Part shown: one piece after another, positions 1-54,021 of the stretch
Layout: every line of letters starts with the position of its first letter
Position numbering within the stretch: position 1 is the stretch's first letter
From: Melioribacteraceae bacterium
GTDB lineage: Bacteria; Bacteroidota; Ignavibacteria; Ignavibacteriales; Melioribacteraceae
Assembly (NCBI GenBank): GCA_028282005.1
Contig: JANQIV010000067.1
Location: forward strand, 1-54,021
Length of the DNA: 54,021 bases
Direction of reading: 5' to 3'
Position numbers and translations under genes: made by a program
The notes under the pieces: model-generated
What the model was told of the DNA's origin: nothing
What the model saw: only the letters and a program-made list of their open reading frames with translations
The model's database searches: none

Positions 1-874
1 AATATTTCGAAATATTGTGCATACAGAACCATTGTTCAGGATATGTCCGAACATACTTTTCTAATATAGTCATATATGCTTGATGTATCATATGAACTTT
101 TTCTTCTTTAGATCCTTCAAATTTCTCATATTCAATTTCTTCAACAAAATTAGTAAATTTATTGTCTTCAGTTCTTACAACAAAATTGACAAACACTGGG
201 ACATTCGTTTTTAAAGCTATTTCTGCAGTTCCGGAAAAAACTGAAGTATCTATTCCAAACAATTTAACCTTATCGCCCTCTTTGGGGCCTCTTTGGTCAC
301 CAACTACTCCAATAATTTTTTTATCTTTTATGGCTTTATATAGCTCTCTAACAGAAGCTCCCAAATGAATTACTTTGTTTCCGTGCTGTTCTCTCATTCT
401 GTCAATCCAGTTTGAGACTAGATTATTCCTTTGAGGTTTCGCCAATACATTCATAGATATATTCATTTGAATTCCAGCAGAGATAGCACCGATTTCCCAA
501 TTTCCAAAATGTGCTGTAATCAGAATTGCCCCATTAGAATAGCTTTTTTGTTTTCCGCATTCAATTAGTTGTTCACAATTAACTTTTTCTATTAACTCTT
601 CTTTTGAAAGGGATGGAATACAAAAAATTTCGGCAAGTAGTTTACCAAAGTTTTGATAGTTTTTTTTCGCTAATCTTTCAATTTCAGAAAAAGAAAAATC
701 CGGAAAGGCAAGCTGTAAATTTTTCATCACAACTTCTTTCCGGATTTTTAACAAATTATAAAAAATGAATGCTATAAAATTTCCAATTAGTTTTGTACCT
801 GAATAACCAAATAAAACTGTAATTTTTTGAAAAAATATGAACAATAAATATTCAACAGCATTCTTAAAATTCAT
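1..874 (-). CDS. LpxL/HtrB-family lysophospholipid (lipid A) acyltransferase, 3' end cut by window
   Basis: Translating the minus strand from the ATG at 874 gives 291 residues with no stop before the window edge. The protein has the hallmarks of the lipid A lauroyl/myristoyl acyltransferase family: a hydrophobic N-terminus (about residues 9-42), the catalytic HxxxxE motif as HFGNWE (H122, E127), a substrate-binding stretch DQRGPKEG (193-200), and the conserved C-terminal YPEQWFCMHN (278-287). Family members add a secondary acyl chain to lipid A at the inner membrane. Members are usually about 290-310 residues, so only a few C-terminal residues are probably missing. It starts 6 bp after the GWxTD gene, so the two are likely co-transcribed. 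There is no clear Shine-Dalgarno sequence. The family is certain to me; the acyl donor and position are not. Confidence 0.88.
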   Translation of the reverse strand, partial: MNFKNAVEYLLFIFFQKITVLFGYSGTKLIGNFIAFIFYNLLKIRKEVVMKNLQLAFPDFSFSEIERLAKKNYQNFGKLLAEIFCIPSLSKEELIEKVNCEQLIECGKQKSYSNGAILITAHFGNWEIGAISAGIQMNISMNVLAKPQRNNLVSNWIDRMREQHGNKVIHLGASVRELYKAIKDKKIIGVVGDQRGPKEGDKVKLFGIDTSVFSGTAEIALKTNVPVFVNFVVRTEDNKFTNFVEEIEYEKFEGSKEEKVHMIHQAYMTILEKYVRTYPEQWFCMHNISKY

Positions 875-880
875 TTCTAT

Positions 881-2251
881 TTATTCTGCAATTCTGCGCA
901 ACCAATTTTCGTCTCTTAATTCACCTCTTTTACTTGAATGAATTAATTCATAATTTGAAAAACCAGTAACATCACCAAATATAAATTCGACACCACCTTC
1001 AATTCCATTGTATGTCCAAACTTCATACGGCTTTACATTTTGTTCGTTAGGATATCTATCTAAATAGTCTGGTTCACCATAAATTAAATATACACGTCCG
1101 CGGTCAGACTTAAACCCTTTTCTAAATTGATGACCAAAATTTTTGTTTGCATACTCTACTCTAAGCATATATTCTTCTTTGTATTCATTAGCCGGGCTAT
1201 CTAGTTGTTGATCTCTTCGTGCCCAAAATTTATAAAGAAATTCCCTTTTAGCCTCAATTGCTTCTAGTTTTTCATATTGATCTTTTTCTGAATCAGTAGC
1301 AATATATTTAATGTAATCAAACATCTGATCACATTCATCCGGAGTATAAATTCCAAATTCGCTACTCATATAACCGGTTTGAGCAGAAGCATAAGCAACA
1401 TTTGGTTCAACACTAGGATTATAAAAGTAGAATTTTTTGTTTGATAAATATGCTTTATTTGTAGTAGTATCTACTAATGTCAAAATAAAATTATAGCTAT
1501 CTGTTGGATATTTTTTAAGATTTAATACACCGCATTCCACGCTAGATTCTTGTCCACTACCTACCATCTTAGATTTTTGATAAACAATATTTCCTCTGCT
1601 GTCATACAATAGTTTATCCAACCTTAAATTTGAGGAATTTGTTTCATCAAGCAAATTATAAAGCTCGGAATAGTAAAACAATGCCGGAGAGTTTTCAGAA
1701 TATACCATTGAAGGATTTGGAATTACTTCAAAAGTATTTTTATAGAATATTGATTTTTTGTTTGACAAGTCTTTTTTGATATTAGAAGAAAGCTGGATGT
1801 CACTGATTAAGTATTCATCTTCAGGAAAAGCTTCAATAACTAATTTATCAGCAATTCGCTTCTTTTTATCAGGATGAGAAAAATCCCTTCCTTCCACTAC
1901 AATATCGTAAACACCTTCAGGTACAACTACGCTCACCAATCCAACAAGATCAGAATTGATCATATTTGCAGTATCGGCTAAAATATTTTGCACTTTCCAA
2001 TCTTTATTAATATAGTATTCACCAGTTGAATCTTTCATCTCAATGTGAATAATACCTTTAACCAAATAACCTTCATCAATTTTTTCTAAGGTTAAGTCTC
2101 TTTGAGCAAAGGAATAATAAATTTCTAAAAATACAGAAGTCGAATCATATTTGAATCTGGCATAATCAAATTCAAAACCTATTGGTTCTTGAGCTTGATA
2201 TGAATTTTGGAATACAATAAGTGCTAATAAAAATGTTAAAACTACTTTCAT
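881..2251 (-). CDS. GWxTD domain-containing protein, secreted
   Basis: This 456-residue protein belongs to the GWxTD-domain family known from FCB-group bacteria, whose function is unknown. The C-terminal third has the typical block: a long charged helix, then KGFKSDRGRVYLIYGEPD and an EVWTYNG strand. The family signature G-W-x-T-D appears here as G-F-K-S-D. I chose the ATG at 2251 because GAGG lies six bases upstream and it places a clean signal peptide first (about 20 residues ending SYQAQ). An in-frame TTG at 2278 and ATG at 2263 would add 9 or 4 residues before that signal. The central region looks like beta-sandwich extracellular sequence. It follows a terminator, so it probably has its own promoter, and it leads into the acyltransferase gene. 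Confidence 0.85.
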   Translation of the reverse strand: MKVVLTFLLALIVFQNSYQAQEPIGFEFDYARFKYDSTSVFLEIYYSFAQRDLTLEKIDEGYLVKGIIHIEMKDSTGEYYINKDWKVQNILADTANMINSDLVGLVSVVVPEGVYDIVVEGRDFSHPDKKKRIADKLVIEAFPEDEYLISDIQLSSNIKKDLSNKKSIFYKNTFEVIPNPSMVYSENSPALFYYSELYNLLDETNSSNLRLDKLLYDSRGNIVYQKSKMVGSGQESSVECGVLNLKKYPTDSYNFILTLVDTTTNKAYLSNKKFYFYNPSVEPNVAYASAQTGYMSSEFGIYTPDECDQMFDYIKYIATDSEKDQYEKLEAIEAKREFLYKFWARRDQQLDSPANEYKEEYMLRVEYANKNFGHQFRKGFKSDRGRVYLIYGEPDYLDRYPNEQNVKPYEVWTYNGIEGGVEFIFGDVTGFSNYELIHSSKRGELRDENWLRRIAE

Positions 2252-2447
2252 TATTTGCCTCATAATTGAATTAAACAATTATCAATTTATAATGCATAAT
2301 AATTACTTTGATTCTGATATACTATGCAAAATATTTTACCTAATTTCGGTTTTTTTAATCTGTTTAATTTTTCTTTTGATGAATACTAAAGTGCTGGAAT
2401 TCAAAAAGTAATTATTAAGTAATTATTCAAAAAAAATCAATAAAAAA

Positions 2448-2472
2448 CCCAAGCTCAAAAAATGAGCTTGGG
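2448..2472 (-). terminator. Rho-independent terminator after the PorV-like gene
   Basis: Read on the minus strand, a perfect 9-bp stem CCCAAGCTC / GAGCTTGGG with a 7-base loop is followed immediately by TTTTTTATTGATTTTTTT. It begins 28 bases after the stop of the PorV-like gene, which is the right place to end the receptor/T9SS/PorV operon. Confidence 0.9.
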
Positions 2473-2500
2473 TAATTAGAGAAAATTAATTTTTTCTCAA

Positions 2501-3535
2501 TTAGAAACCAAAACCTACACTAAACACGTGGTTGTTATCAAAGAATTCAACTTCTCTGAAAGCGTAGTTAACTTTAAGATCAAGGTTTCCTAAATCATAG
2601 TTAAGACCAACACCAGCAGTTAAACCATAAATGTTTTCGTCTTCTTCTAAATCAGGAGTCATCATATAACCACCTCTAACAAAGAAAGTGTTATCGAAGT
2701 TATATTCGCCACCGATTCTGTACTCATCACCATAGAAGTTTGAGTTTTGGAAAGTACCATTTAGATTTAGAGAATTTTGTTGATCAATTGACAATTGATA
2801 TCCCAAACCGATTTCCAAAGTAGAAGGTAATTCAAATGAAGCTGCTTCTATTTTGTAGAAGATTTGACCTTGTCTTCTTAATCCACCAGCATCAGCATCA
2901 ATGTTCAATCCAGAACCTTCGTAAGCCATTTGAGGACCTAAGTTTTTGATAGCAATACCAAAACCAAATCCTTGAATGTTAGCTAGGTTACTGTATGTGA
3001 TACCAACGTCGAAACCGATACCAGAAGCAGAAACTAATGCTAACTCTTCATTAATCAAATTAGCTGTAATACCAACTGAGATTCTGTCACTTAACATTTT
3101 TGAATATGTTAAACCAATTACGTTGAAGCCAGGGGAGAAGAACTGACCAGTTCCTTCAGGATTCTGAACAGTAGTCACCTCAATGTCATCAACATTAAGT
3201 GATTTGAATGAGAAACCAAAAGTACCTAAACCTTCAACATTAAATGATACAGCACCATATTGAACATCAATATCAGCAATGTAATTCATTAAAGAAAATG
3301 TTGCTTGAGTTTGGTGTGTACTTCTTGATAACAAAGCAGGATTATAATACATACCTTCGATACCATCAAGGTTAACCATTGCAGAACCACTCATAGCAAC
3401 TCCACGAGCACCAACTGGAATCAATAGTTGTGTTGCGCCTGCTGTACCGTTTCTTGCACCACCGCTAGCAAACAGGCTACCAGTAGACAGAACAACGATC
3501 AACAGAAAAGCAAATAATATTTTTATTTTTTTCAT
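2501..3535 (-). CDS. PorV/PorQ-family outer-membrane beta-barrel protein
   Basis: The 344-residue product has an N-terminal signal peptide (about 1-23, ending LFASG) followed by the GATQLLIPVGARGVAMSGS and GIEGMYYNPALL blocks. These blocks are characteristic of the PorV/PorQ (UPF0164-like) barrel family. The rest alternates polar and hydrophobic residues as in transmembrane beta strands and ends with the aromatic C-terminus FSVGFGF. Known PorV binds T9SS cargo C-terminal domains at the outer membrane and shuttles them to attachment; many paralogues of unknown role exist. The start is fixed by AAGGAG seven bases upstream. It lies 23 bp after a gene for a T9SS-type cargo protein, which suggests a dedicated partner, although this is inferred from adjacency. 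Confidence 0.85.
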   Translation of the reverse strand: MKKIKILFAFLLIVVLSTGSLFASGGARNGTAGATQLLIPVGARGVAMSGSAMVNLDGIEGMYYNPALLSRSTHQTQATFSLMNYIADIDVQYGAVSFNVEGLGTFGFSFKSLNVDDIEVTTVQNPEGTGQFFSPGFNVIGLTYSKMLSDRISVGITANLINEELALVSASGIGFDVGITYSNLANIQGFGFGIAIKNLGPQMAYEGSGLNIDADAGGLRRQGQIFYKIEAASFELPSTLEIGLGYQLSIDQQNSLNLNGTFQNSNFYGDEYRIGGEYNFDNTFFVRGGYMMTPDLEEDENIYGLTAGVGLNYDLGNLDLKVNYAFREVEFFDNNHVFSVGFGF

Positions 3536-3558
3536 TTTCAGTCTCCTTAAAATTTTAA

Positions 3559-6500
3559 TTAGAACCTATCAAGAATTTGTTCTTCTTGGATAATTGCTAT
3601 CTTAAGCGTTTTGGTTTTACCTATATCAGGCATATCAATATATGCTATATATAAACCACTAGCTGCAGGAAGACCTCTACCGTTGTTCAAGTCCCAATTC
3701 AAGAATTGTGACTCATCATTTTTGTCTAAGGTTCTAACTAACTGACCTGCTAAGTTGAATATTCTTATTTTTGCTTGCGTTGGCAAATGATTAAATGTAA
3801 TAAATCTTTCATTTTTGTTTAATTCTAAAGCGTTAACACCGTAATAAGGATTAGGGAATGCTTTGATTTTATCTACATCCACTTTAGCTAATTCAGCATC
3901 ATTTGTAACTGTAGGAGCCTCTAATGTAAATGTATCATCTAATCCATTAGGTTTAGTGTAATTAAATCTGATTACTGTTCCTGCAGGAGGTTGTAATCCA
4001 TCACCATCAAATTCAGCAATTACATAACGTCCGATAGGATAAACAAAACCACCGTGGAAATCAGCGTTATAATCAGCTGCCGCAGGATCTGTATCGAATG
4101 AATAATCGTAGAATGCTCCAGCACCACCTGATTGCACACATGAGTTATGGAATGCATCATAACCAGCAGTAGGTGAACTTAAGTCTTTTGGATCCATCCA
4201 GTAAATAGCATCGGACATTGGATATGCTTGGAAAGTACCTTCAAGAACATCAGGAATAGCCCAACGCCAATCAGTACTACCACCTTCACCATTTGAGCTT
4301 AATAATAGAGGGATCATTCTGTAATCATCTGATGGATCATCTGGTGTAGCAACACCAATATTCCAAAGTTCAAAAGTAGTTCTACCGATCATATCGTCTT
4401 CAAATGCATAAACGCCAAAACCACCATCTGCTGTCCATCTTAATTCATAATCATTTGGAGAAGCAAAGTCAACATATCTGTACATTCTAGATAAGTCACC
4501 ACTTGCGTTTGTACTTGCATAATATCTGTCGTTATTACCATCTGCACCTGCAGAGTTTAAGCTGTGCCATACAGTGTTACCATTATAAGGAGTACCTCTG
4601 CCGTCATAATCTGCTTCAGTTAATGTAACTCCACCGTATGCTATTTCAACCATACCATCAGCATTACCAATTGGATCAGTTGGATCAGCATCTTTGATTT
4701 TGTTGAAAGGACCGGAAACTCTCCATTGAATACCATCAACTATTGGAGATGATTCATCACCAAGTTGATTTGTGACATTGTCCAATTTAACTTCACCTGT
4801 AGTTTGGTCTACTAAATCCCAAACAATAATTGTATGACCGTGGCCGTCATCACCTTCTTCAAATCTAATTAAGTAATCATGGCCAGTTAAAGCACTTTGG
4901 TCAACTATTACAGCATTTAATGCACCATCACTAACACCAGTAGCATGAACACCTTCATAAACATCACCTGCGTCTGCATTATATCTAACACCAGGTGTTG
5001 TTGTTTGAGGTACGGCATTAACAGCTAATAATGTATTTTCTAATGTTTGAGGAACAACTAATGGATCTGGGTTATATGCATAAGCAGTAATTGCAAAGTA
5101 ATAATCAGAACCATTGTTAAATGGAATGTTGCTATTAAGAGCATCAGTGTCAACTCTTAATGATCTTCTGATACCAGTATCGTTACCGGTTTGAGTAATT
5201 TTATCGATTGTAACACCGTTTTGTAATGCACCTTCAATAATTACTGTAACACCGTCAATAATATCAAATGTAGCTATTTTTTGTAATCTCGAAGGATCGT
5301 TGATATCTTCAAAAGTTACTGATGGAGCAGACATTTGCCATACATTGTAACCTTGGAATTCATAACCTTGTTCTGAGTGGCCTTCTGTTAATGCAACAGT
5401 TTCAGCATCATCCCAAACAAGTAATACTTCTCTATCAAAGTTGGAAACAGTCAATTTAGGTCTTTCAGGAGCACCTGGTAATTCAAAGTTGTTGTTGTAC
5501 GCATCTTGAGCAACAATATCAAATGCTTTTAGAAGTGTAATAGCGTCTAAGTTATTTGTTCCAGTTGTACCACCAGCAGCTATCTGAGCAACAACTATTT
5601 CTTGTGTTTCACCAGCAGAAAGTGTAAATGGACCAGAAGATAAACCGTATCTTCTATCACCAGCAGCATGAACTTGACCATCAATCCAACCAGTTCCGGC
5701 AACTGGATCACCAGCTAATGTAAATGTAGTTTGATTTCCTGAAGGATCAGTAAACAATGCACCTGTTTTACCAATTCTACCTTGTAGGAAATTATACATT
5801 TCTAATGTACCTTCAACATATTCACCTAAACTAGGATCAGTTAAGAAAGGATCAGCTCTAATAAAGAAGAATGCAGCAGTCATAGGTAAGTTAGTTTTAC
5901 CTTGGAGCCACTCGCCGCCTGACTTTCCACTATCAGGTAAATTAAATCTTTGTATTAATTCATTACTTGCATCATAATCAACTAACGGACCTTGGAAAAA
6001 GTCAAATCCAGTAGCTGGAGGTGTATCGCCGTAAGTAGCATCATTTGGGAAAGCGTTATAAGCAAAACCTAAACTTAAACTTGTATCACTACCAACAAAG
6101 TCATCAGTAGCGTTACCAACATCAGGATCACTCCACATACAAACATAAAAATCAGTCATGTCTGTAGTAGTAACGTTTCTTAGTTCATATTGTCTAAATA
6201 GCATGTTACCTAAAGGACCTACAGCGTTATAACCAAAGATGGTTGCCTTCATTTCAATACCCATTGAAGGTGAACCGTAAAGGCTACCTGCAGCTTCTTG
6301 ATCTAAGTCGTTTGCAACGAACCATACAGTTTGATCAGCACCAGGAACACCTGGAATATCAACAGCTGGATTATAGTTTCCATCACCGTCAACATCTTCA
6401 TAAGGTGCATTATAAGGTGCAGCAGCCGGCCATTCATTCCAGTCAGTTTCATACTGAGCAAATATTTCTGCTTCTGAAACACCTTCATTAGTTGCTTCCG

Positions 6501-6930
6501 GAGTCAAGTTACCAGTAGCATAATCTCTTCTTACTCTATAGATTCTTACTTGAGGTAAATCTGGGCTTTCAGCTACGCCATTAATAACGGCACCCGGTAA
6601 AAGACCTTGGTTAAATGTTGATCCACCAACTCTGATTTCACCATTTACTTTACCACCCCATAAAAAACCAGACTGATAAACAGTGTGTAAGTTTGAGTTT
6701 TTAGGATATTCAAAGCCTGAGTTACCAGCGTTAACATCAGATTCACCATCGTTTCTAATAAAAGTAGAAACGTTGTTTATGTTAAATCTTGTAAGAGCAG
6801 GAGCCCCCTGCACTTTGCTTAACGATTTTACTGAACTTTTTCCCTCTTTGGCCTCAGCTACCGCAGAGTTCGTAGGGTAAAAGCATAATAAAACCAACAG
6901 TAATGTCAAATTTACTAGTTTATTATTCAT
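3559..6930 (-). CDS. Large secreted protein with T9SS type A-like C-terminal sorting domain
   Basis: This 1123-residue protein has a signal peptide (about 1-25), an acidic calcium-loop-like segment VDGDGNYNPAVD near residues 180-191, and a long beta-rich body with a fibronectin-like stretch around residues 490-640. The last ~90 residues match the T9SS type A sorting-domain pattern: FPNPYYG, then IRIFNLAGQLVRTL, then GLPAASGLYIAYI, then KTLKIAII. In T9SS bacteria such domains direct export across the outer membrane and are then removed or anchored. I recognise no enzyme active site. The SD AAAGGAGT precedes the ATG. It sits between a TonB-dependent receptor (39 bp upstream) and a PorV-like barrel (23 bp downstream), so all three are likely one operon. 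The substrate or role is unknown. Confidence 0.8.
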   Translation of the reverse strand: MNNKLVNLTLLLVLLCFYPTNSAVAEAKEGKSSVKSLSKVQGAPALTRFNINNVSTFIRNDGESDVNAGNSGFEYPKNSNLHTVYQSGFLWGGKVNGEIRVGGSTFNQGLLPGAVINGVAESPDLPQVRIYRVRRDYATGNLTPEATNEGVSEAEIFAQYETDWNEWPAAAPYNAPYEDVDGDGNYNPAVDIPGVPGADQTVWFVANDLDQEAAGSLYGSPSMGIEMKATIFGYNAVGPLGNMLFRQYELRNVTTTDMTDFYVCMWSDPDVGNATDDFVGSDTSLSLGFAYNAFPNDATYGDTPPATGFDFFQGPLVDYDASNELIQRFNLPDSGKSGGEWLQGKTNLPMTAAFFFIRADPFLTDPSLGEYVEGTLEMYNFLQGRIGKTGALFTDPSGNQTTFTLAGDPVAGTGWIDGQVHAAGDRRYGLSSGPFTLSAGETQEIVVAQIAAGGTTGTNNLDAITLLKAFDIVAQDAYNNNFELPGAPERPKLTVSNFDREVLLVWDDAETVALTEGHSEQGYEFQGYNVWQMSAPSVTFEDINDPSRLQKIATFDIIDGVTVIIEGALQNGVTIDKITQTGNDTGIRRSLRVDTDALNSNIPFNNGSDYYFAITAYAYNPDPLVVPQTLENTLLAVNAVPQTTTPGVRYNADAGDVYEGVHATGVSDGALNAVIVDQSALTGHDYLIRFEEGDDGHGHTIIVWDLVDQTTGEVKLDNVTNQLGDESSPIVDGIQWRVSGPFNKIKDADPTDPIGNADGMVEIAYGGVTLTEADYDGRGTPYNGNTVWHSLNSAGADGNNDRYYASTNASGDLSRMYRYVDFASPNDYELRWTADGGFGVYAFEDDMIGRTTFELWNIGVATPDDPSDDYRMIPLLLSSNGEGGSTDWRWAIPDVLEGTFQAYPMSDAIYWMDPKDLSSPTAGYDAFHNSCVQSGGAGAFYDYSFDTDPAAADYNADFHGGFVYPIGRYVIAEFDGDGLQPPAGTVIRFNYTKPNGLDDTFTLEAPTVTNDAELAKVDVDKIKAFPNPYYGVNALELNKNERFITFNHLPTQAKIRIFNLAGQLVRTLDKNDESQFLNWDLNNGRGLPAASGLYIAYIDMPDIGKTKTLKIAIIQEEQILDRF

Positions 6931-6969
6931 ATTTTAAACTCCTTTTTATTTTAATCCTTCAATTTGTTT

Positions 6970-9948
6970 TTAATATTCTAACCTAATTCCAAGCTGATAT
7001 TGTCTAGGAGGACCAAAAACTAAAGGATTAGCATAAACTCCAGATTGTAGATACTGTTCGTAGTAATTTAAGTTAATTGCAGTATAGACATCTTTGTAAA
7101 TGTCGCCATAAGTTTCAATTAAGTTAGCTGAGAACTCTGGGTTAGTTAAGAAACCATCATCAGTGTGAGTACCAGTTCTTAAGAATACGTTTTGAACATT
7201 TTCAGAATCAAAGACGTTTATAGCTCTGAAATAAATGTTTAAGTTCAATAAATCAAATAAATTGAAAGTTTTGTCTATTCTTAAGTCTACTTGGAATGTT
7301 CCAGGAGTTGTAGATGAATTTAAACTTTCAAGAGGTTGTCTATCTCTAGCATCACCTTCTAAATCTTGTCCACCTTCACCTAATGTGAATGGGTGACCAC
7401 TTGAGAATGTTGCTAATACAGATGCACCTAATTGATTCAATAAAGCATTTCCTTCGTCAGCGTCAAAACGGTAATCTAAGTTAACACTACCTGAGAAAGC
7501 TCTGTTGAATTCTAATGGAGAAACATACGCAGGGGTAAATACTTGGTTGTTAATAGGAGCACCAACTATACCTCTTTGTGAGTTAGGAAATGAACCTGTT
7601 CCTTGTGCATCTTGGAAAGACATATTTGCATTGATTGCAAGATTATTAGTTCTTCTCATAGTGAATGAAACTTCAACACCTTTAGTTGTCGCGAAGTCAC
7701 CATTTGCTGAGATGTTATAATCTTGTACAATTGAGTTATTATCTGTAAATACTTGTCTAAATACTACTTGGTCTTTTACATCTTTGTAGTAACCAGTAAT
7801 GTCAAATGACATATTGTCACCAACTTGTTGTGTGAAACCAAGTTCGTATTGAGTAGTTCTTGTTGGATTTAAGTTTGTACCTTCAGGATTTCCGAAGAAG
7901 AAACTTTGACTGAATTGATAAGCCCATCTGTACCAGCCAGTATATAAGTCAGCTAATCTAGGTTGTTGAACGAATTTACCATACTGAGCATGGAATACTG
8001 TTTGATCAGTAATTGGGAAAGAAACACCAATTCTAGGGCTAACAAAGCTTTGAGCTTCAACTTCATTAAAACCATCTCTGTTTAATTCAAAAGTTTGATG
8101 GTTAATTGCACCTTCAGGATTTAAAGGATCAGCAAATTGTAAATCGTCTGTATCGATATAATCATATCTCAAACCTAAGTTTAAGATAATATCTTCAAAT
8201 TCAATTCTGTCTTGAATATAGGCACTTGCAAAAACTGGTTTTTTAGGACCGAAAAATTCATCATCATCAACTTTATCACCGAATTCATCATAACCCCAGT
8301 TATTAACACCAGCTCTCTGAATTAAAAGTCTACTTTGAGCTGCTCTTAAATCACCATCATATGTATCAGAACTTGTAACTACATTTAACTGGCCAGCAAA
8401 TGATCTAGTAACTGTAGAAGTTGTCCAGTTTCTTGAAGTATACTGTTGGTAACTACCACCTAACTTAATAGAGTGGATATTTCCGATTAAATAAGATAAT
8501 GATGCAGAGAAGTCAAGACTGTTTGTTTCTCTTTTAAAATAGTTTCTAGGAATATCACCATTTTTGTAGAATGTAAAGTTCATTACATTTAATTCAGCAG
8601 GATTAGAATATCTTCCTCTAAATACATCCCAACCGACATTTGCGTTAGCAACACTATCACCATAAGCCCAGATATTATCCCATAAGTGAGGATCTCCACC
8701 TTCGTCTTTGTTAATAGTCATTCCGGCAGAAACTTCATAGAATAATGATGGACTAAGAACGTGAGTAACTTTAGCTGAGAAAGCACCATCTTGGTCATCT
8801 CTCATACCATATCTTGTATTGTTAACATTTGCAATTGCAAATCCAGGGAAACTACCACGGCCACCAGTTTGTCTTTCACTAGTTGTGTAAGTTCCTGTTA
8901 CTCTAATCAAGAAAGGTTTGAAATCAAAGTTCAATGTACCAACATAAGTAAAGTCATTTCTGCTGTTACCTAATATTGGACCACCAGGATATATTAAATT
9001 AATACTATCACCTGATACTTGGTCATTAACTAAACCAATATCAATACCTGGATATGGCTGAGGATTTTGATCTCTTCTAAATAAGTTATTTACGTTAAGG
9101 AAGAATTTAACTCTATCATCAAATAAAGGACCGCCTAAAGTTGCAGACATTTCTTCATATCCGTAAGTATAAGCGCCTAAAGTTTTTTCGCCGTCGAATG
9201 TGTCGTCAGCGCTTTTGAAACCAATATTGTCAGTAATATATTCAAAAGTGGCTTTCATTTTAGGACCACCAGATTTCAATTGCTGACGAATAATACCAGC
9301 GTTAGCACCACCAAATTCAGCTTGATAACCACCAGACTGAACTTGAATTTCTTCCAACGCATCCTGTGAAATTGTTACACCTCTACCACCCAATACTGGG
9401 TTTGTAATGTTATTACCTTCAAGATAGAAACCAACTTCATCAAATCTACCACCTCTAATGAATACAATATTATCTTGAAGAACAACACCAGCAGATAAAC
9501 TAAGAATATTGTTAACACCTCTAATCGGAAGTGCTTCAATATCTTCACTAGATGTAATTCTTGTAGCGTTAGTAGCATCTTTTTGGATAAGCGGTCTTTG
9601 CGCTTGAACTACAACACTTTCAACCGTAATATCATCGCTGGGGAGTTCGAAGTTTACGTATGTTGTTAAGTCAGCGTTAACACGAACATTAGTTAATGTA
9701 ATTGCTTGATAACCAAGATAAGAAGCTCTAACATCATATACACCAGCTTCGAGGTTTAATAGAACAAAATCACCATTAGCATCAGTAGCAGCACCAATAC
9801 TGGAACCTACAACAATAACGTTAGCACCTATTAAGGGTTCGCCTGTTTGTAAATCTACAACAGTACCCCTAATTCTACCTTTTGTTGTAGCCATTAAGGT
9901 AGGGACTAATGCTACAAATAGCAAAAAGTAAAAAATTTTTCGAAGCAT
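6970..9948 (-). CDS. TonB-dependent receptor with N-terminal carboxypeptidase-regulatory-like domain
   Basis: The 992-residue product starts with a signal peptide (about 1-21). A carboxypeptidase-regulatory-like beta-sandwich follows (about 24-110; GRIRGTVVDLQTGEPLIGANV), then a plug domain (about 125-240, with the IRGGR segment) and a long beta barrel ending in an aromatic strand, RQYQLGIRLEY. Such outer-membrane receptors import ligands with energy from TonB-ExbBD. Some CarboxypepD-type (Oar-like) receptors instead work with T9SS cargo. No SusD-like lipoprotein is adjacent; the next genes are a T9SS-type protein and a PorV-like barrel. AAGGAG lies six bases before the ATG, and an in-frame stop just upstream excludes an extension. 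A structured leader with its own promoter precedes it. Confidence 0.88.
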   Translation of the reverse strand: MLRKIFYFLLFVALVPTLMATTKGRIRGTVVDLQTGEPLIGANVIVVGSSIGAATDANGDFVLLNLEAGVYDVRASYLGYQAITLTNVRVNADLTTYVNFELPSDDITVESVVVQAQRPLIQKDATNATRITSSEDIEALPIRGVNNILSLSAGVVLQDNIVFIRGGRFDEVGFYLEGNNITNPVLGGRGVTISQDALEEIQVQSGGYQAEFGGANAGIIRQQLKSGGPKMKATFEYITDNIGFKSADDTFDGEKTLGAYTYGYEEMSATLGGPLFDDRVKFFLNVNNLFRRDQNPQPYPGIDIGLVNDQVSGDSINLIYPGGPILGNSRNDFTYVGTLNFDFKPFLIRVTGTYTTSERQTGGRGSFPGFAIANVNNTRYGMRDDQDGAFSAKVTHVLSPSLFYEVSAGMTINKDEGGDPHLWDNIWAYGDSVANANVGWDVFRGRYSNPAELNVMNFTFYKNGDIPRNYFKRETNSLDFSASLSYLIGNIHSIKLGGSYQQYTSRNWTTSTVTRSFAGQLNVVTSSDTYDGDLRAAQSRLLIQRAGVNNWGYDEFGDKVDDDEFFGPKKPVFASAYIQDRIEFEDIILNLGLRYDYIDTDDLQFADPLNPEGAINHQTFELNRDGFNEVEAQSFVSPRIGVSFPITDQTVFHAQYGKFVQQPRLADLYTGWYRWAYQFSQSFFFGNPEGTNLNPTRTTQYELGFTQQVGDNMSFDITGYYKDVKDQVVFRQVFTDNNSIVQDYNISANGDFATTKGVEVSFTMRRTNNLAINANMSFQDAQGTGSFPNSQRGIVGAPINNQVFTPAYVSPLEFNRAFSGSVNLDYRFDADEGNALLNQLGASVLATFSSGHPFTLGEGGQDLEGDARDRQPLESLNSSTTPGTFQVDLRIDKTFNLFDLLNLNIYFRAINVFDSENVQNVFLRTGTHTDDGFLTNPEFSANLIETYGDIYKDVYTAINLNYYEQYLQSGVYANPLVFGPPRQYQLGIRLEY

Positions 9949-10002
9949 ATTATTCTCCTTGTTTGTTTAATTATAAAAGAAAGGGCTAAAGATCTAAAGA
10001 CA

Positions 10003-10023
10003 TTAGTAAAATTTTAATATCAC
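10003..10023 (-). CDS. Possible 6-codon leader ORF with near-perfect Shine-Dalgarno
   Basis: A GTG at 10023 opens a six-codon frame (M-I-L-K-F-Y) ending TAA at 10003. AGGAGG ends five bases before it, within an 11-base perfect match (10036-10026) to the complement of the 16S rRNA 3' end. The SD is much stronger than that of the receptor gene downstream. The ORF is too short for any homology argument, so translation is inferred only. Confidence 0.25.
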   Translation of the reverse strand: MILKFY

Positions 10024-10025
10024 TT

Positions 10026-10070
10026 TCACCTCCTTAGCTTAAAGTTTTTTTTTAAATATAATTTATCCAT
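10026..10070 (-). CDS. Possible 14-residue basic leader peptide
   Basis: An ATG at 10070 opens a 14-codon frame whose peptide is lysine/arginine-rich (MDKLYLKKNFKLRR). Its TGA stop is formed by the last bases of the AAGGAGGTGA element. It lies in the untranslated leader of the TonB receptor operon. A ribosome finishing this frame would sit over the strong SD. There is no SD of its own. It may be chance, since the region is A-rich. Confidence 0.25.
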   Translation of the reverse strand: MDKLYLKKNFKLRR

Positions 10071-10206
10071 AGTAGTAAAGATATTATTTACCCTTGAAAT
10101 AAAAATTTTGCCCTGGAACTTTTTTTGAATGATAATAGTCTAAACACCTAAAAGTTTATACCCTTTTGCGACTAAAATAAAACTTAGATACCCATTAAAA
10201 CAAGAG

Positions 10207-10255
10207 CCAAATAAAGTATCCCTAAAGAATTACCCACCTAATTATCTTTATTTGG
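10207..10255 (-). promoter_or_regulatory. Inverted repeat at the predicted 5' end of the receptor mRNA
   Basis: Perfect 10-bp arms CCAAATAAAG and CTTTATTTGG flank 29 bases. The first arm on the minus strand starts at 10255, about seven bases after the predicted -10 box, so the transcript would begin with this stem. The loop carries AGGTGGGTA and AGGGATA. It could be a 5' stabilising stem-loop, part of a cis-regulatory RNA, or a DNA operator for a dimeric repressor. Confidence 0.45.
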
Positions 10256-10261
10256 TATAAG

Positions 10262-10290
10262 AATTTAATATAAGCTTAATACTTTGTCAA
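10262..10290 (-). promoter_or_regulatory. Sigma70-like promoter for the receptor/T9SS/PorV operon
   Basis: On the minus strand TTGACA (10290-10285) is followed after 17 bases by TAAATT (10267-10262). This is a full -35 match and a 4/6 match at -10, between the trxA terminator and the receptor gene. It predicts a leader of about 305 bases. Bacteroidota can use a different -33/-7 consensus, so the assignment is tentative. The rest of the 515-bp gap (9949-10463) holds the two tiny leader frames, the inverted repeat and the trxA terminator; I see no other gene in it. Confidence 0.45.
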
Positions 10291-10421
10291 GGTTTTATTA
10301 TTGCGATATATTGTTAAATTTTGCATCGAAAATCAACTTTCCTTAACAAAAATAAACTTGTTGTCAATATTAAAATTTAGTAACGGAAAATATTTGCATG
10401 TTTTTATCTTTTTTGTACTAA

Positions 10422-10452
10422 AAAAGAACCTTCAAATCCAGAAGGTTCTTTT
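10422..10452 (-). terminator. Rho-independent terminator after trxA
   Basis: Minus-strand reading gives AAAAGAACCTTC, a 7-base loop, and GAAGGTTCTTTT running into TTAGTACAAAAAAG. The 12-bp stem is perfect and lies 12 bases past the trxA stop codon, closing the dut-to-trxA run. Confidence 0.9.
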
Positions 10453-10463
10453 AAGTTTTTTAC

Positions 10464-10787
10464 CTAAGCTAAAATATTAACAATTTTGTCAACAAATTGT
10501 TGTTTAGGAACTGCACCTATGATAGTGTCTTTTACTTCACCACCATCAAAAAACAAAACTGTTGGGATACTTCTTACACCAAATTTTATTGATGTGTTTT
10601 GATTGTCATCCACATCTAATTTACCAACTTTTACTTTACCTTCATACTGTTCTGCTAATTCTTCAATAATTGGTGCAATCATTCTGCACGGCCCACACCA
10701 TGCAGCCCAAAAATCTACGATTACAGGAATATTCGAATTTACAACTTCAGCTTCAAAGTTATCGTCTGTTATAGTAATTGGTTTCAT
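10464..10787 (-). CDS. trxA: Thioredoxin
   Basis: This 107-residue protein is a full-length classical thioredoxin. It has the redox-active WCGPC motif (C31 and C34), the FWAAWCGPCRM context, a conserved internal LDVD strand, and the cis-proline segment SIPTVLFF. It reduces disulfides in cytoplasmic proteins with electrons from thioredoxin reductase. AAGGAG precedes the ATG by eight bases. It lies 15 bp after the acyl-CoA dehydrogenase stop, so it is probably the last gene of that operon, and a strong terminator follows. No unusual residues are visible. Confidence 0.97.
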   Translation of the reverse strand: MKPITITDDNFEAEVVNSNIPVIVDFWAAWCGPCRMIAPIIEELAEQYEGKVKVGKLDVDDNQNTSIKFGVRSIPTVLFFDGGEVKDTIIGAVPKQQFVDKIVNILA

Positions 10788-10802
10788 CTCTAATTCTCCT
10801 TC

Positions 10803-11945
10803 TTAAATTTTTCCATTTTTCTTTATTACGTCTCTTGCAATAATTCCTTTTTGAATTTCGTTTGTTCCTTCGAATATTTTATTGATTCTGGAATCTCTAT
10901 AGAATCTCTCGATCGGTAGTTCTTTTGAATATCCCATTCCACCGTGTATTTGTACGGCATAGTCAGCTATTTTATCTAAGCTTTCTGAACAATAATATTT
11001 TACTATTGCTGATTGCGTGGAAATATTTTTTTGTAAATCATAATCAACAGCTGTTCTGTAAACAATTGATTCCATTGTGTAAATCATAATTTCCATTTCT
11101 GCAAGCATGAACTGGATTCCCTGGAAGTTGCTTATAGATTTATCAAATTGTTTTCTTTGTTTAGAATAATCAGTTGACATTTCCAACAATTCTTTCGCAG
11201 CACCTAAGCAAGCAGCACCTAAACCAAGTCTACCCGCATCAAGAGTTTTCATTGCAATTAGGAAACCTCTACCATCTCTGCCAACTAAATTTTCTTTTGG
11301 GATTCTTACGTTGTCAAAAGTAATTGGATTTGTTACGCTGCCTTTAATTCCCATTTTCTTTTCAGGAGGGCCAAAGCTATAACCCGGGTGATCAGTCTCA
11401 ACAATAAAAGTACTAATACCTTTTTCAGTTCTTGCAAATACAGAAACGATGTCGGCAATACCGCCATTAGTAATCCAAAGTTTTTCTCCGTTTATTACCC
11501 ACTCATCACCATCAATATCAGCTTTAGTTTTTAAGTGGAAAGAATCTGAACCAGCTTGAGCTTCAGTTAAACAGAAAGCTCCGATTTTTTCTCCGGATGC
11601 AAGTTGAGTTAAATATTTTTGTTTTTGTTCTTCCGAACCACCAATATATATAGTGTTTGCCCCGATTGATTGATGTGCACCAATAAATGTTGCTGTTGAC
11701 ATACAACCACGAGCTATTTCTTCTTGTGCTAAGCAGTAACCAACTTCACCAAATCCGCCGCCGCCGTATTCTTCCGGGAAAGACACACCGAGGATTCCGA
11801 TTTCAGCTAACTTCTTAATTAAATCTTCGGGTATTTTTTCATCTTCGTCAATCTTTGATGCTATTGGTTTGATTTCATTATTTGTGAAATCTCTAACCAT
11901 ATCTCTGAGCATTAATTGCTCTTCAGTAAATTTGAATTCGAACAT
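10803..11945 (-). CDS. Acyl-CoA dehydrogenase (short-chain/butyryl type)
   Basis: The 380-residue flavoprotein shows the full acyl-CoA dehydrogenase architecture: an N-terminal helical domain with EYGGGGFGEVGYCLA, a middle FAD-binding beta domain with CLTEAQAGSD and LWITNGG, and a C-terminal helical domain with QIHGGMGY and IFEGTNEIQ. The glutamate of IFEGT is the usual catalytic base of short- and medium-chain enzymes. It oxidises acyl-CoA to trans-2-enoyl-CoA, passing electrons to ETF. Length matches the family. It lies 18 bp after the SDR gene and 15 bp before trxA. Chain-length preference cannot be read from the sequence alone. Confidence 0.93.
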   Translation of the reverse strand: MFEFKFTEEQLMLRDMVRDFTNNEIKPIASKIDEDEKIPEDLIKKLAEIGILGVSFPEEYGGGGFGEVGYCLAQEEIARGCMSTATFIGAHQSIGANTIYIGGSEEQKQKYLTQLASGEKIGAFCLTEAQAGSDSFHLKTKADIDGDEWVINGEKLWITNGGIADIVSVFARTEKGISTFIVETDHPGYSFGPPEKKMGIKGSVTNPITFDNVRIPKENLVGRDGRGFLIAMKTLDAGRLGLGAACLGAAKELLEMSTDYSKQRKQFDKSISNFQGIQFMLAEMEIMIYTMESIVYRTAVDYDLQKNISTQSAIVKYYCSESLDKIADYAVQIHGGMGYSKELPIERFYRDSRINKIFEGTNEIQKGIIARDVIKKNGKI

Positions 11946-11963
11946 TCTTCACATTCCTGTAAT

Positions 11964-12788
11964 TTATTTTATTTTGGTCTTTACTCTTTCACCGTAATAA
12001 TTAACAACATATTCTCCGCCATCAACGCCAAGAACATTGCCTGATATCCAATCAGCTTCAGACCCTGAAAGCATTACTATTACTTTTGCAACATCTTCAG
12101 GAGTTGTTAATCTTCCGAAGGGATTCTTCTTAATTGCGGCATCAATCATTAAATCATTACCCGGAATTTTTCTTAAAGCAGGAGTATCTGTTACACCAGC
12201 CATAATTGCATTGGCAGTAATATTCATTGAACCCAACTCCATTGACAGTTGACGGATGTGAGATTCAAGGGCAGCCTTTGCAGTAGATACAGCTCCGTAA
12301 CTTGGAAATACTGTTTGGGAACCTGCACTAGTTAATGCAAAAATTCTTCCGCCATGTGAAAATAAATCTCTTTGAATTAATCCTTGAGTCCAATAAACTA
12401 ATGAGTGAGCCATCACATCCAGTGTCATCTGCATTTGGGCTTGAGAAATACAATCGTTTGGATTCTTTGAGATATATGGTTTGAGTGCACCAAAAGCCAA
12501 AGAGTGAATTAAAATATGTACATCCGGGTGTTCTTTGGTTGAGAACCTTTCTTTTATTTCATCTAGTATGTCGTTTCTTTTAATTGCATCAGCCGCATTT
12601 GCATTAAAGAAAATTGCTTTGTGTCCTGTCTTTTCTATTTTACGAATAATTGAATTTACTTGGGGCATTGTTGATTGTCTGTCCAAATGTATACCCAATA
12701 TATGATAACCAGCTTTAGCAAGGGCAACAGCTGCCGCTCCTCCAAAACCACTTGAGGCGCCAAGAATTAAAGCCCACTTTTTTTCCAT
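11964..12788 (-). CDS. SDR oxidoreductase resembling enoyl-ACP reductase (FabI/FabL type)
   Basis: A 274-residue Rossmann-fold short-chain dehydrogenase. The cofactor loop is GASSGFG (10-16). The active-site Tyr and Lys are spaced Y164-x6-K171 (YGAVSTAK), the spacing typical of enoyl-ACP reductases FabI and FabL rather than the usual Y-x3-K of SDRs. HSLAFG (95-100) and the terminal GNVLGVDGGEY also look like FabI. A role in the last step of fatty-acid elongation is plausible. Because it is next to an acyl-CoA dehydrogenase, it could alternatively act in beta-oxidation or in making an unusual lipid. A weak TTGATT/TATTTT promoter-like pair lies upstream (12849-12821). Confidence 0.75.
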   Translation of the reverse strand: MEKKWALILGASSGFGGAAAVALAKAGYHILGIHLDRQSTMPQVNSIIRKIEKTGHKAIFFNANAADAIKRNDILDEIKERFSTKEHPDVHILIHSLAFGALKPYISKNPNDCISQAQMQMTLDVMAHSLVYWTQGLIQRDLFSHGGRIFALTSAGSQTVFPSYGAVSTAKAALESHIRQLSMELGSMNITANAIMAGVTDTPALRKIPGNDLMIDAAIKKNPFGRLTTPEDVAKVIVMLSGSEADWISGNVLGVDGGEYVVNYYGERVKTKIK

Positions 12789-12862
12789 GTTTTACCTATT
12801 ATGTTTTTAAATAATTTTTGAAAATAAAAAATACGGTCTCTTAAATCAACTCATTGAATTTA

Positions 12863-15800
12863 TTATCGCGGTGAATAAATTATCGATTCTTTTCCTATAA
12901 TTCCACTCAACTCTTCAACTAATTCATCATTTAAAGAAATTTGATAGTCGAGATAAAAGTTACGAGTACTTCCATTATCTTTTACAGAAATTATAACAGG
13001 AGTAATTCCTTCATATTTTCCAAAAGTTTTTTTCAACTCAGAAATCGTATTTACATCATGTGATTTCGTATTAGTGCAAACCACTAGTTTTTTTGTCAGT
13101 TTGTTTTTAGCTTCATTTAAATAAAATGCTTCATCAATGTGCAGCTTAACTGCATCACCACTGCTTTCAAGCTTACCTTTAACAAAGACTGTATTTTCTT
13201 CTTTTATACACTCTCCGAATTCTTCAAATACTTTTGAAAACATCAAACATTCGCACGAGCCTGAAAAATCATCAAGTTTAAAAAACGCCATCGTTCTACC
13301 AGCTTTATCAATCTTTGTTCTAAAGTCGGTAACTACACCGCACGCGCTAATCGCATCTTCAAATTTATAGGTTGATGGTTCACCAAAATGCACATTCGCA
13401 AACGACTTGTACTCACGTTCAAAATGTCTTAGCGGATGATCAGATAAATAAAAGCCGAGTACTTCCCTTTCTTTTGCAAGACAAATTTTTTCAGACCACG
13501 ATTCAACTTCGGGAAGTTCAGGTTCTGTTATTTCCATTGATTCACTTGTTTCGCCAAATAAGCTGTTGCTATGCTGTTCCATTGCTATCTGAGCTTTGCT
13601 TCCGAACTGTAATGCGTTTTCAATAGCTGCAAAGTTTTGAGCCCTGTCTCCTTTTAAATGATCGAAAGCTCCGGCTAGCACCAAACCTTCAAGTACTCTT
13701 TTATTAATGACACGTGTGTCAACGTTTGAGCAAAGATCATAAATGCTTGTGAAGTCACGTTCCAAATTTTTCCTTTTGTTCTCAAGTTCTTTTACTGCAT
13801 TAACACCAACGTTTTTAATTGCCGACATCCCAAAAACAATTTTGTTTTCCTTCACGTTAAAAAAGGTTGATGGATGATTGACATCAGGAGACAACACACT
13901 AACTTTATGTTTACGGCAGTCATCCAAAAACAATGTTACTTTATCAGTGTTGCCGAATTCATTTGTTAAGTTCGCAGCTAAAAATTCTTCAAGATAGTGT
14001 GCCTTTAAATAGGCTGTTTGATAAGCAACAATACTGTATGCCACAGCGTGGCTTTTGTTAAAACCGTAATTCGCAAACTTATCAATAACAGCAAAAATTT
14101 CTTCAGCAATTTCTTTTTTGATATCTTTTTCAACAGCACCGGCAATAAACTTTTTCTTTTGCTCAGCCATTGCCGCCATATCCTTTTTACCCATTGCACG
14201 ACGTAGGATATCAGCTTCAGCAAGACTCATTCCCGCAATAACGTTTGCAATTTTTATAACCTGTTCCTGGAAAACGATAATGCCATAAGTGTCTTTTAAT
14301 ATTGATTCGAGCAATGGATGCAAATACTCAATCTTTTTTCGTCCGTGTTTTCTATCAATAAAGTCATCAATGAATTCCATCGGACCCGGGCGATACAAAG
14401 CGTTCATAGCAGCTAAATCATTTATACTTGCTGGCTGCAGCTTTTTCAAATACTCACGCATTGGGCCGGATTCAAATTGGAACACGGCTGTTGTTCTACC
14501 TTCGGAAAAAAGTCTGTAAGTTTCTTCATCGTCTAGCGGGATCTCTTCAATATCAATTTCTTCTTTTCGATTATCTTTTACTAGATCAATGGCATCACGT
14601 ATAATTGTTAAAGTACGTAAACCGAGAAAATCCATTTTCAGCAAACCGGCATCATCCAGTTCTTTCATATTGAACTGAGTAACTAAGTCACCATCATCAC
14701 CACCGGCTTTAGCAAGCGGAACAAACTCATCAACATTGCCCGGAGTAATAACAACACCCGCAGCATGCTTTGAGGCATTGCGGTTCATGCCTTCAAGTAT
14801 TTTTGAATATTTAATTAATTCATGAATCATCGGGTCATCAGAATCTTTCACCCACTTTAACTCGGGCACTTCTTCTAATGCCTGATCAATTGAATATACT
14901 CTACCAAATTTCGAAGGTATCCATTTTGTAATATTATTTACTGTAGGAATTGGGATTTTTAAAACACGTGCAACATCTCTTAATACAGCTTTTGAAGAAA
15001 GCCTATTAAAAGTAATGATCTGGCAAACTGATTCTTCACCATACCTTTCTTTAACGTAGTCAATAACTTCGCCACGCTGATCGTCAGCAAAATCAACATC
15101 AATATCGGGCATTGACTTACGTGCTGGATTTAAGAATCTCTCAAAGAGCAAATCATATTCAAGCGGATTAACATTGGTGATTCCCAAACAGTAACTCACC
15201 AAACTACCGGCAGCACTACCTCTACCGGGCCCAACAGGAATACCTCTTTTTTTGGCTGCATTAATAAAATCTTGTGTGATTAAAAAATAACCTGAATACC
15301 CCATCTCCTGGATTATTTTTATTTCATAATCAAACCTATCTTCAATGTCTTTGTTCAGTTTTTTAAATCGATTGTGCATTCCTTCGCGTGCAAGCAGTTC
15401 AAAGTAATCATCAAGATTTTTTGCAGGTGAATCTTTTGGTATCGGGAAATTAGGATAATGAAAGCCTTCGAACTCAAGTTTGAAATCTATTTTTTCTTCG
15501 ATCTCCAAAGTGTTTTCAATTGCGCCTTTGTAACCTTTGAAAAGTTGCTTCATCTCTTCGGTTGTTTTGAAGTAGATTTGATCAGTGCCGTAACGTAAAT
15601 CTCTATAATCAACTTGCCCAGTTTTATCACCAAGATTTATAAGTATGTTATGTGCAACTGAATGATCTTTAGCGATGTAATGGATATCATTGGTTGCAAT
15701 CATTTTAATACCTAGTTCTTCAGATAACTTTGGTATTCCCTTTAAAATTACCTGATCTTGTTCGAGGTTATGATCCTGTAATTCCAAATAAAAATCATCA

Positions 15801-16315
15801 CCAAAAATTTCATGAAGTATAATTGAATTTTCTTTCGCTTTTTGGTAATCACCATTAAGTAACGGCGCGCACACGGGCCCAGCTAAACAAGCTGACGTAC
15901 ACACTAATCCTTCGCTATATTGCCTGAGCATGTCAAGATCAATTCGCGGACGATAATAAAATCCTTCTGTGTGTCCAATGGTGCAGAGCTTTATTAAATT
16001 TTTATATCCGATTTTATTCTTAGCAAGCAGAATTAAATGATTGTATTGCTTCTTCCTTCCTACAATTTTATTGCTTCCTTTGTCGGTTCTGCTTCCTTCC
16101 ATTAAGATGTAAGCTTCCATTCCAAGAATTGGTTTGATGCCGGCTTTAATTGCCTTTTTTGAAAACTCGGATGCACCGAACATTACACCATGATCAGTTA
16201 AAGCAAGTGCATGTTGATTACAACCACATGCTGATTCAATCAACCCATCAATAGATGCAGCAGCATCTTGCAAGCTATAATGCGAATGATTATGAAGATG
16301 TACAAAATCACTCAT
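12863..16315 (-). CDS. dnaE: DNA polymerase III subunit alpha (DnaE)
   Basis: This 1150-residue protein is the replicative polymerase. It has an N-terminal PHP domain (about 1-280), palm motifs GPGRGSAAGS (362-371) and PDIDVDFADD (403-412, with the catalytic aspartates), the fingers segment, a helix-hairpin-helix region, and an OB-fold near the C-terminus (about 985-1060). PHP metal ligands look intact: HLH (6-8), TDHG (40-43), GMEAY (65-69) and NDIHY (209-213). This resembles Thermus Pol III, unlike the degenerate domain in E. coli. AAAGGA precedes the ATG. It lies 22 bp after dut. An AT-only 8-bp inverted repeat covers the stop codon but is too weak to call a terminator. Confidence 0.97.
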   Translation of the reverse strand: MSDFVHLHNHSHYSLQDAAASIDGLIESACGCNQHALALTDHGVMFGASEFSKKAIKAGIKPILGMEAYILMEGSRTDKGSNKIVGRKKQYNHLILLAKNKIGYKNLIKLCTIGHTEGFYYRPRIDLDMLRQYSEGLVCTSACLAGPVCAPLLNGDYQKAKENSIILHEIFGDDFYLELQDHNLEQDQVILKGIPKLSEELGIKMIATNDIHYIAKDHSVAHNILINLGDKTGQVDYRDLRYGTDQIYFKTTEEMKQLFKGYKGAIENTLEIEEKIDFKLEFEGFHYPNFPIPKDSPAKNLDDYFELLAREGMHNRFKKLNKDIEDRFDYEIKIIQEMGYSGYFLITQDFINAAKKRGIPVGPGRGSAAGSLVSYCLGITNVNPLEYDLLFERFLNPARKSMPDIDVDFADDQRGEVIDYVKERYGEESVCQIITFNRLSSKAVLRDVARVLKIPIPTVNNITKWIPSKFGRVYSIDQALEEVPELKWVKDSDDPMIHELIKYSKILEGMNRNASKHAAGVVITPGNVDEFVPLAKAGGDDGDLVTQFNMKELDDAGLLKMDFLGLRTLTIIRDAIDLVKDNRKEEIDIEEIPLDDEETYRLFSEGRTTAVFQFESGPMREYLKKLQPASINDLAAMNALYRPGPMEFIDDFIDRKHGRKKIEYLHPLLESILKDTYGIIVFQEQVIKIANVIAGMSLAEADILRRAMGKKDMAAMAEQKKKFIAGAVEKDIKKEIAEEIFAVIDKFANYGFNKSHAVAYSIVAYQTAYLKAHYLEEFLAANLTNEFGNTDKVTLFLDDCRKHKVSVLSPDVNHPSTFFNVKENKIVFGMSAIKNVGVNAVKELENKRKNLERDFTSIYDLCSNVDTRVINKRVLEGLVLAGAFDHLKGDRAQNFAAIENALQFGSKAQIAMEQHSNSLFGETSESMEITEPELPEVESWSEKICLAKEREVLGFYLSDHPLRHFEREYKSFANVHFGEPSTYKFEDAISACGVVTDFRTKIDKAGRTMAFFKLDDFSGSCECLMFSKVFEEFGECIKEENTVFVKGKLESSGDAVKLHIDEAFYLNEAKNKLTKKLVVCTNTKSHDVNTISELKKTFGKYEGITPVIISVKDNGSTRNFYLDYQISLNDELVEELSGIIGKESIIYSPR

Positions 16316-16337
16316 TAAATAAATTCCTTTCTAAACT

Positions 16338-16793
16338 TTATTGTTTGCCAGTATGGCCGAAACCGCCTTCACCGCGGTCACTGTCAGACAACTCTTTTAC
16401 TTCGACCAAATTTGCTTTATAAACTTTTGATAAAATTAACTGGGCTATTCTCTCACCACGGTTAATTTCAAAATCATTTTCGCCAAAATTAAAAAGTATA
16501 ATTTTCACCTCACCGCGATAATCACTGTCAATTGTACCCGGAGAGTTCATTACCCCGATTCCATGTTTGGCTGCTAAGCCGCTTCTTGGACGTACTTCAA
16601 TTTCATATCCAAATGGAATTTCAACAGTGAGGTTGGTGGGTATTAATTTCACTTTCCCTTTTTCAAGAATAATTTTTTCCTCAACAGCAGCACGAACATC
16701 CATTCCTGAACTACCTTCTGTTTGATATGAGGGTAATGGGACATCTGAGAAGTCATCAGAAATTCTTTTTATTTTTAATTCAATTTTTTCCAT
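16338..16793 (-). CDS. dut: Deoxyuridine 5'-triphosphate nucleotidohydrolase (dUTPase)
   Basis: The 151-residue trimeric-type dUTPase converts dUTP to dUMP and pyrophosphate, keeping uracil out of DNA and feeding thymidylate synthesis. All five family motifs are visible: SSGMDVRA, RPRSGLAAKHG, GTIDSDYRGE with the catalytic aspartate, RGERIAQLIL, and the C-terminal arm RGEGGFGHTGK. Length is normal. AAGGA lies seven bases before the ATG. It sits directly before dnaE and 22 bp after a flippase gene, so it may ride on the polysaccharide transcript. Confidence 0.97.
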   Translation of the reverse strand: MEKIELKIKRISDDFSDVPLPSYQTEGSSGMDVRAAVEEKIILEKGKVKLIPTNLTVEIPFGYEIEVRPRSGLAAKHGIGVMNSPGTIDSDYRGEVKIILFNFGENDFEINRGERIAQLILSKVYKANLVEVKELSDSDRGEGGFGHTGKQ

Positions 16794-16815
16794 TTCAAAA
16801 TCCTTGTTAGAGTAA

Positions 16816-18276
16816 TTATTTTTTCAATAATGCCAATACACTTTTTATCTCACTGACTTTGATCACATTAAATACGAAAAGAGATAAAACAAACGCAGCT
16901 AACAAAATAAATTTATAACCGATCAACAAACTGTTGTTAAACAGAAGCACATAATATGCCGATCCTATTACTATACATGTTAATAAAATCTTTGAGATTT
17001 TGGAATACTCATATTTTATTGGATAAAATTTTTGAGCAGTTATAAACAATCCGGATGCCATTACAAAATAACTTATTAATGAAGTTATCGCTGCACCATA
17101 AATTCCGTAAATAGGGATCAATAAAAAATTTAGCAAAATATTTGTAAGTGCACCCACTCCAGTTATAAGAGGAAAGTACTTTGTTTTTTCTTCAATGTAA
17201 ATGCCTGCCTGAAAATTAATATACATTCCATACAACAAATGGCTAAACAATATTATTGGGACTATGTATATTCCACTAAGAAAATTTTTCCCGATAATTG
17301 AAATACCATCTAAAAACTCAAAGCCGGCAATATTATCAATGAATAAAGAAAGGACTACCCAAAATGAGCTAGCAGCTAAAAGAAATAAAGTCAATACTTT
17401 TGAAAATAGTTCTTTGGCGTTTTCTTCTTTGGCATTATTCAAAAAGAAAGGCTGCCAAGCGTATTGAAACATAGATGCAAAAAGCATCATAAAAATGCCA
17501 AGTTTATAATTAGCCCGGAAAATCCCAAGCGTACCATCATCAGTCAATTCCCGTAGAATCGGGACACTAATCATTTGAACCATCATTGCAGAGAGCGAAC
17601 CGGGCATATAAGGCAATCCAAACTTCAGCATTCTTTTTAATATTTCACTCGAGAAATTAAAAGTAAGATTACTTAAAATGTCAGGCAGTAGTAGAATAAA
17701 TGTTAATCCAGAAGCAACAAGATTACTTATAAATATTGCTTCAATTCCAAAATCATAACCTAAAATTAAAATAAAATTCATTGAAAGATTGGTGACGATG
17801 TTCAGAATTTTGATGATAGCAAACTTCACTGATTTGTTCTGCATTCTTAGTAATGCGAATGGAATCAAAGAAAGTGTATCAATAGTTAAAAATGATACGA
17901 GATAAATTAAGAGATGATGAAATTCTGTTTGAAGATTAATTGTATTACCAATTCCTTTATAAAAATATATAAGTGGTAATGAAAATAGAATGCTTGTTAT
18001 GAATACAGTAATAAACGGGACAGAGAAATTTTGCTTTTTTTGAATATCATTTTCAGCAAGTGAAAAATATTTCATAAAAGCAGCATCAAGCCCATAAATA
18101 TAAGCTATATTCATGAATGCGATTATTGCGTATAAATATGTGTAAACACCAAAAAGATCTGTAGAAAGTACGTTCGTATAAAACGGGACAAGCAAAAAAT
18201 TTAGAAATCGTCCAACAATAGTGCTTGCACCATAAATCGCGGTTTCTTTAGATAACTGTTTTAGTTTTTCAAGCAT
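16816..18276 (-). CDS. Polysaccharide flippase (Wzx/MviN-like, MOP superfamily)
   Basis: A 486-residue inner-membrane protein with about 12-14 hydrophobic segments and the N-terminal TAIYGASTIVGRFLNFLLVPF pattern shared by oligosaccharide flippases of the polysaccharide-biosynthesis family. Such proteins move undecaprenyl-linked glycans to the periplasmic face. A central FGLPYMPGSLSA segment and the C-terminal transmembrane block are also typical. It is the second flippase in the window and sits beside an isolated GT2 gene, away from the main wzx/wzy block. It may serve a different glycan or a lipid-linked intermediate. Confidence 0.85.
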   Translation of the reverse strand: MLEKLKQLSKETAIYGASTIVGRFLNFLLVPFYTNVLSTDLFGVYTYLYAIIAFMNIAYIYGLDAAFMKYFSLAENDIQKKQNFSVPFITVFITSILFSLPLIYFYKGIGNTINLQTEFHHLLIYLVSFLTIDTLSLIPFALLRMQNKSVKFAIIKILNIVTNLSMNFILILGYDFGIEAIFISNLVASGLTFILLLPDILSNLTFNFSSEILKRMLKFGLPYMPGSLSAMMVQMISVPILRELTDDGTLGIFRANYKLGIFMMLFASMFQYAWQPFFLNNAKEENAKELFSKVLTLFLLAASSFWVVLSLFIDNIAGFEFLDGISIIGKNFLSGIYIVPIILFSHLLYGMYINFQAGIYIEEKTKYFPLITGVGALTNILLNFLLIPIYGIYGAAITSLISYFVMASGLFITAQKFYPIKYEYSKISKILLTCIVIGSAYYVLLFNNSLLIGYKFILLAAFVLSLFVFNVIKVSEIKSVLALLKK

Positions 18277-18304
18277 TCAATTAATATAATTCAGTTTAAT
18301 CAAT

Positions 18305-18985
18305 TTATTTTATGTTAAGCAGTTTTTTAGTTTTCCATTTAACAAATTGCATTTTACTTTTTATTCCAAGTTTATACCCATGTGTTCCGGCAGTACCTCT
18401 CCATTGATGATAAACATAATCACAAGCAGGAAAATCTTTCAATGCATATCCTTTTTTAGATGCTTCAATTTCATTAGTTAAACAGGGTGACCCATGTTTT
18501 TCAAAAGGAGGTAATTGAAGGTATTTCTTTTTATTGAATAAAGCACAATATGGGTGAATATATTCGTAACTATTTGTTTTGTCCACACTCATAAAACCAT
18601 CGCTGTCTAAATAAAGCTTCTCACCAACTCCGTATGTATTTTCACCAATTTGCTCAATCATTAATTCAATAAAATTTTTTCTAAAAGCTATGCAGTCAGA
18701 ATCGAAAGTTAAAAACCATTCACTATTAACATTTTCATTTATAAGTTTATCCATACCAGGACCGTGATGGATATTTCTAGAAGATGAAACAAGTTTTAAC
18801 TTTGGAATTTCATCTGTCAATTTTAGGAGTTTCTCATTTGATCCATCATCAGAAAAATTATCGAGAACAATTATTTCAAGGTTTTCATAAAGGCTATGCA
18901 AAGACCAAATAGCTTTTTTGGTAAGATCGTAAGTCTTGTAATGCACTATGATTGCTGTTATTGAAATACCTTTTATAGAAAACAT
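18305..18985 (-). CDS. Family 2 glycosyltransferase
   Basis: A 226-residue soluble GT-A protein. It begins with a short strand and IIVHYKTYDLTKKAIWSL, continues with the nucleotide-binding IIVLDNFSDDGS, and has the metal-binding DSD in LTFDSDCIAF (about 94-100). The second half is short and ends in a basic tail, with no transmembrane helices. It should transfer a sugar from a nucleotide donor onto a lipid-linked or protein acceptor; neither can be named. It lies between the acyl-CoA thioesterase and the flippase and is probably co-transcribed with both. Confidence 0.85.
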   Translation of the reverse strand: MFSIKGISITAIIVHYKTYDLTKKAIWSLHSLYENLEIIVLDNFSDDGSNEKLLKLTDEIPKLKLVSSSRNIHHGPGMDKLINENVNSEWFLTFDSDCIAFRKNFIELMIEQIGENTYGVGEKLYLDSDGFMSVDKTNSYEYIHPYCALFNKKKYLQLPPFEKHGSPCLTNEIEASKKGYALKDFPACDYVYHQWRGTAGTHGYKLGIKSKMQFVKWKTKKLLNIK

Positions 18986-18997
18986 TTGTTATTTCTT

Positions 18998-19432
18998 TTA
19001 AAGATTAGAAGAATCTTTATTTTTAGAAAAATAAGGAAGCAACTTTTCAATGTAAAATTCTGGAGGCCGACAAGCTTTTTTAGATTCTGTTTTTACGAAA
19101 AAGTGATCAGTAAATCCTTCGACCAGTAATTCACCGGATTCTTTATTAAAAATTTTATATTCAATATGAACTTTCGGAGTATTCAATTCTGCAACCGTAG
19201 TTTCAATTTCCAATAGGTCATCGTAAACTGCCGGTTTTTTGTATTTTAGGTTTGCTTCAGTAAGAGGAAGTTGATAACCTTTTTTTTCGATTTCATTGTA
19301 AGCAATACCATAATGCCTTAATAATTCCGTTCTTCCAACTTCAAAATATTCAAGATATTTCCCATTGTAAACAAACTGCATTTTATCAGTATCCGCATAT
19401 CTTACTCTTACGGTAAATCTACAATTGAGCAT
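18998..19432 (-). CDS. Hot-dog fold acyl-CoA thioesterase (YbgC/FadM-like)
   Basis: The 144-residue protein has the 4-hydroxybenzoyl-CoA thioesterase-like fold signature RVRYADTDKMQFVYNGKYLEY near the N-terminus, with the ADTD catalytic aspartate (residues 13-16), followed by the long central helix VGRTELLRHYG. Members hydrolyse acyl-CoA or acyl-ACP thioesters. Its ATG overlaps the stop of accA by one base (TAATG), implying translational coupling to fatty-acid synthesis. Substrate chain length is unknown. Confidence 0.88.
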   Translation of the reverse strand: MLNCRFTVRVRYADTDKMQFVYNGKYLEYFEVGRTELLRHYGIAYNEIEKKGYQLPLTEANLKYKKPAVYDDLLEIETTVAELNTPKVHIEYKIFNKESGELLVEGFTDHFFVKTESKKACRPPEFYIEKLLPYFSKNKDSSNL

Positions 19433-20382
19433 TATTCGGAATAGACTCCCATACTGCCAAACTTCTCAATTCTGCCTTGAACTAATTTATCGGGTTTTTG
19501 TTTTACAAGTTGTCCAAGCTCTTCAATTAGAATATCTTTCAAAGTCTTTGCAATTAGATCAGGATGTTTATGAGCACCACCCAATGGTTCAGGTACTATT
19601 CTATCAATAACGTTATGCTGAATTAAATCTTCGGCAGTTAATCTTAGTGCTTCTGCTGCTTGCTCTTTATAATCCCAACTTCTCCATAAAATACTTGAAC
19701 ATGATTCAGGACTGATAACTGAATACCATGTATTCTGTAACATTAAAATTCTATCACCAACTCCAATTCCCAAGGCGCCGCCGCTTGCACCTTCCCCGAT
19801 GATCACAACAATTATCGGAACACGAAGCCTGCTCATTTCCAAAAGATTTCTTGCAATTGATTCTGCTTGCCCTCTCTGTTCTGCTTCTAGCCCAGGATAT
19901 GCTCCAGGTGTATCAATTAAAGTAATTACGGGTTTATTAAATTTTTCTGCCAGTTTCATTAAGCGCAGAGCTTTTCTGTAACCTTCCGGATTTGCCATTC
20001 CAAAATTTCTAAGAAGGTTGGATTTGGTATCGCGCCCTTTTTGATGCCCAATAATCATAACCTTGTAATCGTCAAGTTTTGCAAATCCACCGATGATCGC
20101 TTTATCATCTTTCACCTGCCTGTCACCATGAAGCTCTAAAAAATCGTCAGTCATATTATAAATATAATCTAAAGTATATGGCCTTTCAGGATGACGTGCT
20201 AACTGGACTTTCTGCCAGCGTGTAAGGTTATCGTAAACGCTTAGTTTTAGTTGAATAACTTTTTGCTCCAATTTTTTTATCTCGTCTTTAATGTCAAGAT
20301 TTTCTTCGTACTTCCGCATTTCATCAATTTTTTTCTCAAGCTCAATAATCGGTTTTTCAAACTCTAAAACAGTCTTCGACAT
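19432..20382 (-). CDS. accA: Acetyl-CoA carboxylase carboxyltransferase subunit alpha
   Basis: The 316-residue protein is a full-length AccA. It has the N-terminal helical region ([18 protein letters not shown]), [14 protein letters not shown], the [14 protein letters not shown] core, [11 protein letters not shown] and the [14 protein letters not shown] oxyanion-hole segment, and a C-terminal helical tail. With AccD it moves the carboxyl group from biotin to acetyl-CoA, giving malonyl-CoA. AAGGAG precedes its ATG, which overlaps the stop of the upstream glycosyltransferase gene (TAATG). accD is not in the window. The location inside a glycan cluster is unusual. Confidence 0.97.
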
Positions 20383-22370
20383 TATTTCTCCTTCTTAATT
20401 AGCATTTGTGAGAGAGTCTCGGCAATAATTTCAAGATCTAACCAAACATTTGAATTTTTTGCATAATAAATATCAAGCTTACTGTGGTCTTTATGATACT
20501 CATCATATTTTTCTGTATACCACAGCCCTGTTAAGCCGGGCTTACCCAAAAACAATACACCAATCCTATTTTTTTCTTTCGGACCAACTAAACTTTTATT
20601 ACGAATTATTATTTCGGGCAATTGCAGAACTAATTTAATAAAATCAGATGATTTACCACTAATTTTAAAAAATAAAAAAACAACCGGGAATATAAAAATG
20701 ATTGATGGAATACTGATGAAATAATCCAATAAAAACTTAGAAAATTGATGGGACGCTGAAGAAATATTATAATTTATGTCAACTAGTGGAATATCATCAA
20801 GCATAGTTACGGAAGATTTGCTTACCATATATTCCTGGTCACTTCCTGCAACTTTTAACTCAACATTCTTTCCCTGGCATTGAGAAACAATTGAAAATAT
20901 TTCCTGAAAACTAAGATCATTTGATGACAAAATAAGTTTGTCAATTTTTTGATCATCGATAACTTTTGCAATCATGTCATAACTTGCAACTACTTTGTAT
21001 CCGTTATAGCTGTTATTTAATTCCTTCTTAGATTTTGTTACAAGCCCAACAATATGACTTATCTCTTCATAATTACTTTTTATTTTATCAGCCAAATCCA
21101 ACGCTTCATCACTAGTACCAACAATTAAAGTCCTCTCATTTCTTTTGTCGTGGGTAAAACCTACTTTAAAGAAAAACTTAATTAATATTCTCCAAAGTGA
21201 AAATAAAATTAGAGCAAAGAAATAGGTTATTATTATTACTGCACGGCTAAATGCAAACTGCTTAAAAAAGAAAGTGACTGCTGCGATAAACAAAAACCCA
21301 AACAGCAAACCGGAGATGGAGCGCAAATTTGATAAAGTATATTTATTATAAGCCCCGCTAAGTGAAGAAATTAATACTTGAAATGCTGCCGGAATAAAAT
21401 AAATCATTGGGATTACTTCTTCAGGAAATCCTTTATAGTTAGAAACCAGATAAAGATTTTCTGCTAACAAAATTGCAACAGCAAAAAATATAAAGTCAGC
21501 AAAAACTGAAGCAATAATAATTTTATAGACATTTAAAAATGCAACGAATTTTCTAATATTAATAGCAAATCGCAAGATCAGTTCAACAAGCAGATACGAC
21601 GAAAAATGTTTTTTAACAAAAAGATTCATTGCGTTGTAAAACACCTTTGTTTCATCAATACTGCTTCGCTTTGTACTTTCTCCTTTGTAATGAATTATCT
21701 CAGTTGTATGAACATAATAAACTTTGAATCCGGCTTTTTGCACTCTGTAACATAAATCTAAATCTTCACCATACATAAAGAATATTGGATCAAATCCTCC
21801 GACTGCTTCGTAAACTTCTTTGCGCATAAACATAAATGCACCGGAAATTGCATCAACTTCGTATGTGTCATTTTCATCAAGATAAGTAAGATTATATTTT
21901 GCAAATAATTTACTTTTGGGAAAGAGTGAGCTCAACCCGGTAACTTTAGTGAAAGATGTCCAGACTCCGGGAAATCCTCTTCTGCACGCAAGTTGAAGTG
22001 TTCCGTCAGAATTTAAAACTTTACAGCCTGCTAAACCAACTTCATTGTTTGATTCAAAGAACTCAATCATTTTTGTAAATGTATCTTCCCTAACAATTGT
22101 GTCGGGATTGATCATCAAAATGTATTTGCCACGAGCAATCTTTAAACCAATATTATTTGCTTTGCCAAAGCCTACATTTTCTTTTTTCTTTATAAGGTTT
22201 ACGAAAGGATACTTTTGTTGAATAATTTCAACACTACCGTCATCAGAATCGTTATCAACAACTATAATTTCTGTGGAAATATTTTTTGAGGCTTTTCGGA
22301 TTGACTCAATCAGATTTTGCAAAAATTCTTTTACGTTGTAATTAACAACTACTATTGATAAATCTATCAT
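20382..22370 (-). CDS. GT2 glycosyltransferase fused to a degenerate polyprenyl glycosylphosphotransferase
   Basis: A 662-residue two-part protein. Residues 1-230 are a GT2 domain of the rhamnosyltransferase-like type ([24 protein letters not shown] at 86-91, [11 protein letters not shown] at 197-207). Then come about five transmembrane helices (roughly 270-400), a Rossmann-like domain (413-530) as in the central part of WbaP/WcaJ-type sugar transferases, one more helix (548-568), and a remnant of the catalytic domain: SLVGPK (593-598), [10 protein letters not shown] (609-618) and [18 protein letters not shown] (632-649). The catalytic segment expected between the last helix and SLVGP (KFRSM ... 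DELPQ) is missing. The GT2 half is probably active; the second half probably is not a sugar-phosphate transferase. Confidence 0.82.
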
Positions 22371-22377
22371 AAGAATT

Positions 22378-23097
22378 TTATTTTAATATCCCCAGTAAAC
22401 TCTTAAGCCTAAGTTTCCAGACCATAAAGATTGCCTCCCAAACAATCTTTTTCGACATCTTCGAGGTTCCCTCTATTCTATCAATAAAAATAATCGGGAT
22501 TTCGGAAAGTTTGAAACCTTTCTTCCAAGCTTTAAAATTCATTTCAATCTGGAATGAATACCCGTTCGATCTAATATTATCCAAATCAATTGCTTCAAGC
22601 ACTTCCCGTTTGAAGCACTTAAATCCACCGGTACAATCTTTTATTTTTAAACCAGTCACAATTCGAGAATATTTATTAGCATAGTAACTCAATAGTAATC
22701 TCTGCATTGGCCAATTAACAACGTTTACTCCTTGAACATATCTGCTTCCGATTGATAAATCATTTCCATCCAAAATTGATTGATACAATTTTTTAATATC
22801 GTTTGGATTATGTGAAAAATCCGCATCCATTTGAAAAGCACAGTCATAATTGTTTTCAATCATGTATTTAAAACCGGCAACATACGCAGTTCCAAGTCCC
22901 ATTTTTCCCGCTCGTTTTAAAACATTTACTCTGGAATCTTTCTTTGAATATTCTTCAACATACTCTCCTGTACCGTCAGGTGAATTATCGTCAACAATGA
23001 GAATATCAAATTCAGGATAGAGCTCTAATAATTCAGGAATCAATTTCTGAATGTTATTAAGCTCATTATAAGTCGGTATAATAATAATAGATTTCAT
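22378..23097 (-). CDS. Polyprenol monophosphomannose synthase-like glycosyltransferase (DPM1-type GT2)
   Basis: A 239-residue GT-A enzyme with IIIPTYNELNNIQKLI at the N-terminus, LIVDDNSPDGTG (33-44), QMDADFSHNP (about 89-98, the metal-binding DAD), SIGSRYVQG, and CTGGFKCFKREV. These are the signature blocks of dolichol/polyprenol-phosphate mannose synthases. It would transfer a hexose from a GDP- or UDP-sugar to a polyprenyl phosphate at the inner face of the membrane. There are no transmembrane helices. It lies between the intact glycosylphosphotransferase and the fused GT2 gene. Mannose versus glucose cannot be decided. Confidence 0.9.
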   Translation of the reverse strand: MKSIIIIPTYNELNNIQKLIPELLELYPEFDILIVDDNSPDGTGEYVEEYSKKDSRVNVLKRAGKMGLGTAYVAGFKYMIENNYDCAFQMDADFSHNPNDIKKLYQSILDGNDLSIGSRYVQGVNVVNWPMQRLLLSYYANKYSRIVTGLKIKDCTGGFKCFKREVLEAIDLDNIRSNGYSFQIEMNFKAWKKGFKLSEIPIIFIDRIEGTSKMSKKIVWEAIFMVWKLRLKSLLGILK

Positions 23098-23106
23098 TTA
23101 TTTCCG

Positions 23107-24510
23107 TTAACTATGGTGACCTTTTCCGAATAAAACTACAAAAACTGTTCTCATTAGAATTTGAATGTCCAATCTAAGAGAAATATTTTCAATATAAAAC
23201 AAGTCGTAACGCAATTTATTTTTTACGTCTTCAATAGATTCATCGTATTTGTGCTTAACTTGTGCCCAACCGGTTACTCCTGGCCTAACTTTTAATCTCC
23301 TTTTATACAAAGGGATTTCCTTTGAAAGCTTTTCAACGAAGAAAGGCCTCTCCGGTCTCGGTCCAACTAAACTCATTTCACCTTTTAAGACATTTATCAT
23401 TTGAGGGATTTCATCAATTCGAACTTTCCTTACAAACCTTCCTACTTTTGTAATTCTCGGATCATCTTTTTGTGACCAAACCGGTCCGGATAATTTTTCA
23501 GCATCCTGAACCATAGATCTAAATTTGATCATTTTGAATGGCCTCCCGTTCAATCCACTTCTTTCTTGTTTATAAAATACAGGTCCTCGCGAATCTATTT
23601 TTATTGCAATTGCTGTGGCTATAACTACTGGTGAAGAGACTAAAAGAATAAAAAGTGAAGCAAAAATATCTAACATTCTTTTTAATTTTTTCTCCCACTC
23701 AGGCATTAGCTGCGGCATAATATCAATTAAAGGAAAACCATAAATCTGGTTTGTCCGTGCCTGTCCGCTTATTATTTCATAAAGATCAGGTACAATTTTA
23801 ATTCCGATACTAATATTATCAGTAGCTGTTATTACACTCATCATTACATCATCTTCGTGCTTTTCTGTTGCTATAATTATTTCCTGAATACAATTATCAT
23901 CTATGACTTTTCTGATATTCTCGTATGTATTTACAACTTCAGCATTATTAAAAGTTTTGCCAATGTTTTCTTTTTTGACCGCAACATAGGCTACGATGTC
24001 TAAACCTAAGGCACGGTATTTTGCAATTGTATTATGAATATTATTTGCTTTTTTATTGTAACCAATGATCAAAGCATTTTTTCTGCCGTAGCCTCTAACA
24101 AGTAAATTTCTTTGAAGTGATCTAATAAAAAGTCGGCCAAAGCCTGTACAGCCGAGTAATATGCCCCAATAAATAAAAATTAAAAATCTGTTCGGAGAAG
24201 AAACATTGTGTACGTAATCATCATAAAGGATAACAAAGAAAAGAGCAAAGATTCCAACAAAGGTAGACTTGAATAAAGTGGATAGTTCTTCATAGCGTGA
24301 AGCAGCAAACCAAGTTCTATACATGCCGACAAACGTAAATACAATTAGCCAATAAAAATATACCGCAAACATGGGGATCAAGAATTCAGGCTCAGTAAAT
24401 TGGGAAAACAAACCAGACTCAATTCTGAAGAAAAAGAATAGTGCCCAAGCAAAATTGATGGCAATAAAATCAATCGTAATAATTAGAGTTCTTTCAACAC
24501 CTTTATTCAA
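23107..24510 (-). CDS. Polyprenyl glycosylphosphotransferase (WbaP/WcaJ-type initiating sugar transferase)
   Basis: A 467-residue membrane enzyme that starts a lipid-linked glycan by moving a sugar-1-phosphate to undecaprenyl phosphate. Four to five N-terminal helices (about 8-130) precede a CoA-binding-like Rossmann domain (about 140-245). The catalytic bacterial sugar transferase domain follows, with all its motifs: MIKFRSM, DPRITKVGRFVRKVRIDEIPQ, GEMSLVGPRPE, RPGVTGWAQV and YDLFYIENISLRLDI. The start is a TTG directly after the TAG of the preceding gene, with GGAG five bases upstream. It is likely the priming enzyme of the cluster, in contrast to the degraded copy in the neighbouring fusion gene. 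Confidence 0.92.
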   Translation of the reverse strand: MNKGVERTLIITIDFIAINFAWALFFFFRIESGLFSQFTEPEFLIPMFAVYFYWLIVFTFVGMYRTWFAASRYEELSTLFKSTFVGIFALFFVILYDDYVHNVSSPNRFLIFIYWGILLGCTGFGRLFIRSLQRNLLVRGYGRKNALIIGYNKKANNIHNTIAKYRALGLDIVAYVAVKKENIGKTFNNAEVVNTYENIRKVIDDNCIQEIIIATEKHEDDVMMSVITATDNISIGIKIVPDLYEIISGQARTNQIYGFPLIDIMPQLMPEWEKKLKRMLDIFASLFILLVSSPVVIATAIAIKIDSRGPVFYKQERSGLNGRPFKMIKFRSMVQDAEKLSGPVWSQKDDPRITKVGRFVRKVRIDEIPQMINVLKGEMSLVGPRPERPFFVEKLSKEIPLYKRRLKVRPGVTGWAQVKHKYDESIEDVKNKLRYDLFYIENISLRLDIQILMRTVFVVLFGKGHHS

Positions 24511-25704
24511 CTAAGCTCCGAAAAATTTGTCACAAATATGTTCGCCAATTGATAAAGAAGAAGTTGCCGCTGGCGAAGGTGCATTACAAACATGTACAAC
24601 ATTTTTATTTTCAACAAAATAAAAATCGTCAATTAATCCACCGTTTTTGTTACAAGCTTGCGCCCTAACTCCAGCACCGCCAACAATTAAATCTTCACTG
24701 TTAATTTCCGGTACTAGCTCTTGTAATGCCTTAACAAAAGCTGATTTACTAAACGATCTATAAAACTCACCCAATCCAGTTTTCCAGTATTTTCTAATTA
24801 CATTTGTAAATCCGGGCCAGCTAAATGTTTCTAAAGTATCGGTTAGATTAAATGATGTTTTTTTATATCCCTCTCTTTGAAAAGATAAAACTGCATTTGG
24901 CCCGGCTTCAACTTCACCATTTATCATACGGGTAAAATGAACTCCTAAGAAGGGGAAAGAAGGATCAGGCACAGGGTAAATCAAATTCTTCACAAGATTT
25001 TTTCTTGATTCTTTTAATTTATAATATTCCCCTCTAAAAGGAATTATTCGAACATCCAGTTTTTCATTATTCATTTTTGCAACTCTATCGGACTGTAAAC
25101 CACAGCAACTCACTAATTTTTGGGATTCAAAAGTTTTCTCATTAGTTTCAACAATTATTTCATTTCTAATTACCGAAATATTTTTCACTTCACTATTAAA
25201 AACAAATTCACAATTTTTGTTTTCCAAATATTCTTTTATTTTTAATCCAACATCTTTAAAATCAATTATGCCCGTCTGGGGAACACGAATGGCTTTTATT
25301 CCATTAACATGTGGTTCAATTTCTTTTAATTCCTCACTGGAAATAATTTTTAAATCTTCTAAACCGTTTTGCACTCCCCTCTCAAATATGTTTTGCAGTG
25401 CAGGCAATTGATTGTCATTTGTGGCAACAATTACTTTACCACAAAGCTCATAGTTTATTTCATGCTCATCACAAAAATTTATTAACTGCTTATATCCACG
25501 CCTGCAGTTTAATGCCTTTAAGCTACCAGGCTTGTAATAAATGCCAGAATGAATCACGCCACTATTATTCCCGGTTTGGTGTCTGCAGACATCATCTTCC
25601 TTTTCAATTATTAATAATTTTAATTCAGGAAAACGCTTTGAAATACTGTAAGCAGTTGCTAAACCAACAATACCGGAGCCAATAATTATAATGTTGAAAG
25701 TCAT
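24511..25704 (-). CDS. lhgO: L-2-hydroxyglutarate oxidase-like FAD-dependent oxidoreductase
   Basis: A 397-residue DAO-family flavoprotein with the dinucleotide-binding motif GSGIVG (9-14), EKEDDVCRHQTGNNSGVIHSGIYY (about 35-58), the central VPQTGIIDF, and the C-terminal GGAGVRAQ segment. These match L-2-hydroxyglutarate dehydrogenase/oxidase (LhgO), which oxidises L-2-hydroxyglutarate to 2-oxoglutarate at the membrane. Being placed between glycosyltransferases makes a sugar-linked substrate possible, but nothing in the sequence shows it. It abuts the sugar-transferase start. Confidence 0.85.
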   Translation of the reverse strand: MTFNIIIIGSGIVGLATAYSISKRFPELKLLIIEKEDDVCRHQTGNNSGVIHSGIYYKPGSLKALNCRRGYKQLINFCDEHEINYELCGKVIVATNDNQLPALQNIFERGVQNGLEDLKIISSEELKEIEPHVNGIKAIRVPQTGIIDFKDVGLKIKEYLENKNCEFVFNSEVKNISVIRNEIIVETNEKTFESQKLVSCCGLQSDRVAKMNNEKLDVRIIPFRGEYYKLKESRKNLVKNLIYPVPDPSFPFLGVHFTRMINGEVEAGPNAVLSFQREGYKKTSFNLTDTLETFSWPGFTNVIRKYWKTGLGEFYRSFSKSAFVKALQELVPEINSEDLIVGGAGVRAQACNKNGGLIDDFYFVENKNVVHVCNAPSPAATSSLSIGEHICDKFFGA

Positions 25705-25713
25705 GTTAATAAT

Positions 25714-26856
25714 TTAGCTATTTAATAAAGACATATATAAATCCCTGTATTCTAACACCATTTTATCAAGTGTAAAATCAGGTTTCAGCTTTTTATTATG
25801 ATCAATAAAATATTGAGTATTATTTTTAATACGACTTAGTTTTTCCAGGTAATCATCAATGTTATTTAATTCAAATACTTGTTCTTCATTATATTTAACA
25901 TTTTCTATATTACCTCCGACATTTGATGCTAGTATCGGAATTTCAGCCATCACGGCTTCAATCAAACTCAGAGGTAATCCTTCATAATAAGAAGGTAATG
26001 TAAAAACATCGAAAGCTTTCATATATCTGTAAGCGTTTTTAATAGCGCCAACCAAAAAGAAATCATTTTGAATTCCTTTTTCTTTTATAGTTTGATCGAA
26101 CCTTTCTCTATAAGGGCCATCACCAACTACCACATATTTTGAATCCGGAAAGTTTTGTTTAATCTTCTCAAAATTATTTATAAGAAAATCATAATTTTTT
26201 TGATACGCCAATCTACCTGCGGAGCCAACTAAAAATACTTTCGATAAATCATAATCCGTTAAATCGGAAAAGTAATCCCTCGCATCTTTTGCCGAGACAA
26301 ATTGCATTTCATTTTCGTTTAAACCGTAATAGATTACTTTACCATCTTTTACTAATGAGCTATCAATAGATTCTTTCAGATTTGTGTTACTTACAAAAAC
26401 CGGTTCATCAACTTTGAGCAAAAAGAATTTGAAGTAGAGTTTAGATAACAATCGAAGAATAGAATTCATTTCATAATTTTTATCCAAAAAAGACAATCCA
26501 TGAAAAGTGAATATGTATTTAGGTTTATGTTTAAGGAAAAACGAACTAAACGCCCCAATTAAAGCATTTGAGCTATTCATATGAACAATGTCATAATTAT
26601 TTTCTTTAATTAGTTTTGCAAGTTGAAAAACAAAATCAAATGAATTAAATATGTTAAAATCCCTTTTGAGCGATTTAAAGTAGCGATACTTAACTTTATA
26701 CTTATCTAACTCGCCAAATAAATAATCTCCATCCCCTGCAACTACTTCCACATCATAACCAAGTTCTTTCAAACCTTTTGCCAATGTAATTACAAATAAT
26801 TGTGCACCACCGATATCTGCTCTGGTAATAATTAGTAAAATTTTCATTTTCGACAT
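25714..26856 (-). CDS. Family 4 glycosyltransferase
   Basis: A 380-residue GT-B enzyme. The N-terminal Rossmann half has IITRADIGGAQLFVITLAKGL and IVHMNSSNALIGAF. The C-terminal half has the GSAGRLAYQKNYDFLI nucleotide-binding loop and the YEGLPLSLIEAVMAEIPILAS motif with the conserved E-x7-E. It is a retaining transferase predicted to use a nucleotide sugar on a lipid-linked acceptor in the cytoplasm. An internal ATG four codons in is also possible. Donor sugar is unknown. Confidence 0.9.
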   Translation of the reverse strand: MSKMKILLIITRADIGGAQLFVITLAKGLKELGYDVEVVAGDGDYLFGELDKYKVKYRYFKSLKRDFNIFNSFDFVFQLAKLIKENNYDIVHMNSSNALIGAFSSFFLKHKPKYIFTFHGLSFLDKNYEMNSILRLLSKLYFKFFLLKVDEPVFVSNTNLKESIDSSLVKDGKVIYYGLNENEMQFVSAKDARDYFSDLTDYDLSKVFLVGSAGRLAYQKNYDFLINNFEKIKQNFPDSKYVVVGDGPYRERFDQTIKEKGIQNDFFLVGAIKNAYRYMKAFDVFTLPSYYEGLPLSLIEAVMAEIPILASNVGGNIENVKYNEEQVFELNNIDDYLEKLSRIKNNTQYFIDHNKKLKPDFTLDKMVLEYRDLYMSLLNS

Positions 26857-26879
26857 TAATATCGTCCTATTGAATTTCT

Positions 26880-27995
26880 CTATATAACTTCGTTAAACAC
26901 TTTTATTAAATTTTGAGTAGTATCATTTATGTTAATTGATTCAGCCTGTTTCAGAGCTTTTTGTTTAAGATCGTTGTAAAAATTTTGATCTCTTTCCAAT
27001 TCAATAATGCTATTTGCAAATGCTTCGTAATCCTCAGGATTATGTTTTATTCCACCATCTTTTACCACCTCAGGCAAAGAAGAAGTATTCGAAGTTAAAA
27101 CCGGTAATCCTGATTGCATAGCTTCTAACGGAGGAATCCCAAATCCTTCATAAAACGAAGGAAACAAAAAAGCAAAAGCTAAGTTATATAAATACGGCAA
27201 AATATCATCAGCTAAAAATTTATAATAGAAAACTGAGTCTTTTCTTTTTCGAACTTCCGGAATTATGTTTTCAAAATCATATCCAGGCCTTCCGACTAAA
27301 ACTAATTTTAGTTCGCTATCTTTTTCCCTTAATTTATCAACAATGTTCATCATGCCTAAGATATTTTTACGCTTTTCAATTACACCAACATACAACAAAT
27401 ATTTTTCAGGCAGATTTAATTTAGTAATTGCTGAGGGCATATTGTTTATGTCTAAATTTCGTGATTCGAACTTTGATGATGCCGTATTGTAAACTACTCT
27501 AATTTTTTCTCTTGGTACGTTATACATTTCGGAAATATCTTTTTTCGAATGATTTGAAACTGTAACAATCATATCTGACTTTTTTAATACAGGAGGTAAA
27601 AAAAGTGAAAGATATTTTATATAGGAATTTGGGTAGTATTCAGGATATACCTTAAAAATAATATCATGAACAACTGCAATTTTCTTTAATCCTTTAATTG
27701 GAATTAATGGAACCAAAACATTTGGTCCAAAGAACAAATCAATTTTATGTTCCTTGAGAATTTTTGGCAGTATAATGTTGAACCAAATTGGGGAGTAAAA
27801 TTTATGGTTCACAAATTTCTTTTTATGATAAATATAATTATAAAAACTCTTATCAAATTCTAACTCGTCTCCTGTAATTAAAAAGTACTGGTTAGAATTA
27901 TCATGATTTGGTATCTCTGATAATAGGTTTTTGAGATACCTGCCAGTTCCGGTCATTCTTCTATTTAGTACAGTAGCATCAACCGCAATTCTCAT
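26880..27995 (-). CDS. Family 4 glycosyltransferase (mannosyltransferase-like)
   Basis: A 371-residue GT-B protein beginning RIAVDATVLNRRMTGTGRYLKNLL, a start common to GT4 mannosyl- and rhamnosyltransferases of O-antigen loci. It continues with VSNHSKKDI in the middle, YVGVIEKRKNI for nucleotide binding, and FPSFYEGFGIPPLEAMQSGLPVL with the E-x7-E motif. It is probably cytoplasmic or peripheral. It lies 23 bp before the next GT4 gene and 3 bp after a GT2 gene, so it belongs to the same transcript. Acceptor and donor are not predictable here. Confidence 0.9.
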   Translation of the reverse strand: MRIAVDATVLNRRMTGTGRYLKNLLSEIPNHDNSNQYFLITGDELEFDKSFYNYIYHKKKFVNHKFYSPIWFNIILPKILKEHKIDLFFGPNVLVPLIPIKGLKKIAVVHDIIFKVYPEYYPNSYIKYLSLFLPPVLKKSDMIVTVSNHSKKDISEMYNVPREKIRVVYNTASSKFESRNLDINNMPSAITKLNLPEKYLLYVGVIEKRKNILGMMNIVDKLREKDSELKLVLVGRPGYDFENIIPEVRKRKDSVFYYKFLADDILPYLYNLAFAFLFPSFYEGFGIPPLEAMQSGLPVLTSNTSSLPEVVKDGGIKHNPEDYEAFANSIIELERDQNFYNDLKQKALKQAESININDTTQNLIKVFNEVI

Positions 27996-27998
27996 AGT

Positions 27999-28913
27999 TT
28001 AATTCACAACATCAAAAATTGTTGTTCTTCCCATATTTTTTTTAAAAAAGTCTTTAAATGAATGTATAATAACTTTTAGCGTATTTGGGGATATCTTGTA
28101 GGGATAAATAAATTTTATGCAAAAAACTAATATTAAATATAAAAAAGCTGGATAGAAGTATAAGCCAAGATTTTTTTTAGCAAAATAAAGTCGATTTCGT
28201 ATGCTATAATAAAGCGGTAGTAATTTATTTGCCTTTGCAGTAGTAGAAAAAACTTTATGATATATTCTACTTGATCCAACATATAAAACTTTATATCCGG
28301 AACTGATTACTCTTTGACAATAGTCAGTATCTTCGAGGTACAAAAAATATTTTTCATCGAGTAACCCAACTTTTTCAATTACTTCTTTTTTAATTAGCAT
28401 ACAGCAACCTGAAGCAAATTCACATAATTTATTTAAAATATAGTTTTCAGAATTTTTATTAGGCCAAAAAGTAATTCCCGAAGCCCTAATTTTGTTTATC
28501 CTTCCACCTGCACTCCATATTGTATTTTTATCATTGTAGTAAGTAATCATTGGGGTAAAAACACCAATTTTATCCGAAAAGTCTTTATTTGAAATCAATT
28601 TGCTCAAAAAATCCGATTCAACAATTGTATCATTGTTTAATAAAAGCAAGTAATCAGAATTGTTCTCTAAGGCCTGTTTTATGCCAACATTGTTTCCGCC
28701 GGAAAAGCCAAGGTTTTCAATATTAACCATGACATGAGAAACAAAATCACCGAATTTATTCTTAATCTCCTCTGCTTCATTTCCGTCTGAATTGTTGTCA
28801 ACAACAATTACATCGAAATTTGGATAATCAATTTTCTTAAGAGACTCTAAACATTCTGAAGTATCTTTTATTCCATTCCAGTTCAATAATATTATGCTAA
28901 CTTTAGGGAACAT
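27999..28913 (-). CDS. Family 2 glycosyltransferase with C-terminal membrane segment
   Basis: A 304-residue GT-A enzyme of the rhamnosyl/galactosyltransferase (WbbL-like) group: VSIILLNWNGIKDTSECLESL, VIVVDNNSDGNE, LLLLNNDTIVE (metal-binding region), ASGCCMLIKKEV and YFLYLEDTDYCQRV. A hydrophobic helix at about 250-272 (FYPAFLYLILVFCIKFIYP) probably anchors it to the inner membrane. It should extend a lipid-linked glycan. It lies 12 bp after the atypical GT gene at 28926. Confidence 0.9.
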   Translation of the reverse strand: MFPKVSIILLNWNGIKDTSECLESLKKIDYPNFDVIVVDNNSDGNEAEEIKNKFGDFVSHVMVNIENLGFSGGNNVGIKQALENNSDYLLLLNNDTIVESDFLSKLISNKDFSDKIGVFTPMITYYNDKNTIWSAGGRINKIRASGITFWPNKNSENYILNKLCEFASGCCMLIKKEVIEKVGLLDEKYFLYLEDTDYCQRVISSGYKVLYVGSSRIYHKVFSTTAKANKLLPLYYSIRNRLYFAKKNLGLYFYPAFLYLILVFCIKFIYPYKISPNTLKVIIHSFKDFFKKNMGRTTIFDVVN

Positions 28914-28925
28914 TTCTAAATTAAG

Positions 28926-29720
28926 CTACACCGTTTTTTGTCTTAAATTGTCAAGATAGTTTTCCAATTCTTCCTCATTTATTGAAGGAATCTTGTGAGG
29001 TCTATAACCGTTCTTAATCATAAAATATAAGCCAAATATTCTCGCTCTTGCTTTAACCGAAAAAAAATTTTTCGAGTTAACACTTTGACTTAATAATGGA
29101 TCTAACTCACCTATTTTATAAAAACTCTCCTCAACATCAGCGAACCATCTAAAAGGAGGATGAAAACCAGCTTTTATTATTTGATATGTGTGGTCAACAT
29201 GTTCTAAAACATTTTTATATGTTTCATCCATTAGTCCTGCTTTTTTTAGAGCAGTATCCCTAAAATAACTTAGTGCCCCAGTAATGTTATGAAAAAAACA
29301 AATATTTAAGGAATTATCATAAGTTACTGTTTTACTGGGTTTTGGATCACCACCACTAGTTTTATTCCACGCACCATGATAGGCATAATTAAAATGTAGT
29401 ATTCCGGAAACCTTACTTGCATTAATATAATTCTCAATGATGGTGGGATCTACTATTTTAATATCATCCTCAAATAAAAAAATATGTTCGCAATTATTAT
29501 CCAACAAATATGTTAAAGCATCGTTTTTGGATTTAGCAATACCTTTATTTTTTTTATGTTGAATTATCTCCGTTGGTTTATTAAAATAAAATTGTTCAGG
29601 GTATGGATCTCCGTCATTAACTATAACAATATTATCAACATCTGGGACCGTAAGTATCAGTTCCTTAAAAAAATCGATTCTGTTGCAAGTAATAATTCCG
29701 ATACCAATTTTATTTGACAC
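28926..29720 (-). CDS. Atypical GT2-like glycosyltransferase
   Basis: A 264-residue protein with a GT-A start (GIGIITCNRIDFFKELI), NIVIVNDGD, and FLFEDDIKIVDP in place of the usual DxD. The second half contains GALSYFRDTALKKAGLMDE and HVDHTYQIIKAGFHPP, echoing the acceptor helix of GT2 enzymes. There are no membrane helices. I chose the GTG at 29720 because GGGGA lies five bases before it. A TTG four codons upstream (29732) is an alternative. It abuts the GT2 gene at 29735. The fold is fairly clear; the specificity is not. Confidence 0.75.
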   Translation of the reverse strand: MSNKIGIGIITCNRIDFFKELILTVPDVDNIVIVNDGDPYPEQFYFNKPTEIIQHKKNKGIAKSKNDALTYLLDNNCEHIFLFEDDIKIVDPTIIENYINASKVSGILHFNYAYHGAWNKTSGGDPKPSKTVTYDNSLNICFFHNITGALSYFRDTALKKAGLMDETYKNVLEHVDHTYQIIKAGFHPPFRWFADVEESFYKIGELDPLLSQSVNSKNFFSVKARARIFGLYFMIKNGYRPHKIPSINEEELENYLDNLRQKTV

Positions 29721-29734
29721 TTTTATCCCCAACT

Positions 29735-30757
29735 TTATTTTTTCAATCTTTGATATAACTTTTCAATTTCTTCAGATTTTTTGTACCGTAAATATCTTCT
29801 ACACAATTTAATGGCTTTTTGATATTCATCATCTTTCAAAGCCAAGTGAGCATTAAACAAGTAAGCAAACTCTACAGTATGAAATAAAAATCTAGGATAA
29901 ATATTTGGATTCGTAATCGATTCAATTTTTTTTATCATAAAATAAAGTAAAATAGGAATTTTTAGGAAGTTGGAATATTCGTTTTTAATCTCGCGTAAAT
30001 TTGATTTCCCTAAATTTTTAAAGAATAATTCTAAATGTTTCTGTTGAATTTCCGACACCTCTAGTCTATTCCTCTCTAAATTCTCGTATTCTTTGTTAGT
30101 TTTTTGTGGGGATTTATAAAATACACCAAGTGGCTTAGGTATGTGATGAATTTTATATTTTCCCGAAACGCTTAGTTCAAAATCATGATCTCCGCACACC
30201 TCAAATTTTTCATTGAACCAAATATTGTCTTCAAAATGAACTGATGCTCTCCACATAGGTTGTGACCCAATAATGCATCTTTCTAGTTGATAAATATGAT
30301 TATAGGAAGGGAAGTTTATTTTTTTATTTGATAAAATGTCATCATATTTTTGGTTTTCAATTTCACTTAGATACTGATCGGCATAAACCAAGCCGTAGTT
30401 CGGATTATCCAACAAAAATTTTGACATCAGTTCATAAGCATTTTTTTTTAATCTATCGTCAGTATTTGAATTGGCAATAAATTTACCACTTGAATTTTTT
30501 ATTCCTCTGTTCCATGCTTTATAAACTGTTTCACGTTCTTCTGTTTTTACGTAAACAATATTTTTGTACAACTCAAGATATTCTTTAATAATTTTATCTT
30601 CATTTTGTTTGGACCCACTATTGACTATAATGATTTCCAAGTCTTCAAAGATAGATTGTTCCAAAAGATCATCTATTTTCCCCTTAATAAATCTCTCTGA
30701 ATTATAGGTTGAAACAATAGCAGAAACTAAAGGTTTTCGTTTTGAAGTTATTGACAT
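29735..30757 (-). CDS. Family 2 glycosyltransferase
   Basis: A 340-residue enzyme with an N-terminal GT-A domain: VSAIVSTYNSERFIKGKIDDLL, IIIVNSGSKQNED, YKAWNRGIKNSSGKF and ANSNTDDRL as the metal-binding region (about residues 94-102). A GDHDFELSVSGKY segment follows near residue 195, and then a helical tail of about 110 residues rich in lysine and glutamate. There is no transmembrane helix. It is separated by two bases from the flippase gene upstream. The tail is longer than a minimal GT2 and may mediate membrane or partner contact. Confidence 0.85.
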   Translation of the reverse strand: MSITSKRKPLVSAIVSTYNSERFIKGKIDDLLEQSIFEDLEIIIVNSGSKQNEDKIIKEYLELYKNIVYVKTEERETVYKAWNRGIKNSSGKFIANSNTDDRLKKNAYELMSKFLLDNPNYGLVYADQYLSEIENQKYDDILSNKKINFPSYNHIYQLERCIIGSQPMWRASVHFEDNIWFNEKFEVCGDHDFELSVSGKYKIHHIPKPLGVFYKSPQKTNKEYENLERNRLEVSEIQQKHLELFFKNLGKSNLREIKNEYSNFLKIPILLYFMIKKIESITNPNIYPRFLFHTVEFAYLFNAHLALKDDEYQKAIKLCRRYLRYKKSEEIEKLYQRLKK

Positions 30758-30759
30758 AA

Positions 30760-32241
30760 TTAATTAGGGAAAAATTTTAAATAGGGACCAAGTATTTTTT
30801 GATAAATTGTTTTCGCATCTTTAATGAAAATCAAAAGTGAAACCAAACTTAAGGATGAAAAAAGAATCCAATAATCAAATGTTCCTAAATGATAAAAAAT
30901 CATAGTCACACTCATCAAAACTACAAGTGTAATAAGCTTTGTCATATCTTTGGTTAAAAACAATTTAGCAATCGAAATATTTATTTGTCTTTGCAAATAG
31001 AGCAACAATGCAACATTAGCTAAAATTACTGAAAAGAAATATCCCAGCAAACCCAACGGATTATTAAGTAATATAAACCCCAAATAAATACCCACAACTA
31101 CAAATATTAAATTGTTAAGTTGAATCAATGCAAGAAAGTTGACTTTGCCAATACCCAGTAAAAAATTATAAATTGAAAAACCAAAATTATTTATTGATTC
31201 CGGTAAAGCAAGTATCAAAAAAACCAATATTGCTTCTTCATTACCAAAAACAATTTTTATTAATAAGCTTATTGGTAAAGCTAAAATACCAAAAGACACA
31301 CCTGAGTATATAATTCCATATTTACAATAGTTTACTACCTCATTTTTAACAAAATCAATTTTATTTGAATCAGATTTTAATGCGCTGGCTTTTGGTAAAA
31401 TAATTTTGAATGCATTAAAAAATAATCCCGAAATAGAAATAGCAAATCTTCTTGCTATTTCGTAAGCCGGTACCAAAGCGATAGTATAATGAACACCAAT
31501 AACATATTTTATAAGCGGATCTATTAATGCATGAAATATAGACATTGCTTGAACCGACATGCTGAAGCTAAGAACTCTTTTAACTTCTTTTAAATCAAAA
31601 AAACTTAGCCGGATTAAATACTTTTTTATTCTAAAGAAAAAAACATAAAGATAGATCAACAAACTTATAGTAAAAATAATTATATACAAAATTGATAAAT
31701 ATAATATGGGCATTGAGAGATAATAAATAATGCCTACTCCGGCAAGATAGATTATTGATTCCAAAATTATAATTCTGCTAGAAATAACAAATTTAGATAA
31801 ACCTTCAATAACAGCTTTAAAAAAAAATGTTAAATACTGCAGATTAAAAGCAATACCTAACAATAGAAATACGTTTATAAAAAAACTTTTCTGCCCTAAC
31901 TGAATTATTTCATCATTCGAAATATAAAGCAAATACCCTATAACAAAACCAGCTGAAAAAATCAAAAATCCTAAGCAAATAAAAACTAAAATACTTGATG
32001 AAAGTATTTTACTTACTTTAACTTCGTCTTCCTTATGTTCAGCTACAAATTTCACAATTGATGTGGCAAAACCAAAATCTAGAGTAGAGCTAAATCCCCA
32101 AATAGAGGCAAACAATAACCATGTGCCAAATAGCTCATTTCCAAAATTTTCGAGATTTATTTTCAGAGCAAATAAAGCGAAGACTAATTTGACGACAAAC
32201 TGAAATGAAAGCCAAATGCTATTTTTTTTATCTGAGGACAT
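30760..32241 (-). CDS. Polysaccharide flippase (Wzx-like)
   Basis: A 493-residue inner-membrane protein with about 12-14 hydrophobic helices and the MOP-superfamily pattern, including ENFGNELFGTWLLFASIWGFSS near the N-terminus and FGFATSIVKFVAEH. It should flip the undecaprenyl-linked repeat unit to the periplasm. It directly abuts the Wzy/WaaL-like gene (one base apart) and precedes the glycosyltransferases, so it is the more likely cognate flippase of this Wzx/Wzy-type cluster. Confidence 0.85.
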   Translation of the reverse strand: MSSDKKNSIWLSFQFVVKLVFALFALKINLENFGNELFGTWLLFASIWGFSSTLDFGFATSIVKFVAEHKEDEVKVSKILSSSILVFICLGFLIFSAGFVIGYLLYISNDEIIQLGQKSFFINVFLLLGIAFNLQYLTFFFKAVIEGLSKFVISSRIIILESIIYLAGVGIIYYLSMPILYLSILYIIIFTISLLIYLYVFFFRIKKYLIRLSFFDLKEVKRVLSFSMSVQAMSIFHALIDPLIKYVIGVHYTIALVPAYEIARRFAISISGLFFNAFKIILPKASALKSDSNKIDFVKNEVVNYCKYGIIYSGVSFGILALPISLLIKIVFGNEEAILVFLILALPESINNFGFSIYNFLLGIGKVNFLALIQLNNLIFVVVGIYLGFILLNNPLGLLGYFFSVILANVALLLYLQRQINISIAKLFLTKDMTKLITLVVLMSVTMIFYHLGTFDYWILFSSLSLVSLLIFIKDAKTIYQKILGPYLKFFPN

Positions 32242-33639
32242 TTATCTAACTAATGTCTTTGAAGTTAAAGTCTTATAATTACTAATGAGTAAACCTAATA
32301 AAATTCCAGTCCAAACAGCATATTGTCCATAGAGCCATGACTCAGTCATAAGCATTGAAAAAATAATATAGATTAAAGACCAACAAATGAGTAAGGATAG
32401 TTTAATTTCTTGTTTAGTTTTATTTGGGCGAGACAAAGTTTGAATAATCTGTTTGAATATTGCAATTATAAAAATTAAAAAAGCTACTAGCCCAACAATC
32501 CCTGTCTCAGTTAATACTTGTAAATATGTTACATGCGGTGTTCTTTCCTTAACAAATTCCTCATAAAATGGTTTTGGAATCTCGTAATAAAGTTCAGAAA
32601 TAAAGCGGAACGAATATGCTCCAATACCGAAAACTGGCTTTTGCAAGAAAGCCTTGTATGAAGTATGCCAAATCAATATTCTAGTTATCAAAGAATTGTT
32701 CAGTGCAGTTGGATCTTGCTCATCAATTTGTACTGATTCACTTTGCTCATCTAAACGGTCTCCGATATTTGATGTAGCTTCATTTCTAAGTATCATTGCC
32801 CCGCCAATAATTCCAATCATAACAAGAAGTGTTATGACGGTAGCAAACCTTTTTATCTTAAATTTTTCTCCTTTAATAATTAGAAAAATTAAAAGCGACC
32901 CAAAGGCTACTGCAAAAGATAACCACGCATTTCTTGTTTGGGTTAAAATTAATCCATATGTAATAGCAACTGAGCTAATACCAAAAATAACCTTGCTTAT
33001 TCCTTTTGAATAAAAAAATAGAATTATTGAAATCAAAGCACCCAAACCTGCAAAATCGATATAGTAAACCCACAATATTCCAAAAACTCTCTCTCCTGTA
33101 GTTATTCCTAAATAAATAACCCAGAGGGTATGCATAAAAATTGCAAATATGAAGAAATAAAAAACACTTATGATTTTCTTATAATCTTTGAATGAAATTA
33201 GAGTTATGCAAAACATTAAAAGCAAAGCAATAATATTAGACATATCTCTTATACTAAGAAGCTTTTTAGGGGTTGTTACTAATGAAGGTAGCATCAAAAG
33301 AATATATAACAAAAGTGCTGTTAACACAGGATTTTTTAACTCTTTTAAGAAATCTCCCCTAAAATTTACCAGGAATGAGAGCAATAATATGTAAGAAAAT
33401 GCAATAACTTGATGGACTGCATAAAAATGTGGTAAAAATAACAAGAAAAGCAAAATTGAATAAGACAAATAAAAATTGAGTACTGAAAAAAAAGAAACCC
33501 CGATAAAAAGTAAAACAAATATCCCTTTCATTCCAATAGATAGATTTAACACAAAATGCATAAAAAATAATAAAACTGCACTAGCAATAAAAAAAGACAC
33601 AAAACTAACTGGACTATCATTTAAGCTTAATGTTTTCAA
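32242..33639 (-). CDS. O-antigen polymerase/ligase (Wzy/WaaL-type) membrane protein
   Basis: A 465-residue polytopic protein with about 11 helices and a large periplasmic loop. Family markers are LTQTRNAWLSFAVAFG (the arginine before the loop), the loop segment TSYKAFLQKPVFGIGAYSF, and RTPHVTYLQVLTETGIVGLVAF. Together these define the Wzy_C/O-antigen ligase superfamily. It either polymerises the repeat units or ligates the glycan to a lipid; sequence alone does not separate the two. The only in-frame start before the first helix is a TTG at 33639 with a poor SD (GAAGAG). Confidence 0.85.
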   Translation of the reverse strand: MKTLSLNDSPVSFVSFFIASAVLLFFMHFVLNLSIGMKGIFVLLFIGVSFFSVLNFYLSYSILLFLLFLPHFYAVHQVIAFSYILLLSFLVNFRGDFLKELKNPVLTALLLYILLMLPSLVTTPKKLLSIRDMSNIIALLLMFCITLISFKDYKKIISVFYFFIFAIFMHTLWVIYLGITTGERVFGILWVYYIDFAGLGALISIILFFYSKGISKVIFGISSVAITYGLILTQTRNAWLSFAVAFGSLLIFLIIKGEKFKIKRFATVITLLVMIGIIGGAMILRNEATSNIGDRLDEQSESVQIDEQDPTALNNSLITRILIWHTSYKAFLQKPVFGIGAYSFRFISELYYEIPKPFYEEFVKERTPHVTYLQVLTETGIVGLVAFLIFIIAIFKQIIQTLSRPNKTKQEIKLSLLICWSLIYIIFSMLMTESWLYGQYAVWTGILLGLLISNYKTLTSKTLVR

Positions 33640-33656
33640 AGGAGGCTCTTCTTTTA

Positions 33657-34826
33657 CTAAGCTTTTTTGCTTTTTCTTAGTGAAAAATTTTCTTTAATTT
33701 CTTGAACTTTTGGGTTATCGGAATGAATTAATACCTCCCTAGAAATTATATAAGCAATTACGAAAAACATAATTACTGATGTAAATATTAAAGCAAATAA
33801 AGTTCTAGGAGGGTAAGATTTTTTTTCTGCCAAAACCGGTTCATCAATAACTTGAAGCATTGGCATTTGTTTTTGTTCTTCTAATTTTGATTGTTCGTAC
33901 AATGGGATAATAAATTCAAGCATTTTGTTGTATATAGTAACATCCCTAAAATGTCTTAGATACTGCATTGTTTTTTCAGGCAAATTATTAAGTGATAACA
34001 ATAGTTGAGATCCATCTTTTCCACTTTTCAGATCAGCTAATTTTTTCTCTAATTCTTCAACGGAAAGTTTAATCCCTGTAACGTTGGGTGATTCTTCTCC
34101 GTAAAGTTTTATCATTACCGAAGATTCAATTTGCTTTGCTGCTAGTTCTGCTTCCAATTGAGAATATACTTCAAAACTTGATTTTGCTTGATCCTCTGCT
34201 AATAAAATTCCACTCTCATTTTGGTAGATCACTAAAGAATCTTCGACATCTTTTAGTTTCTCTTTAATTTCATTGTACCTTTTTTCAAGGAATAATCTAT
34301 TTTCCCTTGATTTAGCAATATTAAGCTCAATCATTGTAGTATTAAGATTTTTGACAATATAGTTAACCATGTCAACAGATTTTTGAGGTGAGGTTGAACG
34401 AACAACAATTTGGTAAGCTCCTTCTTTTGTGTCACCAGCTATAATCTTTGATGTAAGTTCTTTCAAAGTTTCCATCATGGTTTCATGACCATATTCTTCA
34501 AAAAGACCAAATTCATCTACCAAATTTCTTAGATTAGTCCTACTATAAATAATAGTAGTAAACATATCGTAATCTCCACCTCCGGAAATACCAGGGATGC
34601 CTATCGGAAGGTCAGAAAAACTCGAAAGCAAAGATGATAATCCTCCCAACTGATCAGATTCAACAGAAACAATTAACGCTTCCGAGTCAAACTCTTCGTC
34701 AATAAAAAAACGCACCGATAAATATGAAGAAACTAGAACAAAAATACCTAACGTAATTAATAAAACTTTATGCTTAACAATTATTATCACATAATCAAGA
34801 AAATCTAATCCTCTATATTCACTCAT
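33657..34826 (-). CDS. Wzz-type chain-length determinant (polysaccharide copolymerase) without kinase domain
   Basis: A 389-residue inner-membrane protein with the two-helix Wzz layout: helix 1 at about 11-33, a large periplasmic domain (about 35-340) with long coiled-coil helices, and helix 2 at about 343-364 preceded by the proline-rich PPRTLFALIF. DEPVLAEKKSYPPR before helix 2 is the usual family motif. It ends in about 25 cytoplasmic residues with no Walker A box or tyrosine cluster, so no fused BY-kinase. It sets chain length and links the polymerase to the export channel encoded 10 bp upstream. Confidence 0.9.
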   Translation of the reverse strand: MSEYRGLDFLDYVIIIVKHKVLLITLGIFVLVSSYLSVRFFIDEEFDSEALIVSVESDQLGGLSSLLSSFSDLPIGIPGISGGGDYDMFTTIIYSRTNLRNLVDEFGLFEEYGHETMMETLKELTSKIIAGDTKEGAYQIVVRSTSPQKSVDMVNYIVKNLNTTMIELNIAKSRENRLFLEKRYNEIKEKLKDVEDSLVIYQNESGILLAEDQAKSSFEVYSQLEAELAAKQIESSVMIKLYGEESPNVTGIKLSVEELEKKLADLKSGKDGSQLLLSLNNLPEKTMQYLRHFRDVTIYNKMLEFIIPLYEQSKLEEQKQMPMLQVIDEPVLAEKKSYPPRTLFALIFTSVIMFFVIAYIISREVLIHSDNPKVQEIKENFSLRKSKKA

Positions 34827-34836
34827 AAGTTTTTTC

Positions 34837-36240
34837 CTATTTATTTAACTGATCAATCAATAGAATTAATGTTGCAACTGATCCTAAAATACCAGCTACA
34901 GAACCAACTTGTTTAAGATAAAAATCAAAACCTCGTACTGGTTCCTTTGGTACCCACAAAAAATCTCCCGGTTCAATATTTATCGAATCCTTTTCAATGG
35001 ATAACCAATTTTTTGTTGTACCTTTTATAAGCATTATTTCATCTTTTGATTGATCTACTAGACCTCCTGCTTTTTCGATATAATATTTATAATCTTTGTT
35101 TTTTACATACTGAATTTTACCTTTATGAGGTACTTGACCAAAAACATAAATATATTCTTCAAATTTTGGAATATGGATTACATCTCCATCCTTTACGATT
35201 AAATTAGTACTGGATAAATCACTAATGTCGGTAAAATTAATTATTCTTCCACTATTATAAACATTTAACTCATTTTCCAACTGAAAATATAAAGTATCTT
35301 CAACATTTAGGTTGGATAATCTAGAGAGCCTAAACTGTTCTAATCTTATTTTATTTTCAATTTCAATAAGTTCTAATTCAGTCAAATTATTTTCATTAAA
35401 CATTATATCAGCGCTAATACCAGAGATGTACTTTACATTTTCTTGCCAAGCTACTTCTGTAAATCCCCCAGCTTTTTTTATTACTTCACTAATTTTGGTT
35501 CCATCTTTTTTAATGTAAATAAATCCAGGTTTATTAACTTCACCTAAGACCAAAACTTTAAAACTTTTCTTTTGAGTCTCATCAGCTAGAATTTTTATTC
35601 TATCACCTCTTTGCAGTTCAAATTCATCCAGAATATCTACTCTTAAAATCTCTTCTTCATTTCCATCATAACTCAATCTTGAAATTTCTGCATGCGTCAC
35701 ATTTTCATAAGCTTTGTTAATTCCTTGGGCTAAGAAAATCACATCTGAGAGTTTATCACCTTCAACGAATTGAATTTTTTTTGGATTATTTATCGCCCCA
35801 TCTATCTCAATGAAGTTTCTTTCTAAATCCAGCATTGGCAATAGCAGTAAATCCCCATTTTTTAAATAAGGATTGTTTTCAAAATCTCCATTTAATCTAA
35901 ATCTGGCGAGATCAAGAATTTTCTCAGTTCCATCAAATCTTTTTAGAGTAATATTCCTTAATGAATAATCTTCAAATTCTTCAGAAACTTTTGCTAAAGT
36001 AATTTCATCTCTAGCAGCAGAAAATGCCGCTTGTTTTGCTTGTGTATACAACCTAGTAAGTAATTCATCAACTCTTTCATTTGCCAATGCAGGGAAAGAA
36101 CCAGTCACAAAAAAGTCACCGCCAATTGTGACACTTATTTTTTGCAACGATAATAACGGAGTCTTTGATTCATTATTTAGTTCAATTTGAGCATTCAAAA
36201 AGGTTACGAACAAAAGAATGAAAAACAAAATCTTTTTCAT
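34837..36240 (-). CDS. SLBB-domain polysaccharide export protein (Wza/OPX-like)
   Basis: A 467-residue secreted protein with a signal peptide (about 1-17, cut after NAQ). An N-terminal export domain is followed by several SLBB beta-grasp repeats. These are recognisable at FIEIDGAINNPKKIQFVEGD (about 147-166), VLVLGEVNKPGFIYIKKDGT and YVFGQVPHKGKIQYVKN, each followed by a helix with AGG or AQG. The C-terminus has WVPKEP and a single hydrophobic helix (about 445-463), which in Wza-like proteins spans the outer membrane. There is no lipobox cysteine. It forms the export conduit working with the Wzz-like protein encoded 10 bp downstream. Confidence 0.88.
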   Translation of the reverse strand: MKKILFFILLFVTFLNAQIELNNESKTPLLSLQKISVTIGGDFFVTGSFPALANERVDELLTRLYTQAKQAAFSAARDEITLAKVSEEFEDYSLRNITLKRFDGTEKILDLARFRLNGDFENNPYLKNGDLLLLPMLDLERNFIEIDGAINNPKKIQFVEGDKLSDVIFLAQGINKAYENVTHAEISRLSYDGNEEEILRVDILDEFELQRGDRIKILADETQKKSFKVLVLGEVNKPGFIYIKKDGTKISEVIKKAGGFTEVAWQENVKYISGISADIMFNENNLTELELIEIENKIRLEQFRLSRLSNLNVEDTLYFQLENELNVYNSGRIINFTDISDLSSTNLIVKDGDVIHIPKFEEYIYVFGQVPHKGKIQYVKNKDYKYYIEKAGGLVDQSKDEIMLIKGTTKNWLSIEKDSINIEPGDFLWVPKEPVRGFDFYLKQVGSVAGILGSVATLILLIDQLNK

Positions 36241-36243
36241 ATT

Positions 36244-37257
36244 TTATCTATTTCCATAAAGTGTTTTATAATATGTCTGATATTCGCCTGATATAATTCG
36301 TTTCCACCAATTTTCGTTTGTTAAATACCAGTCAATTGTATCACTAATTGCTTCTTCAAATTTATATTCCGGTTTCCAACCAAGTTCATTTTCAATTTTA
36401 GAAGAATCAATTGCATATCTTCTATCATGTCCGGGCCGGTCTTTTACAAATTGAATAAGCTCTTCACTTTTACCTAGTTTATCTATAATCAGTTTCACGA
36501 TTTCGATATTTTTCATTTCCTGGCTAGCACCGATATTATAAACTTCACCTGGTGTACCTTTTTCCCAAACTAATTCTGCTGCTTTGTTGTGATCAATTAC
36601 GTAAATCCAATCACGCACATTTAAGCCGTCACCATAAATAGGAAGTTTTTTGTCATTTAGTGCATTGATTATCATTAATGGAATTAATTTTTCCGGGAAT
36701 TGAAATTGTCCATAGTTATTTGAACATCTTGTCATTACTACCGGCAAACCGTATGTATGATGAAAAGAGAACGCAGCCATATCAGCAGCAGCTTTGCTTG
36801 ATGAATATGGACTATTTGGAGATAAAGGTGTTTGTTCAGTAAACAAACCAGTTTCACCTAAACTTCCATAAACCTCATCCGTTGAGATTTGTAAAAACTT
36901 TTCAACTTCAAATCTTTTGGCAGCTTCAAGCAATACGCATGTACCAACTACGTTAGTCTCATAAAATACTTGAGCACCTAAAATACTTCTGTCAACATGT
37001 GACTCAGCAGCAAAATTGATTACATGTTTTATTTCATACTTACGGAAGATGTAATCAACCAATTCGTTATTAGTTATATCACCTTTAACAAAAGTATAAT
37101 TTTTTGATTTTTCTGAGTCAGCTAGATTTTCAAGGTTTCCAGCGTAGGTTAACTTGTCAAGGTTAACTATAAAAACATCATCACGATTTGAAAGAATATG
37201 ATTAATAAAATTACTTCCAATAAATCCGGCACCGCCGGTCACTAAAATATTTTTCAA
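36244..37257 (-). CDS. rfbB: dTDP-glucose 4,6-dehydratase
   Basis: A 337-residue extended SDR: NILVTGGAGFIGSNF (NAD-binding GxxGxxG), QISTDEVYGSLGETG with the catalytic TDE triad, YSSSKAAAD with Y-x3-K, and RCSNNYGQFQFPEKLIP, all specific for RmlB/RfbB. It converts dTDP-glucose to dTDP-4-keto-6-deoxyglucose. The start is TTG at 37257 with AGGAG seven bases upstream. The partners rfbA, rfbC and rfbD are not in this window, so it is either supported by genes elsewhere or feeds a different deoxysugar. It is followed by the export genes. Confidence 0.95.
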   Translation of the reverse strand: MKNILVTGGAGFIGSNFINHILSNRDDVFIVNLDKLTYAGNLENLADSEKSKNYTFVKGDITNNELVDYIFRKYEIKHVINFAAESHVDRSILGAQVFYETNVVGTCVLLEAAKRFEVEKFLQISTDEVYGSLGETGLFTEQTPLSPNSPYSSSKAAADMAAFSFHHTYGLPVVMTRCSNNYGQFQFPEKLIPLMIINALNDKKLPIYGDGLNVRDWIYVIDHNKAAELVWEKGTPGEVYNIGASQEMKNIEIVKLIIDKLGKSEELIQFVKDRPGHDRRYAIDSSKIENELGWKPEYKFEEAISDTIDWYLTNENWWKRIISGEYQTYYKTLYGNR

Positions 37258-37266
37258 TTAGAACTC

Positions 37267-37998
37267 CTAGAATAAAAACATTCCTATAAAAATGCCAGTT
37301 TGAATAAAAAATGAATCACCGCTTAAATCACTTGGAACATTTCTTAATTCTTTATCATTATCTATTTTCCAATCATCAGCAAAAGTAAAATTATAACCGG
37401 CTCCTATTCTGAAGGCCATAAATCTGTTAAACGGAACATCTACATTTAGAGTTGGCGATAACGTGAAATAAGAATTTTTTATTTTTCTACTGATATTTGG
37501 GGAATTAGAATTTAATTCACTCCAAACTCCATCCCAATCAAATTCACCATTGTTTTTATAAAGATCAATTGATAATGAACCCGAACCAAGCATTACTCCA
37601 ACAGAAGCTGCAATTTTTCTAATGAAAGGGAACGAATATTCTATAGTTAATGCTCCTCCTCCAAGTCCGTATTCGACCTCTGTTTCGAATCCATTTGCAT
37701 TTGAGCTTCTTGTCAACGAACCGGAATAACCAATACCGCCAATCCTTAAATTATCGACAATTTTAATATATGCAAAACCGCCGCCGCCAATTGCGAACAT
37801 TCCGCCATTTGGCAATTCTTCAAGCCCCTGCTGTTTTAGCATTTCATTTACCGGGTCAAAATTGGGCATTACCCACATTGGTGTTACACCACCAGCAATA
37901 GCAAATTTGGACACCCAAGCTGCTGATCTTCTTTGCTGAGCATTATTAAATACAAAGCAAAGCAGTAACATTAAGAAGATTATTTGTGTTTTTTTCAC
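37267..37998 (-). CDS. Predicted outer-membrane beta-barrel protein of unknown function
   Basis: A 243-residue protein. It has a signal peptide (about 1-20, ending NNAQ) and then alternating hydrophobic strands with glycine-rich turns (IGGGGFAYIKI, YGLGGGALTIEYSF, FRIGAGYNFTF), ending with the aromatic C-terminus IFIGMFLF. This pattern fits a small 8-10-stranded outer-membrane barrel. I do not recognise a named family. It starts with GTG at 37998 with no clear SD. It lies between ftsZ and rfbB, 9 bp before the rfbB gene, so it may be part of the polysaccharide transcript. Confidence 0.7.
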   Translation of the reverse strand: MKKTQIIFLMLLLCFVFNNAQQRRSAAWVSKFAIAGGVTPMWVMPNFDPVNEMLKQQGLEELPNGGMFAIGGGGFAYIKIVDNLRIGGIGYSGSLTRSSNANGFETEVEYGLGGGALTIEYSFPFIRKIAASVGVMLGSGSLSIDLYKNNGEFDWDGVWSELNSNSPNISRKIKNSYFTLSPTLNVDVPFNRFMAFRIGAGYNFTFADDWKIDNDKELRNVPSDLSGDSFFIQTGIFIGMFLF

Positions 37999-38024
37999 GA
38001 AATGGTAAATTATTTTTAATCGAA

Positions 38025-38030
38025 ATTATA
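38025..38030 (-). promoter_or_regulatory. Possible -10 box upstream of the OMP/rfbB gene block
   Basis: TATAAT occurs on the minus strand 26 bases before the GTG of the barrel gene, after the ftsZ terminator-like hairpin. The hexamer 17 bases upstream (TTATTA) is a poor -35. The overlapping TAATTTCG is one mismatch from the Bacteroidota -7 element TAnnTTTG. The evidence is weak. Confidence 0.3.
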
Positions 38031-38097
38031 AGTTAATTAATGCACATTAATAAAAAAACTAATTTTGGAAGGGATTTTGGAATTTACAATTATTTAA

Positions 38098-38156
38098 AAG
38101 GCTGAAATGATTTCAAAAAATGCCAACCATAACCATTCGAAACCATCTTCAGCCTT
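38098..38156 (-). terminator. Terminator-like hairpin after ftsZ
   Basis: AAGGCTGAAGATGGTTTC pairs with GAAATCATTTCAGCCTT, with one bulge and one G-T pair, around a 24-base loop. On the minus strand it is followed by TTAAATAATT. It lies 27 bases past the ftsZ stop and would separate the dcw cluster from the polysaccharide genes. The long loop makes termination less certain. Confidence 0.5.
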
Positions 38157-38183
38157 CGTTAGGGTGCGTAGTAAATTTATGTT

Positions 38184-39455
38184 CTAGTCCATCATCATTC
38201 TTAAAAATGAAGAACTATCATTTTCTTCTTCAGTTACTCTTGCTTTTAAAGGTTTTTCTTCTTTGTTTTCAAAAGCATCATATTGTTCAAATTTAAATCC
38301 TGTCTCAGCTTTAGGTTCATTATTTGTAAAATCCCTTTTTGATTTTTTCACACGGAAAATTGTTGGGATATCCAAATCATCATCTTCATTAAATTCATAA
38401 TCTTTTGGGGAAAAACCTGTAAATGTTTTTTCTTTTCTTTGTGGATTTTCTTCCGGTTTTTTTGGTGCATATTCTTTTTGTTGATTGTCGCTTGGCTGGA
38501 AACCAGTGGCAATAACAGTATAAGAAACGTAATCATTCATTTCTTCTTTATTTACCCAACCAAAGATTACGTTGGCTTCTTCACCAGCAGCTTCGTAAAT
38601 AACTTTGTTACCTTCGTCAATTTCTTGCATTGTTAAGTTGGAAGAACCACTAACGTTAAGTAGAATATTTTTTGCTCCTTTAATGCTGATTCCTTCAAGC
38701 AATGGTGACGATATTGCCTTCTGAGCCGCTTCAATTGCACGGTTTTCACCACTTGCATTTCCACAACCCATTAGAGCATCACCACTTTCATTCATCACTG
38801 AGCGAACATCAGCAAAGTCAACGTTAATAATTCCCGGAATTGTAATTATGTCTGCAATACCGCGAGTTGCTTCATAAAGTACTTCATTTGGTTTGTCAAA
38901 CGCTGTAGCTGCCGACACAGTTTTATCAAGTATGTTTAATAATCTTTCGTTTGGTATAACAATTAAACTATCAACATATTGCCTTAATTCATAAATGCCT
39001 TCTTCAGCATTTTTCATTCTCTTTTTACCTTCCCATCTGAAAGGTTTTGTAACTATACCAATCACAAGTGCACCAAGGCTTTTGGCAATGGAAGCAACTG
39101 TCGGAGCTCCGCCGGTTCCGGTTCCGCCACCCATTCCTGCAGTAACAAAAACCATGTCGCTACCCTGAATAACTTTTGTGATTTTATCACGGTCTTCTTC
39201 AATTGCTTTTTTACCAACATTCGGGTCGGCTCCCGCACCAAGCCCTTTAGTAATTTCAGTACCGACTTGGATTTTGTAGTTTGCATTGCTTTTCTCAAGT
39301 ACTTGAGCATCAGTATTAATTGCCACATATTCAACACCGGATAATCCTTTACTCATCATACTTTCGATAGCATTACATCCGCCGCCGCCAACTCCTATAA
39401 CTTTAAGCTTGGCAGATAAGGAATCATTGCGATCCAAAGTAACAAATCTAGGCAT
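38184..39455 (-). CDS. ftsZ: Cell division protein FtsZ
   Basis: A 423-residue tubulin-like GTPase that forms the Z ring. It has [11 protein letters not shown] (20-30), the tubulin signature GGGTGTG (109-115), and the T7-loop region NVDFADV. The folded part ends near residue 320. A linker leads to a [12 protein letters not shown] peptide (362-373), which looks like the conserved motif that binds FtsA. It is followed by another 50 residues ending [15 protein letters not shown] lies seven bases before the ATG, one of the strongest SDs in the window. It is the last gene of the dcw cluster. Confidence 0.98.
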
Positions 39456-39484
39456 TTTATGTCCTCCTGGTTATGGTTTCTTTT

Positions 39485-40729
39485 TTATAATTCTTCAAAA
39501 AAATCTTGCAGCTTCTTCATGAATCCGGAAAAAGATACTTTTGAACCGCTTTTCTTTTTCTTTGATTCTGTAATTGCTTCGGAGGAATTTGTGCCCGGTA
39601 TGCCCTTTATTAATCCGGCAACTGTAGCAAATTCCGGGCTTTCAATTTCATTTGATAATCCTTCTCCAAGTTCTAGCGGGACACCAATTCTTGCCGGTAA
39701 TCCGAACACTTCTTCCGCTAACTCTGTACATCCTCTAAGCAATGAGCCACCGCCGGCTAGTACTATACCGGCTTTTATCTTTGATTTAAAATTTGTATGT
39801 CTTAATTCATTATCTATTAGTGTAAACAGCTCTCTCATTCTCACATGAATAATTTGTGTTAAAAGTGTTACCGGGATTTTAATGTTACCTCTTGCTCCAA
39901 CCCCTTTGATAAAAATATCTTCATCTTTAATGATTGCACTTTCGGAAGCATAACCATATTCTTTTTTTAGTTTCTCCGCCTCAGCAGTTACTATTCCCAG
40001 CGATTCACGGATGTCGTTAGTTACTTGGCTTCCGGCAACTCCAATAACTTTTGTATGCTTTATAGTTTTATCATGAAAGACGGCAACGTCAGTTGTTCCT
40101 CCGCCTATGTCAATCAGTACAGTGCCTAAATCTTTTTCATTTTCGTCAAGCACAGATTCACTTGAAGCAATCGGCTGAAGCACGTAATCTTTTACTTTGA
40201 ACCCGGCTCTCTCAACTGATCTATTAATATTCTGCATAGCCGGAGTTGAAGCCAGCACAACATGGTTTACAGCTTCAAGTCTTGAACCGCACATCCCAAT
40301 TGGGCTTTCAATACCACCCTGGTGATCAACAAAAAATTCTTCAGGAATTATGTGCAATATTTGTCTGTCAGAAGGAATTCTAATTGTTCTGACATCGTTT
40401 TTTAATCTATCTAAATCATCTTGTGTAATTTCTTTTTCAGCGTTACTAATCGTAACATAATTTCTATGTCTCAAACTTGAAATATGTTCACCGGCGACCC
40501 CAACGTTTAATTCAGTAACTTCAATGCCGGCTCTGTTTGATGCTACTTCAACAGCTTCTTTTATTGCTTCGGCAGTTTTAGCAATGTTGGCAACTAATCC
40601 CCTGCTCAGTCCTTCAGAAGGGGAAACGCCAAACCCAAGAACAGTAGTTTTATCATCACCTTGTTCCGCAATAACAGCACAAACTTTGGTTGTGCCTAAA
40701 TCAAGTCCGGCTACGATTCTGTTTTTCAT
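39485..40729 (-). CDS. ftsA: Cell division protein FtsA
   Basis: A 414-residue actin-fold ATPase that tethers FtsZ to the membrane. It has AGLDLGTTKVCAVIAEQG (phosphate-1 loop), the SHS2/1C subdomain with INVGVAGEHISSLRHR-like sequence, VLIDIGGGTTDVAVF (phosphate-2) and IVLAGGGSLLRG (adenosine loop). The C-terminal FSGFMKKLQDFFEEL forms the expected amphipathic membrane helix. It overlaps ftsQ by four bases (ATGA) and lies 29 bp before ftsZ. Confidence 0.97.
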   Translation of the reverse strand: MKNRIVAGLDLGTTKVCAVIAEQGDDKTTVLGFGVSPSEGLSRGLVANIAKTAEAIKEAVEVASNRAGIEVTELNVGVAGEHISSLRHRNYVTISNAEKEITQDDLDRLKNDVRTIRIPSDRQILHIIPEEFFVDHQGGIESPIGMCGSRLEAVNHVVLASTPAMQNINRSVERAGFKVKDYVLQPIASSESVLDENEKDLGTVLIDIGGGTTDVAVFHDKTIKHTKVIGVAGSQVTNDIRESLGIVTAEAEKLKKEYGYASESAIIKDEDIFIKGVGARGNIKIPVTLLTQIIHVRMRELFTLIDNELRHTNFKSKIKAGIVLAGGGSLLRGCTELAEEVFGLPARIGVPLELGEGLSNEIESPEFATVAGLIKGIPGTNSSEAITESKKKKSGSKVSFSGFMKKLQDFFEEL

Positions 40730-41490
40730 AATTGTGTGTTCCCGTTAGAGGTATCTGAATTTATTTTTCCAATCAATAATTGTTTATTATATCTCAAGTC
40801 AGCATAACTTATCATTTCATTTACATTGTTATCTTTAACTTTACTCCAAAAAGAGTTGAAGTATAGAATCTTTTTAATTTCATTTTGCCTGCCAAGTACA
40901 ACAGGATAGTTTAACGAACTAAAGTATGCGACAATATCTTTTCCGTTTCTTAAATCAATTTCCGATAAATCTTCAAACATAGACGCATCGGCAAACTGTA
41001 TTGCTTTTATAATCTTTAGTGCAGTTATTAAATCTTTATTTTTGATATTGAGTTTTCCGGTTTTATCAACCGCCGGATTTTTGATGACAGGAAAGTTTAT
41101 GTTTTCAGTATACTGCAATAACGGCAACAATTCACTTTTACTTGTGATTAAGTAAGCCTGCTCATTACTGTAAATTACTACATCGACATCCTTCTCTTCT
41201 ATTTCAATAACAACTTTGTTCTTATCATTTTTGATGAAAGCTCTTTCCACGTAAGGATGCTTTTCAATTCTATCTTTAATTATTGCTAAGTTGAGATTGG
41301 CATAATCATCTTTGTTATCTAATCCTGCAAATTTGAAATACAAGTCATTTGATAAATAGCTATCACCGTTCAACTCGATAATCTCAACTCCGTGATTAGT
41401 TTTATTATCAATACTGAATGCCAGGAATAATATGCCCGCTGTAATCAGAAATAAAAATAGTATGCCTTGTTTTCTTATTGTGTTATTCAT
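40726..41490 (-). CDS. ftsQ: Cell division protein FtsQ/DivIB
   Basis: A 254-residue bitopic protein. It has a short cytoplasmic N-terminus, one transmembrane helix (about 8-26), a POTRA domain (about 33-103; VEIIELNGDSYLS ... HPYVERAFI ... VVIEIEEKDVDVVI) and a beta domain with the YLITSKSELLPLL hairpin. It links early and late divisome proteins with FtsB/FtsL. It sits directly after murC (one base between) and overlaps ftsA, so murB and ddl, which often lie here, are absent. Confidence 0.9.
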   Translation of the reverse strand: MNNTIRKQGILFLFLITAGILFLAFSIDNKTNHGVEIIELNGDSYLSNDLYFKFAGLDNKDDYANLNLAIIKDRIEKHPYVERAFIKNDKNKVVIEIEEKDVDVVIYSNEQAYLITSKSELLPLLQYTENINFPVIKNPAVDKTGKLNIKNKDLITALKIIKAIQFADASMFEDLSEIDLRNGKDIVAYFSSLNYPVVLGRQNEIKKILYFNSFWSKVKDNNVNEMISYADLRYNKQLLIGKINSDTSNGNTQL

Positions 41491-41491
41491 T

Positions 41492-42865
41492 TTATTTTGA
41501 AATTAGATCAATAAATTTTTCGCCGAACTTCCAAATATCCCCTGCACCCATTGTTACAATTATGTCATCTTTTTTATAAATATTTTTTAGCAATTCAGGA
41601 ACCTTTGCTTTATCAGGCTCATAGATTACATTTTTGTGTCCGTATTTTTTTGCAATGTTTGCGATCATTTCACCTGACACACCTTCAATCGGTTCTTCTC
41701 TCGCCGGGTAAACATCAGTACAAACAAATACATCCGAATTCAAAAAAGATCTACCGAACTCAACATAAAAGTCTTGTGTTCTTGAATAAAGATGGGGCTG
41801 AAATACTGCAACCAATCTTCTTTTCCAACCGGATCTGATTCCTGAAAGTGTAGCATTTGTTTCGGTTGGATGATGTGCGTAATCATCAATTACCAAAATG
41901 TCTTTGTTGTACTTTGTTTCAAATCTTCTGTAAACTCCACTAAATGCAGCCAATGATTTTTTAATCTGTTCGAAGTCTAAACCAAGCTCAATTCCGATAG
42001 TAACAGCCACTAATGAATTTTTCACATTGTGCAATCCGGGAATATTTATTGTGATCGAACCGATCTCCTTATTGTTGTAAACAACAGTATAATTGCTTTG
42101 ATATTTATCATAAGTTATGTCAACAGCCTTTACATCTGCGTTCGCTGTTATACCGTAAGTGATAATCTTTTTATTTATAAACGGAATAATTTCCTGCAAT
42201 GCCGGTTCATCCAAACAAATAACATTGAATCCGTAAAACGGTACTTTGTTTGCAAATTCAATAAAGGCTTCTTTTAAATCATCTAAATCTTTGTAAGTAT
42301 CAAGATGCTCAACTTCTAAAGTCGTCATAGCTGCAATACTCGGTGTAAGCTTTAAAAATGTTCTATCAAATTCATCTGCTTCAACAACAATGTAATCACC
42401 TTGACCTAATCTAGCATTCGTTCCACCAAGTCCGCTTAGTTTTCCGCCAACTATAATGGTCGGATCAATTCCACCCTCAGTTAAAACCAACCCAACCATT
42501 GAAGTAGTAGTAGTTTTGCCATGTGTTCCCGCGATACCGATTCCATACTTCATACGCATTGTTTCTGCAAGCATCTCTGCTCTTTTTATTACAGGAATCT
42601 TTTTCTCAATAGCTTCTTGTACTTCCGGATTATCTTCTTTAACAGCGGATGAATAAACAAGTACATCTGCATCTTTTACATTCTTAGGATTATGCCCAAA
42701 ACTGATTTCCATACCAAGACTTTCTAATCTATCTGTTACTCCCGATTTATTTAAGTCAGAACCGGATATATTAAATCCTCTGCTGTGAAGTATTTCAGCA
42801 ATGCCACTCATACCAATTCCACCTATACCCACAAAATGTATTTTCTTAATAAACGTTTGAATCAT
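41492..42865 (-). CDS. murC: UDP-N-acetylmuramate-L-alanine ligase
   Basis: A 457-residue Mur ligase that adds L-alanine to UDP-MurNAc. The N-terminal Rossmann segment HFVGIGGIGMSGIAE (10-24) is MurC-specific. The ATP loop is GTHGKTTTT (113-121). Conserved downstream blocks are VVEADEFDRTF, LEVEHLDTY, DDYAHHPTE and FQPHLYSRT. Full length. It lies 16 bp after murG in the dcw cluster. Confidence 0.97.
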   Translation of the reverse strand: MIQTFIKKIHFVGIGGIGMSGIAEILHSRGFNISGSDLNKSGVTDRLESLGMEISFGHNPKNVKDADVLVYSSAVKEDNPEVQEAIEKKIPVIKRAEMLAETMRMKYGIGIAGTHGKTTTTSMVGLVLTEGGIDPTIIVGGKLSGLGGTNARLGQGDYIVVEADEFDRTFLKLTPSIAAMTTLEVEHLDTYKDLDDLKEAFIEFANKVPFYGFNVICLDEPALQEIIPFINKKIITYGITANADVKAVDITYDKYQSNYTVVYNNKEIGSITINIPGLHNVKNSLVAVTIGIELGLDFEQIKKSLAAFSGVYRRFETKYNKDILVIDDYAHHPTETNATLSGIRSGWKRRLVAVFQPHLYSRTQDFYVEFGRSFLNSDVFVCTDVYPAREEPIEGVSGEMIANIAKKYGHKNVIYEPDKAKVPELLKNIYKKDDIIVTMGAGDIWKFGEKFIDLISK

Positions 42866-42881
42866 CTTTAATCTGCTCCGG

Positions 42882-43982
42882 TTAATTTAACTCTGCAAGT
42901 TTAATTGCTCTTTCTGCTATTTCCCTCGCTGCATTAGGTTTTGAAAATTTCTTAATATTTGTTTTTAACAAATTGATTTTATTATCATCTTTAATTGTTT
43001 GTGAAACTACTTCCCAAAACTCACTTGCAAGATTTTTATCTTTAATTAACAATGCGGCTTCACCTTCCACCATTGTTTTTGCATTTTTATATTGATGATC
43101 TTCTGCAACATTTTTTGATGGAACAAATACTACAGCTAATCCTAAGTATGCCACTTCTGCTATTGTTGTGGCACCGGCACGGGCCACTACCAAATCAGCA
43201 GAAGAATAAGCTGCGGACATATCATCAATAAACGGCATAACTTTTATATTATCTGATTCACAGTCATTGTAATCATCATAGTATTCTTTGCCTGTTTGCC
43301 AAATTACTTGGATTTCATTTTTATTAATTGATTCAAGGTTATCTCTTACAACTTTGTTCATCGAACCAGCACCGAGACTTCCACCAATTACCAATAATGT
43401 TTTTTTATTTTTATCTAAATCAAATTGTAATCTTGACTCTTCTTTGTTTTTTAATTCCATGCTGATGCGAACAGGGTTACCAGTTACGTTTAGCTTATCT
43501 TTGAATCGGAAATATTTTTTTGATTCTTCAAAACTCAAGTGTATTTCATCAGCACTTTTTTCAAGCAATCTATTAGTAATTCCAGGAAAACTATTTTGCT
43601 CCATTAACAAAACTTTTGAACCAAGCCAATCAGCAGACCACACAACTGGACCGGAGATATATGCACCACAACCTATTGCAACTCTTGGCTTAAAAACAAT
43701 ATTTATAAAAAACGATTGCATCAATGATACCAATAGTTTTATTGGGAATAGAATATTCTTCAATGTTATTTTTCTTGCGAATCCGCTTATCCATATTGTC
43801 TTAAATTTATAACCAAGTTCAGGAATAACTCTCGCTTCAATTTTATTTTTCGTTCCTACAAACAAAAACTCAGCATCGCTTTTTATACTTTTAATTTGTT
43901 CAACAACTGCAATTGCAGGGTACAAATGTCCACCAGTGCCGCCACTGCCAATTACAAATCTATATGGAGTTCTTGTTTTCAT
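42882..43982 (-). CDS. murG: UDP-N-acetylglucosamine:lipid I N-acetylglucosaminyltransferase
   Basis: A 366-residue GT28 enzyme making lipid II from lipid I at the inner face of the membrane. It has the N-terminal GSGGTGGHLYPA (12-23), GCGAYISGPVVW, EQNSFPGITNR, GGSLGAGSMN, and the donor-binding ARAGATTIAEVAYLG followed by DHQYKNA. Length is typical. Its ATG overlaps the ftsW stop by four bases. Confidence 0.97.
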   Translation of the reverse strand: MKTRTPYRFVIGSGGTGGHLYPAIAVVEQIKSIKSDAEFLFVGTKNKIEARVIPELGYKFKTIWISGFARKITLKNILFPIKLLVSLMQSFFINIVFKPRVAIGCGAYISGPVVWSADWLGSKVLLMEQNSFPGITNRLLEKSADEIHLSFEESKKYFRFKDKLNVTGNPVRISMELKNKEESRLQFDLDKNKKTLLVIGGSLGAGSMNKVVRDNLESINKNEIQVIWQTGKEYYDDYNDCESDNIKVMPFIDDMSAAYSSADLVVARAGATTIAEVAYLGLAVVFVPSKNVAEDHQYKNAKTMVEGEAALLIKDKNLASEFWEVVSQTIKDDNKINLLKTNIKKFSKPNAAREIAERAIKLAELN

Positions 43983-45085
43983 ACTTGTTTAATTTTTAGC
44001 TCTCTTGTTCGAATAACTTGTAAGCCTATATTTGTTAATATTCCAACTGAAACAGCGAAAATTATAATTGATGTTCCGCCAAAACTTATAAACGGTAATG
44101 TTATACCGGTTGTTGGGAATATCCCGGTTACGACTGCAGTGTTTATAAAAGCTGCTATCGCTATATTAAATGAAATTCCGAATGCCAATAATTTTCCAAA
44201 TTGATCATTTGCCTTAAATGCTATAATCAATCCGATTGTAAAAACAATCATATAAGTAAGTAGAACTAAAAATGTACCGATGAATCCAGTCTCTTCGCCA
44301 AGAATTGAAAAAATAAAATCACCGAAAGGCTCCGGTAAAAATAAATCGCTTTGTCTGCTGTGACCAAGGCCCACACCAAGAAATCCACCACTACCAAGTG
44401 CTATCTTAGCTTGTTTCACTTGAAGGTTAACATCAGTTCCTTTTATTAAACTATCAATGAATGTAAAAACTCTTGATCGTGAATGAGGAAACATCAAAAT
44501 CCCCAACACTGCAAAGGTTCCACCTGCTCCAACAACTCCAGCTATATGTTTTAGATTGGCTCCGCCGATGTATAAAAGCATCAACGAAATTGTAACAATT
44601 ATTATGCTTGTACTTACGTTTGGCTGAATTAGTATCAATCCGGCAATTAAGAAAACCCAAATCATTGGATAGGCAAAACCGTTTTTCAAATTTTGAATGC
44701 CTTCACCTTTGCGTTCAATCATAAATGCTAAATGAATTATTAAAACTATCTTAGCCAACTCTGATGGCTGAAATTTGAAAATTCCGAAGTCAAGCCATCT
44801 TGATGCACCTTTTACTTCCGGAGCAAAAAGCGTTGCAATTAATAATACTAACACCCCAAGCAGCATATATTTGCTAAATTGTTTGTAATTGTCGTATGGA
44901 ATAATTGACGCTATTATCAAAGCTCCAATGGCAACGATTACTTTCCACAAATGGGATTTAAACAATACATAAATGCTGTTGAATTTAATTGCACTATAAG
45001 TTCCACTTGCACTCAATACCATCATAGCACCAAATACCATTAGGCAAATCACACAAAAGAGCAATATTTTTATAAGTAATTTCAT
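43979..45085 (-). CDS. ftsW: Peptidoglycan glycosyltransferase FtsW (SEDS family)
   Basis: A 368-residue polytopic protein with about ten helices. It has SEDS motifs KGASRWLDFGIFKFQPSELAK, a loop with PEPFGDFIFSILGEETG, and GITLPFISFGGTSI near the C-terminus. With FtsI it polymerises septal peptidoglycan from lipid II. Position in the dcw cluster supports FtsW over RodA. Its start overlaps the murD stop as TAATG. Confidence 0.95.
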   Translation of the reverse strand: MKLLIKILLFCVICLMVFGAMMVLSASGTYSAIKFNSIYVLFKSHLWKVIVAIGALIIASIIPYDNYKQFSKYMLLGVLVLLIATLFAPEVKGASRWLDFGIFKFQPSELAKIVLIIHLAFMIERKGEGIQNLKNGFAYPMIWVFLIAGLILIQPNVSTSIIIVTISLMLLYIGGANLKHIAGVVGAGGTFAVLGILMFPHSRSRVFTFIDSLIKGTDVNLQVKQAKIALGSGGFLGVGLGHSRQSDLFLPEPFGDFIFSILGEETGFIGTFLVLLTYMIVFTIGLIIAFKANDQFGKLLAFGISFNIAIAAFINTAVVTGIFPTTGITLPFISFGGTSIIIFAVSVGILTNIGLQVIRTRELKIKQV

Positions 45086-46416
45086 TATAAGTTTTGTACT
45101 GCTTCCTTGAATACTTTCCCTCTATGTTCGTAACTATTAAACATGTCAAAACTTGCACATGCTGGTGAAAGTAAAACAACGTCTCCGCTTTCAGTATCTT
45201 CTACTGAAGATCTAACACAGTCTTCCAAACTATCTTTTATTTTTACTTTCACTTTATCATTAAAGAAATCAAAAACTTTTTGTGAAGAAGAACCAATTGC
45301 ATAAACCAGTTTCGATTTCTCAATAACTAAATCATTGATTTGATTGTAATCGTTACCTTTGTCTTTTCCACCCAAGATTAAGATCAACGGTTCATTGAAA
45401 CTTCTTAATGCGTACCAAACTGCATCAACATTTGTTGCCTTAGAATCATTGAAGTATTTCACACCATTTAATTCACGAACAAATTCCAATCTGTGTTCAA
45501 CAGCATCAAATGTTGAAAAAGCTTCTTCAATTTTTTTATTTTCAATACCAATTATTTTTGCGATAGCCATTACTGACATTGCATTCAGTTGATTATGTTC
45601 GCCTTTAATTTTTAACAAATCTGTTTTAGCAACTTCCTCATTTTGATAAATGAAATTATCTTCTTTAATATGAGCAATTGCATTTTCATCATTCAATGAA
45701 AACCCAATTTTAGTCGAAGCAAAATCTTTCACATACTCTTTCAAATATTCATCATCATAACCAACAATTAAAAAATCTTCTTCGGTTTGATTTTCATAAA
45801 TCCTTAGTTTTGATTCGATATACTTTTCAATTTTATTTTCATATCTATCCAAATGATCAGGAGTAATATTTAATATTACAGCAATCATTGGTTTAAATTG
45901 ATCAATAAAATCAAGTTGAAAGCTTGATACTTCAAGAACAACATATTCATTTACATTAACATTAAGTGTTATCTCAGAAAAAGCATAACCAATATTGCCT
46001 GCAGAATAAACTTTAAATCCGGATGTTTTTAAAACATGTTCTGCAAGTTTAGTTGTAGTTGTTTTTCCGTTTGTACCTGTAATAGCAATCATCTTTCCTT
46101 TACAAAACCATGAAGCAAATTCAAGCTCGCTTACTACTTTTATATTTTTTTCAACAGCACTTTTTAAAATTTTTGAGTCTGACGGAACACCTGGGCTTGT
46201 CACTATCAAATCTGCTTCGAGAACTCTCTCACTATGTCCATCAGTTTCATATTGTATTGATAAGTCATCCAGCATTTTCAAATTCTCTTGCAATTTATCA
46301 GCCGATGAAAAATCGCTCACAAATGGAACAGCACCAATTTTCTTTGCTAACTTAGCAGCTCCTATTCCGCTTCTGACAGCTCCAATTATTGCGATATTTT
46401 TGTTTTCTAAATTCAT
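45085..46416 (-). CDS. murD: UDP-N-acetylmuramoylalanine-D-glutamate ligase
   Basis: A 443-residue Mur ligase adding D-glutamate. The uracil-binding start is KNIAIIGAVRSGIGAAKLA, the ATP loop is TGTNGKTTTTK (113-123), and NITPDHLDRY, FNDSKATNVDAV and LSPACASFD follow. I chose the ATG at 46416, which overlaps the mraY stop as TAATG and matches family N-termini. An upstream ATG at 46503 would add 29 unconserved residues entirely inside mraY. Confidence 0.95.
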   Translation of the reverse strand: MNLENKNIAIIGAVRSGIGAAKLAKKIGAVPFVSDFSSADKLQENLKMLDDLSIQYETDGHSERVLEADLIVTSPGVPSDSKILKSAVEKNIKVVSELEFASWFCKGKMIAITGTNGKTTTTKLAEHVLKTSGFKVYSAGNIGYAFSEITLNVNVNEYVVLEVSSFQLDFIDQFKPMIAVILNITPDHLDRYENKIEKYIESKLRIYENQTEEDFLIVGYDDEYLKEYVKDFASTKIGFSLNDENAIAHIKEDNFIYQNEEVAKTDLLKIKGEHNQLNAMSVMAIAKIIGIENKKIEEAFSTFDAVEHRLEFVRELNGVKYFNDSKATNVDAVWYALRSFNEPLILILGGKDKGNDYNQINDLVIEKSKLVYAIGSSSQKVFDFFNDKVKVKIKDSLEDCVRSSVEDTESGDVVLLSPACASFDMFNSYEHRGKVFKEAVQNL

Positions 46417-47525
46417 TATCTGATTTTGAATGATGCCATACTTACAAGTGCTAGAATAATTGTAATTATATAAAACCTCATTACTATCTTTGGTTCTGTC
46501 CACCCTAATAATTCAAAGTGATGATGAATAGGGGCCATCTTAAATACTCGCCTTCCTTCACCGTATTTTTTCTTTGTGTATTTGAAATAGAGTCTTTGAA
46601 TTATAACCGACATAGTTTCCAAGAAATAAATTCCACCAAGAATAGGAATGAGTAATTCCTTCTTAATTAAAATTGCCATAATGCCGAAAGCCCCACCCAG
46701 AGCCAGCGATCCGGTATCTCCCATAAAAATTTGTGCAGGGTAAAAATTAAACCAAAGAAAGCCTAACCCTGCACCAATTAAAGCAGCAATAAACACAGTT
46801 AATTCACCGGAACCGGGTAGATACATGATATTTAGGTAATCGGACCAAATAATATTTCCGGAAACATAACTCATTACAGCAAGGGCTAACATTACAATAG
46901 TCATAGTACCGATAGCAAGCCCGTCAAGACCATCTGTTAAATTAACTGCGTTGGAAGTAGCAGTAATAATGAACACTACAGACGGTATATAGAAATAAGA
47001 AAAATCAAAATTCAAGTTTTTGAAAAACGGTAACGTGGTCTCAGTAGCGTATGGCTGAAACTCGGGCATAAAATAAATAACACCGCCAACGAGTAAGCCG
47101 ACTAACACTTGTCCCAACAATTTATATTTCGCTATCAAACCTTGTGAGTATTTTTTTACCACTTTCAAATAGTCGTCAATGAATCCAACAATACTCAACC
47201 AAATAGTACCGAATAAAACGAGAATTATGTAAATACTTTGAATATCACTCCAAAGAAGAACAGGAATCACGACCGAAAAAATTATTATTATCCCACCCAT
47301 AGTCGGTGTACCAGCTTTAGAGAAGTGTGACTTAGGCCCTTCTTCTCTGATTGTTTCACCAATCTGCAGCTTGCGCAAGTAATCAATCAACTTTGGCCCG
47401 ATGTAAAAAGCTAATACCAGTGATGTTATGGCAGCTAGTATAGACCTAAACGATAAAAACTGGAAAACACCAAAGCCAGGCGGATTAAATGTTTTCTCTA
47501 TGTATTCAAATAAGAAATAAAGCAT
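46416..47525 (-). CDS. mraY: Phospho-N-acetylmuramoyl-pentapeptide-transferase
   Basis: A 369-residue integral membrane enzyme with about ten helices that makes lipid I from UDP-MurNAc-pentapeptide and undecaprenyl phosphate. Catalytic and binding motifs are KAGTPTMGG (70-78), the DDYLK aspartates (117-121), NLTDGLDGLA (195-204), FMGDTGSLALGG and the PIHHHFE histidines. Full length. Its ATG abuts the murF stop. Confidence 0.98.
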   Translation of the reverse strand: MLYFLFEYIEKTFNPPGFGVFQFLSFRSILAAITSLVLAFYIGPKLIDYLRKLQIGETIREEGPKSHFSKAGTPTMGGIIIIFSVVIPVLLWSDIQSIYIILVLFGTIWLSIVGFIDDYLKVVKKYSQGLIAKYKLLGQVLVGLLVGGVIYFMPEFQPYATETTLPFFKNLNFDFSYFYIPSVVFIITATSNAVNLTDGLDGLAIGTMTIVMLALAVMSYVSGNIIWSDYLNIMYLPGSGELTVFIAALIGAGLGFLWFNFYPAQIFMGDTGSLALGGAFGIMAILIKKELLIPILGGIYFLETMSVIIQRLYFKYTKKKYGEGRRVFKMAPIHHHFELLGWTEPKIVMRFYIITIILALVSMASFKIR

Positions 47526-48914
47526 TTATTTTATTCTCTCTTTAATTACGTTTACAAATTCATCCATCTTCATTCCGCGTGAGCCCTTTATTAGAATCGC
47601 AACATTTTTCAGTTCAATCGATTCAACTCTCTGCATCATTCCTTTTCTTTGTCTAAAATGTGTTGCCTTAAATCCGTTATTTATTAATTCCCATGCAAGT
47701 GAATTCATAAATTTGCCTACAGAATAAAACTCAGAAATACTACTTTTTAAGATATCAGGGAATAAAGATTTGTGTAACTCTATAGCATTTTCACCGAGTT
47801 CAAACATGTCACCGGCAATTAGTATTTTCTTCTTATAAGCAGTAATGTTGTTCAAGACTTCAATTGCGCTCTTCATTGAATCTGGACTTGAATTGTAAGT
47901 GTCGTCAATTAACATCACATCTTTGTTTTTTATAAAGTCCAACCTGCCTTTTACAGATTCAAAATTTTTTGCAGCTTCTTTTATATGCTTTTTTGAAGCA
48001 CCGGCTTCGCTTGCTACCGTAACCGCAGATAAAAAGTTGTTTGCATTAGCGGATCCCAGTAAAGGCAAAGCTTCTTTCAACTTTATATTCTCACTTTCTA
48101 TTTCCATAACTGGTTTCCCGTATTTATTATAGCCTTTAATTTTTCCTTTGTAATCAGCTTTCACTTTAATTCCGTAAGTAATCTTATTAGTTATCTCTTT
48201 AGTCTTGACCTTAATTATTTCGTCATTGTTGTTGACAATTATTTTTCCAGAATTAATTAATGCTGAACCGAATAAAGCTGACTTCTCTTTGTAAACTCCA
48301 TTTCTGTCAATCAAATGTTCTAAATGCGAATCACCAATGTTAGTAATCAACGCTAGATCAGGTTCTGCAACTTTAGCCGTGAACTCAATTTCGCCAAAAT
48401 GGTTAGTACCATGTTCTAAAACCAAAATTTCATCTTTCTCTGTAGCAGATAAAATTGTTAATGGCACGCCAATGTGATTATTATTGTTGGCTATAGTCCT
48501 TACCACTTTATATTTTTCAGAAAGTATATCCGCTACCATTTCTTTTGTTGATGTTTTACCTGCACTACCTGTAATTGAAATAACTTTGTATTTATTTTTT
48601 CGTCTCCAAATTTTTGCAAGTTCAGCATAAGCGTTAATTGTATTTTGAACTGTCACAATTGTGCAATCAAGTTCGTCAAAAGCTCTTAATCTGTTTCTCT
48701 GAATTACAACAGTTGTCGCACCGCTTTTTACCGCATCCAAAACAAAATTATGTCCGTTAAATTTTTTACCTCGTATTGCTACAAAGATTGAATTCTTTTT
48801 TACGCTTCTCGAATCAATGGTAACCTTACTCGTTGCTTTATAAGCATCGGGATTATACATCACCGCTGTAGGTATTTCGAATAAATCTTCTAAAGTAAAT
48901 TTGTTTTGACTCAT
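47526..48914 (-). CDS. murF: UDP-N-acetylmuramoyl-tripeptide-D-alanyl-D-alanine ligase
   Basis: A 462-residue Mur ligase joining D-Ala-D-Ala to the tripeptide. It has the N-terminal SRSVKKNSIFVAIRGKKFNGH (substrate uracil domain), the ATP loop TGSAGKTSTKE (115-125), NNHIGVPLT, EHGTNHFGEI and DDTYNSSPDSM, all MurF-type. Length is normal. It overlaps murE by four bases (ATGA). The ddl gene that supplies its substrate is not in the window. Confidence 0.97.
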   Translation of the reverse strand: MSQNKFTLEDLFEIPTAVMYNPDAYKATSKVTIDSRSVKKNSIFVAIRGKKFNGHNFVLDAVKSGATTVVIQRNRLRAFDELDCTIVTVQNTINAYAELAKIWRRKNKYKVISITGSAGKTSTKEMVADILSEKYKVVRTIANNNNHIGVPLTILSATEKDEILVLEHGTNHFGEIEFTAKVAEPDLALITNIGDSHLEHLIDRNGVYKEKSALFGSALINSGKIIVNNNDEIIKVKTKEITNKITYGIKVKADYKGKIKGYNKYGKPVMEIESENIKLKEALPLLGSANANNFLSAVTVASEAGASKKHIKEAAKNFESVKGRLDFIKNKDVMLIDDTYNSSPDSMKSAIEVLNNITAYKKKILIAGDMFELGENAIELHKSLFPDILKSSISEFYSVGKFMNSLAWELINNGFKATHFRQRKGMMQRVESIELKNVAILIKGSRGMKMDEFVNVIKERIK

Positions 48915-50380
48915 GATTCCAAATATTTAATTGCCGTATCTTTATCTGAGAAGTAACTTCTCACACCATTAATTTCTTGATAGTTCTCATGTCCTTTGCC
49001 AGCAATTAAAATTACTGCATCTTCTTCAGAGCTTTTAATAGCAGTTCTAATTGCTTCTTCTCTATTTTCTATTTCTTGGTAATCCTTTTTAGTTAATCCT
49101 TCTTTGATATCTTCAATAATTTCAAACGGATCTTCAGTTCTTGGATTATCTGAAGTAACATAAATTTTGTCGCTGTACTCTTCTGCGATTCTTCCCATTT
49201 CAGGCCGTTTAGATTTGTCACGGTCACCGCCGCAGCCAAACACTGTGTGCACGGGGTTTTCGTCCTTTACAATATTTCTAATTGCAACCAAAGCTTCTTT
49301 TAAACTCCCTGAAGTATGTGAGTAATCTATAATTACTTTTTTTGATTTATAGCTAATTACTTCAAATCGCCCTGGTATTTGTTTTGTTGTATTTAATCCT
49401 TCAACAATCTTTTCAATATCAATACCGAACAAATGACAAACAGTAAAAGCAGCAGCGGCATTATATGCATTAAAGCCTCCAATCAATTTTATATTTATTT
49501 CGAAATGTGATCCGTTCATTCTTATTGAAAATTTTGTCCCATCAAGATTGTAGCTTAAGTTCTCAATTTTGTAATTTGATTTAAGCCCTTTACCATAGCA
49601 TGAAATCATTGCCTCGGAGTTATTACTCATATAAGGAGTATTTTCATCATCGCAATTAAATACAGCATGTGCTTCAGTTTTCAGGTTATCAAACAATATC
49701 TTCTTCGCGTCACGGTAGTTTTCAAAATTCTCGTGAAAATCCATGTGATCAGAAGTAATATTTGTAAAAACTGCGATATTAAAATCCAATCCGTAAACTC
49801 TTTGCAATTCAAGTGAATGCGATGAAACTTCCATTACACAGTACTCACAGCCTTCGGCAACCATTTCACTTAACAAAGCATTAAGCGTATTTGATTCAGG
49901 AGTTGTGAGTTTAGTACTATATTTTTTATCACCAACGTAATTCTCGTTTGTACCTATCAAGCCTACTTTATGACCTGCCTTTTCTAATATATTTTTAATA
50001 AAAAACGTTGTTGTTGTTTTACCTTTTGTTCCGGTAATTCCAATTAACTTAATTTTTGTTGAAGGAAAATCGTAATAAGCATTTGATATTTGCGCTAATG
50101 CTCTTCTGCTGCATTTAACTTTAATTTTAACGCAATTGTTCACTACATATAATTGATCAGGTAAATTATCTTCTTCAACAACAATTACTTTAACACCTTT
50201 TGAAATTACATCTTCAATAAAATCGTGACCGTTTACTTTAAATCCTTTGATTGCAATAAAAACCGAATTATCATTTACACTATGCGAATCGAATGAAATA
50301 TTATCAACCGAATAATTTTGGGTAGAACCGTTAACGCTTACGGCATCAATGAGATTTAATATTTCACTCAGTTGTTTCAT
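48911..50380 (-). CDS. murE: UDP-N-acetylmuramoyl-tripeptide synthetase, meso-diaminopimelate type
   Basis: A 489-residue Mur ligase. It has SFDSHSVNDNSVFIAIKG, the ATP loop TGTKGKTTTT (116-125), TTPES, a lysine in NYRDAKKILF (221-230) that is likely carbamylated, and DNPRTEDP (411-418). The DNPR signature marks meso-diaminopimelate as the added amino acid. I chose the ATG at 50380, overlapping the ftsI stop as TAATG. An ATG at 50422 would add 14 residues within ftsI. Confidence 0.97.
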   Translation of the reverse strand: MKQLSEILNLIDAVSVNGSTQNYSVDNISFDSHSVNDNSVFIAIKGFKVNGHDFIEDVISKGVKVIVVEEDNLPDQLYVVNNCVKIKVKCSRRALAQISNAYYDFPSTKIKLIGITGTKGKTTTTFFIKNILEKAGHKVGLIGTNENYVGDKKYSTKLTTPESNTLNALLSEMVAEGCEYCVMEVSSHSLELQRVYGLDFNIAVFTNITSDHMDFHENFENYRDAKKILFDNLKTEAHAVFNCDDENTPYMSNNSEAMISCYGKGLKSNYKIENLSYNLDGTKFSIRMNGSHFEINIKLIGGFNAYNAAAAFTVCHLFGIDIEKIVEGLNTTKQIPGRFEVISYKSKKVIIDYSHTSGSLKEALVAIRNIVKDENPVHTVFGCGGDRDKSKRPEMGRIAEEYSDKIYVTSDNPRTEDPFEIIEDIKEGLTKKDYQEIENREEAIRTAIKSSEEDAVILIAGKGHENYQEINGVRSYFSDKDTAIKYLES

Positions 50381-52386
50381 TAGTTCAATTTCACGTTTGT
50401 AATATTGTTGCTTAAACTGCATTTTAAATAAACAATATCACCAGATTCAATTTTACTTCCCGGCTCTATGCTTTGCTCATTTACTTTTCCACTGCCGATT
50501 ATTTTATAATTCAATCCTATTTGAGAAAGTATAGAAACGGCTTCACGCGTTGAATAATCTTTTAGATTCGGCATGGTGAATCTATTTACTCTAGTTTCTG
50601 ATTTCTTCTTCATGGTTGTATTCACGTAATTACTTGTTTTCACTGGGTTGTTGCTTGTTTGATTTAGCCCGGCAAACATTACTTCAAACGATCCTTCTTC
50701 AACTTTCTCTTCGCTTTGCTTAGGTTGCAAATCCAAATTTGCTTCAACAATTCGCTGTGCGATATTTTTGAATATTGGGGCTGCCACTCTTCCACCGTAT
50801 TTTTCTTTCTTTGGTGAATCTACCCAAACATAAACAAGCAACTGGGGGTTATCAGCCGGGAAGAATCCTATGAAACTGGCATTATGATGACGCGACGAAT
50901 ATTGTTTGTTGATTAACTTTTGAGCTGTCCCGGTTTTTCCCGCAATCGAAACGTTTTCAACTTTTGCACCACTTGCTGTTCCCTGCTCAACTACACCAAT
51001 CATAAAATCTTTTATTTTATCTGATGTTTCTTCACTAATTACTTGCCTTATAAATTCGGGTTCACTTTTATAAATAGTTTTATCTTTAGTGTAAATTTCC
51101 TTTATCACATAAGGCTTGTATAGTTTGCCTCCATTAGCTAAAGCAGAAAAAGCAGAGGCTATCTGCAAGGGGGTAACTAAAACTTCATAACCATGCGCAA
51201 TAAATTTCTTGCTGATCTTTGAATACTTTTCAGGCTTCTTTAAAACACCGCTAACTTCCCCGGAAAGATCAATAAATGTTTTATTGCCTAATCCGAAATC
51301 ACGCAAATATTTATAAAAAACGTTTTCATCAATACGGTCACTCAACTTAACCATGCCTACATTGCTTGACTGTTCAAGTACTTCACGAACTGATAGCTTT
51401 TCAAATTTGTGTACATCTCTAATTACTGCGCCTCTAATTTTGTAAACACCATTCTCTGTGTCGATCACTTCATTTTCATTTACCAAACCTTCTTCAATCA
51501 TCATCGACATCACAACAGCTTTTATTGTTGAACCAGGTTCGTACATATCGGATACGCATCTGTTTCTGCGTGCTGAATCCGGGAAAAGGAAATAATTTGC
51601 CGGATCATAATTTGGAACACTTGACATTGCAAGTATTTCACCTGTTTGAGGATTCATCACTAATCCCGAAGCTGTGTTGCCTTCATATTTTTTCAATCCA
51701 GCTAACAATTCATCTTCAAGAATTCTCTGTATATTTTTATCAATTGTTAAAACAACATTTTTGCCAGGAGTTGAGTTTTCAGATACTTTCTCTTCAACGG
51801 AAATCAATCGTCCAAGTACATCTTTCTCAATAAATTTTAATCCGTTTTCCCCCTTAAGTTCTTCTTCGTATTCTTTTTCGATTCCAGATAATCCTTTATT
51901 TTCAGGTCCCAAATAACCAAGAACTTGTGAAGCTAAACTTCCGTATGGATAAACTCTTGAGTAATCTTCCATTTTGAAGAATCCATCGACAGCAACAAAT
52001 CCAACATCATTCGCTTGTTCTTTTGAAGCCTTATTAACAAGTTTTATGTTTCTTTTTCCCTGGTCAATTTTATTGATGAAATAATTTTTTCTTTTGTTAA
52101 AAACAGATGCCAGCTTTTCAGCTACTTTTTCTTTCTGCCCCTTTTTCAACATTCTTTTGTCTAAATAAAAGGAAATGTCATCCTTTGTGTAAGCGAGAAT
52201 ATCGTTGTTTCTGTCTAATATCATTCCTCTTAAAGCAAGAATTTCTTCAGTCCCCTTTTGCTGCCTCTCTGCTAAAAATCTATAATCGTCGTGTTTTGCT
52301 AATTGTATGCTTGCCAGCCTTCCTACCAAAACGCAGAAGAAGACAAACATAAATGCAAATACTACGAATAATCTTTTAATTGTCAT
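50380..52386 (-). CDS. ftsI: Septal peptidoglycan transpeptidase FtsI (PBP3-like) with a PASTA domain
   Basis: A 668-residue class B penicillin-binding protein. It has one N-terminal helix (about 5-25), a pedestal domain beginning LRGMILDRNNDILAYT (52-67), and a transpeptidase domain with SxxK at S286-TIK, SSN (340-342) and KTGTA (484-488). A C-terminal PASTA domain follows (about 604-660) after a flexible linker. It crosslinks septal peptidoglycan together with FtsW. It overlaps the ftsL end by 11 bases. Confidence 0.96.
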   Translation of the reverse strand: MTIKRLFVVFAFMFVFFCVLVGRLASIQLAKHDDYRFLAERQQKGTEEILALRGMILDRNNDILAYTKDDISFYLDKRMLKKGQKEKVAEKLASVFNKRKNYFINKIDQGKRNIKLVNKASKEQANDVGFVAVDGFFKMEDYSRVYPYGSLASQVLGYLGPENKGLSGIEKEYEEELKGENGLKFIEKDVLGRLISVEEKVSENSTPGKNVVLTIDKNIQRILEDELLAGLKKYEGNTASGLVMNPQTGEILAMSSVPNYDPANYFLFPDSARRNRCVSDMYEPGSTIKAVVMSMMIEEGLVNENEVIDTENGVYKIRGAVIRDVHKFEKLSVREVLEQSSNVGMVKLSDRIDENVFYKYLRDFGLGNKTFIDLSGEVSGVLKKPEKYSKISKKFIAHGYEVLVTPLQIASAFSALANGGKLYKPYVIKEIYTKDKTIYKSEPEFIRQVISEETSDKIKDFMIGVVEQGTASGAKVENVSIAGKTGTAQKLINKQYSSRHHNASFIGFFPADNPQLLVYVWVDSPKKEKYGGRVAAPIFKNIAQRIVEANLDLQPKQSEEKVEEGSFEVMFAGLNQTSNNPVKTSNYVNTTMKKKSETRVNRFTMPNLKDYSTREAVSILSQIGLNYKIIGSGKVNEQSIEPGSKIESGDIVYLKCSLSNNITNVKLN

Positions 52387-52708
52387 ATTTATCGTTAACC
52401 AGTTTTTCTATCTGTTCTATTTTTTTGTTATCAACAAAAAGGTTTTCAAATATTTCGTTACTTCTCACTAAACCAAGCGAATCACGAGCGATGCTCACAA
52501 TTCTTGCTTCGCTAGTAAGCTTTTGCACTTCCACTTGGTAGTCTCTAATTTCGTTTTTCTTTTGAGCAAGCAGTTCTTGTTTATTGACTTTAATTCTGTT
52601 CATCAATTTTATTTCATGATTGATCATTACATAAATGAATAAACCAATCACTATTGGTAAAGCAGTTATCAAAAAAACTTTGAAGAATGATGATTTCCCT
52701 TTTTTCAT
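52376..52708 (-). CDS. ftsL: FtsL-like cell division protein
   Basis: A 110-residue bitopic protein with a basic N-terminus, one helix (about 9-28: VFLITALPIVIGLFIYVM) and a following coiled coil (about 35-75) with the IARDSLGLVRSNE segment typical of FtsL/FtsB families. It scaffolds FtsQ, FtsW and FtsI. Sequence similarity in this family is low, so the call rests on topology and on the position between rsmH (4-base overlap) and ftsI. Confidence 0.8.
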   Translation of the reverse strand: MKKGKSSFFKVFLITALPIVIGLFIYVMINHEIKLMNRIKVNKQELLAQKKNEIRDYQVEVQKLTSEARIVSIARDSLGLVRSNEIFENLFVDNKKIEQIEKLVNDKYDN

Positions 52709-53631
52709 ATTCTCTCCGCTACTCTTAATTTTGCGCTTCTTGCTCTCGGATTGTTTTCAGTTTCTTCGTCACTCGGAGCGACTGGCTTTCTAGTCAACAC
52801 TTTCAATCTTGCTTCTTTGTCGCAAACACAAACCGGAATTTCCGGCGGACAGATGCAATCGAGACTTTCGTAGTTGAAAAACTCTTTTACAATTCTATCT
52901 TCCAATGAATGATATGTTAAAATCACAATCCGCCCTTTTTCTTCAAGCAAATCAACTGCTTTTTCCAAAAACTCTTTTAGTTCATCAAGCTCATTGTTTA
53001 CATAAATTCTGAAAGCTTGAAAAACCCGTGATAAAGTTTTATTTAAATTTTTCTTAGGAACACTTTGCTCAATTATTCTTTTTAAATCAGCTGTGCTTTC
53101 AATTTTTTTGTTCAGTCTTTCTTTAACAATGTTTCTAGCAATCGATCTTGATTTTCTTTCTTCACCAAAGTTGTAAATAATATTTGCCAACTCTTCTTCG
53201 GAATAATCATTCACAATTTCAGAAGCAGGAACACCTTCAGATTTATTCATTCTGAGATCAAGTCTAGCATCAAAACGGTAAGAGAAACCGGAATCTTTAT
53301 TATCAAGTTGAAAAGAAGAAACTCCCAAATCAGCGAAAATCCCGGTATAAGCATCAATAAATTCAATTTTTGAAATAACGTTTAAATCTACGAATCCGGT
53401 TCTGTAAAGCTTTACTCTGTCGTCGTCTTCAAATAATTTTTTGCAATGGTTAAATGCTTCTTCGTCTTTGTCAACACCAACTAAAACTGCGTCTTGTTCC
53501 AACTTTCTTAAGAACCTGCTTGAGTGCCCTCCAAAACCAACTGTACCGTCGAGATAGCTGCCCACCGGATCAGTTATTAGGTAACTGATGCTTTCATTAA
53601 GCAAAACCGGTATGTGATGAGCATCCGTCAT
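52705..53631 (-). CDS. rsmH: 16S rRNA (cytosine(1402)-N(4))-methyltransferase
   Basis: A 308-residue SAM-dependent methyltransferase (MraW). It has the start HIPVLLNESISYL, DGTVGFGGHSSRFL (SAM motif), FADLGVSSFQLD, GFSYRFDARLDLRMN, ILTYHSLEDRIVKEFF and the C-terminal NPRARSAKLRVAERI. It modifies C1402 in the decoding centre. It overlaps mraZ (ATGA) and ftsL (ATGA). Confidence 0.97.
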   Translation of the reverse strand: MTDAHHIPVLLNESISYLITDPVGSYLDGTVGFGGHSSRFLRKLEQDAVLVGVDKDEEAFNHCKKLFEDDDRVKLYRTGFVDLNVISKIEFIDAYTGIFADLGVSSFQLDNKDSGFSYRFDARLDLRMNKSEGVPASEIVNDYSEEELANIIYNFGEERKSRSIARNIVKERLNKKIESTADLKRIIEQSVPKKNLNKTLSRVFQAFRIYVNNELDELKEFLEKAVDLLEEKGRIVILTYHSLEDRIVKEFFNYESLDCICPPEIPVCVCDKEARLKVLTRKPVAPSDEETENNPRARSAKLRVAERI

Positions 53632-54021
53632 TTGTGCATTACTTCTTTAGCTATCTCCTCATAAGATTCTAAATTATCTTTCAAATAATTTTCATACGTT
53701 TCAGGGTTCCATAACTCAATTTTCTTCACAGCACCTAAAATGAAGACTTCTTTTTTTATCCCGGCATATTCAATAAGATTTTTTGGTAGTGATAATCTTG
53801 ATTGCGAATCCAATTTATCTTCAGCAGCTTCCTGCAAGAACACTCTAATGAACATCGCCTCTTTTGGATCGAATGAGTTCAAATCATTTAATTTATTTGC
53901 AACTAACTCTTTCCATTGATCCAACGGATAAACATCGACACATTTTGTAGTTCCACGGGTCATGATGAACGAGTCGTTAGCTTCGGAGCTGACGTACTTC
54001 CGCAGCTTAGCAGGGATACTT
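53628..54021 (-). CDS. mraZ: Transcriptional regulator MraZ, 5' end outside window
   Basis: The reading frame continues past an internal ATG at 53963 to the window edge, giving at least 130 residues. The added N-terminal part reads SIPAKLRKY ... SFIMTRG, which is the first SpoVT/AbrB half. The second half holds DKLDSQSRLSLPKNL and the ELWNPETYENYL helix. MraZ binds repeats upstream of its own operon and represses dcw transcription. About 15-20 residues and the promoter are missing. It is the first gene of the cluster. Confidence 0.95.
   Translation of the reverse strand, partial: SIPAKLRKYVSSEANDSFIMTRGTTKCVDVYPLDQWKELVANKLNDLNSFDPKEAMFIRVFLQEAAEDKLDSQSRLSLPKNLIEYAGIKKEVFILGAVKKIELWNPETYENYLKDNLESYEEIAKEVMHK

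Follow-up and report, generated by a model that had tools for sequence, protein, structure and literature searches.

The window, a 54,021-nucleotide stretch of Melioribacteraceae DNA, carries a three-gene operon that encodes a TonB-dependent receptor, a secreted surface protein (hereafter the cargo) and an outer-membrane barrel of the PorV/PorQ family. These three genes recur together as a conserved module. Of the 129 unique cargo relatives with both flanks visible, the window included, 109 were found by six-frame recount to have the complete arrangement, in which the receptor gene precedes the cargo gene and a PorV-family barrel gene follows it. On balance, we favour the reading that the operon specifies a complex for uptake (or attachment) at the cell surface, built via type 9 secretion and with its own PorV escort. 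The following features were delimited:

6970–9948, minus strand: TonB-dependent receptor, 992 aa, with CarboxypepD_reg, TonB-box-like stretch, plug and TonB barrel
3559–6930, minus strand: secreted surface protein (cargo), 1123 aa, from open reading frame and domain scan
5482–6807, minus strand: cargo residues 42–483, beta-supersandwich-type fold, from predicted-structure comparison
3562–3864, minus strand: type A-like C-terminal sorting domain of the cargo, about residues 1023–1123, from TIGR04183 and the PorZ model
3562–3588, minus strand: codons for QEEQILDRF, the nine-residue tail that follows the sorting domain at the C-terminus, from the C-terminal motif position
2501–3535, minus strand: PorV/PorQ-family outer-membrane barrel, 344 aa, from NF033709 and fold match
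2447–2473, minus strand: intrinsic terminator behind the barrel gene, from stem, T-run and folding energy

The initial annotation had described three genes in a tight operon, bracketed by a promoter and a clean terminator. The genes and their spacing were confirmed: 39 and 23 bp separate them, and an AGGAG-like site lies 5' of each of the three start codons. The terminator was borne out as well: a T-run follows an 11-bp stem, and the stretch 2435–2500 has a folding energy of −25.2 kcal/mol (z −6.9), equalled by 0 of 200 shuffles. The promoter did not hold up, since a scan for sigma-70-like patterns, which leaves other promoter types outside its scope, gave 35 matches in the region vs. 35.4 expected by chance. 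No catabolic gene was recognised beside the operon among the window genes scanned.

The contigs that carry the trio bear the labels Ignavibacteriae, Calditrichota, KSB1, Neomarinimicrobiota and Gemmatimonadaceae; one relative with the trio is Stygiobacter electus 09-Me 2 (locus L107). Behind the cargo, a single PorV subfamily recurs across contigs from several phyla. Of the 21 PorV paralogues that score at least 140 bits in four nearly closed genomes, 20 are grouped with both a sorting-domain protein and a TonB receptor, in modules of several subtypes. The proposed co-occurrence of the three families is thus far above chance. The distance matrices of the trio parts correlate at 0.66–0.81, which shows that the parts travel together, yet this is expected because the genes are linked. 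At loci L044 and L063, the PorV genes are masked by longer opposite-strand open reading frames. Nine genomes of family f15 have at least three PorV-family members each, and none of them has a cargo match stronger than 3.9e-7; PorV-family counts are lower bounds, because at most about 13 candidates were scored in each genome. The recurrence of the trio suggests that surface machines made by type 9 secretion can have private escorts in place of one shared escort.

The assignment of the first gene to the TonB receptors was upheld: the CarboxypepD_reg and TonB barrel models score above their cut-offs, and the Plug match lies slightly below (22.0 vs. 23.9 bits). Among 31 aligned relatives (E 0.001), CarboxypepD_reg is present in all 31 and Plug in 30. 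Residues 110–119 form a TonB-box-like stretch. The initial annotation had also assigned the SusD place to the cargo. The analogy is fair, because only 38 of 149 genomes of the class have a SusD match. No SusD was found next to the receptor up to E 0.5 among the four proteins scanned (881–9948). The analogy holds only in part, however: the source genome has one SusD, and the receptor falls below the SusC/RagA cut-off (60.7 vs. 368 bits) and has an Oar-like N-terminal layout.

The AlphaFold model of the cargo has a mean pLDDT of 80.3. In VIA-align, modelled residues 42–483 match dextran dextrinase 9ju0 with Z 19.4 over 255 residues at 3.1 Å; further fold matches at Z 16–19 are cellodextrin phosphorylase, GH116, glucoamylase and GH94 chains. 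We take this fold to be the beta-supersandwich domain known from glycoside phosphorylases and glycoside hydrolases. Such a fold occurs in carbohydrate-active enzymes; the match is no proof of sugar binding. A profile scan gave no SusD match in the cargo, and a lipobox pattern was not found in it; the pattern occurs in 3 of 89 trio cargos. A likeness of the whole cargo to PorZ, ranked first by Foldseek, was set aside as the chains superpose poorly (rmsd 31.9).

At its C-terminus, the cargo passes the type A sorting-domain model TIGR04183 just above the cut-off (25.2 vs. 23 bits), which supports the earlier description of a 1123-residue secreted protein with a sorting domain. In a search of the source genome, it scores 30.1 bits and ranks 95th of 99 TIGR04183 matches. 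The Pfam sorting-domain model (16 vs. 27 bits) and the type B model CHU_C (16.2 vs. 27 bits) stay below their cut-offs. The PorZ model matches residues 1012–1115 with 33 bits, far short of its cut-off of 260. Among 42 cargo relatives (E 0.001), the PorZ model is found in 36 and TIGR04183 in 30.

Behind this domain, the cargo ends in the nine residues QEEQILDRF, where the consensus tail is QEQQILDR[FY]. A final K or R, a local yardstick drawn from these loci and not a published criterion, is seen in 47 of the 49 other sorting-domain proteins of the loci vs. none of 104 classified trio cargos. The motif E lysine (arginine in one case) stands at −14 in all 107 classified cargos preceding a PorV gene. 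In published structures, PorV is contacted by a conserved lysine close to the C-terminus (PMC10994853); a tail behind this lysine would therefore lie near that interface. Residues 1118–1123 have pLDDT below 50 in the lone-chain cargo model. With both flanks visible, both neighbours are present in 108 of 116 classifiable tail-bearing relatives, and PorV is next in 0 of 14 relatives with a canonical or other C-terminus, under a classification that needs [SAP][GA]xY/F and excludes tailless PorV-linked cargos (YGxY) and locus L061, where a cargo with PorV next ends in ...LSPTNN instead. In a second module subtype, PorV adjoins a cargo without the tail, so the tail is dispensable for having a partner. 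The nine-residue tail and the several module subtypes are both absent from the initial annotation.

Across 89 trios, the tail covaries with PorV no more than with the receptor: pairs with z over 3 occur at 19.4 per thousand between tail and PorV vs. 19.8 between tail and receptor. When all sorting-domain columns are taken, covariation is slightly stronger with PorV, with a top z of 7.99 vs. 7.16 for the receptor control, and pairs over z 4.5 number 10.9 vs. 8.2 per ten thousand. The best covarying pair, cargo E1116 and PorV R221, is a lead only.

The third gene encodes a PorV-type protein, as had been proposed: it scores 177.5 bits against the PorV/PorQ family model NF033709 (cut-off 90), which finds each of the 42 trio barrels at E 0.001. 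It falls below the equivalog cut-offs of canonical PorV (NF033710, 74.5 vs. 250 bits), PorQ (NF033711, 86.1 vs. 220 bits; the PorQ genes of the source genome score 271.6 and 269.2 bits) and PorV2 (NF052325, 62.5 vs. 325 bits). The PorP/SprF model TIGR03519 matched one of the 42 trio barrels, and not that of the window. The predicted structure (pLDDT 89.2) is closest to PorV 6h3i_F (Z 33.3), and Foldseek ranks 1 and 2 are PorV. The barrel's group lies within the PorV/PorQ family, not among paralogues unrelated to type 9 secretion; it stands beside the source genome's other receptor-linked PorV and is set apart from canonical PorV and PorQ.

The source genome encodes SprA (422, 409 and 208 bits within one 2312-aa frame) and PorU (826 bits). 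SprA occurs in 148 of the 149 class genomes, so its presence or absence has no power as a test. In 18 of 20 loci, canonical PorV has a gene of its own immediately after PorU (in the remaining two, an opposite-strand open reading frame hid the place of the PorV-family match); the trio barrel is therefore additional. The best PorV-family match of the source genome reaches 207 bits, vs. about 260–330 bits in most other class genomes; nine others are also lower. The absence of canonical PorV from the source genome was considered and rejected: PorU is truncated by the edge of contig C31, and PorV follows PorU in relatives, so that PorV probably lies in an assembly gap.

In the mechanism that we propose, the cargo would cross the outer membrane via SprA with its C-terminal domain as guide. 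Its own PorV-family barrel would then take it over, instead of the hand-over to a shared PorV and the cut by the sortase PorU, by recognising the sorting domain together with the nine-residue tail. The barrel would probably stay bound as a membrane anchor, like PorQ with PorZ, and the cargo domain would be retained. A review proposes that cognate PorV-like barrels shield such domains from cleavage (PMC10202324). Docked on the TonB-dependent receptor, the anchored cargo may capture a ligand, perhaps glycan-like, which the receptor would import. The best reading is that an escorted, probably PorV-held cargo would work over the receptor as SusD does for SusC. From the gene organisation, the barrel seems to be the own escort of the neighbouring cargo. 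The suggestion that it serves one cargo is nevertheless only partly sustained: eight tail-bearing cargo relatives have no receptor and PorV of their own, and one PorV may therefore serve several.

The cargo might instead be an ordinary type A protein that the shared PorV escorts and PorU cuts and attaches to a surface glycan, the neighbouring barrel having a different job. The sorting domain does pass the type A cut-off, and C-terminal extensions of PorU, PorZ and PPAD are tolerated (PMC11285876); the shared PorV is therefore not necessarily blocked by the tail. However, the tail goes with the adjacent PorV, one PorV subfamily recurs behind the cargo across phyla and the domain ranks near the bottom of the source-genome matches, which makes this alternative unlikely. 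It is quite unlikely that the receptor acts as an Oar-like exporter, with TonB energy pushing or releasing the cargo in a module for secretion, not uptake. Oar is a TonB-dependent transporter required for protease secretion in Myxococcus; the receptor shares its N-terminal layout, and its gene tightly precedes that of the cargo. This layout is not diagnostic, since it is found in 28% of such receptors and is dominant in Bacteroidetes (PMC6434023), and the cargo bears a type 9 signal in a genome with SprA.

A FadL-like channel, with a trio importing hydrophobic molecules and no role in secretion, appears very doubtful. FadL folds match the barrel with Z up to 29.7 and residues N65-P66-A67, a FadL hatch motif, are invariant in 42 of 42 barrels; however, the PorV fold fits better, the FadL model scores 20.5 bits, below its cut-off, whereas the PorV/PorQ family model is well passed, and 20 of the 21 strong paralogues adjoin a sorting-domain protein.

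If PorV-family barrels can be private, as in the favoured reading of an escorted uptake complex, the nine-residue tail could be used to test what decides whether an escort is shared or private, and whether a cargo is released, attached through a sugar or retained. It would also offer a route by which lineages poor in SusD proteins could equip a TonB receptor with a surface partner that needs no lipid anchor. We tentatively put forward a possible third class of escort in type 9 secretion: in Ignavibacteria and neighbouring phyla, the PorV family would have multiplied into private escorts and anchors, each reading a C-terminal address of its own (the nine-residue tail in the present subtype), and the secretion system would serve to build SusCD-like TonB uptake complexes with a surface half held by a barrel, not by a lipid. 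Among the papers listed in searches of the open literature, none describes, by title or abstract opening, a private, receptor-linked escort of the PorV family.

In the current picture of known systems, the PorV shuttle recognises every type A signal, while type B cargos have a cognate PorP/SprF (PMC12618676); type B pairing of cargo and shuttle is specific, with orphan cargos sharing a shuttle (PMC12618676, PMC9143113). As in type B pairs such as SprB/SprF, the trio has its own outer-membrane barrel gene directly after the cargo gene, but this barrel belongs to the PorV/PorQ family, the sorting domain is a tailed, type A-like one, and the operon also includes a TonB receptor. In PorZ/PorQ and PorU/PorV, the C-terminal domain is not removed and binds a barrel of the PorV/PorQ family (PMC10202324). 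The trio resembles PorZ/PorQ in the PorZ-model matches of most cargo relatives; it differs from both pairs in a cargo far under the PorZ cut-off and accompanied by a TonB receptor, and in a tail of nine residues, compared with one additional residue in PorZ and three in PorU (PMC11285876). The barrel shares family and predicted fold with canonical PorV, but it represents another subfamily, placed behind the cargo instead of PorU. With SusC/SusD, the trio shares a TonB receptor with a CarboxypepD_reg N-terminal domain and a large exported partner in one operon; unlike in SusC/SusD, the receptor fails the SusC model, and the partner, with neither SusD match nor conserved lipobox, carries a type 9 sorting domain.

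The three genes of the trio lie consecutively on the minus strand, in the following order of transcription.

6970-9948, minus strand: TonB-dependent receptor, first gene
3559-6930, minus strand: secreted protein (the cargo), 1123 residues, second gene
2501-3535, minus strand: PorV/PorQ-family barrel, third gene

The tight spacing reported in the initial annotation was measured at 39 bp (receptor/cargo) and 23 bp (cargo/barrel), and AGGAG-like sites precede all three starts. As for the signals said to bracket the operon, the terminator 3' of the barrel gene is strong, while the upstream promoter turned out to be indistinguishable from chance. In a profile search, the receptor scores above the cut-offs for CarboxypepD_reg and the TonB barrel and slightly below that for Plug (22.0 vs. 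23.9 bits). The cargo matches no Pfam family above its cut-off. The sorting domain ascribed to it stands by a narrow margin as type A (25.2 vs. 23 bits), ranking 95th of 99 matches in its own genome, where SprA and PorU are both present. Beyond the terminator lies a gene for a GWxTD-domain protein (881-2278, minus strand; TIGR04514, 104 bits); several relatives also have GWxTD genes directly behind the trio (e.g., loci L036, L047, L072 and L084).

With the cargo as query, 141 of 149 genomes of the class match at E 0.001, many weakly. Neighbourhoods were counted in 60 hand-chosen regions and 80 named loci, the best 80 of 529 retrieved by two peptide patterns; since these came from the sorting domain, the named loci are biased to a window-like C-terminus. 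A six-frame recount with profiles built in this analysis gave 145 unique cargo genes of at least 400 bits (the window's included), 16 of which stand at a contig end on the side where no neighbour was found. The initial annotation had proposed a neighbourhood survey for its putative module, and the whole trio was kept, receptor upstream and PorV-family gene downstream, in 109 of the remaining 129 genes (again with the window's), a sample that favours close relatives of the window cargo. PorV alone was seen in 2 and neither neighbour in 18. Complete trios occur on contigs labelled Melioribacter, Stygiobacter electus, Calditrichota, candidate division KSB1, Neomarinimicrobiota and Gemmatimonadaceae, although the taxonomic names given to metagenome bins are not always correct. 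In the phylum sample, the cargo protein, counted alone and not as a trio, is found in 100 of 296 genomes at E 1e-30 (46 within the window's class, 54 outside). At locus L086 (~6300-11200), an apparently split cargo lies between receptor and PorV gene, its two ORFs measuring 251 and 1009 aa; the match contains one TGA, which reflects either a defective gene copy or an error in the sequence.

Among solved structures, the PorV of the translocon comes closest in fold to the barrel model (pLDDT 89.2), with Z 33.3 over 278 residues at 3.4 Å (FadL, Z 29.7), and Foldseek places PorV at ranks 1 and 2. The protein falls below the cut-offs of the canonical PorV, PorQ and PorV2 models. An unrooted tree of 73 entries, with reference PorV from Bacteroidia absent, included the window's barrel and 45 taken at random from the 103 other trio barrels. 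The trio barrels share one side of a branch (support 99/97) with those of loci L061 and L163, which likewise stand behind a cargo gene, and are joined (99/97) by the barrel of contig C95, the second receptor-linked PorV of the window's own genome. The PorV-like protein of the initial annotation thus groups with other cargo- or receptor-linked PorV genes. The 18 canonical PorVs from behind PorU lie on one side with incomplete support (96/59), and two PorQ entries and one Calditrichota entry are set apart (100/99). PorU directly precedes canonical PorV in 18 of 20 loci. The window's own genome has two PorQ genes, on the short contigs C142 (locus L094) and C143 (L093), with 269 and 272 bits. They are tree neighbours with similar surroundings, presumably including a succinyl-CoA synthetase-like gene (a YceI-family gene lies in L094), and represent either a duplication or an assembly strain variant.

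Behind its sorting domain the cargo carries a nine-residue tail, QEEQILDRF in the window. None of the 104 unique trio cargos classifiable by motif pattern ends in K or R (F 51, Y 37, I 8, L 6, W 2), and their SGxY motif lies 31-37 residues from the C-terminus. K or R is the last residue in 47 of the 49 other sorting-domain proteins at these loci, and the SGxY-to-end distance is 23 in 37 of the 49. Numbered back from the C-terminus, position -14 (motif E) of the 107 classified cargos preceding a PorV gene is occupied by lysine 106 times and by arginine once. The consensus after it is L-A-[IV]-[IV]-Q-E-Q-Q-[IV]-L-D-R-[FY], in which E(-8) is kept in 91 cargos, Q(-6) and L(-4) in 94 each and D(-3) in 82. 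Among genes with both flanks visible, receptor and PorV together accompany 108 of the 116 tail-bearing cargos, and an adjacent PorV is seen in 0 of 14 cargos with a canonical or other C-terminus; the motif pattern misses the L061 cargo, which precedes a PorV and ends LSPTNN, and a tailless second kind that has a PorV. The eight tail-bearing cargos outside the 108 are tandem copies, adjoin a trio or are solitary. They may share an escort, as is reported for orphan type B cargos of Flavobacterium (PMC12618676). At L051 and L137, cargo paralogues form tandem arrays that lack both receptor and PorV; the L137 array has a single tail-bearing copy amid three with canonical C-termini. In solved structures, a conserved lysine near the C-terminus is described as touching PorV (PMC10994853), and a C-terminal extension per se is reported to be tolerated in PorU, PorZ and PPAD (PMC11285876); the tail is therefore positioned where it could, and may, read the PorV surface. 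The cargo end is disordered in the lone-chain model (residues 1118-1123, pLDDT <50).

Four genomes, each assembled into one or two contigs, were searched more widely with the trio-barrel model, giving 21 places of at least 140 bits (some PorV-family places below this value were also inspected). At twenty of them, both a TonB receptor and a sorting-domain protein precede the PorV on the same strand, no more than three genes away. Six have a tail-bearing cargo; eight have the tailless second kind, with a domain ending ...GKFAIIK or similar, called from a cargo-profile match reaching the sorting domain; two have shorter sorting-domain proteins; and four are ordered sorting-domain protein (by motif pattern alone), unknown gene, receptor, PorV. 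At the 21st place (genome G113, 3181100) there is a 772-aa receptor-like protein (129 bits), and no sorting-domain protein was found beside the PorV. The second kind is also present in the window's own genome.

2918-11936 of locus L091 (contig C95): second receptor-cargo-PorV trio, tailless cargo, then a 524-aa sorting-domain protein

Given these 20 places and the C95 example, the grouping of a PorV with a cargo and receptor of its own seems to be a general theme in these genomes, one branch of which is marked by the tail. At locus L211 (genome G119, 2961885-2963900) two PorV-family genes (298 and 334 aa) stand in tandem, and the three genes upstream of them include no receptor match.

Cargo residues 42-483 match in fold (best Z 19.4, 255 residues, 3.1 Å) the domain N-terminal to the catalytic part of cellodextrin phosphorylases, GH116 enzymes, glucoamylase and dextran dextrinase, which we take to be their beta-supersandwich. 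Those enzymes carry a separate catalytic barrel. The modelled fold hints at a sugar-like ligand but does not establish one. With no lipobox pattern in the window protein, and such a pattern in 3 of the 89 trio cargos, the cargo does not look like a lipoprotein. Few genomes of the class have SusD (38 of 149; the window's own has one). The preferred reading is therefore a SusCD-like arrangement whose partner would be delivered by type 9 secretion and held by a barrel. The cargo would be exported through SprA, its own PorV would bind and retain the sorting domain and tail, and the anchored cargo would serve the TonB receptor. The tailless second kind, which also has a PorV, counts against this chain. 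In a covariation comparison over 89 trios, pairs with z above 3 were about equally frequent for the tail with the PorV (19.4 per thousand) and for the tail with the receptor (19.8).

By title or abstract start, the literature searched gave no PorV-family private shuttles and no link to TonB receptors. Private shuttles of the PorP/SprF-barrel type are already described for type B domains (PMC12618676); the trio would resemble them in having its own shuttle but differs in that the barrel is of the PorV family and linked to a TonB receptor. The proposed retention of the PorZ domain by PorQ (PMC10202324) provides a model for a cargo kept by its own PorV. In general, the trio may be likened to SusC/SusD, except that its partner would be delivered by type 9 secretion and held by a barrel.
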